Made by a program: the position numbers and the translations under genes. The notes beneath the pieces were generated by a model, which saw nothing but the letters and a program-made list of their open reading frames with translations, was not told the DNA's origin and did not search any database. Positions 1-48,757 of a stretch of DNA of 48,757 nucleotides are shown here, piece by piece. Within the stretch, counting starts at the first letter, position 1, and every line of letters starts with the position of its first letter. Source of the DNA: Bacteroidota bacterium (GTDB lineage Bacteria > Bacteroidota > Bacteroidia > Chitinophagales > Chitinophagaceae); contig CANGIZ010000007.1 of assembly GCA_947454025.1 (NCBI GenBank), forward strand, positions 1-48,757. Direction: 5' to 3'.

Positions 1-779
1 CAGTCAGTTGAACTTTCGCTTTCTAATTCTTTACTTGTGAATGCATATCCATTATGAAATTCAATTACATCTTCTAAATAACCAACCCTCCAACCCTTTG
101 GAATCTCTCCAAGTTCAGAATCAATCATTTCACCGCCTGATGATTTGTAAGGTTCTCCGTTTTCATTTGGGAATTCAAAATCCACAAACCAACGCTTAAA
201 TAACAGCTGTGCTAAAGATTCCAACTCCTGATTGATTTTATTATTGAGCTCTATTTTATCGTCAAGGGAGGAAAGGATTTCTGAAATTGCGATTTGAGTT
301 GGAAGGTCGGGTGCTGTAAAACTATATTCACTAATTCTTGAAGGAGAAGTATGTTTTACTGTTGAACCAGTTGCAGAATTGATTATAAATTTTTGATAGT
401 CTCTTGATCTCAAAATCCAATAAATATAATCTTTACTAATATCATCTTTAATAAATTGAAGAAGTCCAATTCTTTGATTATGTAAATATCGAATTTTATT
501 ATGTTTTGGAATTTTAGCTGAATAACCAAGCGTATCTCCTTCTTTACTTAAGTCAGTCATTGTTACAATAATATCCCCTTCTTTTAATATATAAGAAATA
601 GGATAATCTCCATTATAATATTTTAATTTACCTTGTTTGAAACCACCACCAATATTAAAGTTCCCGGGAGTTAATAAAATATCTAATGTAGGGGTTTCTG
701 AAAAATATTCCCCTTTGAATGCATAACCATGTTTTACATTTATTATATCTCCTAACTTATATTCTTTCCATTCACTCAT
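1..779 (-). CDS. hsdS: Type I restriction specificity subunit HsdS (3' end outside window)
   Basis: This is the DNA-recognition subunit of a type I restriction-modification enzyme; it joins HsdM (and HsdR) and chooses the target sequence. The protein starts [12 protein letters not shown] and has a first target-recognition domain, then the typical helical spacer ([20 protein letters not shown], followed by [13 protein letters not shown]) near residues 155-205. The second domain opens with [10 protein letters not shown] and is cut by the window edge. Its ATG overlaps the hsdM stop as ATGA, so the two are translationally coupled. The start is fixed by that overlap. HsdR is not in the window and probably lies further left. 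Confidence 0.93.
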
Positions 780-2284
780 AACTCAATCCCCACTTTTTTT
801 AGGTTCAGTTTAATACTTTCTTGAAGCTGGATGGATTCTTCAAAATGAGATTTTAATTTCTCTGAAATTTCAGCAACCTTATCTTCAAATGAAATACCAT
901 CATCCTCAATATCCTCTGTTCCAACATATCGTCCTGGAGTTAGAACAAAGTTGTTTTCTTCAACCTCTTTTAATGTTGCCGATTTGCAGAAACCTTGGAT
1001 GTCCTCATACTTTCCATCTTTCTTTCTCCAGTTATGATAGACCTCTGCAATCTTAGCAATATCTTCATCAGTGAACGCTTTATTCTTACGTGAAATCATT
1101 GCGCCTGTTTTGCGAGCGTCAATAAAGAGTATTTCATTATTTCTATTCCTTAATTTTCCATTAGTTCTATTGCGTGCCAAAAACCACAAACAAGCAGGGA
1201 TTTGAGTATTAAAAAATAGTTGAGTTGGAAGTGCAATCATACAATCTACAACTCCATCTAAAATCATGTTTTTTCTAATCTCATTTTCACCACCTGAATT
1301 GGATGTCATTGAGCCATTTGCAAGTACTATCCCTGCAACACCATTTGGGGTCAATTTATTAATAGCCATTTGTAACCAGGCATAGTTGGCATTACCAGCA
1401 GGAGGTACACCATACTTCCAAAGGTGACTTTCTCTTACAGCTTCTTGGTTATAATCCGAGATGTTGAATGGTGGATTTTCTAGTATGAAGTCAAATTGAA
1501 GGTCTTTGTGTTTGTCATTGTGTATAGTATCACCCAACTCAATCTTTGCATCGATTCCTCTAATTGCAAGGTTCATCTTTGCTAGTTTGTAAGTGGTTGG
1601 GTTAGACTCCTGACCGTATACAGCTATGTCATCTAATTTACCGCCGTGTGCTTCAAGGAATTTTTCAGATTGAACGAACATTCCCCCAGAACCACAACAT
1701 CCATCATAGATTCTACCATTATAAGGTTCGATCATTTCAACTAGTAATTTTACAATACTTTGAGGAGTATAGAACTGACCACCTCGTTTTCCCTCAGCAT
1801 CAGCAAACATCCCCAAGAAGTACTCGTAAACACGACCCAGAAGGTCTTTACTGTTCTTTCCTGGTTCATTGAATCCAATGTTCCCAATGAGGTCTAAAAG
1901 TTCTCCTAAACGTTGTTTATCGAGTGAAGGACGTGCATAGTCTTTTGGAAGAACTCCTTTAAGATTGGGGTTATCCTTTTCAATAGCATCCATAGCGTCG
2001 TCTATGTCCTTTCCGATGGTTGGAAGCTTTGCTCTTTCAAGTTGTAAGTATTTCCAACGAGCAGAAGGGGGAACATAAAATACACTCTCCGCCAAGTATT
2101 CATCTTTATCTTCTGCGTCAGACAATTTATCAGCTGATAACTTAGAATGTAGTTCCTCAAAACTATCTGAGATATATTTTAAGAATATCAGACCAAGTAC
2201 AATGTGTTTGTACTCAGCAGCATCCATGTTGTTGCGCAGTTTATCGGCTGTGGCCCATAGGGTCTTTTCTAAATCTTGGGTCAT
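776..2284 (-). CDS. hsdM: Type I restriction-modification methyltransferase subunit HsdM
   Basis: This is an N6-adenine methyltransferase, the modification subunit of a type I system, acting with HsdS to protect host DNA. The 502-residue length is normal. The helical N-terminal HsdM domain (about 1-140, with [14 protein letters not shown]) precedes the catalytic domain. That domain has the AdoMet motif DGCCGSGG at about 194-201, where a Gly replaces the usual Pro after the Asp, and the catalytic NPPF at about 270-273. A 27-bp gap separates it from an XRE regulator upstream, and it overlaps hsdS by 4 bp downstream, so the three probably form one operon. Confidence 0.95.
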
Positions 2285-2311
2285 AATTTAAATTTCTTTT
2301 CTGGAAAACAT

Positions 2312-2506
2312 TTACTCATTAATTAATTCTGATACTTTAACCTCTAATACTTTTGCAATATTCAATAAGGTATCAATACTCGGATTTGTCTGATTGTTAC
2401 ACCAATATGACACACTCACTTTACTCACACCTAGCCATTCGGCTAAGTCCTTCTGTTGAATGTGTTTTTCTTTTAAAACCTCATCTAATCTGAGTACTTT
2501 CTTCAT
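2312..2506 (-). CDS. XRE-family helix-turn-helix regulator of the hsd operon
   Basis: This 64-residue protein is almost only a Cro/CI-type helix-turn-helix: QQKDLAEWLGVSKVSVSYWC forms the two key helices at about 17-36, followed by NPSIDTLLNIAKVLEV typical of the fold's end. It sits directly upstream of and co-directional with hsdM. Short controller-type proteins in this position often time the expression of restriction-modification genes; that role is inferred from position only. It lacks any effector domain. Confidence 0.85.
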   Translation of the reverse strand: MKKVLRLDEVLKEKHIQQKDLAEWLGVSKVSVSYWCNNQTNPSIDTLLNIAKVLEVKVSELINE

Positions 2507-2634
2507 CTAATTTCTATATTATAGGATAGATGCTCAAGTTAAGCAATATTTGATTTCATTGATTACCTTTATTTATAATTTGTTTGACAATTAAGGACAA
2601 ATATTTGAATTAAAATCAATAAGAATAGATATTT

Positions 2635-2659
2635 TAAAGCTAATAATCAATTAGCTTTA
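2635..2659. promoter_or_regulatory. Perfect 10-bp inverted repeat before the DUF4268 gene
   Basis: TAAAGCTAAT and ATTAGCTTTA face each other across 5 bp, ending 22 bp before the ATG at 2682. It could be a repressor operator or a 5' leader hairpin. The neighbouring XRE regulator is a candidate binder (inference). Confidence 0.5.
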
Positions 2660-2681
2660 ATCTGTATATAAAGACAACCTT

Positions 2682-3614
2682 ATGAGTATAAATCTTTCAA
2701 GAATAACAAAGGTCAACCCAAGAGATATTTGGAAGCATGAGGCATTAGATTTTACTCAATGGTTAGCAAAAGAGGACAATATTTCAATTCTTTGCGAAGA
2801 ATTGGGTATTGAGATAGAAAACGTTAAACCAGAAGCTGCAGCAGGCCGCTACAATGTTGACATAATAGCTGATGAAATTGACTCAAGAAGAAAAGTCATA
2901 ATTGAAAATCAACTTGAACCAACCGATCATAAGCATTTAGGTCAAATTCTAACTTATGCATCTGCTTATGATGCTGCAATTATCATTTGGGTAGTTACCG
3001 ACTATACAGAAGAACATAAACAAGCTATTGATTGGTTTAATAGAAATATAGTACAAGGAATTAGTTTTTTCTTAATTCAAATTGAAGTTTATAAGATTGG
3101 TGATTCTGACCCAGCCCCTAAATTCAATATAATTTCAGAGCCAAATGATTGGGGTAAGACATTAAAGAAGTCTGAGAATGGTGACGCATTTAGTGATTTA
3201 AAACTTCAACAAAAAGAATTTTGGGAAGGGTTGAAAGAATATGCGTCACACGCAAATACAAGACTAAATTTTGGCAGAATAGCAAAACCACAGCATTGGT
3301 TTAATCTTTCATTTGGTACGTCTAAATGCCACATTGCTTTAACCCAAAACTCTCAGAAACAATATTTGGGTTGTGAGGTTTATATACGAAATGATAAACA
3401 ACTTTATCAAAACCTACTTAACAATAAAGAATCAATAGAAAAAGAATTAGGATATCAAGTAGAATGGATGGAGTTGCCAGATGCGACTGCATCTAGGGTT
3501 ATTGTAACTCACAAAGGTGATCCAAGAAACAAATCAAAATGGGAAGAGTATAATGTTTGGCTAATGAAGACTGCAGAAGAGTTTGCAAAAGTATTCATTA
3601 AGTATATTAAATAA
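2682..3614 (+). CDS. DUF4268 domain protein, probable PD-(D/E)XK-like nuclease fold
   Basis: This 310-residue soluble protein matches the DUF4268 family by recognition. The N-terminal half has a nuclease-like pattern: YNVDIIADE (acidic strand) followed by KVIIENQLEPTDHKHLGQI, resembling the D...ExQ/K arrangement of PD-(D/E)XK restriction-like folds, at about residues 60-90. The C-terminal half (about 170-310) contains the DUF4268 region with FWEGLKEYA and LGCEVYI. Such proteins are often found beside restriction systems, as here, divergent from the hsd operon. The nuclease activity is an inference from the fold pattern and position. Promoter-proximal DNA contains a perfect inverted repeat. 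Confidence 0.75.
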   Translation: MSINLSRITKVNPRDIWKHEALDFTQWLAKEDNISILCEELGIEIENVKPEAAAGRYNVDIIADEIDSRRKVIIENQLEPTDHKHLGQILTYASAYDAAIIIWVVTDYTEEHKQAIDWFNRNIVQGISFFLIQIEVYKIGDSDPAPKFNIISEPNDWGKTLKKSENGDAFSDLKLQQKEFWEGLKEYASHANTRLNFGRIAKPQHWFNLSFGTSKCHIALTQNSQKQYLGCEVYIRNDKQLYQNLLNNKESIEKELGYQVEWMELPDATASRVIVTHKGDPRNKSKWEEYNVWLMKTAEEFAKVFIKYIK

Positions 3615-3618
3615 TTAT

Positions 3619-3852
3619 TTAGCCAAGAGAGTAATTGGTTTTAACATGATGCTGTCTTAAAAAATAAACAGCCACAACAAGTCCAATCATTATAATATAA
3701 CTAAGTGGGTTTGCGAAGTTCAATGTCCATCCAAATAACTTTAACCTTTTGGAAATTACTATCCTTTTATCTGCTGTATTAAAATAGAAAATACCCAATT
3801 TCCAGTTCTTTGGATCGTCGTGCCATTTGTTCTTTAGTTCTTGACTGTACAT
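3619..3852 (-). CDS. DUF5808 small membrane protein
   Basis: This 77-residue protein has the DUF5808 pattern: a W-x-DDPKNWKLGIFYFN segment, then a basic stretch (RIVISKRLKLFGWTLNFANP) and one transmembrane helix (SYIIMIGLVVAVYFL). The family has no known biochemical role; it is usually a short membrane-anchored protein. Its ATG abuts the stop of the DUF1003 gene with no gap, so the two are co-transcribed and may act together at the membrane. Its stop codon lies only 4 bp from the end of the convergent DUF4268 gene. Confidence 0.75.
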   Translation of the reverse strand: MYSQELKNKWHDDPKNWKLGIFYFNTADKRIVISKRLKLFGWTLNFANPLSYIIMIGLVVAVYFLRQHHVKTNYSLG

Positions 3853-4260
3853 TTATATTCCCTTTTTATTTAGGATTTCGAGAATCTTATCCAATTTATC
3901 CATCTCAATTTTACTTAATTGTATCTGCAAAGCTTCAATCTCTTTCTTAGCATCTATATTGGTTTGATAGTCGTGTTGAGCTTGTTCACGGTCTCTTTGG
4001 TTCTGTCTATTTTGAGACATCATAATAATTGGTGCGGCATATGCAGCTTGCGTTGAAAATATTAAATTCAATAATATAAATGGATATACATCCCAATGTC
4101 TTACAAAACCAACCACATTCAATATCATCCACATTACAACTATAATACTCTGCCAAATAATGAAAGTCCATGAACCCATTCCGTTAGCAACTGAGTCAGC
4201 AAGTTTATCACCAAACTTCATTTTTTCTTTGTGCGTTTGATGCCATGTTTTCTTTTCCAT
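3853..4260 (-). CDS. DUF1003 integral membrane protein
   Basis: This 135-residue protein shows the DUF1003 signature: an amphipathic start (GDKLADSVANGMGSWTFI), two hydrophobic helices (about 31-51 and 60-78) with the conserved PFILLNLIFSTQAAYAAPII segment, then QNRQNQRDREQAQHDY and a C-terminal coiled coil. The molecular function is not known; members are inner-membrane proteins. It is the first gene of a two-gene unit with the DUF5808 protein. It looks like ordinary accessory chromosome content, not part of the restriction system. Confidence 0.85.
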   Translation of the reverse strand: MEKKTWHQTHKEKMKFGDKLADSVANGMGSWTFIIWQSIIVVMWMILNVVGFVRHWDVYPFILLNLIFSTQAAYAAPIIMMSQNRQNQRDREQAQHDYQTNIDAKKEIEALQIQLSKIEMDKLDKILEILNKKGI

Positions 4261-4607
4261 TTTAACGGTAGTTTAAGACAAATCTAAGGATTTTTGATTT
4301 AGTCTTTGTAGAATCACCTTCCAGAATTAAAAGGTAAATTTGACCTGTCTGGTGGTCTTATGATATGTCGATTATATGACTTAACTTATTCTCAAAGTGG
4401 AAAAGGTGGTCATATTACCCATTTTGAGGTAGTACCTGAGGAGGTAAAATTATTTTGAGGGTCTTTTTATCAAAAAAAAAATCACTAGTCCCCATTTCGA
4501 CCTTTTCCGAAAGTGTCTGAGGTTTGATATTAATGAGAAAGGAGATATATATATTAAGAACTGAAAAAAATAGGAAATCAACCAATTATATATTACTGGA
4601 GACTATC
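4261..4607. other. Non-coding stretch, no gene seen
   Basis: I see no convincing gene here. It holds a short palindrome AGGTAGTACCT (4427-4437) and a copy of TTTGATATTAATGAGAAAGG near 4524, repeated with two changes near 5033. These lie at the possible left margin of the integrative element. Confidence 0.4.
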
Positions 4608-4823
4608 CTATTTAGTTATTCTAACAGTTTTTATCTTTAATTCTCCTCTAATTTTCTTCCTTATTTGTTTTTCCATCATACTTTCTATTTCCTTATATTT
4701 TTTCTCAAAGGACAAAGAGTACCTCCATAATTTAATGGCTATTTTGGTATCACCATTATAGGCATACCTTTTTGCATCTTGTAAAATCATCTCCGTTAAA
4801 ACTGAAAATTTTGAATTAGTCAT
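4608..4823 (-). CDS. Small basic protein of unknown function
   Basis: I do not recognise this 71-residue protein. It is rich in Lys and Glu, predicted mostly helical (TEMILQDAKRYAYNGDTKIA, then KKYKEIESMMEKQIRKKI), and has no signal peptide or membrane segment. The phrase AKRYAYNGDTKIAIKLWRYS could be a helical hairpin of the TPR type, but one repeat is not enough to call it. It lies upstream of the replication-like gene of the integrative element, on the same strand. Coding is plausible but not certain. Confidence 0.45.
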   Translation of the reverse strand: MTNSKFSVLTEMILQDAKRYAYNGDTKIAIKLWRYSLSFEKKYKEIESMMEKQIRKKIRGELKIKTVRITK

Positions 4824-5041
4824 TAACTTGGTTTTAGGTTAAAATTGGGTAATTTTTGCCAACTAATAATCAGTACAAATACTAAATTTTAACACCATTC
4901 AGTTAAACAACGAAACCTCATAATCCATATCTATTATTGGAGAACTCATTTTATTCGGTGGTGAGAAGTTCCCTGACTCCAAGACTGTTATGTCTTACTT
5001 GGTTCCCTAACTTATTCCAAAACAGGATAAAGTTTGATATT

Positions 5042-5130
5042 AATGGGAAGGGGGCCGGCGGCGAGGGGGATGGGTTTGAAGTCGTGAGACTTCGTCTATC
5101 CCGTTCGTTTCACTCACGTCTTCGTTGAGG
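5042..5130. repeat. G+C-rich hairpin segment beside the replication-like gene
   Basis: A stretch far richer in G and C than its surroundings (GGGGGCCGGCGGCGAGGGGG) is followed by a hairpin GAAGTC-GTGA-GACTTC (5078-5093). It overlaps the 3' end of the replication-like gene. A 63-codon open frame crosses it but looks like chance. It could be a nick or processing site or a transcription stop; this is inference. Confidence 0.4.
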
Positions 5131-6121
5131 GGTTATTTATTTCTAGATCTTTTTTAGCATCTTTATATTCTTTATAAAGTTTATGTATGTTTTCAATTTC
5201 TTGTTTAGTGGTAGCAAACATCCTAATATTTTCAATCCAATTTCTTTTAAATTGATTAAGCAGCTCTTTTCCCTGCGAACATGAATCTATAATTTTTTGT
5301 TCCAGTATTTCTATTTCATTCATTTCAATAATTTTTTCTGTACTAGTAAACTGAGCTAATACTGGTAATGTTTCTTTTGTAATATATACTGTAGTAATTG
5401 TGTTCCTACAGGAAGTACCCTCTTGTGATTTAGGAAGTACCCCTATGGTCGTTTGGGAAGTACCCTCTTGTGATTTAGGAAGTACCTCCCTAGTTGTGTA
5501 GGAAGTACTTAATTCAATTTTTCGGTATTCTGTAGCATTACCATTTTTGATTTCTTCAGTTGTTATATAATTCATCTCAACTAATTTTTTAATTTGCTTT
5601 GATATTCCACTACCACCAATACCTATCAGTTCTCCTAGTTCATTATTTGATTTATAACAACCTTCTGGTAATTTTGATAAAGCAATAATTTCTGATAAAA
5701 GTAATTTCTGTGTTGTTGATAATCTAATGTCAAATAATACACTGTAAGGGATATTAATTAAAATATTTTCATCAATTTTATCAATAGGGCTAATTTGCTT
5801 TATTAATTTAATGTATCTATACCCATTTTTATATTCTGTTTTAATAAATCCTAATTTCTTTAAACTACTTATTTGTCTTGAAGCACCATCAGAATTAATT
5901 CCAAGTAGTTTACCAAATCGTTTATTACTAGCATAACAACCTTTAGGCGTTTTATTAAGATTTATAATCTCTGACATCAAAATTATCTTGGTAGGATCTA
6001 ATCTTTTATCAAATAAAATTATAGGTGGTACATGTAGATACTGTTCTTTATTATTACACATAAAATAAAAGACCCCAAATTTCTGCCTGTGGATGAGACA
6101 TACTCTTAGGGGTACTTTCAA
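5114..6121 (-). CDS. Replication-initiator-like protein with two tandem HTH domains
   Basis: This is probably the origin-binding initiator of the integrative element. The protein has two related winged-helix units: about residues 40-105 (LDPTKIILMSEIINLNKTPK ... CYASNKRFGKLLGINSDGAS) and about 115-195 (LSTTQKLLLSEIIALSKLPE ... CYKSNNELGELIGIGGSGIS). This resembles phage replisome-organiser and plasmid Rep proteins. Residues about 205-237 repeat VLPKSQEGTS, encoded by a five-copy iteron array, and the C-terminus is helical. ATG at 6121 is used here, but Met22 (MCNNKEQY) is an alternative start with better family resemblance. The layout of an initiator gene containing its own iterons recalls lambda O. 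Confidence 0.7.
   Translation of the reverse strand: MKVPLRVCLIHRQKFGVFYFMCNNKEQYLHVPPIILFDKRLDPTKIILMSEIINLNKTPKGCYASNKRFGKLLGINSDGASRQISSLKKLGFIKTEYKNGYRYIKLIKQISPIDKIDENILINIPYSVLFDIRLSTTQKLLLSEIIALSKLPEGCYKSNNELGELIGIGGSGISKQIKKLVEMNYITTEEIKNGNATEYRKIELSTSYTTREVLPKSQEGTSQTTIGVLPKSQEGTSCRNTITTVYITKETLPVLAQFTSTEKIIEMNEIEILEQKIIDSCSQGKELLNQFKRNWIENIRMFATTKQEIENIHKLYKEYKDAKKDLEINNPSTKT
5411..5508. repeat. Five iterons (GGAAGTAC every 22-23 bp), candidate replication origin
   Basis: GGAAGTAC starts at 5411, 5433, 5456, 5478 and 5501, so the spacing is 22, 23, 22, 23 bp. Units one and three are identical over 22 bp. The spacing is not a multiple of three, so the motif changes reading frame from copy to copy inside the coding sequence. 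That points to selection on DNA, not on protein. Two helical turns per unit is typical of Rep-bound iterons. A+T-rich DNA lies on both sides. Confidence 0.75.
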
Positions 6122-6419
6122 TAATATTTTTATGTGTTTAATAGATTATTAACCATCCACGTTAATTATCCCACATGTGTAATATAAATATCAAATGATA
6201 ATAAGTAAAGTCTAAAGTGTTCCGAATTTTCTAAATTTTTCTGCAGAATTTTTTTAGGGTTTTTTGACTTTAGCGTCAACTGTTGGATTTTTTATTGAAA
6301 AAAATTGAAATACATCTCTAAGGCCTTATATTGGAGTTGAGAAATAGTCCCTATTTAACGTTGGATGTAGGTAAGGGGGCAGGGAGGGCCCTATCTATAA
6401 TAATTTTTAAAGTTGTTAG

Positions 6420-6438
6420 ATTCAATACAGTATTGAAT
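6420..6438. promoter_or_regulatory. Perfect 9-bp palindrome, likely operator
   Basis: ATTCAATAC-A-GTATTGAAT lies in the 425-bp gap between the leftward replication-like gene and the rightward coiled-coil gene. A second inverted repeat, TTGTTAA-N7-TTAACAA (6469-6489), follows. Both sit upstream of the promoter at 6519 and could control divergent transcription. The rest of the gap (6122-6547) is A+T-rich without a visible gene. Confidence 0.5.
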
Positions 6439-6518
6439 TACAGTCATTTTTTGAGTAAGTACAACTGGTTGTTAAAAGTGTCTTAACAATTATTTAACAA
6501 AATAAATACGCAAAATTA

Positions 6519-6550
6519 TTTGTTTATAATTTTATCTATTACTAAATTTG
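6519..6550 (+). promoter_or_regulatory. Bacteroidota-type promoter of the element's rightward operon
   Basis: TTTG (6519-6522), a 20-bp spacer and TAAATTTG (6543-6550) match the Bacteroidota consensus TTTG-N19/20-TAnnTTTG. Transcription would begin near 6555. This excludes the in-frame TTG at 6548 as start and supports ATG at 6569. Confidence 0.6.
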
Positions 6551-6568
6551 TGTCTTCAAATTAAAACT

Positions 6569-7516
6569 ATGGGATACAGAGACATCAAAATTTCATCTAA
6601 AACTAACATAAAGGAAAACCTTAGTCCTGTGTTTTCTGAATTCATTGGTGAAATAGATGGAGAAGGTAAAATTGATAAATTCATTGATGACACAATGAAA
6701 AACTGTGAATTGCCAAGTAATATTAAATCTGATCCATTTGAGAAAAAGTTCAATGAAGACCTAATCAAATTGTTGAATACTTTTAAAAGTAACTACTCTA
6801 ACAATAAAAGATGGCTAACATTGATGGGGTTGATAGAAAGAAAGATTTTACAGCTAAGATGTTATAAAAACCCAACCTTAGCTTTTTCGATTCAGGATCA
6901 AAAGTCGGGAGATAATATTTTTAGTTATATAGTAATACGTGCATTTTTCGTTGATTTATACTCAGGTAAAAAAGAAATAAGAAGATATTTCAATAAAATG
7001 GAAGACTATCCAAACTTCAATAGTTTGGAAGAACTTAAAAGTGATGCTAATTTCATAAATGAAGCTCTTGTTGAAATTAAAAGTGTTATGGCTGAGCTTA
7101 TTAATAAAGATATTTCAATAGTAGAACTCGAGGCTGAGTTAATTAAACTGGAAAAATCTTCGCGCGCGGCAAACATTTCTAGTCCTACAAAAGAGGCTGA
7201 GAAAAAAAAAGAAAAAGCAACTATAACTGAAATGTATGACAAGTCTATTGATGAAATAGATGAAATGATGTTAAGCATGAAACTAGAGGAAGAAGAAGAA
7301 ATGATTGGATTTGAGAAAAGAAGAAAAAAAAGAGATAGTTTGAAAAAATTGGCAGTCGAGTATAGAAACGAAATTTTACGTCATGAAAATGAATTATTGT
7401 CAATAGAAAAAAACACTGAAGACAAAAACTGGAAAGAAATTCTAAAAACCAAAGAGATAGCGTTTCACACAGATCAAATCAATCATTTAAAATTCAAAAA
7501 CAACTTAGACTTTTAA
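6569..7516 (+). CDS. Coiled-coil protein of unknown function, first gene of the rightward operon
   Basis: I do not recognise a family. The protein (about 315 residues from ATG 6569) has a mixed N-terminal half with aromatic patches (NKRWLTLMGLIERKILQLRC; IVIRAFFVDLYSGKKEIRRY). The C-terminal half, from about residue 150, is strongly charged: KEAEKKKEKATITEMYDKSI, then LEEEEE and KRRKKRDSLKKLAVEYRNE. This suggests a long helical or coiled-coil region. No signal peptide or membrane helix is seen. The promoter at 6519 lies just upstream. Position between the replication-like gene and the methyltransferases suggests a role in element maintenance or DNA handling, but that is a guess. Confidence 0.65.
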   Translation: MGYRDIKISSKTNIKENLSPVFSEFIGEIDGEGKIDKFIDDTMKNCELPSNIKSDPFEKKFNEDLIKLLNTFKSNYSNNKRWLTLMGLIERKILQLRCYKNPTLAFSIQDQKSGDNIFSYIVIRAFFVDLYSGKKEIRRYFNKMEDYPNFNSLEELKSDANFINEALVEIKSVMAELINKDISIVELEAELIKLEKSSRAANISSPTKEAEKKKEKATITEMYDKSIDEIDEMMLSMKLEEEEEMIGFEKRRKKRDSLKKLAVEYRNEILRHENELLSIEKNTEDKNWKEILKTKEIAFHTDQINHLKFKNNLDF

Positions 7517-7619
7517 AGAGATCCAAGCTCATAAATTAACGGGTGAAAAACTCGTTTTTTTATAACATTTGAATTATCAATATATAATTTTATAATCTTA
7601 ACTATTAAACATTCAAAAA

Positions 7620-9227
7620 ATGAAAACAGCAATTGTAAAAATTAGCCACTTAGTGGAAGTTCCAGAGTTGAAACAGTATTACACACCTCAATCTGTGGAG
7701 GAATTAGCAACATCTATTGATGTTGATGGATTAAAAATGCCAATCATCGTTACTGAAAAGTACGAGATCATAGATGGCTACCGAAGAGTGGAAGCCATGC
7801 TTCTACTTGGGAAGGAATACATCGATGTCTGGATTGATGATGTTGAACCTATCATTTTCGAACGCATCATTCGAAACATGTATCGAACCAAAACGACTGA
7901 CGACTATGTAAAAGAGTTAAAGACGGTATTTGTTAAGTACCCAAAGAGAATGGGGAAAAAAAGTGAGGATGGGGAGGTGTATAATAGAAATGAGAAGATC
8001 TCAAAAGCATTGAATAAGAAATATTCTGGCAAGGATACTATTACGAAACTTGAAGAAATTACCAAAAAGGATATCGAAGGGAACTTACTTACAAAAGGGA
8101 TTATTGAAAAAAATTGGAAGGTTGAAACTTGTCATGAATTCTTGAAAGAATGGCTTGATATAGATTTGTCAAATAAGTATGGATATACAGAAAAATTAAA
8201 GAGTGGTGAAATCAATATTAAAGATGCAAATAATCTTGTCAAGACAAGATATTATTTAGATAACGAATACCAAGACACATTTGTAATACCAGAGAAAGCT
8301 ACAAATTATAATATTGACTGTGTTGAATTGGGAAAAATAGAAAAACACATTAATACTGTTGATCTTTTATTTACCTCTCCTCCTTATTTTATTCTACGTA
8401 ATTATTTGAATGAAGGCGAGAACCAAGTTGGTCATGAAGAAACCAAAGAAGAATATTGTACAAGAATTGCAAAATTAATTAAGGCAGCCGTTCCAACACT
8501 AAAAGAAACAGCGAATGTGATAATTAATATTGGTGAAACCTATGATAATGGAGTTGGATATGGTATTCCGCAACTTTTAAAAAGTTCAATTGAGAAAGAA
8601 ACTGGTTTGATATATAAAGACCAGCTTTTATGGTCAAAACCTAATCCAAAGCCCCAGAACGAAACAATTAAAAGACCAATTAATAATGTAGAGTATTTGT
8701 TATGGTTTGTTGTTAATCCAAAAAAGGCTAAGTATAACATGTTAAGCTATACAATTGGTGATAGAGTTACTAAGATATCATATGGAGCCAAAGACGTAGA
8801 TAAAGATGGAAAAATTTGGGATAAGAATATCTCATTAACTAAACCCTATCAAAAAATCTATTCGCATATTAAAGAACAAGATATTGCTAAAATCATTGAA
8901 GCAAAGACAGGAAAGAACATGGATGTTTATTCAATATGTAAGGAAGGTCATCCAGCAATTATGTGTAGCGTATTACCTGTAGTTCCGATACTAATGTGTA
9001 CTAACGAAAATGATATTGTACTAGATATTTTTAGTGGATCAAATGTAGTTGGAAGAATGAGCCTCCTGCTAAATCGTAAAATCCTGACTACAGAATTGAG
9101 TAAACAGTATTACAATATTGGCTGCAAGATGCTTAAAAACTCAATTAACGATTTCAATAAAGAAGAATTAGACATTATTAATCAAATCGCATACGGAGAG
9201 GAAAATTTAGTATCAATCGCCGCATAA
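7620..9227 (+). CDS. ParB-like domain fused to a DNA methyltransferase
   Basis: This 535-residue protein is a fusion. Residues about 1-90 are a ParB/Srx-like domain (QSVEELATSIDVDGLKMPII, IIDGYRRVEAMLLLG), then a helical linker. The methyltransferase has the catalytic TSPPYF at about 252-257 and the AdoMet motif DIFSGSNVVGR at about 468-478, so the catalytic motif precedes the AdoMet motif (beta-class order). It likely methylates adenine N6 or cytosine N4 in DNA. No partner restriction gene is next to it, which suits an orphan phage-type methylase that protects or marks element DNA. A second methyltransferase follows after 26 bp. Confidence 0.85.
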   Translation: MKTAIVKISHLVEVPELKQYYTPQSVEELATSIDVDGLKMPIIVTEKYEIIDGYRRVEAMLLLGKEYIDVWIDDVEPIIFERIIRNMYRTKTTDDYVKELKTVFVKYPKRMGKKSEDGEVYNRNEKISKALNKKYSGKDTITKLEEITKKDIEGNLLTKGIIEKNWKVETCHEFLKEWLDIDLSNKYGYTEKLKSGEINIKDANNLVKTRYYLDNEYQDTFVIPEKATNYNIDCVELGKIEKHINTVDLLFTSPPYFILRNYLNEGENQVGHEETKEEYCTRIAKLIKAAVPTLKETANVIINIGETYDNGVGYGIPQLLKSSIEKETGLIYKDQLLWSKPNPKPQNETIKRPINNVEYLLWFVVNPKKAKYNMLSYTIGDRVTKISYGAKDVDKDGKIWDKNISLTKPYQKIYSHIKEQDIAKIIEAKTGKNMDVYSICKEGHPAIMCSVLPVVPILMCTNENDIVLDIFSGSNVVGRMSLLLNRKILTTELSKQYYNIGCKMLKNSINDFNKEELDIINQIAYGEENLVSIAA

Positions 9228-9253
9228 CTAAGTCACCATTTAAATTAAAAAAT

Positions 9254-10657
9254 ATGTATTCAATTTACGACCAAATCAATAACAGAAAAGTATTGATTTA
9301 CCCTGAAAGAACAACTGTAGACGTTAAAACGACAGATTCAGTTGTATTAACTAACGAACAAATCGCTAGTACCTATTTCCCTGAAGACATTGATGTAAAA
9401 CCAGAAATCTACTTTGATAAGGTAGAAATCGGAGAAGGTAATTACATCTATCACGGAGATAATATCCAGGTATTAAGAACACTACCCGATAACTCAATTG
9501 ACAGTGTTGTAACTGATCCGCCATATGGATTGAAAATTTTAGGTTCTAGGTGGGACTATGATGTACCATCGATTGAACTTTGGAAAGAGTGTTACCGTAT
9601 ATTAAAACCAGGGGGTTACTTGTTATCCTTCGGTAGTAGTAGAACATACCACAGAATGGCCGTTAAAGTTGAAGACGCAGGTTTTGAAATCAGAGACCAA
9701 ATCATGTGGGTTTATGGTAGTGGATTCCCGAAATCACACAACATCGGTAAAGCAGTAGATAAAATTAATGGTACACAGAGAGAAGTTATTGGGAAAAATC
9801 CAAACCATAGAAAAAGTAGTGCTTTGTATGAATTGGGTTTTCAAGGTGGGATGGGAAATGGTCATATTACAAAGGGTTTCAATGAGTGGGAAGGATTTGG
9901 TACAGCACTTAAACCTGCTCATGAACCAATTGTAATGGCAAGAAAACCATTTAAAGGAAGTGTTGCTAAGAATATATTAAAATGGACTACTGGAGGAATT
10001 AATATTGACGATTGTAGAATTGGAGAAGAATTAATTACAACTAATGGTTATGGGATTAATGGGTTTGTGGCAAGTGAAAATTATAAACCATCTTCTCATA
10101 TTGGACGCTTCCCCGCTAACATAATTTTTGATGAAGAAGCTGGTATATTATTAGATGAACAATCTGGTTATACTAAAACGAAATCAGACAAAAACTATAA
10201 ACATAACAAGACAAATAGTGATAGTGATATTTTTAAAAGTAGAGGGACATATACTCCACGAGAGGATAAAGGTGGAGCATCACGATTCTTTTATTGCCCA
10301 AAACCTTCAAGAAAAGAAAAAGATGAAGGTTTAACAATTGAAGCATCAATTATAAAGGGACGTGATGAAGGTCAAGATAATTTTAATGTTCCCCAAAAAT
10401 TAAGAAACACAAAGAGGAAGAATATTCACTCTACAGTAAAGCCTGTGAAATTAATGCAATACCTAATCAGATTGGTAACTCCAATTGGAGGATGTACAAT
10501 CGATCCATATTTCGGGTCAGGTACATCTGGAAAAAGTGCGTTAAGAGAGCAAAAAGATTACAAATTCATTGGTATTGAAAAAGAAAAGGAGTATTTCAAC
10601 ATCGCCGTTGAAAGATGTCAATTCGAATATGAACAATCACTTAAAGTAGCAGCATAA
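9254..10657 (+). CDS. DNA methyltransferase (DPPY type, beta-class order)
   Basis: This 467-residue enzyme carries the catalytic DPPYG at about residues 88-92 (SVVTDPPYGLKI) and the AdoMet motif DPYFGSGTSGKSAL at about 417-430, preceded by the usual HSTVKPVKLMQYLIRLVTP. DPPY is typical of N6-adenine methylases. The large central insertion (about 150-380) holds FPANIIFDEEAG and SRFFYCPKPSRKEKD, common in phage-encoded enzymes that recognise short sequences. The first 60 residues are an extra N-terminal segment. It sits between the ParB-methylase fusion and an ATPase, all co-directional. The exact target sequence cannot be read from the protein. Confidence 0.88.
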   Translation: MYSIYDQINNRKVLIYPERTTVDVKTTDSVVLTNEQIASTYFPEDIDVKPEIYFDKVEIGEGNYIYHGDNIQVLRTLPDNSIDSVVTDPPYGLKILGSRWDYDVPSIELWKECYRILKPGGYLLSFGSSRTYHRMAVKVEDAGFEIRDQIMWVYGSGFPKSHNIGKAVDKINGTQREVIGKNPNHRKSSALYELGFQGGMGNGHITKGFNEWEGFGTALKPAHEPIVMARKPFKGSVAKNILKWTTGGINIDDCRIGEELITTNGYGINGFVASENYKPSSHIGRFPANIIFDEEAGILLDEQSGYTKTKSDKNYKHNKTNSDSDIFKSRGTYTPREDKGGASRFFYCPKPSRKEKDEGLTIEASIIKGRDEGQDNFNVPQKLRNTKRKNIHSTVKPVKLMQYLIRLVTPIGGCTIDPYFGSGTSGKSALREQKDYKFIGIEKEKEYFNIAVERCQFEYEQSLKVAA

Positions 10658-10706
10658 TATATTAATAAATAAAACAAGACTGGTGGACTTAAATCACCAA
10701 TTAATT

Positions 10707-11585
10707 ATGAGTACAACACAAACAACCAATTTATTTGGTATGACAAAGAATGAAGCCTTAGAAAAAGGTAGACAAAACAGAACAAGGTTCTTACAAGTAG
10801 TTGAAAAATTACCACAGATTAGAAATGAAGACAAATACCCCCACAAGTTTGTCTTCGGGTTCCCTGGTATTGGTAAAAGTTATGAAATCACCAATCATTT
10901 AAATGAATCAGGAACCAGATACTTAATGGTCACAGGTAACGTTTCTATGTTCGCCTTCGGTGTTCAATTAGCAGTTATCAACTTCTCAAATCCATTACAA
11001 GAAAGATTAATTGTCTTCTGTGATGACGTAGACACATTGGTCTCAACTGAAGCTAGTTGTAACCAATTAAAATCTGCATTACATGGGCCAAAAGTATTCA
11101 CTTATGAAAAATCATTACAAAGTCAATGGAGCAATCTTAGTGAATTACAGAGGGAAGCCATTAAACATCATCAAGAAGATGGTAAAATGGGATTTCAAGT
11201 ACCAACATCGTCAATGTCTTTTCTTCTTGTTTCTAACATTCAATTACCAACCGATGATGAGGTTAGATTAGCTCGTGAAAAAAGTAAAGGGAAAGCTTCT
11301 TTATTAGCCCATAAGAACGCAATTAGATCGCGTTGTATGGTACAGGATTTTTCCCTTACCAATGGAGAGCTATGGGGTTGGATTGCTGACGTAATACTCA
11401 ATACTACATGTCTTGAACAATTTAAAATGACAGATGATGAGAAATTAATCATTTTAGATTTCCTATGGGATAATTGGGAGTCATTAACAGAAAGATCAAT
11501 TCGTCTTATTGAGAAGATGGCCATCATTAAAAACGAGTACCCAGATACCTATGAAATGGTATGGAAAATCGACTTCTTAAAATAA
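10707..11585 (+). CDS. AAA-type ATPase of the integrative element
   Basis: This roughly 292-residue protein has Walker A GFPGIGKS at about residues 51-58 and Walker B LIVFCDDVD at about 100-108. A sensor-like strand follows (SMSFLLVSNIQLP), then an arginine-containing segment (HKNAIRSRC). This is an AAA fold without extra domains, as in phage and plasmid ATPases that load helicases or remodel DNA complexes; which of these applies is not clear. Start choice: an in-frame GTG at 10683 exists, but ATG at 10707 (MSTTQTTNLFG) gives the more natural N-terminus. The next gene begins 6 bp after the stop. Confidence 0.75.
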   Translation: MSTTQTTNLFGMTKNEALEKGRQNRTRFLQVVEKLPQIRNEDKYPHKFVFGFPGIGKSYEITNHLNESGTRYLMVTGNVSMFAFGVQLAVINFSNPLQERLIVFCDDVDTLVSTEASCNQLKSALHGPKVFTYEKSLQSQWSNLSELQREAIKHHQEDGKMGFQVPTSSMSFLLVSNIQLPTDDEVRLAREKSKGKASLLAHKNAIRSRCMVQDFSLTNGELWGWIADVILNTTCLEQFKMTDDEKLIILDFLWDNWESLTERSIRLIEKMAIIKNEYPDTYEMVWKIDFLK

Positions 11586-11591
11586 ACCAAT

Positions 11592-11912
11592 ATGGACTTT
11601 AAAAGAATACAGGAGGAGATTGAAAGAATACAATCTTCTCCTTACGCAAAAAAGACTGATAAACAGTTACTCTCATATGATGCACTATCTGAACTGTACA
11701 AACAACAATACCAAGGAATTCAACCTAAAGCACTTGTGAAATATAATGATTCTGAAAATCGTAGAACTAAACTAAACAAAGAGCAGGTAAGAGAAATCAG
11801 AAGAAAATATAATCCACACATCTACGGTAAAAAAAGTTTGGCAATAGAGTATGGTGTATCAGTGTCAGTTATATATAGGATAATCAAGGGAGTCATGTGG
11901 AAAAATACCTAA
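11592..11912 (+). CDS. Small protein with C-terminal helix-turn-helix
   Basis: This 106-residue protein ends in a clear helix-turn-helix: NKEQVREIRRKY, then KKSLAIEYGVSVSVIYRIIK and GVMWKNT. That ending resembles DNA-binding tails found with homing endonucleases and phage HNH proteins. The first 60 residues are helical and polar, with no nuclease motif. It follows the ATPase by 6 bp, so it is co-translated. A role in DNA recognition or transcription of the element is inferred. Confidence 0.65.
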   Translation: MDFKRIQEEIERIQSSPYAKKTDKQLLSYDALSELYKQQYQGIQPKALVKYNDSENRRTKLNKEQVREIRRKYNPHIYGKKSLAIEYGVSVSVIYRIIKGVMWKNT

Positions 11913-12009
11913 GGTAGCCCCCTTGATTTTGTCAAAAAAGAAGTTTATAATTTATAAAATACAATAACAAAAGTTGGAGGTTATAACCAATTCAAAAACC
12001 ACAATTAAG

Positions 12010-12468
12010 ATGTCAAATACATGTCAAAACAAATTAACAATTAAAGGAGATTTAACTCAATTAAACCATTTTATTTCAATGATTAAAGTTGAAGAAGGTC
12101 AAAATTGTGAAGAAGGTGAATTTTCACTAAATAATCTTTACCCATTAGATACTTCTGAAATTGAAGAAGAAGATTTAAATGATTATAAAAGCGAAGTATG
12201 GGGTACTTCATATATTTCTAATTGCAAGTATACTTTTAAAAATGAAACCGAAATTATTATAAGTTTCTATTCAGCATGGGCGCCACCTAAAGAGTGGCTA
12301 ATTAGAATTGCGAGACTATACGGTAGATTAACATTTAAATTAAAATACAATGAGCCTGGAATTGGCTTTAGTGGTACTTTAATTTTAACAGGTAATAATA
12401 AAAATGAGATATTCAGGACGTCCGTTTTTATCCCTGATTTTTATTTGTGGAAATCCAAAACAAAATAA
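12010..12468 (+). CDS. Api92-like ferredoxin-fold protein
   Basis: This 152-residue protein resembles the Api92/DUF1281 family of phage and mobile-element proteins: a start with NKLTIKGDLTQLNHFI, the central FYSAWAPPKEWLIRIARLYG and the ending LKYNEPGIGFSGTLIL. These are the family's landmarks (asparagine-cysteine start, W-x-PP, YxEPG). The fold is ferredoxin-like; the biochemical role is not known. Start choice: a TTG at 11974 is in frame, but ATG at 12010 matches the family's usual beginning. It is cargo of the integrative element. Confidence 0.7.
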   Translation: MSNTCQNKLTIKGDLTQLNHFISMIKVEEGQNCEEGEFSLNNLYPLDTSEIEEEDLNDYKSEVWGTSYISNCKYTFKNETEIIISFYSAWAPPKEWLIRIARLYGRLTFKLKYNEPGIGFSGTLILTGNNKNEIFRTSVFIPDFYLWKSKTK

Positions 12469-12510
12469 ATCATAAACCTTCTGGTGTATAGGTTAACCAT
12501 TCAATTTATT

Positions 12511-12702
12511 ATGAAAAATATTATAAAATTAAACATACCTCTTTCTAAAAAAGATTGGGTTTTTTTAATTAATACTTTGGATAACATTATTGAAGAGTGC
12601 AGCATTGTAGAAGAAAAACGCGAAAAATATCATCAATATTTAAATATACATAATACAATATTGCAAGAATTACTTGAAAAAGATTATTTAAAATACAATT
12701 AA
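12511..12702 (+). CDS. Small helical protein of unknown function
   Basis: This 63-residue protein (MKNIIKLNIPLSKKDWVFLI ... EKDYLKYN) is not recognised. It is predicted as two or three helices and is acidic and lysine-rich, with no membrane segment. ATG at 12511 is preferred to the upstream in-frame start at 12484. It lies within a run of small element genes. Confidence 0.5.
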   Translation: MKNIIKLNIPLSKKDWVFLINTLDNIIEECSIVEEKREKYHQYLNIHNTILQELLEKDYLKYN

Positions 12703-12711
12703 TACAGAAAA

Positions 12712-12765
12712 ATGAAAAAGAGAAGAAATTAAAGATATAGACTTTATTGAAACAATGAAAAAAGA
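12712..12765 (+). repeat. Degenerate copy of the gene start found at 13022
   Basis: Bases from 12712 match the first 62 bases of the gene at 13022, except for an 8-bp deletion after ATGAAAAA and a few substitutions. The deletion throws the copy out of frame: the upstream ATG now reads only six codons before TAA. Confidence 0.75.
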
Positions 12766-12940
12766 TAAAGGATTAGGCGATACCATAGAATGTATTACAA
12801 ACGTGACAGGTATTAGTAAAATAGTTAAATCAATTACAAAGGAGTGTGGTTGTAAAAAAAGGAAAGACAAGTTAAATAATCTGTTCCCTTATAAAAAAGG
12901 ATTAGAGGATGGAAGTCCCAATAAGATGAACTCGCAATAA
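12755..12940 (+). CDS. Small Cys/Lys-rich protein of Bacteroidota phage type, N-terminus lost
   Basis: This 61-residue protein has the phrase GLGDTIECITNVTGISKIVK, then CGCKKRKDKLNNLFPYKK. The GCKKRK-x-x-LN-x-LFPY ending is common in small proteins of Bacteroidota phages (recognition by memory; function unknown). The original N-terminus, similar to MKNIKREEIKDLDFIEIMKK of the next gene, has been cut away by an 8-bp deletion at 12720, so translation probably now starts at the internal ATG at 12755. The clustered cysteines and lysines suggest nucleic-acid or metal binding (inference). Confidence 0.6.
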   Translation: MKKDKGLGDTIECITNVTGISKIVKSITKECGCKKRKDKLNNLFPYKKGLEDGSPNKMNSQ

Positions 12941-13021
12941 TGGTTAGAATTTAGTTTTAAATAATAAAAGTATTTGTTAAATGAACCTCTCTTGGTGGAG
13001 AGTATAAAAGGTTAAAATAAT

Positions 13022-13348
13022 ATGAAAAATATAAAAAGAGAAGAAATTAAAGATTTAGACTTTATTGAAATAATGAAAAAAGAAAGTCATCACAGCCATG
13101 AAATAATTCAGGATAATAAAGGTATACTTTATTGGAAACCAGATGAGAATTTATGCGCAGAAATTGAAGGAAAAAATATTAATAATAACATTTTTAATTT
13201 TCATTCAAAAGGTTTAAATAAAAATAGCGAGGAATATAGAAAGTTTTATAGAGATATGGGATACTCACTATTCGGATATTGGGAAATTTTTTACTGCAAA
13301 GCCAATAACCCTATTTGTAATGAATATAAAAATACTAGCAATCACTAG
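13022..13348 (+). CDS. Protein of unknown function sharing its start with the previous gene
   Basis: I do not recognise this 108-residue protein. It begins MKNIKREEIKDLDFIEIMKK and continues with a mixed sheet-rich part (IIQDNKGILYWKPDENLCAE) and aromatic YRKFYRDMGYSLFGYWEIFY. Two cysteines lie near the end. Its first 20 codons are duplicated upstream at 12712, where they precede an unrelated C-terminal part. A 6-bp hairpin (CTCTC...GAGAG) stands just before its ATG. Confidence 0.55.
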   Translation: MKNIKREEIKDLDFIEIMKKESHHSHEIIQDNKGILYWKPDENLCAEIEGKNINNNIFNFHSKGLNKNSEEYRKFYRDMGYSLFGYWEIFYCKANNPICNEYKNTSNH

Positions 13349-13381
13349 TTGCATTTTGAATTAAATTTAAAATAATTATTT

Positions 13382-13603
13382 ATGAAAAAACAATTCTTAG
13401 ACGTTGAAGGTATCAGTGAATACCTAACCATGTCAAAATCTTGCATCTACAAAAAAGTAGCTGCTAAAGAAATCCCACATCACAAAATTGGAGCGAGAAC
13501 TCTATTTGATATTGACGAAATCAATATGTGGGTTAAAAGTGACGGAACCTTATCCGAATCAGGTAAAGTATCATTTATGGACGTTAAAACATTTTTAGAC
13601 TAA
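13382..13603 (+). CDS. Excisionase/MerR-type helix-turn-helix protein
   Basis: This 73-residue protein has a compact excisionase-like winged helix: FLDVEGISEYLTMSKSCIYK, KVAAKEIPHHKIGARTLF, DIDEINMWV. This is the usual form of Bacteroidota excisionases and small DNA-binding regulators. It sits two genes upstream of the tyrosine recombinase, where directionality factors are commonly encoded. I infer that it helps excision of the element; a regulatory role is the alternative. Confidence 0.8.
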   Translation: MKKQFLDVEGISEYLTMSKSCIYKKVAAKEIPHHKIGARTLFDIDEINMWVKSDGTLSESGKVSFMDVKTFLD

Positions 13604-13632
13604 AATTCTCATAAGAGAAAGATTAAGACGTT

Positions 13633-13932
13633 ATGAAAAAAAATAGAACATCATTCAAGACAACAAAAAATACAACAAAGAAATCACAACAAAGTGTCCA
13701 TGGGTTTAATGTAGACATTCTATTTGATTATTTGATGATGAGAGCAGATTATGAAGGTGTAGATTTTAAACTAGATATTGACTTTTTTGAGTCAGGTTTC
13801 AATTCGGGTATTAAGAATTTCTTTGGAGTACAAGTAAATAATATTGGATTCCCTATTTGGGATGACCAAGAGCCAGAAAAGGGATTTTTAAACAATTTTA
13901 TTAGTTGGATTTTTATTACAAAAGTTGCTTAA
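13633..13932 (+). CDS. Protein of unknown function between excisionase and recombinase
   Basis: I do not recognise this 99-residue protein. The first 20 residues are basic and Thr/Lys-rich (KNRTSFKTTKNTTKKSQQ), followed by an acidic, aromatic part (FNVDILFDYLMMRADYEGVD; FGVQVNNIGFPIWDDQEPEK). The basic tail could bind DNA. It ends 12 bp before the recombinase start, so the two are probably co-expressed. Confidence 0.55.
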   Translation: MKKNRTSFKTTKNTTKKSQQSVHGFNVDILFDYLMMRADYEGVDFKLDIDFFESGFNSGIKNFFGVQVNNIGFPIWDDQEPEKGFLNNFISWIFITKVA

Positions 13933-13944
13933 TAAGAAATTAAT

Positions 13945-15204
13945 ATGGCAACATTTAAAATCATCATTGACAAAAGACACAAGCCAGAAAATGACAAGTA
14001 TCATGTGACATTGCGCGTCTCCAACAAGCAGGAAGTTTTATACCTAAGGTTGGGGACGCTGATGTCTACCAAAGAGTATGACAAATACTTTATTAAGAAA
14101 TCATTCAATAAAGAAGTTGACGAGGTTAAAACAAAATTTGAGAAGTACGTCGACAGAGCTAAAAAGATACTGCCAAGTATAGATCCTTTTGATTCAAGTA
14201 AGTTTAGAGATAAGTTCTATGACAAGAATTTTGATCCTGATAATATTATATCTGACGAACAAAAAAAGAGAGGTACATTAAACTACCTTTTCCAAAACTA
14301 TATTAAGGTTAAGACGGAATCAAAAGAAATTAGATTATCAACTGCAAATCTTATGACTGGAACTCTTAATAATATCAATAAGTTTAAAAAAGGATTGACA
14401 TATGAAGATATTACACCTGAATTTCTTCACACATTTGAACATTGGTACTTAAATAAAGATCGTCTTGATGGGAAAAGAAATTCTTTAGCTTCTTATGGTG
14501 GACTTTGCAGAAATATCAAAGCAGTTTTAAACTACCATCGAAAAAAGAAGGTCATTCCTTTTACATACGATTACCCATTCAACGATTATAAGATACCAAA
14601 TTTCGTTCCACCAAAGAGAGTGATTTCCAATATGGAAATTCAAAAGGTTCTTGACTGTAAGGATTTTGATAACATTTGGGATGAATATGCACGTGACATT
14701 TGGGAGATGCTCTACAGATTAAACGGCAGTAATTTTATTGACCTACTATTATTAAGATGGGATAATATCAAAGGGAATAAATTTGTCTTTTATAGACATA
14801 AAACATCAGGAACTAGAAGGAATAATATACGTCCTATTGAGGTAGTAATTAACCCAAAACTTCAAAAGTTAATTGATAAAATTGGAGATAAGGAGAGTCA
14901 ATACGTCATTGGACAATTAAAACAGGTAAATTATACAGAAGAATACCTATTAGAAAGAAATAAAAAACTAAAAGCAAGATATAATAGTCGACTTAAGAAA
15001 CTCGGTAAAAGACTTGGATTGACTCTGTCTCTTGACATTTCAATGGCCAGAGACGCATACGCCAATACCCATAAGAGAGCAGGTACCAACCCACTAAAAA
15101 TTAGTGAGAACATGAACCATTCAGACCCTCGCACCACTACCCTTCACTACTTGGATAACTTTGAATTTGATTCAGATGTGGATGTGAATGATGTGTTGTT
15201 GTAA
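13945..15204 (+). CDS. Tyrosine recombinase (integrase) of the element
   Basis: This 419-residue enzyme would insert and excise the element. An N-terminal arm-binding region (1-100), a SAM-like core-binding domain (about 105-215) and a catalytic domain (about 225-410) are visible. Catalytic candidates are Lys286 (YRHKTSG), Arg369 (MARDAY), His392 (MNHSDP) and nucleophile Tyr402 (HYLDNF). The usual first Arg (G-x-R) is replaced: the aligned residue is Asn263 in RLNGSNFIDLLLLRW, although Arg258 lies close by. The His after the second Arg is Asp370. Loss of the first Arg is reported for IntDOT of Bacteroides, so the enzyme need not be dead. Nothing like a tRNA follows its stop. Confidence 0.9.
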   Translation: MATFKIIIDKRHKPENDKYHVTLRVSNKQEVLYLRLGTLMSTKEYDKYFIKKSFNKEVDEVKTKFEKYVDRAKKILPSIDPFDSSKFRDKFYDKNFDPDNIISDEQKKRGTLNYLFQNYIKVKTESKEIRLSTANLMTGTLNNINKFKKGLTYEDITPEFLHTFEHWYLNKDRLDGKRNSLASYGGLCRNIKAVLNYHRKKKVIPFTYDYPFNDYKIPNFVPPKRVISNMEIQKVLDCKDFDNIWDEYARDIWEMLYRLNGSNFIDLLLLRWDNIKGNKFVFYRHKTSGTRRNNIRPIEVVINPKLQKLIDKIGDKESQYVIGQLKQVNYTEEYLLERNKKLKARYNSRLKKLGKRLGLTLSLDISMARDAYANTHKRAGTNPLKISENMNHSDPRTTTLHYLDNFEFDSDVDVNDVLL

Positions 15205-15330
15205 AAGGTTATATTCAATCCAATTCAGGCCATTTCCAATTATAATTTTCCGATTGAAAAATCAACGAATCAAAATTATTATTTATGTAAAAAATAATAT
15301 CGTTTAGAAGATGTATTGGATCAATTAGTT

Positions 15331-16149
15331 TTAATTTTCATTATATCCAAAAGTCCTACTTAACAATAATTCTTTCCACCAACTTTCTCTTTCCAAAATC
15401 ACATTATCATTTATGCTAGATTTATAAATATCAAGTATTGAATATCTAAAATATTTTTTTATATGATCAAAATTTAATGATTTCATACCTACATTTCCCC
15501 CATGACCATTTTTAACATATGACATCCACCTTCCAAGTATCATATCTTGACCATAAGCAGATCCAACATACTTCTTCCCGTTCGATGTATCAATTATTAA
15601 ATAAACACCTTTTTGGTTTTGCAATGCTGTTTTCCAATTTTCTTTATTTATTATTCTTGACAATGAATCCCAAGATAGATTTATATTGTCATAGCCAGGA
15701 AAAATATCATTATCGAATGTATCAGGCAATATTTGTTCAATATCACATTCATCAATAACTGATTCAGCTTTTCTTATCAAAGTTTGAACTTTATTTTTAT
15801 ACCTTACAATTAATCTCCCAAAGTATTTGTTATAATGATCTAATTCTTTATACTCATATCCAACACCATTTAATTTATCTAAATCTTTTGTTACCTCTCC
15901 AATATGAAACAAAAGCCATAAATCATCTTTTGGATCAATTTTTATAAAACCAATTGTTATTTGTCCTTCTTTATAAGATTTATTTTTATTATAATTCCAA
16001 TAATGACCATTTAGTAGAGTTTCAAAATTCTTATTTTTATATATTTCAATTGGAGTCCAATTTTGATCAAACATTGTATTAAATCTTATTTTTACATTTT
16101 CAAGATTATTAAGATTTAATAAATCATTCAATTTAATAGTTGTTTTCAT
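15331..16149 (-). CDS. GIY-YIG nuclease-domain protein
   Basis: This 272-residue protein carries a GIY-YIG endonuclease domain in its C-terminal half: GVYLIIDTSNGKKYVGSAYG at about residues 180-199, the catalytic Arg in LGRWMSYV, and the metal-binding Glu in VILERESWWKELLL near 255. The first 170 residues (FNTMFDQNWTPIEIYKN, GQITIGFIKIDPKDDLWLLF) look like a separate beta-rich domain, perhaps for target recognition. This architecture is found in type II restriction-like and defence nucleases. It is the last gene of a leftward unit with the 205-residue protein and the DUF2779 nuclease (gaps of 12 and 7 bp). Confidence 0.82.
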   Translation of the reverse strand: MKTTIKLNDLLNLNNLENVKIRFNTMFDQNWTPIEIYKNKNFETLLNGHYWNYNKNKSYKEGQITIGFIKIDPKDDLWLLFHIGEVTKDLDKLNGVGYEYKELDHYNKYFGRLIVRYKNKVQTLIRKAESVIDECDIEQILPDTFDNDIFPGYDNINLSWDSLSRIINKENWKTALQNQKGVYLIIDTSNGKKYVGSAYGQDMILGRWMSYVKNGHGGNVGMKSLNFDHIKKYFRYSILDIYKSSINDNVILERESWWKELLLSRTFGYNEN

Positions 16150-16161
16150 TTTATTTTTAAT

Positions 16162-16779
16162 TTAAATATTAAAATACAATTTTAATTCTTGATATAAAAC
16201 ATCATCATCATCAATATAATAATTGTTCAAATATTCAGTCATTTTAATTTTTAATCCAATTTTTTGGTTTCGAAAGAAATAAAAATCATTATTATTATCT
16301 TTATTTATAACATCTAAGTCGTACTTTATCTCTCTTAATTCCGAACCTTGTAATTTCAAATTGTCAAATAAAGAAATATGAGTTGCAGTTTGTTTAAATT
16401 TATTAACATATTCAAAAATTTCAGCAATATGTATTGGATTGTTATTGTTATTCAAAAAATCAAATACAATTTCTCTTCTACTCCAATGATAATATTTGTT
16501 TTCAAATTTTCCCCACTCACTTAAACCAAACTTCTTTACTATTTGATCATAATAAAATAATCTATCTCCTTCAAAATTAATTCTTGCAGAAAATAAAGAA
16601 GATTTAACAGAGTCACATGTTTTTAAAACCCCGGGGATAATTTGATTGTAAACATCAAATATTTCAACATGACTCATTAAAGAGCCATATACTCTTATGA
16701 TTTCCAAATATTGAAAATTTCTATGTAATTTTTTAAAAGATTCAACTTCAATTTTACTGATTAATTCATTTATTTTCAT
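16162..16779 (-). CDS. Unknown protein with possible winged-helix segment
   Basis: I do not recognise this 205-residue protein. The N-terminal 100 residues are helical (FKKLHRNFQYLEIIRVYGSL). Residues about 100-145 (REIVFDFLNNNNNPIHIAEI, then FEYVNKFKQTATHISLFDNL) look like a winged helix of the kind seen at the ends of some restriction proteins (HARE-HTH-like pattern, weak). The C-terminus is acidic (DDDD at about 190). It lies between a two-nuclease protein and a GIY-YIG nuclease and is probably an accessory or DNA-binding part of the same system (inference). Confidence 0.55.
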   Translation of the reverse strand: MKINELISKIEVESFKKLHRNFQYLEIIRVYGSLMSHVEIFDVYNQIIPGVLKTCDSVKSSLFSARINFEGDRLFYYDQIVKKFGLSEWGKFENKYYHWSRREIVFDFLNNNNNPIHIAEIFEYVNKFKQTATHISLFDNLKLQGSELREIKYDLDVINKDNNNDFYFFRNQKIGLKIKMTEYLNNYYIDDDDVLYQELKLYFNI

Positions 16780-16786
16780 AATAATA

Positions 16787-18664
16787 TTATTTTAATCCCC
16801 AATGGTGGGCAATGATAACCATTGCCATTGTGTCAAGTTTACAATACTCTAATAATTGTCTTTTAATTTCATCTTTCTGAGATTGGTTTAAACTATCATC
16901 AAATCGAATCCTTTGAAATGCTCTCATGGCATCTGTACCACCAGCAACTGCATTTTCTTCGTCTATTTGTGTAGTATCTGCTTTTAAAGTATCATAAGGG
17001 TCTACAATTCCACCTTCAAAATCAGTAGCGGAATAACTTTTGAAAAAAGGCACTTGATGCAAATAGGTATGATTGTTCCAAATAGCAGGGAGCACTTTTT
17101 TAATGGAAGTTCTACCTTTCATGTATGGATGAAAATAATATTTCTTAGTAAGATCATTCATGTCTACCAACCTGCCTTCCCGCTCAACACTTTTATCACT
17201 TGTTATGCCTATTAGCCATTCTGCTAAATTATCGTTAGTATAATCAAATACTTCCATTTGATGTAAGATGGTTCTTAAAACAGTGTTTTCATGTGTAGCC
17301 CACATAAAAGGCGTACCCGAAACTCCAATTTGTTTCATTAGTGACTCAGAAAAAGCAAAGTTTGGGAACTTACCCTCTGTTTCAATCCACTCAGAATGTA
17401 TTGGAGTTGCACCTTCATATGGAATAGTATGACAACTCCACTGAAAGGCAATTAATTCATATGGTCTCATTCCCTCATGAAATGGCAAAGCACCTGTATA
17501 AGTCTCAAAGTCAATAAAATGTAATGGATATTGGTATTCTTTCAATAAAGATTTTAATTCAGGAGAGATCCACTCCTTATTTTCTTCAGTATACTTTAAC
17601 TGAATTATTTGCCTCTCTGCCCTAACTCCAATTTCACCTTTTTTATTTTTTAATCTCTCAGGTACTACCTCAAATAACCCCGTTTTGGATTGTGAGATTA
17701 ACTCATCCAAGTATGATTGACTGTCTTCATTTTTTATAGAACCACCATGATATAAATCAAAAATATGAGGATCAGGATCTGCTAAACTACCCCAACATTC
17801 TTTAAAACCATTTTTATTTGCACCATCACATTTGAACTCACACGCTTTACAAGATTTATTAATTGAATAATCGGTATCCTTAATCCCTTCATTGAGTATT
17901 CTAATAAAGTTATTAGCTCTATTCTTTATTATGTCCTGTATTTGTATCACCCTGTCCTTTACATCCCTTAATTGTAATAATCCATCTTTCTTCAATAACT
18001 CAATAAAATTTGAACGATTAACATTCTTATCATATTTGAATATAACATCTGGTTTCTTAAATCTTGGTTTTTGTTGTGCAGGTAACTCCTCAACTTCTTT
18101 ATCATTATAAACTTTAGAATCAATAACTGTAAACCAACCAATCAAACCTTCGATATTTGTTCTTTTCGATTTATCTGGCATGAACAAATAAGGATGAATA
18201 TCAAAATCAGGTAGTGCCTCTGACATCACCAAATACTGAAATGCTACATCCTCAATATACTTTTCAAGTAATTTTTCTTGTTTATACTTATCATCCTCAG
18301 TATCGTGAGATTTTGCCTTTACTTCTATTAGATTGATTTTGTTTCCGATTTTTTCTAATATATCAACTCTTATCAATTTTTCACCAGATTGGATAGCAGC
18401 CTCGAATAAAACACAATTTTCCTGTTGAAGACATTCATTGGTCTTATTAATAGCACCCAAGGTGGTTTTTTCATCAATATCAACTCCATCAGGATATAAT
18501 AAAGTTGCCAAGTGACCAACAACATAACCACCTTTAGCTAACATATCCATGTACTCGTTCGTATCATTTGAGGTTGGATAACCTTGCTTCTTGTAAACAA
18601 GTTTTTTAGGACAAGTTGATGCTAACTGAAAATCCGATTTAGATAATGTTATATTAGTACTCAT
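16787..18664 (-). CDS. DUF2779 protein: Cas4-like nuclease joined to a DnaQ-like exonuclease domain
   Basis: This 625-residue protein appears to combine two nucleases. Residues about 1-290 are Cas4-like: STCPKKLVYKK at the start, FEAAIQSGEKLIRVDILEK, the D...ExK pair ending in IEVKAK, and a Cys cluster KSCKACEFKCDGANKNGF with another Cys, suiting a 4Cys Fe-S site. Residues about 375-620 are the DUF2779 domain with a DEDD-like pattern: HFIDFETYTGALPF, WATHENTVLRTIL, and the final LEYCKLDTMAMVII. Activity on DNA or RNA ends is inferred. A terminator separates it from rmuC upstream; the next two genes follow closely. Confidence 0.8.
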   Translation of the reverse strand: MSTNITLSKSDFQLASTCPKKLVYKKQGYPTSNDTNEYMDMLAKGGYVVGHLATLLYPDGVDIDEKTTLGAINKTNECLQQENCVLFEAAIQSGEKLIRVDILEKIGNKINLIEVKAKSHDTEDDKYKQEKLLEKYIEDVAFQYLVMSEALPDFDIHPYLFMPDKSKRTNIEGLIGWFTVIDSKVYNDKEVEELPAQQKPRFKKPDVIFKYDKNVNRSNFIELLKKDGLLQLRDVKDRVIQIQDIIKNRANNFIRILNEGIKDTDYSINKSCKACEFKCDGANKNGFKECWGSLADPDPHIFDLYHGGSIKNEDSQSYLDELISQSKTGLFEVVPERLKNKKGEIGVRAERQIIQLKYTEENKEWISPELKSLLKEYQYPLHFIDFETYTGALPFHEGMRPYELIAFQWSCHTIPYEGATPIHSEWIETEGKFPNFAFSESLMKQIGVSGTPFMWATHENTVLRTILHQMEVFDYTNDNLAEWLIGITSDKSVEREGRLVDMNDLTKKYYFHPYMKGRTSIKKVLPAIWNNHTYLHQVPFFKSYSATDFEGGIVDPYDTLKADTTQIDEENAVAGGTDAMRAFQRIRFDDSLNQSQKDEIKRQLLEYCKLDTMAMVIIAHHWGLK

Positions 18665-18723
18665 TATAATATGAATTTAAGAGATTTTAACTTAATTCTT
18701 TAAAAATTATAAGTTTTAGGAAA

Positions 18724-18757
18724 AGAAAGCGATGGTTTTTCAACCAATCGCCTTCTT
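18724..18757 (-). terminator. Terminator between rmuC and the DUF2779 gene
   Basis: Read leftward, the RNA forms a stem with GCGAT/ATCGC and GGTT/AACC arms around a GAAA-type loop, flanked by A-rich and T-rich ends (AAGAAG...TTTCTTTT). It lies in the 124-bp gap after rmuC and divides the leftward genes into two transcription units. Confidence 0.6.
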
Positions 18758-18788
18758 AATTTACTAACCCACCAAATCAAAAATCAAA

Positions 18789-20060
18789 TTATTCTTCATT
18801 ACTAGTTTCTATATCTAATAGATTAACTGAGTCGTTTGTTTCTAAAGCCTGAATGTTTTTTAACTTGGAATTGATAGCTCTTGTTCTAACACCCAACACT
18901 TCATCTAACTGATTTAATCCTGTTTGAATATTGTTTTGTGCCTTGCCTATTAATCCACCAAAGTTTTCAAATTCCTTCTTAACTGCACCTAATACTTTCC
19001 AAACCTCACTACTTCTTTTTTGGATTGTTAATGTCCTGAATCCCATTTGAAGACTGTTTAGAATGGCCGCAAGGGTAGTTGGACCTGTAACTATTACTTT
19101 ATAATCCTTTTGAAGTTCTTCTAATAAACTTGCTTTTTTAACTACCTCAGCATAAATCCCTTCAAATGGCAAGAACATGATACCAAAATCTGTTGTGTTT
19201 GGTGGGTCAATGTATTTGTCTCTGATGTCTTTAGCCATCTTCTTAATTGTAGTCTCAAGGTTCTTTTGTGCAACTTGGAATTTTTCAGGATCACCTGTTT
19301 CGTATGCTTCTTGTAAGAACTCATAAGCATCTTTTGGAAACTTAGCATCTATTGGAAGATATACAACACTGCCTTCCTCATCCTTACCTGGTAATTTAAC
19401 TGCAAACTCTACTAAATCATTACTACCCTTTTTTGTTTTTACATTAGCCTCATATTGTTCAGGAGCTAGTATCTGTTCAAGTAATAATGATAACTGAACC
19501 TCACCAAACCCACCTCTCATTTTTACATTACTTAATACCTTCTTCAATCCACCCACATCTTGTGCTAGTGTTTGCATATCACCAAGTCCTTTTTGAACTG
19601 ATTCTAATTGTGTAGTAACAAGTTGAAATGATTGAGATATTCTATCGTTCAATGTTTTTTGTAGTTTTTCTTCTACTGTTTCTTTCATCTCAGTCAAATG
19701 TTTGTCCGTAGATTTAATTAGTTCATTTTGGCGCTTCTCTATCTCATCATATCTATCCTTCTGTAATTGAGTAATGTCTGTAAACTTGGTGTTAAGGAAA
19801 GCATTAAAACCTCTAAACTCATCCTTAATTGATTGAGCCTGTTGATTGAACTTTTGCTCAACCTGTTCTCTTATTTCTTTTTCAATACCTCTAATAAGTC
19901 CAGCATTGGTTTGGAACTCTTGTTTGATACTTGACTCGATTCTAGTTTGGTTTGATAAAATCACTTCAATACGAGGGTCTAATGATGAACCCTTTCTTGA
20001 AAAAAGAACAAACACTAATCCTAAATTGACAATACCAAGTAATAATAAAATGTATAACAT
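18789..20060 (-). CDS. rmuC: RmuC-family recombination/nuclease protein
   Basis: This 423-residue protein is an RmuC homologue: an N-terminal membrane helix (LYILLLLGIVNLGLVFVLF), a long coiled coil (about 40-180) and the RmuC domain (about 180-400) with RGGFGEVQLSLLLEQILAP, YLPIDAKFPKDAYEFL, FGIMFLPFEGIYAEVV and TGPTTLAAILNSLQMGFRTL. RmuC is thought to be a PD-(D/E)XK-like enzyme that limits DNA inversions at repeats; homologues have also been seen with defence genes. Here it follows an AAA ATPase by 14 bp, so it is clearly part of that operon instead of a lone housekeeping gene (inference). Confidence 0.9.
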   Translation of the reverse strand: MLYILLLLGIVNLGLVFVLFSRKGSSLDPRIEVILSNQTRIESSIKQEFQTNAGLIRGIEKEIREQVEQKFNQQAQSIKDEFRGFNAFLNTKFTDITQLQKDRYDEIEKRQNELIKSTDKHLTEMKETVEEKLQKTLNDRISQSFQLVTTQLESVQKGLGDMQTLAQDVGGLKKVLSNVKMRGGFGEVQLSLLLEQILAPEQYEANVKTKKGSNDLVEFAVKLPGKDEEGSVVYLPIDAKFPKDAYEFLQEAYETGDPEKFQVAQKNLETTIKKMAKDIRDKYIDPPNTTDFGIMFLPFEGIYAEVVKKASLLEELQKDYKVIVTGPTTLAAILNSLQMGFRTLTIQKRSSEVWKVLGAVKKEFENFGGLIGKAQNNIQTGLNQLDEVLGVRTRAINSKLKNIQALETNDSVNLLDIETSNEE

Positions 20061-20074
20061 ATTTGAAATTTTAA

Positions 20075-21754
20075 TTAATGAATAAAACCTATTGTTGATC
20101 TTCCTGATTTACTTAAAATGAATTCCTCATTACATAGGGTAGATAAATAGGATTCATGATCCAAGTTGATATCTAATACGGATTTTACAAGTAATTTCTT
20201 TTTAATATTTGCTATTTGTCCACCAGTTAATGAAAACTGTTCTGTTAAAGTGTCTATTGTTTTAACTGAAATGTCTTTAAAAACATTAGAAAGTATCTTT
20301 TTTCTAACTTGCTCCTCTGGTTTCTTAAAATCAATTTTATAAAGAAGACGGCGATCAAACGCAGAGTCTAATTGATCTGCTAGATTGGTAGTTGCCATGA
20401 ATATTCCTTCAAATTCTTCAAGTTCTTGTAATAAAATATTCTGAAGAGCATTAAACGATTTATCTACACTCGAGTTTACTGACATTCTTTTTCCAAGTAT
20501 AGCATCTGCCTCATTAAATAATAAAATTGGAGCCTTTTGAAAATGCTTTCTAGCTTGTTTATATTCATCGAATACCTTGGCGAGATTCTTTTCACTTTCA
20601 CCAACCCACTTAGACTGAATTTTCTGAATCTCTACCATGAATATTGATCTCCCCGTAGATTTTGCTACTTGTTTTACAGAGGAAGTTTTACCTGTACCGG
20701 GATAACCATATAATAACACAGTGAAACCTTGTTTCATCCCATTGTCTTTTAATCGGGACATTAAGCTTTTGTAATTGTCCTCTTCCAATGCATTTGAAAG
20801 AGTTTCGATTTGTTCGAGTTCTGAATCGTTGTAAAATAACTGTTCATGTTCGATCTTGTCTGGGTTAATGAGTAGTCCCATTTTAGGTCTAAACTCTTTT
20901 TTAATTGTGTCTTGGTACCCTCCCAATAATACATCCATTGCATGTTCTGATAGTTTAACGTAATTTAAAAATGATAACATTTCGTCTGAAAACACTACAA
21001 GGTCATTTTTGAATAAAATACAATTATTCTCTTTGACTAATCTTTTATACTTAACTCTGTCATGAATTTCAGAAAACACCTCCTTAATAAGTTTATCAAA
21101 GTCTACTTCTTCTGCACCTTCAAGATGTTCTATTGCTAAATCTAATAATAATGTCAAATCGTAGTTGGTTAAATTATCTTGAGATAAGATCCACTCTACT
21201 TCTGTGAATTTTCTATTGTTTTCAAGTACACCTCTAACCTCTTCAACCAATACTTCAGTTGTAATTGTAGTTTCAGTACGTTTACAAATCAAGTCCCTAA
21301 CCTCACCTAAGACTCCGAAAAAATTCTCTAACTTTTGATTCTTCAACAAATCTTTATCACCTTTCATCATTGCATCTATAGCCCTTCCATGCACTTGAAT
21401 TACCTTATTATAATCAGACTTACGTCTGCTAGTATAATCGTTACGTTTAGTGAATAATAATTTCATTTCAGTCAGTTCATCAATAGCTTGGGTAATGTCA
21501 GCAAGGCAAGAAATATTTTTACCAAAATAATCTACAAGCTTTTGTGTATCTACATCAATATCCTTTAAACCACACTCAAGATATATTGATAATACGATTG
21601 ATTGAAAATGACTAATCTCATAAAAAGACATTATGTTAGCCGTTTCTGTTTTTAATTCATTAACGAGATCATCATTTAATAATTGACCCTTTGTTGATGA
21701 TACAACTGTTTGAACTGACTTGAGAAGTTCTTTGGAAATTTGTTTATTACTCAT
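20075..21754 (-). CDS. AAA+ ATPase, first gene of the rmuC operon
   Basis: This 559-residue protein has a helical N-terminal region (1-310) and a C-terminal AAA+ module. Walker A is GYPGTGKT at about 350-357. A pore-like segment KIQSKWVGESEKNLAKVF follows, then Walker B LLFNEADAILGKR, where Asn takes the place of the first acidic residue (a pattern I recall in similar bacterial ATPases). Sensor 1 is FMATTNLADQLD and the arginine finger is AFDRRLLYKI. This is a remodelling ATPase of the FtsH/katanin-like clade; its client is unknown. A palindrome lies 139 bp upstream of its start. Confidence 0.85.
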   Translation of the reverse strand: MSNKQISKELLKSVQTVVSSTKGQLLNDDLVNELKTETANIMSFYEISHFQSIVLSIYLECGLKDIDVDTQKLVDYFGKNISCLADITQAIDELTEMKLLFTKRNDYTSRRKSDYNKVIQVHGRAIDAMMKGDKDLLKNQKLENFFGVLGEVRDLICKRTETTITTEVLVEEVRGVLENNRKFTEVEWILSQDNLTNYDLTLLLDLAIEHLEGAEEVDFDKLIKEVFSEIHDRVKYKRLVKENNCILFKNDLVVFSDEMLSFLNYVKLSEHAMDVLLGGYQDTIKKEFRPKMGLLINPDKIEHEQLFYNDSELEQIETLSNALEEDNYKSLMSRLKDNGMKQGFTVLLYGYPGTGKTSSVKQVAKSTGRSIFMVEIQKIQSKWVGESEKNLAKVFDEYKQARKHFQKAPILLFNEADAILGKRMSVNSSVDKSFNALQNILLQELEEFEGIFMATTNLADQLDSAFDRRLLYKIDFKKPEEQVRKKILSNVFKDISVKTIDTLTEQFSLTGGQIANIKKKLLVKSVLDINLDHESYLSTLCNEEFILSKSGRSTIGFIH

Positions 21755-21892
21755 AGGAAAAAATTTAGAAGGGCGACAAATTTGAAGTAGTTAAATGATA
21801 TGGCAGAAAAAAATTGATTTAATTTATACAGATGTGAAGAACTTTTTTGGAAGGTTTTTTTATCAACCAAGAATTCAAAAGTATAAGTTTGA

Positions 21893-21910
21893 TTTGAAAT
21901 TTTGTTTCAA
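21893..21910. promoter_or_regulatory. Palindrome copy 1, upstream of the AAA-rmuC operon
   Basis: TTTGAAATTTTGTTTCAA has arms TTGAAA and TTTCAA. It overlaps the end of the SLOG gene and precedes the AAA-rmuC operon. An identical 18-bp copy lies at 22302-22319 before the SLOG and WYL genes, so one regulator may control all three units; the WYL protein is the obvious candidate. Confidence 0.6.
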
Positions 21911-22266
21911 TTTGAAACCTTAGGAATATATTTTATCACTTTTATTTCCTTTGAGATTTTACTACAATAATTGATACTGAATTCAGTACCCTTTGATTTA
22001 CAATCCCAAAATGCATAACAACAATCACAAGACTCAATAATTTGTTTGTTTCTAACTACCCCTGCCGAACGTCCATAAGTTTCCCAATCTGGTTTAATAA
22101 TTAATGTGGGAATATTATTTTCCTTAGCCCAATTTTCAGCTAATGTATCGGCACCCACCGCACCACCTGAAATGATCAATTCAACCTGTTCTTTTATTAC
22201 ATTCAGTTCATTTTCAAGTTGAATTTGATCTGAGAAATTTCGACTACCTACTACTGCTATTTTCAT
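21907..22266 (-). CDS. SLOG-domain protein (DUF2493 type)
   Basis: This 119-residue protein has the Rossmann-like SLOG pattern: MKIAVVGSRNFSD at the start, LIISGGAVGADTLAENWAKE at about 30-50, KPDWETYGRSAGVVRNKQII at about 60-80, and the C-terminal AFWDCKSKGTEFSI. SLOG proteins bind or process nucleotides and often occur in defence and stress loci as sensors. The gene stands between two copies of one palindrome, upstream of AAA-rmuC and divergent from the WYL regulator. A role as nucleotide sensor for the island is inferred. Confidence 0.82.
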   Translation of the reverse strand: MKIAVVGSRNFSDQIQLENELNVIKEQVELIISGGAVGADTLAENWAKENNIPTLIIKPDWETYGRSAGVVRNKQIIESCDCCYAFWDCKSKGTEFSINYCSKISKEIKVIKYIPKVSN

Positions 22267-22301
22267 ACTTTTTGATTTGGGAGGTCAAAGATCGAATCGC
22301 G

Positions 22302-22344
22302 TTTGAAATTTTGTTTCAAAACCAGAATTGAAGTAAAACTTCAA
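22302..22344. promoter_or_regulatory. Palindrome copy 2 and a second inverted repeat in the WYL/SLOG gap
   Basis: TTTGAAATTTTGTTTCAA (22302-22319) is identical to the site at 21893. Nine bases later comes TTGAAGTAAAACTTCAA (22328-22344), arms TTGAAGT/ACTTCAA with a 3-bp spacer. Both lie between the divergent SLOG and WYL genes and probably act as operators, perhaps for WYL self-repression (inference). Confidence 0.6.
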
Positions 22345-22374
22345 AACAGGGTTGTTTATTTGTTTTAGCAAACC

Positions 22375-23481
22375 ATGAAAACTATCAGCAAATACATAAA
22401 ATTGAAAAAAACGTTAGTTTTTGAAACAAAAAGACATATTATTTCAAAATATGATACCTTTGGCAAAACGGATGTTATGCCAATAAGTAAAAATGCTAGA
22501 AAGAGGTTCATTCTAATAGATGGTATTCTTAAAAGTCACAAGAGATACTCAATTAAGGAAATAGCTGAAAAGGTAAATGAACAATTAGAAGAGGATGGAT
22601 TTGCTGTAGTCAGTGAGAGAATGATCTATAATGACATTCAAATGATGCAAGAGGAATATCCCGTTAACATTATTAAAAAAGAAGGGAAATACCAATACGA
22701 GACAAGAGATGAATCCATTACAAATGAAATCTTGGATCAAAAAGACAGAGAAATCATTGAAATGGCTCTACAGACCTTTTCAATATATAAAGGTTCTGGT
22801 TTGTTTGAAAAGTTTGATGATGTTATCACAAGGTTGATGGCAGGATCGGTTTTACGCAGACTTAATAAATCGGATCACAAGAAGTACATTCAAATCGGAG
22901 AGTTAACTGGCAAAACAGGGCAAGAGTGGATTGAGGTTATATATGATGCTATTGTAAATTATAAGACACTTATTATTCACTATAAACCCTATGGTGGAGA
23001 AACTAAGACTCGAACAATCAGTCCCTACTTGTTAAAGGAATATCGTAACGTTTGGTACATGGTTGCTTGTGCAAATGAAACAAAACACAAAGGGAGTACA
23101 AATCTTTTCAAACTAAACAGAATCCAAAAAATAGAACCGTGTGAAGAACCATTTGTAATAGACGAAAAGTTTAGTGCTGAAGATTATTTCAAGTATAGTT
23201 TAGGTGTCTTTCACGTACATGGTTCTGAACCAATAGAAGTTAAATTGAAATTCAACAAAAACCTTATTCCGTTGATATCTGAATCTAAAATCCACCCTTC
23301 TATGGAGATTGTATCTAAGACTGAAGACGAAATGATTGTAACTTTTACAGTCTATAATACAATTGAATTGAAAAATAAGATTTTAAGTTTTGGAGCAAAT
23401 GCTGAGGTAATTAGTCCAAAAGAGCTTAAAGACGAAATTATCAAAATAATTGATCAAGCTAAATTGATATATTCAAAATAA
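22375..23481 (+). CDS. WYL-domain transcriptional regulator
   Basis: This is a helix-turn-helix regulator with a ligand-binding WYL domain. The HTH is at about residues 45-90 (RFILIDGILKSHKRYSIKEI, AEKVNEQLEEDGFAVVSERM). The WYL domain is at about 175-270 (YKTLIIHYKPYGGETKTRTI, SPYLLKEYRNVWYMVACANE), followed by the C-terminal WCX part. WYL proteins repress phage-defence operons and respond to nucleic-acid fragments. It is divergent from the SLOG/AAA/rmuC genes with shared palindromes between. ATG at 22375 adds a 34-residue basic extension; ATG at 22477 (MPISKNARKRF) matches the typical family start. Confidence 0.88.
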   Translation: MKTISKYIKLKKTLVFETKRHIISKYDTFGKTDVMPISKNARKRFILIDGILKSHKRYSIKEIAEKVNEQLEEDGFAVVSERMIYNDIQMMQEEYPVNIIKKEGKYQYETRDESITNEILDQKDREIIEMALQTFSIYKGSGLFEKFDDVITRLMAGSVLRRLNKSDHKKYIQIGELTGKTGQEWIEVIYDAIVNYKTLIIHYKPYGGETKTRTISPYLLKEYRNVWYMVACANETKHKGSTNLFKLNRIQKIEPCEEPFVIDEKFSAEDYFKYSLGVFHVHGSEPIEVKLKFNKNLIPLISESKIHPSMEIVSKTEDEMIVTFTVYNTIELKNKILSFGANAEVISPKELKDEIIKIIDQAKLIYSK

Positions 23482-23489
23482 AATAAATT

Positions 23490-23936
23490 ATGGGAAGAAA
23501 AAAAATATATACGGAGGACACAAAATGGTTAAGGCAAATATATAATAATAAAAAGACCGAGAATGGAGGTTTTTCTAAAGTTACAACAATAGAATTTATA
23601 GAATGGTTTGACCAAAGTGTTTACGATAAAGGTTGCTGTTATTGTGGAACAACTCACGAAACAAGTAAAAAGATATTTGATTTCCAAATCATTTCAAAAG
23701 GTAGATTAGATGCGACTAGAGGCAAACATAGAATGCATAGATTAGAATTAGAAAGAGTAATTCCCAATGAACCATATGATAATTTAAAAAATTTAGCATG
23801 GGCATGCCACTGGTGTAATAATGCTAAATCAAATTTTTTTACTAAAGAAGAATTCAAACCGGTTATATCTGATGCCATTAAAATAGCTTTAGACAAAATA
23901 ATTGAAGAAATTGATAAAAAAATAAAATATGAATAA
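23490..23936 (+). CDS. HNH endonuclease
   Basis: This 148-residue protein is a small HNH nuclease: a zinc CxxC pair (CCYCG) near residue 52, then HRLELERVIPNEPYDNLKNL and AWACHWCNNAKSNFF at about 82-115, giving the His, Asn and second zinc Cys pair. It probably cuts DNA. It lies 8 bp after the WYL regulator and overlaps the next gene by 8 bp, so it belongs to the rightward operon. No methyltransferase is adjacent, which argues for a defence nuclease under tight control, not a simple restriction enzyme (inference). Confidence 0.85.
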   Translation: MGRKKIYTEDTKWLRQIYNNKKTENGGFSKVTTIEFIEWFDQSVYDKGCCYCGTTHETSKKIFDFQIISKGRLDATRGKHRMHRLELERVIPNEPYDNLKNLAWACHWCNNAKSNFFTKEEFKPVISDAIKIALDKIIEEIDKKIKYE

Positions 23937-24369
23937 GACTCAAATAGAGAGATATATTCCAAAAGTCTTTAACAAGGCACATCTAATCCCAGAATTAAAC
24001 AACCTTATCCGAAAAGGGAAAAAGATTAACATTGATGATTACATGAAGTTTGTTACAGACTTTGAAATAAAATGTGAAAATTCATTAATAGATCTCTTTA
24101 ATAGTCTGAATATACAATCAAGTGTTAAGTCCGATAGATATTCGTTACCTTATAAAGAAGAACTCATATCTATTGTTGAAGGTGCAAGTTTCCTAAACCA
24201 TGCTTTTAACATAAATAATATAACAAGAGATATAGTTAAAGAACTACTAGACAAAGAAATATATAAATTAAGATTCTACCTAACAATTGATGCAATAATT
24301 GAAAACGACACAGAAGATCGAACTTTCTTTGGAAGAGTAATTTACAAGTTTAGATATGTAATTCATTAA
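23929..24369 (+). CDS. Unknown protein overlapping the HNH nuclease gene
   Basis: I do not recognise this 146-residue protein. It is mostly helical (FNKAHLIPELNNLIRKGKKI; FEIKCENSLIDLFNSLNIQS) with an acidic centre and no nuclease or membrane motif. Its ATG lies 8 bp inside the HNH gene, so translation is coupled. Such a partner could be a specificity, inhibitor or immunity protein for the nuclease; this rests on position only. Confidence 0.6.
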   Translation: MNKTQIERYIPKVFNKAHLIPELNNLIRKGKKINIDDYMKFVTDFEIKCENSLIDLFNSLNIQSSVKSDRYSLPYKEELISIVEGASFLNHAFNINNITRDIVKELLDKEIYKLRFYLTIDAIIENDTEDRTFFGRVIYKFRYVIH

Positions 24370-24386
24370 TTTTATAAATATAAAAT

Positions 24387-25439
24387 ATGCCCTTAGCTAC
24401 TTTCCCCAATATTGACTATTCATTTTGGCTAAAAAACTATTCATGGGAAAACTTCTCCTCAATGAACGGTATGATTACTACAATGAAAAATAAGAAGTAT
24501 ATAAATAATAATATTACTCCGGAAAATATTACTTCAAATATTCAATTAAAAATTGAATCATATATCAAAAAAAATGACGATGACGTTTTATTTGAAATTT
24601 TTAAATTGATTCAAACTTGGGGTGGTAAAAGTTCTGGTAGCAATACATTAAAAATATGCGAAGAATGGGAAAATGTTATTCAAAATGATGTTTATAAAAC
24701 ATATAAAGACAAGTATAGAGAATTCGTAAGGCTTATGCTTGATGGAAAGTCAATTGATTCATTTTATTCAATGACTAATAAGAATATCGTTATGGATAAA
24801 ATTCAAAACAAGAATATAGGCTTGAATATCAAGGGTCTTTCATTTTCATTTGTTCCAAAACATATTTGTTTTTGGTCAGGGCAAGGTGACCGAACCAAAG
24901 GATTGCCAATCCTAGACGATGTAATTGCAAAAATTGTATACAAGGTTAATAAAGCAGAAAATGTAGATTACAATACATTTATAGAAGATATTAATACACT
25001 TATTGCAAGTCTTAATGCAAATTTAGATGAAGAAAATAAGTTTATACCTTCTCATATCGAGATGGCTCTATTCGCATTTTCGGGGAACTATTGGGAAACT
25101 ACAAAAACTGCTACTAAAGAAATAAGGAGTAACCCTAAAATAGAAAAAACCGATTTTAGTGAAGTAAAAATAATTATTGATTCTTTCCCAAATCAAATAA
25201 AAAATACCAACCAAGAGAAAAGTATAGATAAAGAAGAATCAAAAAATATATCAATATTGACTTTAAGAAAAGGTGATTATTTGAAGTACAATGACGGGTT
25301 TTTATATATAAAGAAATCAATTTGCGATAAAATTAATATCAAAATCATAAAGATAGATTCAAAAAAGTCTTTAAAATATAAGGGTGAAACTTATCTTAAA
25401 TTCATAGGAAACGTTAATTCAATAAATCTAATAAGTTAA
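24387..25439 (+). CDS. Unknown protein, possibly OGG-like fold
   Basis: This 350-residue protein has a helical core with FKLIQTWGGKSSGSN and LSFSFVPKHICFWSGQGDRT followed by KGLPILDDVIAKIVYKVNK. I link this pattern weakly to the putative 8-oxoguanine glycosylase-like family found in bacterial defence neighbourhoods. No catalytic Lys/Asp pair can be assigned with confidence. Residues about 290-350 form a separate small domain (LRKGDYLKYNDGFLYIKKSI). It follows the previous gene by 17 bp and precedes a WG-repeat gene by 8 bp, so it is part of the same operon. Confidence 0.5.
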   Translation: MPLATFPNIDYSFWLKNYSWENFSSMNGMITTMKNKKYINNNITPENITSNIQLKIESYIKKNDDDVLFEIFKLIQTWGGKSSGSNTLKICEEWENVIQNDVYKTYKDKYREFVRLMLDGKSIDSFYSMTNKNIVMDKIQNKNIGLNIKGLSFSFVPKHICFWSGQGDRTKGLPILDDVIAKIVYKVNKAENVDYNTFIEDINTLIASLNANLDEENKFIPSHIEMALFAFSGNYWETTKTATKEIRSNPKIEKTDFSEVKIIIDSFPNQIKNTNQEKSIDKEESKNISILTLRKGDYLKYNDGFLYIKKSICDKINIKIIKIDSKKSLKYKGETYLKFIGNVNSINLIS

Positions 25440-25447
25440 AAAATATT

Positions 25448-26599
25448 ATGAAAACACTTACTTCAATTGACAAGTCTGGTAAAGAAAGAGAAATAGGAAA
25501 TTATGGTTTATTTGCAACCAATAATATTGGATATTATCACATTTTAGATTCAAATAATAAATGGGGATTAATTAACCAAAAAGGAGATATCATACTTCCA
25601 TGTGAATTTGACACAATATTCCCAACAATTAAGGATGATACTATTCTAGTTAATAAAAATGGACTTTTTGCATTTTATAATACTAATGGAATAAAAATTA
25701 TAGATTTTGTGTACAAAGTAGCTATTGAATTTGATAATGGCATTGCAGCTGTAAAAGAAAAAGACACTGACTTAAAATACTTTTTAATTAATAAGAAGGG
25801 GGAACGTATTTCAGAACATACCTTTGATTACCTTTTTGGTTTTTATGGATCAGATTTAGCATATTTTAAAAACGATGGAAAATATGGATTTATAAATAAT
25901 AAAGGGGAGATTAAAATTGATTCTATTTACGAAGAAGTTGAGGGATTTGGTGAAGGCATAGCTGCAGTAAAATTAAATGGATTATGGGGTGGAATAAATA
26001 GTAAAGGGGAAAAAGTAATTGAATTCAAATTTGATAACTCATTTCAATTTCAAGAAGGACTGTCAAGAATTAAAGGAAAAGGAGGATATGGATTTATTGA
26101 TACAAAAGGGGAACTAGTAATACCTCACCAATACACATTTGCATGGATATTCAGTGACTCTCTTACAACTGTGACTAAGAATGGGGCAAGTTGGTTTATT
26201 GATAAAAGGGGGAATCCTTTAAATGAATTTCAATATAGTCAGTTAGATCAATTCGACACTTCTGGATATGCAAGATTTACAAAAAATGGATTAATGGGAT
26301 TTATGAATAAAAAAGGAGTGGAAGTAATTGAAGCAAAATTCAAAGAGATTGACTTCTTTTATGAAGGATTAGCAAAATATAAAATCAAAGACAAGGTATA
26401 TTTTATCAATTTAGATGGAGAAGTAGTAATTGAAAGGAAATGTACAAACGCAAATAAATTCCAAGATGGGTTGTCTAGGGTTAAAATGAAAAATTTATAC
26501 GGATTTATTGATAAAGACAATAACCTTTTAATTGATTATAAATACGAAAGTGCTACAGATTTCTATGAAGGAAACGCTCTAGTACAAAAAGAGTCTTAG
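25448..26599 (+). CDS. WG-repeat protein
   Basis: This 383-residue protein consists of about ten WG-type repeats, for example NKWGLINQKGDIILP, GKYGFINNKGEIKID, NGLWGGINSKGEKVIEF, GGYGFIDTKGELVIP, NGLMGFMNKKGVEVIEA and KNLYGFIDKDNNLLID. Each repeat is a beta-hairpin (W/Y-G-x-I-N/D-x-K-G) and the whole probably folds as a solenoid for protein binding. No signal peptide is present, so it is likely cytoplasmic. It is the last gene of the WYL-HNH operon and may serve as a recognition or scaffold part (inference). WG-repeat genes are common in Bacteroidota, so co-location alone is weak evidence. Confidence 0.88.
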   Translation: MKTLTSIDKSGKEREIGNYGLFATNNIGYYHILDSNNKWGLINQKGDIILPCEFDTIFPTIKDDTILVNKNGLFAFYNTNGIKIIDFVYKVAIEFDNGIAAVKEKDTDLKYFLINKKGERISEHTFDYLFGFYGSDLAYFKNDGKYGFINNKGEIKIDSIYEEVEGFGEGIAAVKLNGLWGGINSKGEKVIEFKFDNSFQFQEGLSRIKGKGGYGFIDTKGELVIPHQYTFAWIFSDSLTTVTKNGASWFIDKRGNPLNEFQYSQLDQFDTSGYARFTKNGLMGFMNKKGVEVIEAKFKEIDFFYEGLAKYKIKDKVYFINLDGEVVIERKCTNANKFQDGLSRVKMKNLYGFIDKDNNLLIDYKYESATDFYEGNALVQKES

Positions 26600-26645
26600 T
26601 CTTCAAATAAAGTAAAGATTACTGTTTCAACTTATGGAAATCCCT

Positions 26646-26806
26646 GCCAGGTTCTCTGCCAGGTTTTCATCAAAAACGGGTTAAAATAGGTTAAATATGA
26701 GGAATATAAATCTATTTCAATCTTGTATCCTATTGATTATCAATAAAAGAAAAGGTATAGAATACCACTAGAAACCCTCATAATCAGGGGGTCCCTGGAT
26801 CATGCC
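26646..26806. repeat. Repeat unit A, copy 1 (tRNA-like left half)
   Basis: These 161 bp match 30271-30431 at equal length with few differences. The unit begins with a doubled GCCAGGTT and ends CCCTCATAATCAGGGG-GTCCCTGG-ATCATGCC, which resembles the anticodon arm and the start of the T arm of a tRNA. It fills most of the 235-bp gap between the WG-repeat and FG-GAP genes. Confidence 0.75.
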
Positions 26807-26834
26807 CTGGTGAGTCTTAATCAAAATAAATATG

Positions 26835-28160
26835 TCAACGAATAGCTCCAATTGTATATTTAAATTTTCCACCGACATTCTTCCACCAAATATCACTTAT
26901 TGGTTGAGAAGAAGAATTTGTAAAACTTGGTCCCTGAACACCATCACCTACTATATCAAGAGCCCCATCTCCATCTTTGTCATATAGATAAAACCATGTA
27001 ATCCAGTCGTTTTGTTGGCCAGGGAAATCAGCATTATCAATATAATCTGTAGTTTTATCTACAAATTGACCATTTGAATTAATATATATTGCAATTCCAT
27101 AACCATTATAATTGAGAGTATAACCAGCAATTATATCTAGATTCCCATCTCCATTTAAATCTAAAAAATTAAATGAATTTGGAAACTGACTAGACTTAAT
27201 AGGTAATGATATCGCATTCGAACGATTATAAATTCCATTTACTTGAGGCACAACAATACCAATCCCTGTTCCTGCCAATATAAGGTCTAATTTTCCATCG
27301 TTATTTAAATCCATTAGCTCAACAGAATAAAAATTATCATTAGGGCCCGATGTAAATCCCTGAAAAATATTTTTTTGTAATGAGAAATTAAAATTTCCAT
27401 TATTAATATAAGACATCGGATGTATTGGTATTACTGCACTTCCCCCAGAATACCCAATTATATCAGGCATCCCATCATTATTTATATCCCCAACGGCTCC
27501 TCCATGGAAATAACCAATATCTTTTGATAAATATTGAAAATTCTGATTTTTTACATGGAAAATTGCCATTGAATCTCCAGGAAACGGATTTGCATCATAT
27601 CCATGAGAGAAAATCATAATCTCATTTTTACCGTCTTTATCAAAGTCCGAAAGAACCATTTTTCTAGGAGCAGTAAGACCTAATTGAATAGAATAGTTAT
27701 TAGAATTATATTCATAATTAGAATATAGAAATAAACATTGACTGTTTTGTGGCCACGGTGCTAGATTATATGGAACAAACAGGTCTTTCTGTCCATCACC
27801 ATCTAAATCAGAATAAATATGTCCTCCATTACCTTGCCAATAATATGTATTTGAAGGCGACCACACCGATGAAGAATTAAATGGAATATAACCACCCCCT
27901 AAAACTTGAAAACCCCAATACTTAGACCTAGAAACATCTATACTTCCCGAAAATGCTTTATTAGTAATATACCAGGAAGTCAATTTGTTAACTGCTGAAA
28001 ATGAATCTAGCATCTTAACGGGATAAATAATAGGTGCAACAGGTTTAGAAACTGCTGGTGTTGAAGGTGTAATAGGGGTTGTTTGAGTGAGGCTTGTAGA
28101 ATCTGATTTACTACATGCTAAAAATAGAAGAATCCCAAAAGCAATAATTGTTTGTTTCAT
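26835..28160 (-). CDS. FG-GAP/VCBS-repeat lipoprotein
   Basis: This 441-residue protein has a lipoprotein signal (IIAFGILLFLAC, Cys at about 16), a Ser/Thr/Pro-rich linker and at least six FG-GAP-type repeats with calcium-binding loops: DLDGDGQKDLFV, DFDKDGKNEIMIF, DINNDGMPDIIG, DLNNDGKLDLIL, DLNGDGNLDIIA and DKDGDGALDIVG. It should form a beta-propeller on the cell surface, binding ligands or polymers. The gene is the only one between repeat halves A1 and B1 and may be cargo inserted into that site. It runs opposite to the WG-repeat operon. Confidence 0.88.
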   Translation of the reverse strand: MKQTIIAFGILLFLACSKSDSTSLTQTTPITPSTPAVSKPVAPIIYPVKMLDSFSAVNKLTSWYITNKAFSGSIDVSRSKYWGFQVLGGGYIPFNSSSVWSPSNTYYWQGNGGHIYSDLDGDGQKDLFVPYNLAPWPQNSQCLFLYSNYEYNSNNYSIQLGLTAPRKMVLSDFDKDGKNEIMIFSHGYDANPFPGDSMAIFHVKNQNFQYLSKDIGYFHGGAVGDINNDGMPDIIGYSGGSAVIPIHPMSYINNGNFNFSLQKNIFQGFTSGPNDNFYSVELMDLNNDGKLDLILAGTGIGIVVPQVNGIYNRSNAISLPIKSSQFPNSFNFLDLNGDGNLDIIAGYTLNYNGYGIAIYINSNGQFVDKTTDYIDNADFPGQQNDWITWFYLYDKDGDGALDIVGDGVQGPSFTNSSSQPISDIWWKNVGGKFKYTIGAIR

Positions 28161-28390
28161 AGATTAAATTTTAATCTATCCTTTGGGGGTTCAATGAAAG
28201 TACAATAAAAATTGATTTGCAAAAATAAAATTAGATATTAAAACGATTTTACTAACTTATCTTTGAATTACAGTGCTAATTATAGTGCTAAATCCAATAA
28301 AAAATTAGTTCTTTCAGCCAGAAATATCATGTAAGTAAATGACTAACATGATTTAAATCGATATTGTAATTCATTCTAAAAGTGGAATTA

Positions 28391-28521
28391 TCATGCCCAG
28401 GTAGGCCCACAGCCGAAAGGCAACATTATCAAGGGTTTATGCTGTTAAAAGCGTAGACCCTTTTTGTTTGGGGTAAGGTCCGGCCAAGTTTGGGCCAAGT
28501 TTTGTGTTTTTAGAGAGAAAA
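28391..28521. repeat. Repeat unit B, copy 1 (tRNA-like right half with hairpin)
   Basis: These bases match 30425-30555. The unit begins TCATGCCCAGG-TAGGCCCAC, continues with a hairpin AAGGGTTTA...TAGACCCTT (28431-28462, T-run after) and ends with a doubled GGCCAAGTTT. Joined to the end of A1 it rebuilds a perfect T arm, CCTGG-ATCATGC-CCAGG. The rest of the gap 28161-28589 holds no visible gene. Confidence 0.75.
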
Positions 28522-28589
28522 CAGAGGTGAGTGGAGGTGAAGGGATGGAATTGCAAACATTATCTTATTTTCAACTATAATATTAAAAT

Positions 28590-29375
28590 ATGGAAGTACA
28601 TCACCCACACCAACCAACACACAAAAAGAAATGGGCTGAATATTTATTAGAGTTCTTTATGTTGTTCTTAGCAGTGACTTTAGGATTTTTTGCAGAAAAT
28701 ATTAGAGAGCATATGGCTGAAAAAGAATTAGAAAAAGAATACATGATTAGTATGCTTGAAGACCTTAGATCAGATACACCTATTCTAAAGTCAGTGGTAA
28801 ATGAATTTGAATTATCACATAACAGTGTTGACTCTGTTGTTGAAGCTATTGCTTTTCCAATTAAAAACTCTGATTATAAAAAAATATACAGGAACATTAA
28901 TGAAGCTCTAAATCCATGGAGTTTTAAATATAATGACAGAACCACGTCACAATTAAAAAATGCAGGAGGCTTTCGTTTAATTCATAATATAAAAGTGGCC
29001 AACAAGATAATTAAATATGACCAATTTTATTATAACGTCATCAGTAATATTGAGACGCAGCACAACTCATTTTATGAAACTACTGTTAGATTAAGAAATA
29101 AGGTTTTTGCTGAAGAAATTATCTCGAAAATATTTAGTAAATATAATTATACGCCAGCTCCAATGTCAGCAAATTCATTTATTGATAGTATGATGAATAA
29201 ATATAGAATTCCAATTCAATCTCAAACACAAGAATCTTTAATGTTTGAATTTAAAAATTCAATTCTTGCCTATAAACAAGATTACATCAATAATGGGAAA
29301 ATGGCTTATTTTGGATTACAAGAATATCAAAGACAGTTGATAGAATTAATTAAAAAAGAATATGATTTGGAATAA
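28590..29375 (+). CDS. Membrane-anchored variable protein, copy 1 (MEVHHPH family)
   Basis: This 261-residue protein starts MEVHHPHQPTHKKKWAEYLL, with a His-rich tip and a membrane helix (FFMLFLAVTLGFFAENIREH) at about 22-41. A helical domain of about 215 residues follows (MISMLEDLRSDTPILKSVVN; NPWSFKYNDRTTSQLKNAGG). The N-terminal about 45 residues are shared with the genes at 34554 and 35349, while the remainders differ. This is a recurrent Bacteroidota family of unknown function. It lies between repeat B1 and the GNAT/small-protein pair, inside the junction zone. Confidence 0.75.
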   Translation: MEVHHPHQPTHKKKWAEYLLEFFMLFLAVTLGFFAENIREHMAEKELEKEYMISMLEDLRSDTPILKSVVNEFELSHNSVDSVVEAIAFPIKNSDYKKIYRNINEALNPWSFKYNDRTTSQLKNAGGFRLIHNIKVANKIIKYDQFYYNVISNIETQHNSFYETTVRLRNKVFAEEIISKIFSKYNYTPAPMSANSFIDSMMNKYRIPIQSQTQESLMFEFKNSILAYKQDYINNGKMAYFGLQEYQRQLIELIKKEYDLE

Positions 29376-29522
29376 AAGGTAACTTAATTAATATTCACAA
29401 GAAAAAATATATCAAGGCCCTATACTGTCAAATGCATCGGCACTTTTATTAATGGCAAGTACCCGCTAGGCTAGTATAAGGTTTTGTGATTTTGAAAGAA
29501 AAGAATGAATGGTGGTTGGACT

Positions 29523-29690
29523 TTATGCTTTTGTAAGACTCTTCCTTTTCTTTGGGACTTGTAAAATTGATTTCCTTACTTTAAGTTTTGTATTTTTAAA
29601 ATATTCACTTAATTCTTTTTCCTCTTTAGCCGTTAATGGCTTATCTCCCCCAATAAAATCAACCTCTAATTCTATTTTCTTGGTTTTCAT
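29523..29690 (-). CDS. 55-residue putative antitoxin overlapping the GNAT gene
   Basis: Direct translation gives MKTKKIELEVDFIGGDKPLT, then AKEEKELSEYFKNTKLKVRK and a basic tail ending in KSLTKA. Its ATG overlaps the GNAT stop as ATGA (4 bp), so the two are translated together. Small, charged proteins beside GNAT enzymes of this kind are recurrent in Bacteroidota (recalled, not checked). Taken with the coupling, this suggests the antitoxin of a type II toxin-antitoxin pair; function is inferred. A short basic ORF overlapping on the other strand is ignored. Confidence 0.65.
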   Translation of the reverse strand: MKTKKIELEVDFIGGDKPLTAKEEKELSEYFKNTKLKVRKSILQVPKKRKSLTKA

Positions 29691-30223
29691 AAGAATAAAT
29701 TTTTAAAATATTTATTTATAAGTTTTAAGGCAGATTCTTTTTCAATAATCATTAATCTTCCTCCAAAATGAAAAGCACCAAGTGAATCTACATAATGTTT
29801 AACTAGTTGTGACTTTGCAATAAAAGAAACATTCCCGTCATTACCTCTTTGAAAAGATAATTTACAAGCATAAGCAACAAGATTTCCTGCCACACCAACG
29901 TATACCTTTGATTTACCTTTATTAAAAGGCGCATTTTCAATTAAATGAATATAAACATGATCTTCTTTTACCTCTAAACTAATCAAACCTTGTATTACTG
30001 AACTACTATTAGCAATGGTTAATTTAAAAACATCTCTAGCAGGTTCTTTTAATTCCAGTTTCCAATCAAAATTCCATCCATTTTTCTTAGTACACTTTTT
30101 CGCATCATCAATTGTGAATAATGAAATCTCTGTTTGAAAACTATCACCAGTAATGATGTTCTCAATAGAGTTTGTCAATCTATCAATAACAAAATCTAGT
30201 CCTTTAAGTTTTTTATTTTTCAC
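29687..30223 (-). CDS. GNAT acetyltransferase, putative toxin
   Basis: This 178-residue GNAT-fold protein has the acetyl-CoA-binding pyrophosphate-loop region at about 110-130 (KVYVGVAGNLVAYACKLSFQ), followed by GNDGNVSFIAKSQLVKHYVD and SLGAFHFGGRLMIIEKESAL, a combination common in Bacteroidota GNAT proteins. The N-terminal half holds WNFDWKLELKEPARDVFKLT. Substrate is unknown; toxin members acetylate charged tRNA, other members modify proteins or small molecules. The gene overlaps a 55-residue partner by 4 bp. Confidence 0.7.
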   Translation of the reverse strand: MKNKKLKGLDFVIDRLTNSIENIITGDSFQTEISLFTIDDAKKCTKKNGWNFDWKLELKEPARDVFKLTIANSSSVIQGLISLEVKEDHVYIHLIENAPFNKGKSKVYVGVAGNLVAYACKLSFQRGNDGNVSFIAKSQLVKHYVDSLGAFHFGGRLMIIEKESALKLINKYFKNLFL

Positions 30224-30270
30224 TCTACGAATTTACGAAATTAAAAAGGTTTCTTGAAGTATAAATCCCG

Positions 30271-30555
30271 GCCAAGTTCCGGGCCAGGATTTCACCAAAA
30301 ACGGGTTAAAAGAGGTGAAATATGAGAAATATAAATCTATTTCAATCTTGTATCCTATTGATTATCAATAAAAGAAAAGGTATAGAATACCACTAGAAAC
30401 CCTCATAATCAGGGGGTCACTGGATCATGCCAAGTTGGGCCCACAGCCGAAAGGCAACATTATCAAGGGTTTATGCTGTTAAAAGCGTAGACCCTTTTTG
30501 TTTGGGGTAAGGTCCGGCCAAGTTTGGGCCAAGTTTTGCGTTTTTTTAGGGAAAA
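30271..30555. repeat. Joined repeat A+B, full tRNA-like attachment-type site
   Basis: Here unit A (30271-30431) and unit B (30425-30555) are joined at TCATGCC without the 1.6-kb insert seen at 26.8-28.4 kb. The left end carries GGCCAAGTTCCGGGCCAGG and the right end GGCCAAGTTTGGGCCAAG, direct repeats that could be recombinase arm sites. It fills most of the gap between the GNAT gene and the DUF4260 gene; no gene is seen in it. The internal hairpin lies at 30465-30496. Confidence 0.75.
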
Positions 30556-30631
30556 CTGGAGTAGAACAGGAATTTCTTTTGACAATATAAAATCTATATT
30601 TTCATTATCTAAACAATAAAAGACAATTATC

Positions 30632-31006
30632 ATGAAATACATATTAAAGCTCGAATCACTTGGTCTACTAATTCTGTTCACTGCTATTTATCATCATTTA
30701 TATCATGGGCAATGGGGTTTTTATTTAGCATTATTTTTTGTACCCGATATTTCTTTTGTGCTTTTTTTAGTTACCAAGAAGTTGGGCGTCATTGCCTATA
30801 ATGTATTTCATCATCAAGGTGTATTAGTAGTATTATTAATCCTAGGCTATTTATTTCATAGTGACTTGGTTATGAAAATTGGATTGATATTTTTAGCACA
30901 CTCAACATTTGATAGAGTTGCAGGTTATGGTTTAAAATATTTTGATAGCTTTGATCATACTCATTTAGGATGGGTTGGGAAAAGTAAACATTTACACACC
31001 AAATAG
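30632..31006 (+). CDS. DUF4260 integral membrane protein
   Basis: This 124-residue protein has the DUF4260 pattern: LESLGLLILFTAIYHHL, then FFVPDISFVLFLVTKKLGVI, AYNVFHHQGVLVVLLILGYL and the conserved end AHSTFDRVAGYGLKYFDSFD-HTHLGWVGK. Four membrane helices are likely. Function is unknown in the family; several conserved His and Asp residues face the membrane ends. It is a single gene to the right of the repeat zone, where chromosomal genes begin. Confidence 0.85.
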   Translation: MKYILKLESLGLLILFTAIYHHLYHGQWGFYLALFFVPDISFVLFLVTKKLGVIAYNVFHHQGVLVVLLILGYLFHSDLVMKIGLIFLAHSTFDRVAGYGLKYFDSFDHTHLGWVGKSKHLHTK

Positions 31007-31059
31007 TTTAGGTTTTCATTAACATTACATTGGTTAATTTCAATTAAAACATAATAAAT

Positions 31060-31278
31060 ATGAAAAAATTAATTATTGCTAGCGCATTAAGTTTGATATG
31101 TACTTTTTCATTTGCTGCTGATAAATGTACTGCAGATTGTCACAAAGCAGAACATAAGTGTACGGCCGCATGTCACAAGAATGGGGCTGGTCATGTTGCT
31201 AACCATGGTGAAAAAGGACATAAATGTACAACTGCTACATGTAAGCATGATTGTTCTAAAGAATGTATGAAAGCTTAA
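31060..31278 (+). CDS. Small exported Cys/His-rich protein
   Basis: This 72-residue protein has a signal peptide (MKKLIIASALSLICTFSFAA) followed by a mature part of about 52 residues containing nine Cys and seven His in repeated CTADCHKAEHKC, CTAACHK and CKHDCSKEC patterns. It probably binds metal ions such as zinc or copper in the periplasm. The family is unnamed as far as I know. A strong terminator follows 22 bp after its stop. Confidence 0.75.
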   Translation: MKKLIIASALSLICTFSFAADKCTADCHKAEHKCTAACHKNGAGHVANHGEKGHKCTTATCKHDCSKECMKA

Positions 31279-31300
31279 TCGCAAAGGATTGAATTTCAGT

Positions 31301-31336
31301 AAAAAGGCTTGCTATATAATTTTGCAAGCCTTTTTT
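31301..31336 (+). terminator. Rho-independent terminator after the Cys/His-rich gene
   Basis: AAAAAGGCTTGC, an 11-base loop and GCAAGCCTTTTTT form a 12-bp stem ending in a T-run. It stops rightward transcription; the A-run on the other side could also serve the opposite strand. Confidence 0.85.
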
Positions 31337-31455
31337 ATTAATGCCCAGTCATTCCGCCCATAACTCTTTGCATGATTTTAATTTTCAATGCTCTTTGGAT
31401 AATGTTGCACAAAGATTGAATGGTGCTATCAAACTAACATTATAGTGTTAGTAAG

Positions 31456-32565
31456 CTATTTATCATTTTCTATATACACCTCGGCCTCTTTGGGATAAAG
31501 TTTTTTATAAAGGAATCTTACTTCTTCTTGTCTTTTAAGGTCATGAGTTCTTTTATAAGTAGCATCGCACCTTTCAAGTATATCCGTAGATACTGAAGTT
31601 TTGTAGCCTAATTCTTTAGAAATATTTTCAAAAAATAAAGTTATGTCAGTTGATGGCTTGAATGAAGGAACTAAAATTGATGAATATGAAAAACGATACT
31701 TTGAAAAAAGAGTTCTAAGTCCATCGTAGGTTGCAATAGTTGGCACAGAAACATGGTCATCATCTGGGTAATATTTCGAATAAAAGCGTAAGCCACTTTT
31801 TTTATTAATATTCTTTACGCCATTACAAAAAGCAAGTATACTTCTTTCATGTTCTGAAAATAAGGTTTTTTGTTTTTTTACTTCAGAAGTATCTGCTATA
31901 TCTGTTGTATTCGCAATCCCTATAAACATCGATTTCCCATTGTAATAATTAGTTTTAAGATTGGTTAAAACTTGTTTTGAAAACTTTCTTTCATCATACC
32001 AGGTACTTGGGTCAATTACAAGATAGTTATCAAACATTTCCTTATGCTTTGATAAAACATTTAAAACAAAAATGCCGCCAAAACTATGTCCAACAAGTGT
32101 TCTGTTATTTGATACTGGATACTTTGAAGCGATGTATTGAAAAATATCTTCACTTATAAAACGAGTAAATTCTTCGGCACCGCCTGTTTCCTTTGCTATT
32201 TCTTCTGGCACTATTTTACTTTTACTAATTGGATAAGGCGTTAGTTCCTTATTGCGGTTATATGACGGTATACATACTACGATCATTTTTGGTAACATCA
32301 TATCTCCTGCAAATTCACTTAATTCTTTTATCATACCCGAAACTGCTAAAAAGTGAGAGCCGCCATCTAATACATAAAGTACTGGATAACGGAAAGTTGA
32401 ATCTTTTCGGTCTCGTACTTCTTTTGGCAGGTAAACTAACAAGTCTCTATTTTCTTTATAGGTTTTTGAATAAATGCTATCTACTGTGCCTAAATAGTAT
32501 TGTGATTTTGCATTAAAACTTATAATTAAAGAAAGAATGAAAAATATTTTTTTAAGATAATTCAT
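31456..32565 (-). CDS. Exported esterase of the putative-esterase (Fes/EstD-like) family
   Basis: This 369-residue protein starts with a signal peptide (MNYLKKIFFILSLIISFNAK) and has the alpha/beta-hydrolase fold of the esterase D/enterobactin-esterase family: LLVYLPKEVRDRKD, PVLYVLDGGSHFLAVSGMIK, PKMIVVCIPSYNRNKELTPYP, nucleophile GHSFGG at about 160 and the late His in YPDDDHVSVP. It likely hydrolyses esters in the periplasm. A short C-terminal helical part follows. It is followed by no gene on its strand for over 1 kb. The neighbouring leftward gene is another alpha/beta hydrolase. Confidence 0.85.
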   Translation of the reverse strand: MNYLKKIFFILSLIISFNAKSQYYLGTVDSIYSKTYKENRDLLVYLPKEVRDRKDSTFRYPVLYVLDGGSHFLAVSGMIKELSEFAGDMMLPKMIVVCIPSYNRNKELTPYPISKSKIVPEEIAKETGGAEEFTRFISEDIFQYIASKYPVSNNRTLVGHSFGGIFVLNVLSKHKEMFDNYLVIDPSTWYDERKFSKQVLTNLKTNYYNGKSMFIGIANTTDIADTSEVKKQKTLFSEHERSILAFCNGVKNINKKSGLRFYSKYYPDDDHVSVPTIATYDGLRTLFSKYRFSYSSILVPSFKPSTDITLFFENISKELGYKTSVSTDILERCDATYKRTHDLKRQEEVRFLYKKLYPKEAEVYIENDK

Positions 32566-32617
32566 AAAACAGATTGTTTACTTTGATTCGGTAAGGAATT
32601 ATATGGAGGTTTGTATA

Positions 32618-33463
32618 TTAATTAAACTTTTGTGCTTTCTCTTTCTTAGAAAAAGGTGTTATAAAAAATGTATTTACTGTTTTATTAAAAATGTCCTTGT
32701 AATATATCGGTGTCGAATGGCCTGAATTTGGCAAAATCCACAAATTAGCCTTCTTAATATTTTCAGCTATCTCTAGCGTATGTCTTGGCACTATGACATC
32801 TTGGTCACCGCCTATTACCAAGGTTGGGCAATTAATTTTTTGTAAGTCCTCGTGTGAAATATGTGGTTCTCTTACCATCATTCTGGCAAGTTTCAATAGT
32901 TTTTTATGTTCTTCATTAACAGGCAGTTTTGCAAGACTATCAATGGTATTATCTAGGTCTTTTGCCACCCAATCATCAATCGCTAAGCCAGCATCCGGAA
33001 TTAAATTGGCCCCGGTTACTGCTAATTTTTTTACTTTTTTAGGATGATTCATGGCTAGTAATAAGCCTTCAATTCCACCATCGCTCCATCCTATTACATA
33101 ACAAGAATCCTTATGCAAAGAATCTAACAAGGCATTTAAATCATCCGTCATCAAATCATAGCTTAATGAATCTCTCAAATCAACCGATTTCCCATGAGAA
33201 CGATTATCAGCTAATATTACTTGATACTTTTTCGCAAAAAAGGGTATTTGATATCTAAAATTGTTGATTTCACCTCCATTTCCATGAATAATAAGCAATG
33301 GCTCGCCCTGACCATATACCTCATAATACATTTTAAAGCCTCTATGATTTAGATACTTGCCATGCTTTGGATCATTCCCAAATGCAGGTGATTGGTTTTT
33401 TGAAACTTGTGAGAAACAACTTAAAGTAATTAAACTAAGAACTAGAACTTGTATGATTTTCAT
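32618..33463 (-). CDS. Exported alpha/beta hydrolase
   Basis: This 281-residue protein begins with a signal peptide (MKIIQVLVLSLITLSCFSQ). It shows the classical fold: LLIIHGNGGEINNF (oxyanion), LADNRSHGKSVDL, nucleophile GWSDGG, the acid Asp in GGDQDVIVP and the His in NSGHSTPIYY. The substrate cannot be told; homologues are lipases, esterases and haloperoxidase-like enzymes. The start at ATG 33463 was chosen over an in-frame start at 33547 because it places the signal peptide at the very N-terminus. It precedes the esterase at 32565 on the same strand. Confidence 0.85.
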   Translation of the reverse strand: MKIIQVLVLSLITLSCFSQVSKNQSPAFGNDPKHGKYLNHRGFKMYYEVYGQGEPLLIIHGNGGEINNFRYQIPFFAKKYQVILADNRSHGKSVDLRDSLSYDLMTDDLNALLDSLHKDSCYVIGWSDGGIEGLLLAMNHPKKVKKLAVTGANLIPDAGLAIDDWVAKDLDNTIDSLAKLPVNEEHKKLLKLARMMVREPHISHEDLQKINCPTLVIGGDQDVIVPRHTLEIAENIKKANLWILPNSGHSTPIYYKDIFNKTVNTFFITPFSKKEKAQKFN

Positions 33464-33622
33464 TGAACGTATTTTTTGTAGACGTAAATTAAGCATAGCA
33501 ATAGGTATTTTAATAAAAGAAGGGTCATTTATGTTCCTGTATCCCATTTAGGAACAAAATTGTGTCATCTTAACTTATTACTAATCAAGTGTTACGATAT
33601 TTTTACAGGTCAAAATATATGT

Positions 33623-34534
33623 ATGAAGAGAATAATATTAACATTTTCCATCTTAGTCCCATTTTTAAACCCTGCTTATACACAGGCATCTCAAGTTGTT
33701 GAGAAGAATATTGAAGAGACTAATTCAACTTATAGCATAAATAAGGATGTATTATATGGCGTTGACAACCAACAAAAGATGGATATCTATATCTCTAAGA
33801 ATCCAAATAAATCGAAGACCTCAAATTTTACAGTGGTGTTTTTGCATGGTGGCGGATGGTATATCAGCGATAAAACGGATGTTCAAAAATACATTCAACC
33901 GTATTTGAATAGAGGCATCAATGTGATTAATCTGAACTATCGTTTAAAGGAGGGTATAGCTACAGCATCTGAAGACTTAACTATTGCACTCAACTATCTA
34001 CAAGAAAACAATTCAATATATCATTGTAATTTAAAACAAGTGATATTATCAGGATTTTCATCTGGCGGACATATTGCGTCTTTGGTAGGTTTATCTGCAA
34101 ATAATAAATCATACCCATTCCCTCTACATAAAAAAATAAAAATTGCAGCAATTGTAAATTTTGCTGGACCAGTTGATCATCTGGATGTAGTAGAAAAAAC
34201 TTTTATGGATTGGGATATGCAAATTACAAACACAATAAATGTAAAAGATATTGGAAATGCGATGTTCCCTTCAAATGGTTACGTGTCTAAAGATTCAATT
34301 ACAAGTTTAGAACCTATAACATATTTTGATAAAAATGATCCTCCATTCTTTTTATGGCATGGCGGTAATGATGATCAAATAATTCCATCTACGTTTGTAG
34401 AATTTATTGACTTAATTAAAAAAGATAGCAAAAAAAATATAGAAGTATTTGAACAAAATTATTATCACTCACCAAAACCTTTAGAACTTAAAGAGGCATA
34501 TGAGAAAATATTTGCTTTTATAGATCAATTATAA
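33623..34534 (+). CDS. Exported carboxylesterase-type alpha/beta hydrolase
   Basis: This 303-residue protein has an N-terminal signal (MKRIILTFSILVPFLNPAYT) and the HGGG oxyanion signature of the hormone-sensitive-lipase/BD-FAE type: VVFLHGGGWYISD. The nucleophile is in ILSGFSSGGHIASL, the acid in WHGGNDDQIIP, and the His in EQNYYHSPKPLE. ATG at 33623 was preferred to the in-frame ATG at 33560 for the signal peptide. It diverges from the hydrolase at 33463 and is followed after 19 bp by the first of two MEVHHPH genes. Confidence 0.85.
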   Translation: MKRIILTFSILVPFLNPAYTQASQVVEKNIEETNSTYSINKDVLYGVDNQQKMDIYISKNPNKSKTSNFTVVFLHGGGWYISDKTDVQKYIQPYLNRGINVINLNYRLKEGIATASEDLTIALNYLQENNSIYHCNLKQVILSGFSSGGHIASLVGLSANNKSYPFPLHKKIKIAAIVNFAGPVDHLDVVEKTFMDWDMQITNTINVKDIGNAMFPSNGYVSKDSITSLEPITYFDKNDPPFFLWHGGNDDQIIPSTFVEFIDLIKKDSKKNIEVFEQNYYHSPKPLELKEAYEKIFAFIDQL

Positions 34535-34553
34535 TAAAATAATAATTACCATA

Positions 34554-35345
34554 ATGGAAGTACATCACCCACACCACCCGACACATAAAAAGAAATGGTC
34601 GGAATATCTTTTAGAATTCTTCATGTTATTTTTGGCGGTTACTTTAGGTTTTTTTGCTGAAAATATAAGGGAGCATTTTGTAGAAAAAAATAAAGCTATA
34701 TTAAATGTCCAAAATCTATATAAAGATCTCAAAGACGATTCTCTTAATTATGTTATTCAAGTTAATAATAGAAACAAACAAGATTCTTGTTTTGAAATAA
34801 TAAGTAATCTATATGATGAGAAAAAAATAGAATTTGAAATTCCTACATTGTATGCAGCACATTCTTATATTTTGTATAGAAATGTACCAAAAATGAACAC
34901 AACAGCGTTAGATCAAATCAAGAACTCAGGTTCTTTAAATTTTATAGAAGATGAAATATTAAAAAATGAAATTCAAAGTTATGCAAATGATGCAGTTTAT
35001 CTAAAAACACGTGAGCAAAGAGAGTTTGGCTATATAGATAGAATGTTAGATCCCATCACTACAAAAAATTTTCAATATAGATTTTATCAAAAAGTTAGCT
35101 CTTATGAAAATTTTGAAATTAATAATAACAAAATTGTATTAAAGATTGAAGTTCCTAAAAATCTAAAATTAGTTAATCAGAGTAAGTTTGACTGGGATAA
35201 TTATTTTTCAATTTTAGCTATGTTGAAAACCATTAGAAATTCTACTGACCATAGTTACACAATACCTGTGCAAAATAAATGTAATAAGTTATTAGGGCTA
35301 GTAAGAAACTATTTAATTGAAAATAACGCACTAATAAAAAAATAA
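34554..35345 (+). CDS. Membrane-anchored variable protein, copy 2 (MEVHHPH family)
   Basis: This 263-residue protein shares MEVHHPHHPTHKKKWSEYLL and the following membrane helix (FFMLFLAVTLGFFAENIREH) with the genes at 28590 and 35349. The first 47 bases are identical to those of copy 3. The remaining about 215 residues are different and mostly helical (VQNLYKDLKDDSLNYVIQVN; LKNEIQSYANDAVYLKTREQ). The function is unknown. The next copy starts 3 bp after its stop, so this pair is one transcription unit. Confidence 0.75.
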   Translation: MEVHHPHHPTHKKKWSEYLLEFFMLFLAVTLGFFAENIREHFVEKNKAILNVQNLYKDLKDDSLNYVIQVNNRNKQDSCFEIISNLYDEKKIEFEIPTLYAAHSYILYRNVPKMNTTALDQIKNSGSLNFIEDEILKNEIQSYANDAVYLKTREQREFGYIDRMLDPITTKNFQYRFYQKVSSYENFEINNNKIVLKIEVPKNLKLVNQSKFDWDNYFSILAMLKTIRNSTDHSYTIPVQNKCNKLLGLVRNYLIENNALIKK

Positions 35346-35348
35346 ATA

Positions 35349-36122
35349 ATGGAAGTACATCACCCACACCACCCGACACATAAAAAGAAATGGTCAGAAT
35401 ATCTTTTAGAATTTTTTATGTTATTCTTAGCGGTGACGCTTGGTTTTTTTGCTGAAAACGTAAGAGAAACAATCAATAAGAATGAAAGTGAAATTGAGAC
35501 AATTATTATATTAAAGCAAAACCTAGCAAAAGACACATCCAGACTAAATTATTTAACTAACGAGTATATAAATACTTACGAATCTTGGGTTGATTCATCT
35601 CATTTCTATGTTGATAATTTTAAACCAAAAGGGAATGAAAGAATAATTACAAGAGCCCTGTTTAATGCTACTTCTTGGCAAACTTTTTATCCGGCTGAAT
35701 TTGCTAATAATCTGATTCAAAATTCAGAAGCAATGAATTTATTGAAAAATAAGTCTTTAAAATCAGAATTGCTAAACTACGCATCATTGCTAAAGCATTA
35801 TGCTGAATACGGAAAATTTGTGATCAACACTTGTCAAGACGTTGATACTTCATTCACTCATTTATCTTATCCAAAAGACATTAGAGTAATTATTGATAAA
35901 CTAGCTGTCAGCCCTTCTCACTTTTTATCAATAAATGATATCCCTGAACATTTAATTTTCAAAACATATGAGAAAAAAGAGTTTGTACATTATTTAGAAA
36001 AATTAGACAACGCTGATTTTAAACTAAAAGACATCAACTTAACTTATCTTGAATTACTAGATGAATCAAAAATGCTTTTGAAAATTATTGATAAGGAATA
36101 CCCAGATTTAAAAGAGGAATAA
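35349..36122 (+). CDS. Membrane-anchored variable protein, copy 3 (MEVHHPH family)
   Basis: This 257-residue protein has the family N-terminus (MEVHHPHHPTHKKKWSEYLL, one membrane helix to about residue 42). It then continues with its own soluble part (IIILKQNLAKDTSRLNYLTN; WVDSSHFYVDNFKPKGNERI; NLIQNSEAMNLLKNKSLKSE). The last two are only loosely similar to copy 1 (KNAGGFRLI against KNKSLKSEL patterns). The N-terminal anchor is therefore conserved and the outer domain variable. It ends one base before the convergent aminopeptidase. Confidence 0.75.
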   Translation: MEVHHPHHPTHKKKWSEYLLEFFMLFLAVTLGFFAENVRETINKNESEIETIIILKQNLAKDTSRLNYLTNEYINTYESWVDSSHFYVDNFKPKGNERIITRALFNATSWQTFYPAEFANNLIQNSEAMNLLKNKSLKSELLNYASLLKHYAEYGKFVINTCQDVDTSFTHLSYPKDIRVIIDKLAVSPSHFLSINDIPEHLIFKTYEKKEFVHYLEKLDNADFKLKDINLTYLELLDESKMLLKIIDKEYPDLKEE

Positions 36123-36123
36123 A

Positions 36124-37734
36124 TTACTGAATGGTTACTGTTTTTAAATAGAAGCCCTTTGGATCAACTATTGGTGGCATTGAACTGCTAATTGTTAAAC
36201 CTTCTTTGTTTAAATTGTACTTTTCTAATTTTCCATTCACTAAAATATCCAAAGGCAAATCCATAATATAATTTGTAGGTTTTATATTGTAGGTTCTATA
36301 TCCAGTTTCTTTAACATTAATTTCAATGGTTTTTGTTGTCCTTAAATAAAAATCAAAAAATGGTTTTAAAGAATGCCCAGTAGCTGTGCTAAATAATTCT
36401 TCAACATCTTTTGAAGTCACAAAATTGTCATAAGTGTATTTAGGATCTGTTGCTAATTTTTTGATGGTTGGGAAAAATATTTCATCTCCTACTACATATC
36501 TTAAACTATGCATAAAAAATGCACCTTTGGTGTAAATGTCATTGCCAGCATAGGTTTCATCTTCAGATAATTCATCACCACCTACCATTGGCTTTTTATA
36601 CTTAATGCTTCTTTTCCATGCTGCTATAATTTTATCATAGGCCTCTTGACCACCTAAATCATAATGGGCTAACCCCTCGGCATAAGTTCCAATACCTTCC
36701 TGTATCCACATATGGGCCCAATCTTTATTGGTTACCTTATTCGCCCACCACTCATGCGCGTATTCGTGAAATAAATTATCAGAGTAGGCTTCAGTACCAA
36801 TTATTTTATACTCAAACTTATTATTAAAAGTAATCATAGTTTGATGCTCCATTCCAGAATTGGGCACTTCTGCAACACCAATCTTTTCTTTAAACCATGG
36901 ATACTCTCCAAAATATTTTTCTAATATTTTAGTATCTCTAATTTTAGTGGCAATTACTTTTTTAGCATGCATCGTATCTTCCTCTAAAACATAAAATTCT
37001 ATTGGAACTATATTTCCATTTATTGTTGTGTAAGCATCTTTTGCCACTTTATATTTTCCAATATTAAATACTACACAATAATTACTAATTGTATAATTCG
37101 TTTTCCAATGAAAGGTCGATTTATTTTTTTGATGGGTAGTTTTTTGTAATAAGCCAGGACCCGCAACTATCAAGCCTTTTGGAACAGTAATATGCATGTC
37201 TACCCCTTCGTTGGGTTCATCACTTGGATGATCTTTGCAAGGAAAATACATTCTGCCACCTTCTTTTTGAATATTAATCGAAACCCAATCATTGCCGCTG
37301 CTGTCTTTAGACCATGTAAATCCTCCTAACCATGGTGGCTTCACCGCAACAGGTGGCACACCGCCATAATGAATATCCACTAATTGCTTACCGGCTTTGA
37401 AAACCTCAGTGGTGGTTATAAAAATCTTATCGTCTTTTTGCTCAAAAGCAACAGTTTTCTTGTTTACTTGAATTTTACTCACTTTTAATAAATGTACCAG
37501 GTCTAATAAAATGGTATCAGTTGGTTTAGATAAATTCAAGCTAACCACAGTATTCCCTTGAATGGATTTATTAGTAATATCCACATCAAGGCTTATATCA
37601 TAATGACGAATATCCATAATTGCTTGCAAGGGCTTTAATTTCCCACCCGAAGACAAATAAGTAAGGTCTTCTTGTTTTTGGGAAAAAAGAATTGAAGACA
37701 AAAGCAGGCATGCTATGGTTATTGTTGATTTCAT
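36124..37734 (-). CDS. M1-family metallo-aminopeptidase, exported
   Basis: This 536-residue zinc peptidase has a signal peptide (STITIACLLLSSILFSQ), the M1 N-terminal beta domain, the exopeptidase motif GMEHQTMITF in place of GAMEN, and the zinc site HEYAHEWW with the third ligand Glu 19 residues later (WIQEGIGTYAEGL). It is shorter than classical ERAP-type enzymes because the C-terminal domain is missing, as in many Bacteroidota M1 proteins. It trims peptides outside the inner membrane. The second Met (MKSTIT, 37734) is taken as start. Confidence 0.9.
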   Translation of the reverse strand: MKSTITIACLLLSSILFSQKQEDLTYLSSGGKLKPLQAIMDIRHYDISLDVDITNKSIQGNTVVSLNLSKPTDTILLDLVHLLKVSKIQVNKKTVAFEQKDDKIFITTTEVFKAGKQLVDIHYGGVPPVAVKPPWLGGFTWSKDSSGNDWVSINIQKEGGRMYFPCKDHPSDEPNEGVDMHITVPKGLIVAGPGLLQKTTHQKNKSTFHWKTNYTISNYCVVFNIGKYKVAKDAYTTINGNIVPIEFYVLEEDTMHAKKVIATKIRDTKILEKYFGEYPWFKEKIGVAEVPNSGMEHQTMITFNNKFEYKIIGTEAYSDNLFHEYAHEWWANKVTNKDWAHMWIQEGIGTYAEGLAHYDLGGQEAYDKIIAAWKRSIKYKKPMVGGDELSEDETYAGNDIYTKGAFFMHSLRYVVGDEIFFPTIKKLATDPKYTYDNFVTSKDVEELFSTATGHSLKPFFDFYLRTTKTIEINVKETGYRTYNIKPTNYIMDLPLDILVNGKLEKYNLNKEGLTISSSMPPIVDPKGFYLKTVTIQ

Positions 37735-37798
37735 ACACATTCGTTTAGCTTATGAATTTAAGAAAATTATTCTAAAGGGGTAGGATATTAAATCATAG

Positions 37799-38152
37799 AA
37801 GCACAGCAATACTTCCAAAAAAGACTTTATTGGGACTTGGCATTTAGTAAGCATCAGCGATAAATTTGCTGATAAAGGTGTAATCATTTACAGCCCTGAT
37901 GGTCAAATGTCGGCAATATTGAGTAATAAGGATAGTATGGTGGTTGGCTATAGCGGAAAATATGAGATCAATCTTAATGAGTCCTATGTCAAACACTTTA
38001 GAGATTTTTATACCACGCTTCCATATCCTGTTGAAACAAAAAATCCTATTTTTATACGAGATTTTTCATTTAGCAACAACAAACAAACACTAATACTAAA
38101 ACCTAGAGAAGAAAAGGGATTAGAATTGGTTTGGGAAAAGGTAAATAATTAA
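37799..38152 (+). pseudogene. 5'-truncated lipocalin-like gene
   Basis: Reading in the frame of a later ATG (37907), the open frame extends upstream to a TAG at 37796 and encodes GTWHLVSISDKFADKGVIIY-SPDGQMSAIL, the conserved opening of lipocalin-like proteins. No usable start codon or signal peptide lies before it; ATG 37907 falls inside the first beta strands. The remainder (KYEINLNESYVKHFRDFY ... LELVWEKV) completes a plausible beta-barrel. It looks like a gene that lost its 5' end; use of an ATT start is the alternative. Its TAA overlaps the next ATG. Confidence 0.6.
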
Positions 38153-38652
38153 TGAATTTAAGACTGGCCAACATAAATGAGGCGGATGCTATTTGGGATA
38201 TTTTACAAGATGCAATTGTACAAAGAAAGAATGATGGAAGTGATCAATGGCAAAATGGATATCCAAATAAACAAACGGTTATAGATGATATAACAAAAGG
38301 ATTAGGTTACGTACTTGTTGAAAAGGACCAAATTATTGCGTATGCTGCAATTATATTTGGCGAAGAGCCAACCTATAAAGAAATTAAAGGAAAATGGTTG
38401 TCCGATAAGCCCTATGCTGCAATTCATCGTGTAGCTACTTCTGAAGTGCACAAAGGAAAAGGCATAGCTACTCAACTATTTTTAATGATTGAACTTCTTT
38501 GTTTGAGTAAGAATACATTTAGCATTAAAGTAGATACTAATTTCGACAACAAGCAAATGCTTCGTATTCTTGAAAAACTGAATTATACGTATTGCGGAGA
38601 CATCTTTTTTAGTGGTGCATCCAGGATGGCTTTTGAAAAATTACTTAAATAG
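38152..38652 (+). CDS. GNAT-family N-acetyltransferase
   Basis: This 166-residue protein is a typical GNAT: MNLRLANINEADAIWDILQD at the start, YVLVEKDQIIAYAAIIFGEE for the central strands, and the acetyl-CoA loop HRVATSEVHKGKGIATQLF at about 100-118. The C-terminus ends LNYTYCGDIFFSGASRMAFE. Substrate is unknown. It starts on the overlapping TAATG of the damaged lipocalin-like gene and ends 8 bp inside the convergent desaturase gene. Confidence 0.88.
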   Translation: MNLRLANINEADAIWDILQDAIVQRKNDGSDQWQNGYPNKQTVIDDITKGLGYVLVEKDQIIAYAAIIFGEEPTYKEIKGKWLSDKPYAAIHRVATSEVHKGKGIATQLFLMIELLCLSKNTFSIKVDTNFDNKQMLRILEKLNYTYCGDIFFSGASRMAFEKLLK

Positions 38653-39385
38653 CTTTTATAGGAATGAGTTTGATCATTCCTATTTTATTGAATACTTTAA
38701 TAATAGGATAGACAGGATCCACCTCCCACCATTTTGCAGCAAAATTAGGTCTTGCGCCCGCATGATGATGATTGTTTTGAAACAATTCTCCCAACATTAA
38801 AAAGTCAATTATCAAGGTATTTTTAGACTGGTCTTTCTCTTCAGGAAAATTTCTATATCCATATTTATGCCCAGCCCAGTTCACGATTGCTCCTTGTATA
38901 GGGCCAATTAAAAAGTGTATAGGCAATAATAAAAACATCCACCAATGGGTTGCAAAACAAATATAAAATGTGATATACAATGCAGCAAAGAATAACCTTG
39001 TAGCATTGTGATCAGCTATTTTATCAATAGTTGGATATACTGGGAAATTCTTGTCAAACTTAGGTTCTACTTCGATCGTGCCTGTTAATACGCCGTTATA
39101 AATTTTTCGGGTATGCATCATCATTGTAAATGCTTCCTTAAAAAAATGAGGAGTATGTGGATCTTGTTCAGTGTCACTATATGCATGATGCATTCTATGT
39201 AAAATGGCATAGGCACGTGCATTTAAATACGAAGAGCCTTGTGTGATCCAAGTGAACATGTACCAAAATTTCTCCCAAAATGGAGACATGGTAAACATTT
39301 TATGCGCAGAATATCGATGTAAGTAAAAAGTTTGGCCAAACAAAGACAAATACCAATGCAACAAAAGAAAAATCAAAATTGCCAT
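38645..39385 (-). CDS. Acyl-lipid/acyl-CoA desaturase (delta-9 type)
   Basis: This 246-residue membrane enzyme introduces a double bond into fatty acyl chains. It has three His clusters: HRYSAH (HxxxxH), HRMHHAYSD (HxxHH) and FQNNHHHAG (third box, with Gln at the position of the first His). Four membrane helices surround them. It is the last gene of the leftward light-related cluster; membrane fluidity adjustment in the light or cold is a plausible reason for its place (inference). It converges with the GNAT gene and overlaps it by 8 bp at the stops. Confidence 0.88.
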   Translation of the reverse strand: MAILIFLLLHWYLSLFGQTFYLHRYSAHKMFTMSPFWEKFWYMFTWITQGSSYLNARAYAILHRMHHAYSDTEQDPHTPHFFKEAFTMMMHTRKIYNGVLTGTIEVEPKFDKNFPVYPTIDKIADHNATRLFFAALYITFYICFATHWWMFLLLPIHFLIGPIQGAIVNWAGHKYGYRNFPEEKDQSKNTLIIDFLMLGELFQNNHHHAGARPNFAAKWWEVDPVYPIIKVFNKIGMIKLIPIKAI

Positions 39386-39461
39386 TATAAAATTTTAGAT
39401 GGCGAATTTACCTTAGTTCAATTATATCTCAATCTTTTGTTTAATTAATTGGTTAAAATTA

Positions 39462-40595
39462 TTAACGCTGGCACTTTTTCCAAAAACTAGAAAAAGATGG
39501 GAAATAACCTGTGACTCCGGGGAACAACCATTCACGCTGATCTTTTATACCTGGGTAATGTTCAAATAAGGGATGTTCTTTGGAAATAATTGCCTCCCTT
39601 ATTGCCATCCCCTTTTCCTCGTAAAGTGCTTTGATTGCATCCATTTCACCTACAACTATTTGAATATTTTGTATGTTTTTTGAAAGGGCAATTATAAAAT
39701 TTAAAACGTTTTCACTAACGGGGTAATTTGCAAAATGAGATGACTCTAGTAATAATACCCTATTGACATTTTCATTTTTTCTCCACTTTGGATCTAAATT
39801 ATAGGAATTATAAATGAGGGTAGGTTTTGTTACATCTATCTTTGGCAGTTCAGTTATTGGTAGCTTAGTGGTTAATTGCAAATTACTTGTTGCTATTAAT
39901 GTATTAGGCACTTGCATATCAATTATTTCTTCATAGGAGGTATCCATAAAAGTATCTAGCTGATTAGTGTGCGTATACTTATTAATATTTTCTTGATTGC
40001 AATAATATTTTTTTGAAGAAAACGCACCAGCAACCCATTGCCAGCTACAATTGTTACTTGCCATATCCCCGTCTAATAAATGATAATACATCCACTTAGC
40101 GGGTTGCTCCCAATGCGCTTTGCCAATATTACAAGCAATAGCAGCCAAATACATTCTAATATGATTATGTGCATAACCACCATCGTATAAATGTTGGATT
40201 TGTTCGTCAATCACTTGAATTCCGGTGAATGCTTCTAATAAGGCAGTCGGCATTTTATGATGTTGAACATCGGGTTGTGCTTGTTTTAAATCTTTCCAAA
40301 TTAATTCTTTTTTTGCTTGCCATACACGCTGGAAATATTCACGCCATGCCAATTCTTGAATTAATTTTTCACTTTGGAATGAGGAGAACCCATTTTTTAA
40401 AACTGCATCTCGCACTTGCTTTACCGAAATGACCCCCCTTGATATATAGGGAGATAGATACGTAACATGTCCATTTAAAAAATTGCTCGACTTTGCATAT
40501 TGCTCCGGATGGATCTTATTGATTTTATCAACAATAGATGCATAATCTGTAGGAAATAGATTTTTGTTAAACTTTTGCATAAGGAAGTCGGTCAA
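39462..40595 (-). CDS. Photolyase/cryptochrome-like FAD protein with the FAD domain first
   Basis: This 377-residue protein lacks the usual N-terminal Rossmann-like domain and starts directly with the FAD-binding part: LSPYISRGVISVKQVRD, LAWREYFQRVW, then AHNHIRMYLAAIA at about 140 and LDGDMASNNCSWQWVAGAFS at about 170-190. The final about 150 residues (VNRVLLLESSHFANY, NIQIVVGEMDAIKALY) look like an alpha/beta domain, so the order seems permuted. It likely binds FAD and senses or uses blue light; repair activity is uncertain. It overlaps the flavin reductase gene by 29 bp (14 bp if Met6 is used). Confidence 0.8.
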   Translation of the reverse strand: MTDFLMQKFNKNLFPTDYASIVDKINKIHPEQYAKSSNFLNGHVTYLSPYISRGVISVKQVRDAVLKNGFSSFQSEKLIQELAWREYFQRVWQAKKELIWKDLKQAQPDVQHHKMPTALLEAFTGIQVIDEQIQHLYDGGYAHNHIRMYLAAIACNIGKAHWEQPAKWMYYHLLDGDMASNNCSWQWVAGAFSSKKYYCNQENINKYTHTNQLDTFMDTSYEEIIDMQVPNTLIATSNLQLTTKLPITELPKIDVTKPTLIYNSYNLDPKWRKNENVNRVLLLESSHFANYPVSENVLNFIIALSKNIQNIQIVVGEMDAIKALYEEKGMAIREAIISKEHPLFEHYPGIKDQREWLFPGVTGYFPSFSSFWKKCQR

Positions 40596-41181
40596 TTCTA
40601 TTTGATGTATGATAACTATCTAATCCAGTACAGGAGATAGTGCCCGCTTTTTCAATATCTAAATATCCATCTTCTTGCAAACAATTTTCAGGAAAATATA
40701 AGTTTTTAATTTCACCAATAATCAAGATGGTATTGTTTATTGTTAGATCGATTCTTTGTTTGAATTCAACTTCTAATTGCACATTACTTTCCTTTACAAA
40801 GGGTGCTTTACAACCATTCTTATACTCTGTTGTTAACCCTGTAGCATCAAATTCTGAAATTTCCTTAGGATATCTAGCAGAAGTTTGATGCGCTTGTTTA
40901 TATATATTTTCATTCAAATGATTCAGCGTGTAAGCACCCGTCTCTAAAATATTAGATAAAGTATGGCGTTCAACCGAATCAGGTCGCATAATAAAACTAA
41001 TTAGTGGAGGGCTAGCTCCAATATGCACAATAGAAGTAATAATTGCCAAGTTAGTTTGACTGTTCGTATCGATTGTTCCAATTAAACAAACGCTTTTAAA
41101 ACCTCCAACACTATTTATTAAATGTGCTCGCTTTCGTTGTTCCATTGCGAGTAAATCAGACTCTGAAATTTGAATTTTCAT
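40567..41181 (-). CDS. Flavin reductase-like FMN-binding split-barrel protein
   Basis: This 204-residue protein has the flavin reductase split-barrel fold: CLIGTIDTNSQTNLAIITSI for the FMN-binding strands, ASPPLISFIMRPDSVERHTL and SNILETGAYTLNHLNENIYK. It would bind FMN or reduce free flavin. It lies between two photolyase-like genes, 8 bp after the first and overlapping the second, so it may supply reduced flavin to them (inference). Length and motifs match the Bacteroidota members of the family. Confidence 0.87.
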   Translation of the reverse strand: MKIQISESDLLAMEQRKRAHLINSVGGFKSVCLIGTIDTNSQTNLAIITSIVHIGASPPLISFIMRPDSVERHTLSNILETGAYTLNHLNENIYKQAHQTSARYPKEISEFDATGLTTEYKNGCKAPFVKESNVQLEVEFKQRIDLTINNTILIIGEIKNLYFPENCLQEDGYLDIEKAGTISCTGLDSYHTSNRIDRLPYAKV

Positions 41182-41189
41182 AAATTATT

Positions 41190-42674
41190 TTATTGATCTA
41201 ATGCATTTAAAAAGTCATTAGCATATTTTAAATGCGATTGTTGTTTTTCGGGACTCATTTTGTCGAAAGTATGTACCAGCATGCCTATCCTCGGATTGCT
41301 TAAGAAAAATGATCCATGCTCATGCATAAAGCGCCAAAATAATCCATCCCAAACGGGTTGCCATTCTCCTTTTTCATAGTCGCTCATTTTCATTAAATAA
41401 TTGCTACCACTTATATAGGGCTTGGTTGTCATTAACCCTCCGTCGGCAAACTGCGTCATTCCATAAACATTAGGTACCATTACCCAATCATAGGCATCAA
41501 TAAACATTTCCATAAACCACTTATATACTTCGTTAGAATCGAACTCGCATAATAGCATAAAGTTTCCTAATACCATCAGTCTTTCAATATGATGACAGTA
41601 GCCAGTTTCTAAAACTTTTTTTATCGTAATATCAATAGGTGCAATGCCTGTGGTACCGGTCCAAAAACTTGATGGAATTTTTCTGGTGAACTTCCAGTAA
41701 TTGGTTGTCCTTTGTTTTGTTCCTTCTCGCTCATAAACGATCCTGATAAATTCGCGCCATCCCATTATTTGTCTAATAAATCCTTCTAATGAATTTAAAG
41801 GGATAGATTTTTTTTCTGCATACCCAATAGCAGCATCTATAATTTGTTGCGGATTAATTAACCCTATATTCAACATTGGAGATAGTAATGAATGATGCAA
41901 CACGGGTTCTTTAGCAACTATGGCATCTTCATAAATACCAAATTTTTCAAATCTTTGTTCTAAAAATTCATGAAGCCATTTTTCAGTATCAGTATAATTG
42001 ATTACAAATAAATTTGAACCATTTGCCGATCCATAATTATCCGGAAAATGTTTTTGTATATATGTTCTTGCTTCCTCAATAAAATTGTCATCTGGAACCA
42101 TTGACAATTTTGGAGGTAACTCTTTTTTAGGATATTTAGCTCTATTGTCCGCGTCATAAGTCCACTTACCGCCAACTGGCTTTCCATCTTTATCCAATAA
42201 AATATTTCTTTGCTTTCTTTGCGAAGTGTAAAAATCAGTCTGGAAATACATTTTTTTTTTAGAAAAATGAGGTGCTACTTCGTTAAGGGTATTTAAGAAA
42301 TTAGGGGTTTCATAAACCACTAGTTTAATTTTATTTTTATTGCAGCAATCCGTAAGTTTTTTTAATATCCAATTGTCTACAGGATCTACAATATGTAATT
42401 CTTGTACATTATTTGAGTGAAGTTCATCTATAAGCACTTCTAGTTTATTTTGTAATGCTATCGTATCTATATACTGAACCTCGTATCCTAGGTTTTTTAA
42501 ATAACTTTCAAAAAACTTCATACTAGCCCTATGCATGACTAGTTTTTGTTTATGAAATTGATATTGCTTAAAATAATGCCATTCTTCCAACAAATAAACT
42601 GGTCTGTCAATTGCAATAGCTGGATGATTTTTAAATAATTGATTAGGGAATACTATTGAGGCTTTATTGGACAT
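41190..42674 (-). CDS. FeS-BCP/CryPro-type photolyase homologue, cluster cysteines missing
   Basis: This 494-residue protein belongs to the bacterial (6-4) photolyase/cryptochrome family (PhrB type). It starts with the DUF523-like Rossmann part ASIVFPNQLFKNHPAIAID, then FIRQIMGWREFIRIVYE, YCHHIERLMVLGNFMLL, AYDWVMVPNVYGMTQFADGG and LMTTKPYISGSNYLMKMSDY. Family members with an iron-sulfur cluster use a CxxC just after this; here residues 433-447 read YEKGEWQPVWDGLFW, without Cys, and no Cys follows about residue 376. FAD binding should remain. It is followed at 8 bp by the flavin reductase. Confidence 0.85.
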   Translation of the reverse strand: MSNKASIVFPNQLFKNHPAIAIDRPVYLLEEWHYFKQYQFHKQKLVMHRASMKFFESYLKNLGYEVQYIDTIALQNKLEVLIDELHSNNVQELHIVDPVDNWILKKLTDCCNKNKIKLVVYETPNFLNTLNEVAPHFSKKKMYFQTDFYTSQRKQRNILLDKDGKPVGGKWTYDADNRAKYPKKELPPKLSMVPDDNFIEEARTYIQKHFPDNYGSANGSNLFVINYTDTEKWLHEFLEQRFEKFGIYEDAIVAKEPVLHHSLLSPMLNIGLINPQQIIDAAIGYAEKKSIPLNSLEGFIRQIMGWREFIRIVYEREGTKQRTTNYWKFTRKIPSSFWTGTTGIAPIDITIKKVLETGYCHHIERLMVLGNFMLLCEFDSNEVYKWFMEMFIDAYDWVMVPNVYGMTQFADGGLMTTKPYISGSNYLMKMSDYEKGEWQPVWDGLFWRFMHEHGSFFLSNPRIGMLVHTFDKMSPEKQQSHLKYANDFLNALDQ

Positions 42675-42753
42675 ATATTGTATTTAAACTACCTAAATAA
42701 CAATATCATTTTCAAATTGTTGTCAATAAATTATAAAATTAATTTTAATAGCC

Positions 42754-43674
42754 TTAGCTGTTTTCGGTAGAATCAATTTTAAGTTTGGTAAACACTTGTA
42801 AATGAGGCAATGCCAATACAGATAATCCTATAAAAAGTAAAGTAAAAACACCAGAAGAATCTTTACTACTCAATGTCAAAAATGTAATATATGCAAATCC
42901 GAACCAAGCCATTACTGAAAATGGTGCTGCTTTCCATAAAAGCGAACCCCAACCTGAAATAGTATTGGGAATCTTAAAATTAATCCTGATTTTATCGAAT
43001 GATAATAAGGAATGCCAGAATCCAAAATAAAAAGCAAAGCTTAACCAAAGCGGCATCAATAATACAAATACCACTAATATTATAACTTGAATGAATGAAT
43101 AATAATAATCCTTACTATTATTAAAAAAATACTGCTTAAAAAAGAATAATAAAAAATACAAGCACAAAAGCGATGCCAGAGAAATAGGATATAAAATATG
43201 TGCAATTGAAATCATTTCTTCTTTGTGAATACTTGATCTCCCCATTGTTAAAAAAACATCTAATGCAAAGTAAATATTTTTTGTAAGCAGGAATAAGATC
43301 CAAAAAAATCCTAGAGCAGTATAAACAAGTTTATGTAATACTGAATTAGATTTACCTAACCAGTCAATTTCACCGAAATGAAATGCGGTTATTACAATGA
43401 ATAGGACTAGGGCAGCAATAGGAAACAGATACCATACAATTGCATAGGCAACTATATTCCCAATATATTTAATTAAAAATATTTTCTGGCCTCTATTAGA
43501 AGGCATTAAATGTTGATCAATATATAAATCAAGTGCGCCATGTGGGACACCAAAAAGAATTAAAATAAAAATTAAAAATGAAATCTGAGTGCTTAAAGAA
43601 AACTTGCAAATAGTATCAATAATAAATAAAGCCAGTGCAAATAGCAATAAGTAAGCCCTTAACTTTATTTGCAT
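42754..43674 (-). CDS. blh: Brp/Blh-family beta-carotene 15,15'-dioxygenase
   Basis: This 306-residue membrane enzyme cleaves beta-carotene to two retinal molecules. The family marks are FGVPHGALDLY at about 41-51, FHFGEIDWLG near 95 and YFGFWHSLLSFDKI near 220, giving the iron-ligand His residues, with seven or eight membrane helices. It lies downstream of the rhodopsin gene with a terminator hairpin between, so retinal supply is coupled to the pump but probably expressed less. Carotene synthesis genes are not in the window. Confidence 0.92.
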   Translation of the reverse strand: MQIKLRAYLLLFALALFIIDTICKFSLSTQISFLIFILILFGVPHGALDLYIDQHLMPSNRGQKIFLIKYIGNIVAYAIVWYLFPIAALVLFIVITAFHFGEIDWLGKSNSVLHKLVYTALGFFWILFLLTKNIYFALDVFLTMGRSSIHKEEMISIAHILYPISLASLLCLYFLLFFFKQYFFNNSKDYYYSFIQVIILVVFVLLMPLWLSFAFYFGFWHSLLSFDKIRINFKIPNTISGWGSLLWKAAPFSVMAWFGFAYITFLTLSSKDSSGVFTLLFIGLSVLALPHLQVFTKLKIDSTENS

Positions 43675-43689
43675 AATTATAAATTAAAA

Positions 43690-43715
43690 ATGGGGCAAGC
43701 TTTCACTTGCCCCAT
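43690..43715 (-). terminator. Terminator or attenuator between rhodopsin and blh
   Basis: On the leftward strand a perfect 10-bp stem (ATGGGGCAAG/CTTGCCCCAT) with a 6-base loop is followed by TTTTTAATTTA. It sits in the 57-bp gap between the rhodopsin stop and the blh start, and would lower blh relative to rhodopsin. Confidence 0.8.
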
Positions 43716-43731
43716 ATCAAAATCAAACCGT

Positions 43732-44457
43732 TTAAGCCGATTTTCTACTTAAACTATAAATCACTAAGCCGAAACCTATTTTATTAACAGCATCTCCAAT
43801 ATTATAAATAACATTCATGTCGATGCCTATGCTTTTGAAACTAGCATACCATTGTCCGTCGGCTGTTCCGATTAAATATCCTAATGGATAAATAGCCCAG
43901 CCTACAAGTACGAACCAACCAAGCGCAGCATTTGCAGATGCAACTGCTGATCCTGCTCCAGTAGCTAATTTTTTTACATCACCCATCCATACTTCATATA
44001 CAATATAGAAATAGGCAATAGCACTAATGGTTCCCCATAAAGTTGCATGAGCTGGCGCAACCGCTTCGCCCCAATAACCTGTAACTAACATTACTACAGA
44101 TGCTAGTATCATCTTCCATAATAAACTTGTAGTTCCTCCTGCTTTTTTTGTGATTAAATAAAATTCTACACACATTAAAGGCACCGTTAACAACCAGTCT
44201 ACATAGCGGAAAAAAGTAGGACTATCATGCGTTTCTAAATAATAACCTCGCATGTAGTAATAATGCACAGCTGCAATAAAAGTGATTAAGCCCGATACCA
44301 ATACTGAGGTACGCCACTCTTTGCTTGTGTTATTTAATTCCAAGAAAAAGAAAACAGCTGCGGCCATCATAGCCATTGTTCCTATAAAGAAGGTAAAAGA
44401 GACATAGTCTGTTTTAGCAATCTGCATAGAAGCGTCGAGCAAGAACAAATGATCCAT
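43732..44457 (-). CDS. Proton-pumping microbial rhodopsin (proteorhodopsin/xanthorhodopsin-like)
   Basis: This 241-residue seven-helix protein uses retinal to pump protons outward. Helix C has RYVDWLLTVPLMCVEFY: Asp87 (acceptor), Thr91, Glu98 (donor), the D-T-E pattern. Met95 occupies the colour-tuning site and predicts green absorption. His65 (AAVHYYYMR) pairs with the acceptor, and Lys226 in GDAVNKIGFG binds retinal with Asp222 nearby. Gly142 (LWGTIS) sits where green proteorhodopsin has Phe and bacteriorhodopsin Trp; in xanthorhodopsin this Gly opens the carotenoid site. No signal peptide precedes it. A promoter lies at 44525-44555 and blh follows. Confidence 0.95.
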   Translation of the reverse strand: MDHLFLLDASMQIAKTDYVSFTFFIGTMAMMAAAVFFFLELNNTSKEWRTSVLVSGLITFIAAVHYYYMRGYYLETHDSPTFFRYVDWLLTVPLMCVEFYLITKKAGGTTSLLWKMILASVVMLVTGYWGEAVAPAHATLWGTISAIAYFYIVYEVWMGDVKKLATGAGSAVASANAALGWFVLVGWAIYPLGYLIGTADGQWYASFKSIGIDMNVIYNIGDAVNKIGFGLVIYSLSRKSA

Positions 44458-44524
44458 ATTTTTGAGTTTTGGTGAACATATTCATTCACAACACTCCACG
44501 GTTCATTACGGCTGTCATTAAAGG

Positions 44525-44555
44525 TTAAATTAATGCAAAGCAATAGCAAAGCAAA
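44525..44555 (-). promoter_or_regulatory. Bacteroidota-type promoter of the rhodopsin gene
   Basis: On the leftward strand TTTG (44555-44552), exactly 19 bp and TAATTTAA (44532-44525) fit TTTG-N19-TAnnTTTG with a partial -7 match. It overlaps a short direct repeat GCAAAGCAATAGCAAAGCAA. Start of transcription would be near 44518, about 60 bp before the ATG. The rest of the gap 44458-44677 shows nothing else. Confidence 0.6.
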
Positions 44556-44677
44556 CGTTGTATAATACTATAACATTAAATTAAACTTAAAGTTTGATAA
44601 AATGTAAAATAAACTGTTAAACGATTTTATAGGTATGATGATTCAAAAAAATGTGTACAAAATACACTAAGTAATTC

Positions 44678-45391
44678 CTAAAATTCAAGCCGCTTCCAAT
44701 TCACTGAAACTATTGACCCATCGGCTAATAAAACCGAATCAGGTTGTTTATAATTTAAATTGACGAATTCCCTGCCATACATTTTTCCAAAATCACAGTT
44801 TACTTCTGAATGTATAATTTTGTGTGTCATCCATTTTGGATGATTGATTCTATATTCTTGCGTCTTATTGTTGCTAAGTTTTGTAAATCCATAATAACGT
44901 TCAAAGATAAATTCTTCAATACTTGACTTTTCAATGAAGTCTTTTTGAGTGGCTGCATCCAAAGAAATGCCATTCCATTGATCCTTAATTTTCCATTCAT
45001 AATTGATTTTTTTATGCGCTGCAATCTGAATAGAGTTTTTTGTGGGAATAGACACATAATGCTCTTTGTATAACTTGTTAGCTATGAGTGCTACAATTTT
45101 ATGTGGTACCGTTTCATTAATAAACACAACACCTTTTTTTATTTTCTTGCCTTCTAATTTGCGTACATAAAATCTTAAGTTTATTTCTTCAAAAGAACCA
45201 AAAAAGGGTATCGGCATCCCAAATAGACTTGTTTTCTTAAACATAAAGCCTACAAGACTTACATATGTTTTATATTTATAGTAGTCTAGCTCAACGCCAT
45301 TAGGCAAATAGGGCTTCAAAACAACCGGATCAACCTCGTAATTCGCCATAATCAAATTTTCCCAGCTGGCTTTTAAAAATGTTGTACTCAT
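44678..45391 (-). CDS. DUF2071 protein (YqjF-like)
   Basis: This 237-residue soluble protein has the DUF2071 landmarks: WENLIMANYEVDPVVLKPYL, PNGVELDYYKYKTYVSLVGF, EINLRFYVR, VVFINETVPHKIVALIANKL and the late Asp/Asn segment. The fold is related to acetoacetate decarboxylase, but the family's activity is not known. It stands alone, transcribed leftward toward the rhodopsin gene with 220 bp between, so it is probably a separate unit. Confidence 0.87.
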   Translation of the reverse strand: MSTTFLKASWENLIMANYEVDPVVLKPYLPNGVELDYYKYKTYVSLVGFMFKKTSLFGMPIPFFGSFEEINLRFYVRKLEGKKIKKGVVFINETVPHKIVALIANKLYKEHYVSIPTKNSIQIAAHKKINYEWKIKDQWNGISLDAATQKDFIEKSSIEEFIFERYYGFTKLSNNKTQEYRINHPKWMTHKIIHSEVNCDFGKMYGREFVNLNYKQPDSVLLADGSIVSVNWKRLEF

Positions 45392-45476
45392 ACTAAACTA
45401 TATAAATACTAAAACAATATTCATTATTAATTGTTCACTATATTGAATATAAAAAATTCTCTCAATAAATTAACAT

Positions 45477-45866
45477 ATGAATATTGTACTATTTGATGGG
45501 ATTTGTAATTTATGTAACAACACAGTTTTGTTTTTAATCAAATATGATAAAGACAATAATTTACACTTTGCTTCACAACAAACTGATACAGGTAAAAAAC
45601 TAATAGCACAATATTTGGTTAATGCAAATACCCAATCAGTCATTTTAATTAAAAACGAAGCCATTTATTATAAGTCGGATGCAATTATTGAAATTGCTAA
45701 ACTTTTAAAAGGGTGGCCAAGATTGATTATAATAGCTAGTGTTTTCCCTGCCTTCTTTAGAAATTGGATGTACGACTTGGTAGCCAATAATAGATATAAA
45801 ATTTTTGGAAAGAAATCATTTTGCATGATTCCCTCTAAAGAAATTGAACATAAATTTATTATCTGA
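45477..45866 (+). CDS. DCC-family thiol-disulfide oxidoreductase-like protein (DUF393)
   Basis: This 129-residue protein begins with the family signature VLFDGICNLCNNTVLFLIKY, containing the DxxCxxC pair (Cys at about 9 and 12), then LHFASQQTDTGKKLI, SVILIKNEAIYYKSDAIIEI and the ending YDLVANNRYKIFGKK. It has a thioredoxin-like fold and may handle disulfides; direct function is not established. It is the only rightward gene in this part of the window. Confidence 0.9.
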   Translation: MNIVLFDGICNLCNNTVLFLIKYDKDNNLHFASQQTDTGKKLIAQYLVNANTQSVILIKNEAIYYKSDAIIEIAKLLKGWPRLIIIASVFPAFFRNWMYDLVANNRYKIFGKKSFCMIPSKEIEHKFII

Positions 45867-45933
45867 TTAATAAAAAAATGTCCATCAATATCATTAAACT
45901 AGTAAATCTTAAGGCTTTTTAATAGTAAACGTA

Positions 45934-46230
45934 TTATTGGTACTTAGCTGTTTTTTCCTTACCAGTCATATCCTCATTACACCTGATTTGCACTTGTAAA
46001 TTACAAATCCATTCATGACATTGTTGGCTATATAAGTGTTCGTTCACTTTATTAAACAGTGTAACTACTTGCTCGTATGTACCTTCCAGTTCGGTTGAAA
46101 ATGGACGCACTTCATATTTTAAGTCTGATGCTTCAATTATAGTAATCGCTTCGTCCACCCATTCATAGGCATGTTTGTCCTGAACAATAGGTAATATTTG
46201 AATCGTAGCGTTTACTAAATAGGAGTGCAT
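45934..46230 (-). CDS. Thiamine-binding/MTH1187-family protein (DUF77)
   Basis: This 98-residue protein matches the small MTH1187/YkoF-like family: VNATIQILPIVQDKHAYEWV, EAITIIEASDLKYEVRPFST and ELEGTYEQVVTLFNKVNEHL, a ferredoxin-like fold. Some relatives bind thiamine or hydroxymethylpyrimidine. The C-terminal 25 residues carry two Cys and are less conserved. It precedes no clear operon partner; the next leftward gene lies beyond the convergent DCC gene. Confidence 0.8.
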   Translation of the reverse strand: MHSYLVNATIQILPIVQDKHAYEWVDEAITIIEASDLKYEVRPFSTELEGTYEQVVTLFNKVNEHLYSQQCHEWICNLQVQIRCNEDMTGKEKTAKYQ

Positions 46231-46259
46231 ATTGATTGATTGATTTAATTTGAGTTGAA

Positions 46260-47570
46260 TTATAATTTAGGAAGTGAATACCCATTATGATACGCTTTTA
46301 TAAAATATTCATCTTGTATACTTGCTTCGGTAAATTTATTACCGGAGGCATCCCAATTAATTTTCTTGCCTGATCTGTAGGCAATATTACCCATTTGTGC
46401 CACTGTTGCAATATGCGACCCATCCTCTATTGAACAATGCAATGACTCTGGATGATTGTTTCTTATTGCTGCTATAAAATTTTCCCAATGTAAGTCTACA
46501 CCAATATCTTCTACTTTTTGAAATGGCTTTACAACTTTATTTTTTGATTGTCTCTCTTCAATTACTTCCCACCCACCCCTATCTAAAATCAATGTTCCAT
46601 TATTTCCTATAAATGCAATGCCATGATCTCTATTGTATGATCCATTGTCAATCCCCATTGCTGAATCCCAAACTAAATTGAATTTTTCAAATTCATATAA
46701 AGCTGTTAATGTATCAGGGGTTTCTTCCGCAAGTTCTGGATAGGCAAATTTACCGCCCAATGCACTTACCGAAATCGGATCAGCTGCCTTCATACCTTGA
46801 ACGGCATAATCTAACAAATGTACTCCCCAGTCTGTCATTAAACCTCCGGCATAATCCCAAAACCACCTAAAGTGAAAATGAAAACGACTTGTATTAAATG
46901 TCCTTAATGGAGCGGGGCCTAGCCAAGTTTGATAGTCAATATAAGCAGGTGCAATACTATCAGCAACAATTGGCTGAGGGCGCATCCAACCCTGATAACA
47001 CCAAACCTTTGTTGTACGAATATTACCAAGTTGTCCGGAGTGTACAAAATTTAAAGCGTCTTTAAAATGTTTTTGGCTTCTTTGCCATTGTCCAACTTGT
47101 ACAATACTATTATATCTATTTTTAGCCTTAATCATAGCGTCACATTCACCAATTGAATTACCACAAGGCTTTTCTACATATACATGTTTCCCTGCTGAAC
47201 AAGCATTAATCATCTGCAAAGCATGCCAATGATCGGGTGTACCCACAATCACTACATCAATATCTTTACGATCTAAAATTTTACGATAATCACTATAGGT
47301 ATCAATTTTTTTTACATTAGGCTGCTTTAATAATAATTCCTCTTTCCTTTTATTCAAAACAGATGCATCTATATCACACAATGCAACAACTTGAACATTT
47401 TTCACTTTAATTGCAGACATGGTGTTAGACCATCCCATTCCATTCACACCAATGGTAGCAACTCGAATGTTATCAGATATAAAAAAACTACTATTTGCAA
47501 AACCAGGTTTCGCAATAAAAGCTGCAGAGGCTAATGACATTTGTTTAATAAAATCTCTACGTTGATTCAT
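46260..47570 (-). CDS. Tat-exported Gfo/Idh/MocA-family oxidoreductase
   Basis: This 436-residue NAD(P)-dependent dehydrogenase has a Tat-like signal (MNQRRDFIKQMSLASAAFIA), the Rossmann start IRVATIGVNGMGWSN, the family motif YVEKPCGNSIGECDAMI with the active-site Lys, and the C-terminal beta-sheet domain (GGLMTDWGVHLLDYAVQGM). Export of cofactor-bound folded enzyme through Tat is usual in Bacteroidota members, which act on sugars or glycans. Substrate cannot be assigned. It is followed after 29 bp by the thiamine-binding-like gene. Confidence 0.92.
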   Translation of the reverse strand: MNQRRDFIKQMSLASAAFIAKPGFANSSFFISDNIRVATIGVNGMGWSNTMSAIKVKNVQVVALCDIDASVLNKRKEELLLKQPNVKKIDTYSDYRKILDRKDIDVVIVGTPDHWHALQMINACSAGKHVYVEKPCGNSIGECDAMIKAKNRYNSIVQVGQWQRSQKHFKDALNFVHSGQLGNIRTTKVWCYQGWMRPQPIVADSIAPAYIDYQTWLGPAPLRTFNTSRFHFHFRWFWDYAGGLMTDWGVHLLDYAVQGMKAADPISVSALGGKFAYPELAEETPDTLTALYEFEKFNLVWDSAMGIDNGSYNRDHGIAFIGNNGTLILDRGGWEVIEERQSKNKVVKPFQKVEDIGVDLHWENFIAAIRNNHPESLHCSIEDGSHIATVAQMGNIAYRSGKKINWDASGNKFTEASIQDEYFIKAYHNGYSLPKL

Positions 47571-47611
47571 ATACTAATTATTATGGCTTCTTAAATATAC
47601 TTAAGTTTCAT

Positions 47612-47648
47612 AAAAAAACCACCCTCGTAAATGATGGGTGGTTTTTTT
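47612..47648. terminator. Bidirectional terminator
   Basis: AAAAAAACCACCC and GGGTGGTTTTTTT form a 13-bp stem around an 11-base loop. With an A-run on one side and a T-run on the other it can stop transcription in both directions. It lies between the cytochrome gene and the Gfo/Idh/MocA gene. Confidence 0.85.
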
Positions 47649-47668
47649 ATTTTGAAAGACTTTAAAAA

Positions 47669-48154
47669 TTACTTTCCGCTTGGTGGATTTGGAGCTTGTG
47701 GTGCACCGGGAGGTGGAGGTCCAAAACTACGATGCTCTTCCAAAACAACCTTATCCAATGGCTTTGCTGCACCTCTGTGGCAAGTATTACAAGTAACAAC
47801 TTGTGTAGCTTCGCCATCGGTATGTGTTAATTTAGCCATATACTTTTCATTCAAATCACGGGTCATTCTAATCATGTCACGTGCAATTTCTTTTTTAGGA
47901 TTATCGTCATTCGCCATATCCAATCTAGGTGCACTTTCTTTGGTTTGCGCATGACAATAATTACATTTAACACCCAATGCTACTTTAAAAATATCCATTT
48001 CATGATCTACTTCCTTATAGGTCATGGTAGCAGGAAATGCTTTGATATTTTTAAGCACCCCAGGTGGTTTTTGATTTACATAGCTAAATGATTGTGAAGC
48101 AAATGCTACTACTATTACGAGCAAGCTTACAACCATAAATTTTTTACTTTTCAT
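47669..48154 (-). CDS. Exported c-type cytochrome with two heme sites
   Basis: This 161-residue protein has a signal peptide (FMVVSLLVIVVAFASQSFS) and two CxxCH motifs, CNYCHA and CNTCHRG, in the layout of the photosynthetic-reaction-centre-like cytochrome c family of Bacteroidota (LKNIKAFPATMTYKEVDHEM before the first). The C-terminus is Pro-rich (GPPPPGAPQAPNPPSGK). It carries electrons in the periplasm. ATG at 48154 is chosen over 48178 because it gives a compact signal peptide. A strong terminator follows. Confidence 0.88.
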   Translation of the reverse strand: MKSKKFMVVSLLVIVVAFASQSFSYVNQKPPGVLKNIKAFPATMTYKEVDHEMDIFKVALGVKCNYCHAQTKESAPRLDMANDDNPKKEIARDMIRMTRDLNEKYMAKLTHTDGEATQVVTCNTCHRGAAKPLDKVVLEEHRSFGPPPPGAPQAPNPPSGK

Positions 48155-48270
48155 GTTTCGATGATTTGATTGAAACATAAATTACTTTAAATATGGTAAA
48201 AAAGTCTATATTTTTTACAAGTGGAAAGGAGTTAATTATTTCTTAAGACAAAATTAAGACCGGCGATTTT

Positions 48271-48288
48271 ATAAAGACTAGTCTTTAT
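48271..48288. repeat. Perfect 18-bp palindrome
   Basis: ATAAAGACTAGTCTTTAT is self-complementary without a spacer. It overlaps the end of a possible 28-residue ORF and lies between the cytochrome and the NTF2-like lipoprotein genes. A regulator site is possible. Confidence 0.55.
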
Positions 48289-48364
48289 GGTTCTTGCTGC
48301 GATAATGTCTGCGCCACATGATTATTATGATGGCGAAAATGCCGAATAGGATTGGGAAAGTCAT
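48278..48364 (-). CDS. Possible 28-residue membrane protein
   Basis: The frame reads MTFPILFGIFAIIIIMWRRH and then YRSKNHKD: one membrane helix and a basic tail, the usual form of small membrane proteins. No homologue is recognised and no promoter is evident. The gap 48179-48537 contains nothing else that looks coding. It may be chance. Confidence 0.35.
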   Translation of the reverse strand: MTFPILFGIFAIIIIMWRRHYRSKNHKD

Positions 48365-48537
48365 AACACTTTATTTATCCTGTAATTTACTTAAATAAAA
48401 CTACAAGTAGTAGCATTTAGGCAGTTTTAGATATAAATATGTTCCATTTTAAGAATTGGGAACAATCCTATTCTTTACTATTGTTTTGTTTTGACATGAT
48501 GGTATTAATTTAAGCCTTCAAAATCAAAACAAACACA

Positions 48538-48757
48538 ATGAAAAAACTATTATTCTTGGCAGTTATTGCCACAAGCTTATTTGCATGTCAACAAGCTTCA
48601 AAGCCAGCATTTGATTTAGCCAATGCAAAAAAGGAAATTGAAGCAGCGAATCATGAAATTGCTGAGACCTTTGCCAAAGGAGATTCAGTAGGAATGGCAG
48701 AAGCCTACAGTAAGGAAGGGTCTGTTATGCTAAACTATATGCCATCGGTTAAGGGAA
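48538..48757 (+). CDS. NTF2/SnoaL-like lipoprotein, cut by the window end
   Basis: The visible 73 residues show a lipoprotein signal (MKKLLFLAVIATSLFACQQ, Cys17) followed by ANAKKEIEAANHEIAETFAK-GDSVGMAEAYSKEGSVM, the opening helix of DUF4440/SnoaL-like proteins. These have a cone-shaped NTF2 fold and varied or unknown roles. The gene continues to the right of the window. Confidence 0.8.
   Translation, partial: MKKLLFLAVIATSLFACQQASKPAFDLANAKKEIEAANHEIAETFAKGDSVGMAEAYSKEGSVMLNYMPSVKG

Follow-up and report, generated by a model that had tools for sequence, protein, structure and literature searches.

A repeat array in the window, the 48,757-nucleotide stretch of DNA analysed here, is very probably an origin core: it would serve the replication of a small integrase-bearing element from within that element's own initiator gene, in the manner of phage lambda. 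The window lies on contig C7 of a 2.04-Mb draft genome, and gene families such as BT4734-like and Phage_int_SAM_5 suggest a Bacteroidota host. We favour this reading because the gene product matches initiator-family profiles, the repeats and their spacing are conserved at the DNA level, and the same layout is found in other initiator genes, lambda O among them.

An initiator-like gene with an internal repeat array

The gene, rep, occupies positions 5114–6061 on the minus strand (ATG at 6061) and encodes an initiator-like protein of 315 amino acids, which is predicted to comprise two winged-helix segments, a linker encoded by the array and a helical C-terminus. The Rep sequence without its first methionine was used as the query against Pfam and PHROGs. 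In Pfam, it matches HTH_36 over two stretches (E 4.8e-12), and the second winged-helix segment maps to 5564–5725 on the minus strand. In PHROGs, it matches phrog_428 (replication initiation protein, 3.1e-19), phrog_2880 (2e-18), the O-like phrog_678 (1.5e-16) and phrog_19658 (2.2e-15). The HTH_36, phrog_428, phrog_2880 and phrog_678 matches bear out the description of the gene as replication-initiator-like in an earlier note on this DNA, and the sequence profiles support Rep as a replication initiator whose DNA-binding part is of the winged-helix type. All ten further array or genus homologues that were compared with PHROGs also match replication-initiation families. Against Phage_rep_O (PF04492), Rep scores 15.3 bits, below the curated cut-off of 28.7, which places it outside that Pfam family, with an O-like way of working still possible. 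NCBIfam gave no match, and a sequence search of solved structures at an E-value of 0.1 gave no relative. A structure model built on a thin alignment has low confidence (mean pLDDT 43) and is too poor for a fold search; it contains helices and strands at residues 116–184, no structure at 186–260 and helices at 261–309. The model suggests that residues 116–184 form the second winged helix, that the unstructured residues 186–260 hold most of the array-encoded residues, and that the C-terminus is helical.

Five copies of GGAAGTAC begin at 5411, 5433, 5456, 5478 and 5501 on the plus strand with spacings of 22, 23, 22 and 23 bp, and all five lie inside the minus-strand ORF. The word positions thus confirm the five-unit array within the coding sequence, and its spacing, that the earlier note had described. 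In the gene direction, the word reads GTACTTCC and the spacing is 23, 22, 23 and 22 bp. Numbered in this direction, the iterons are at 5501–5508, 5478–5485, 5456–5463, 5433–5440 and 5411–5418, each a match to the word on the minus strand, and the proposed origin core spans 5405–5514, 3′ of the second winged-helix segment. The window contains eight copies of GGAAGTAC in total, compared with 0.68 expected, a number reached by none of 100 dinucleotide shuffles. The codon phases of the five copies are 2, 1, 2, 1 and 2. The frame does therefore change from copy to copy, as had been claimed, but only two phases alternate, not three, and the word returns to the same frame every 45 bp, or 15 codons. 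GTACTTCC is accordingly translated in turn as G-T-S, which becomes S-T-S in the first copy, and as V-L-P. When the protein was held fixed and synonymous codons were permuted, none of 300 shuffles reached the array score of the window, which indicates that the repeat is not forced by the protein sequence alone. The units at 5411 and 5456 share 22 identical bp, and identity between the two 45-bp units is 84%, which makes an in-frame duplication of 45 bp plausible.

Conservation of the array in related genomes

rep is matched in six of 147 genomes of the genus, its own included. The array is present in four of the six and absent in one (G1054); the match in G1014 is short, and the presence of an array cannot be judged from it. 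The closest homologue, in G982, is 70% identical, and those in G1000 and G1064 share 30 and 32% identity with the window protein. The comparison that had been proposed as a check, whether the spacing is kept while the protein varies, came out in favour of the array in G982, G1000 and G1064. The G982 array contains four exact words and one degenerate word (iteron 3). Among codons for the same amino acid in the window and G982, 28 of 29 are identical in the array and 133 of 191 outside it (Fisher p 0.0012), in support of the earlier suggestion that DNA-level selection is the likely cause of the repeat. The spacers of this pair (54/57 nucleotides identical) are kept as well as the cores (42/45), so the pair alone cannot separate selection on iterons from, for example, a recent exchange of the whole stretch.

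In G1000 and G1064, TAGTTC replaces TACTTC, and there are five copies at exactly 23, 22, 23 and 22 bp. Between these two genes, 16 of 34 amino acids are identical in the array and 133 of 190 in the rest of the protein. At the nucleotide level, the iteron cores are 41/45 identical, compared with 26/57 for the spacers (p 8e-7) and 418/570 for the rest of the gene (p 0.004); deriving the core positions from the repeated word itself favours the cores somewhat. Synonymous codons are kept at 14 of 16 sites in the array and 73 of 127 elsewhere (p 0.016). The window and G1000 follow a similar pattern, with 34/45 core, 18/57 spacer and 254/537 other nucleotides shared. The excess of kept synonymous codons is absent in the more distant pairs window–G1000 (p 0.83), G982–G1064 (p 0.88) and window–G533 (p 0.62), and in the last of these the cores are kept no better than the rest (18/38 and 260/540). 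Taken together, the sequences support conservation, as DNA, of an iteron array inside the coding sequence, with the signal weaker or missing in distant pairs.

A general array finder combined with synonymous shuffles gave the full score for G1000 (0/300 shuffles), 1/300 for G982, and 6/300 for G1064, in which it found three copies only. It detected no such array in G1054, where an in-frame 45-bp protein-like repeat with steps of 27 and 18 bp, judged by eye, stands at the same place. The 23-22-23-22 register is exact in the window, G982, G1000 and G1064 and degenerate in G533, a genome of the phylum sample; the G533 array was undetected by the free array finder and is seen by register only, which fits 27 of 30 positions and is equalled by none of 515 other sampled spacing sets. 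In G344, from the order sample, GAAAAGCGCAA occurs four times at 22, 23 and 22 bp, a word unrelated to that of the window at the same spacing. The order and phylum samples contained rep matches in 5 of 396 and 5 of 395 genomes, respectively, own genome included in both, and contributed distant relatives only. A direct search of viral contigs found no rep homologue among nine candidate stretches, and a looser plasmid search returned eight records, none with 80% protein coverage.

Arrays in other initiator genes

We surveyed 35 initiator genes: the window gene, eight related-genome loci, five viral-contig genes, lambda O as a known positive, 19 phage genes and one plasmid gene. One script searched all of them with the spacing free from 16 to 30 bp, and a score of 7 or more was taken as an array. 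Initiator identity was assigned by profile for the window, L028, L189, L019, L029, L006, L004 and L031, and by tblastn similarity and record annotation for the others. Arrays were found in 19 of the 35 genes, lambda O among them, a fraction that is not a population estimate since the sample holds genes selected by word as well as close relatives, the latter also leading the counts to overstate independence. L019, L028, L029 and L189 were found through the word of the window, L038 is a relative of L028, and PM1, SpaA1, phi1_092021 and EauM-23 entered as relatives of L029. Protein similarity or profiles, and not the word, led to the arrays of L004, L031, BK5-T, PLgT-1, HU1, c5, Skulduggery, Cruim01, FNU4, SE-1 and the Lysinibacillus phage. 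The other 16 genes are below the threshold, including those of G533, L003, L005, L007, L009 and phi31. Five of 86 control ORFs reach a score of 7; one of these, in L278, is the PM1 initiator read from another start, which leaves 4 of 85.

The 19 arrays contain 55 spacings, of 20 bp (3), 21 bp (1), 22 bp (24), 23 bp (19), 24 bp (5) and 26 bp (3). Thus 43 of the 55 are 22 or 23 bp and 49 are not multiples of three, and every one of the 19 arrays uses more than one codon phase. Among the 14 arrays that have at least four copies and score 7 or more, four (window, L004, BK5-T and PLgT-1) alternate strictly between 22 and 23 bp, as do those of the genus relatives G982, G1000 and G1064. Strict alternation is therefore not universal, and the pitch of 22–23 bp is the broader regularity. 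Most arrays begin near codon 87–116 of their gene; those of L029 and PM1 begin near codon 150, and that of the window, whose protein has two winged helices, at codon 184.

Scans based on the word itself serve as a caution and are weak as evidence. Pairs of GTACTTCC match 21 viral stretches, in three of which (L019, L028 and L029) the pair is inside an initiator gene. Scans with three words matched at least 119 genome-contig and 111 viral-contig stretches and added one further initiator, L189. Among the matches listed for GGAAGTRS chains at 20–25 bp, 219 of 279 repeat at a constant 21 or 24 bp and 21 have only 22- and 23-bp steps, coding status ignored. A home-made profile gave two weaker matches, L254 and L247.

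Several of these loci differ in the form of the repeat. By eye, the iterons inside the viral-contig genes L019, L028 and L189 seem to be palindromes (ACTTCCC-3 bp-GGGAAGT in L019 and L028) and are nearer to the dimer-binding type of lambda than to the direct repeats of the window. The palindromic GGACAAAAATGTCC occurs three times in the initiator-like gene L031 (G473), with spacings of 22 and 24 bp, and the 60 bp that come next are the most AT-rich in that gene. In the viral contigs L023 and L024, GTACTTCC recurs every 11–12 bp in a gene of a different kind, FtsK-like ATPase by eye.

AT content and proposed mechanism

Of the 18 other array genes, 16 have the layout of lambda, with the 60 bp next to the end of the array reaching a within-gene AT rank of at least 0.92. 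The window departs from this pattern: with a rank of 0.55 in a rep gene that is 72% AT throughout, its 60 bp do not exceed the remainder of the gene in AT content. The ranks in G982, G1000, G1064 and G533 are 0.86, 0.98, 0.95 and 0.80, respectively. GC skew turns at about 5.5–6.5 kb, near rep; the gene direction turns at the same place and explains the skew equally well, so it is not counted. Two DnaA-box-like sites, each with a single mismatch, in 2.5 kb were not counted either.

We infer binding, melting, direction, helper proteins and the replication of the excised element. Rep, with its two winged helices, would bind the five iterons that encode its own linker and would open nearby AT-rich DNA. 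Like lambda O, it would then most likely load the host helicase and recruit the replication machinery of the host, perhaps with assistance in helicase loading from the AAA-like ATPase of the element.

Organization of the element

The genes of the element are ordered as a 71-aa ORF, rep, a second 315-aa ORF, a ParB–methylase fusion, a second methylase, an AAA-like ATPase, small ORFs, an HTH_17 protein and an integrase. Pfam identifies a protein with a ParB-like N-terminus and a DNA methylase (7620–9227, plus strand; 53% identical to its G982 homologue) and another DNA methylase (9254–10657, plus strand), which has no homologue in the 20 kb of G982 compared. The AAA-like ATPase (10683–11585, plus strand) matches phrog_1250, of the category unknown function, is 74% identical to its G982 homologue, and might be a candidate helicase loader. 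A tyrosine recombinase (Phage_int_SAM_5 / Phage_integrase in Pfam; 13945–15204, plus strand) is located at the far end of the element. Among the element proteins that were scanned (ten against Pfam and six against PHROGs), no phage structural, packaging or lysis gene was recognised, and neither was a conjugation gene. To the right of the integrase, at 15331–23936, the translations give the impression of nuclease-, ATPase- and WYL-like genes, which we take to resemble a defence island.

The left junction of the element is probably at 4327–4383: G986 corresponds to the window up to 4327 (93%), and the G982 element corresponds to it from 4383 on. The G982 element shares, in order, rep, the second 315-aa ORF (43%), the ParB–methylase, the ATPase and the next small gene; its integrase has no match to that of the window and adjoins tRNA-Met. 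A tRNA-Met(cat) is located just beyond the integrase in G982, G1000 and G1054 (L309 10982–11056, L310 18408–18482 and L312 9598–9672), where these rep-bearing elements end. A search of the window for a tRNA-Met fragment found none, and no convincing direct repeat is present at the ends of the element in the window.

The rep leader (6059–6194, minus strand) is 78% identical in the elements of G975 and G979, two genomes of the genus, with the copies at 570–695 of L299 and 4125–4251 of L300. The slot 3′ of the leader is occupied by a BT4734-like_N gene in G975 (L299; Pfam E 5.6e-8) and by a similar-looking 422-aa ORF in G979, which suggests exchange of the replication module behind a shared leader in these genomes.

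Around the 71-aa ORF (4608–4823), positions 4500–4542 and 5010–5052 form an imperfect direct repeat (74%). G982 joins the flanks of this ORF without the ORF (4383–4512, then 5017 onward), and G975 retains some of this segment, there next to a different replication-type gene. The segment has the look of a small insertion or module in its own right.

Comparison with known gene-internal origins

In lambda, as in the window, the iterons are inside the initiator gene and 3′ of the part of O that encodes the DNA-binding N-terminus. Lambda O has four annotated iterons within the gene, 20, 24 and 23 bp apart, and the O-like profile phrog_678 matches the window protein, so the likeness to lambda drawn in the earlier note holds. 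PMC5043065 describes a lambda ori that maps within O and is bound by O dimers, with iterons that are nearly perfect 19-bp inverted repeats beside a clear A+T-rich stretch. The repeats in the window, in contrast, are shorter, direct and alternate at 22 and 23 bp, and the protein has two winged-helix segments. In the Stx phages P27 and 933W, O is reported to be longer by 13 amino acids, in frame, owing to two extra iterons, and PMC7466680, the source of this report, also tabulates P27 plasmids that were not recovered after protein-neutral changes to the iterons.

Among lactococcal phages, the initiators TP901-1 ORF13 and Tuc2009 ORF16 each bind direct repeats that lie in the gene encoding them, and these repeats are origins according to PMC8965321. 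The initiator-gene arrays of BK5-T and PLgT-1 have spacings of 23, 22 and 23 bp, and the BK5-T record annotates a repeat_region at its array; phi31, also lactococcal, did not reach the array score. The lactococcal genes differ from the window in repeat word and in their phage context, and TP901-1 and Tuc2009 are likened by description only. SPP1 oriL, with direct repeats and an AT-rich region, is placed within gene 38, the gene of the origin-binding protein, in PMC6316719; SPP1 differs from the window element as a lytic phage with a second origin and is also likened by description only. Phage-inducible chromosomal islands (PICIs), as portrayed in PMC6092414, resemble the window element as small integrative elements with their own replication module, whereas their origin is located 3′ of rep and has two sets of iterons that flank an AT-rich region, a layout that the window, with one array inside rep, does not share. 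Primase, packaging or capsid genes were not recognised among the scanned element proteins.

Alternative explanations

The array could instead be an autoregulatory operator or an incompatibility (handcuffing) site for the same protein, with initiation elsewhere on the element. Initiator-binding sites of iteron plasmids serve control too, and the window lacks a distinct AT-rich stretch right after the array. We nevertheless consider this improbable, since the array is about 550 bp into the gene and away from the promoter, the same layout is present in lambda O, and the TP901-1 and Tuc2009 origins are reported inside the initiator gene. An inverted iteron-like site near the rep promoter (6109, an 11-bp match) was considered as an operator and rejected: it ranks only 16th in the window by matrix score and was not kept as an iteron in the homologue alignment.

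It is less probable still that the repeat is a feature of the protein, either a linker that is repetitive and disordered or the product of tandem duplication, with the similarity in DNA as a by-product. One DNA word yields two unrelated tripeptides in turn, no synonymous shuffle reaches the score, synonymous sites are conserved in the array, and the array-encoded residues of G1000 and G1064 differ from each other more than the rest of the protein does, with the DNA word retained. These observations are set against the identity between the two 45-bp units, the lack of structure of the encoded segment in the low-confidence model and the in-frame protein-like repeat at the same place in G1054, all of which fit a protein feature. 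A chance or neutral tandem repeat would be compatible with the abundance of GGAAGTRS chains in public sequence, most of those listed having a uniform period, but we find it very hard to credit when the spacing is kept in diverged homologues, other initiators carry different words at similar spacing and so few control ORFs reach the array score. An origin core inside rep is the reading that we retain.

Implications

The principle of an origin inside its initiator gene is old and well documented in lambda, SPP1, TP901-1 and Tuc2009, and the present case would place it in a new lineage; in this sense the result is solid, not startling. In the open-access literature (subscription journals were outside the search), we found no statement of such arrays in Bacteroidetes or of a spacing rule. 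We propose tentatively, and with rather less than even confidence in the whole, that the window represents a family of small integrase-bearing elements in which the replicon is one overprinted unit, the gene being its own origin, with an array built on a double step of 45 bp or 15 codons and a rep that can be swapped for a BT4734-like gene behind the leader. If this is true, the 45-bp double step would allow two iterons to be gained or lost without breaking the frame of the initiator, and such a double-coding quantum would explain both the alternation of 22 and 23 bp and the drift of the word under a fixed spacing. The spacing signature could also aid the search for origins in unannotated mobile elements. 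The case would carry the gene-internal origin beyond model phages, into a lineage of small integrative elements, in which fixed spacing, a drifting word and a diverging protein would provide a natural series for the coevolution of an initiator and its binding sites within one dual-use stretch of DNA.
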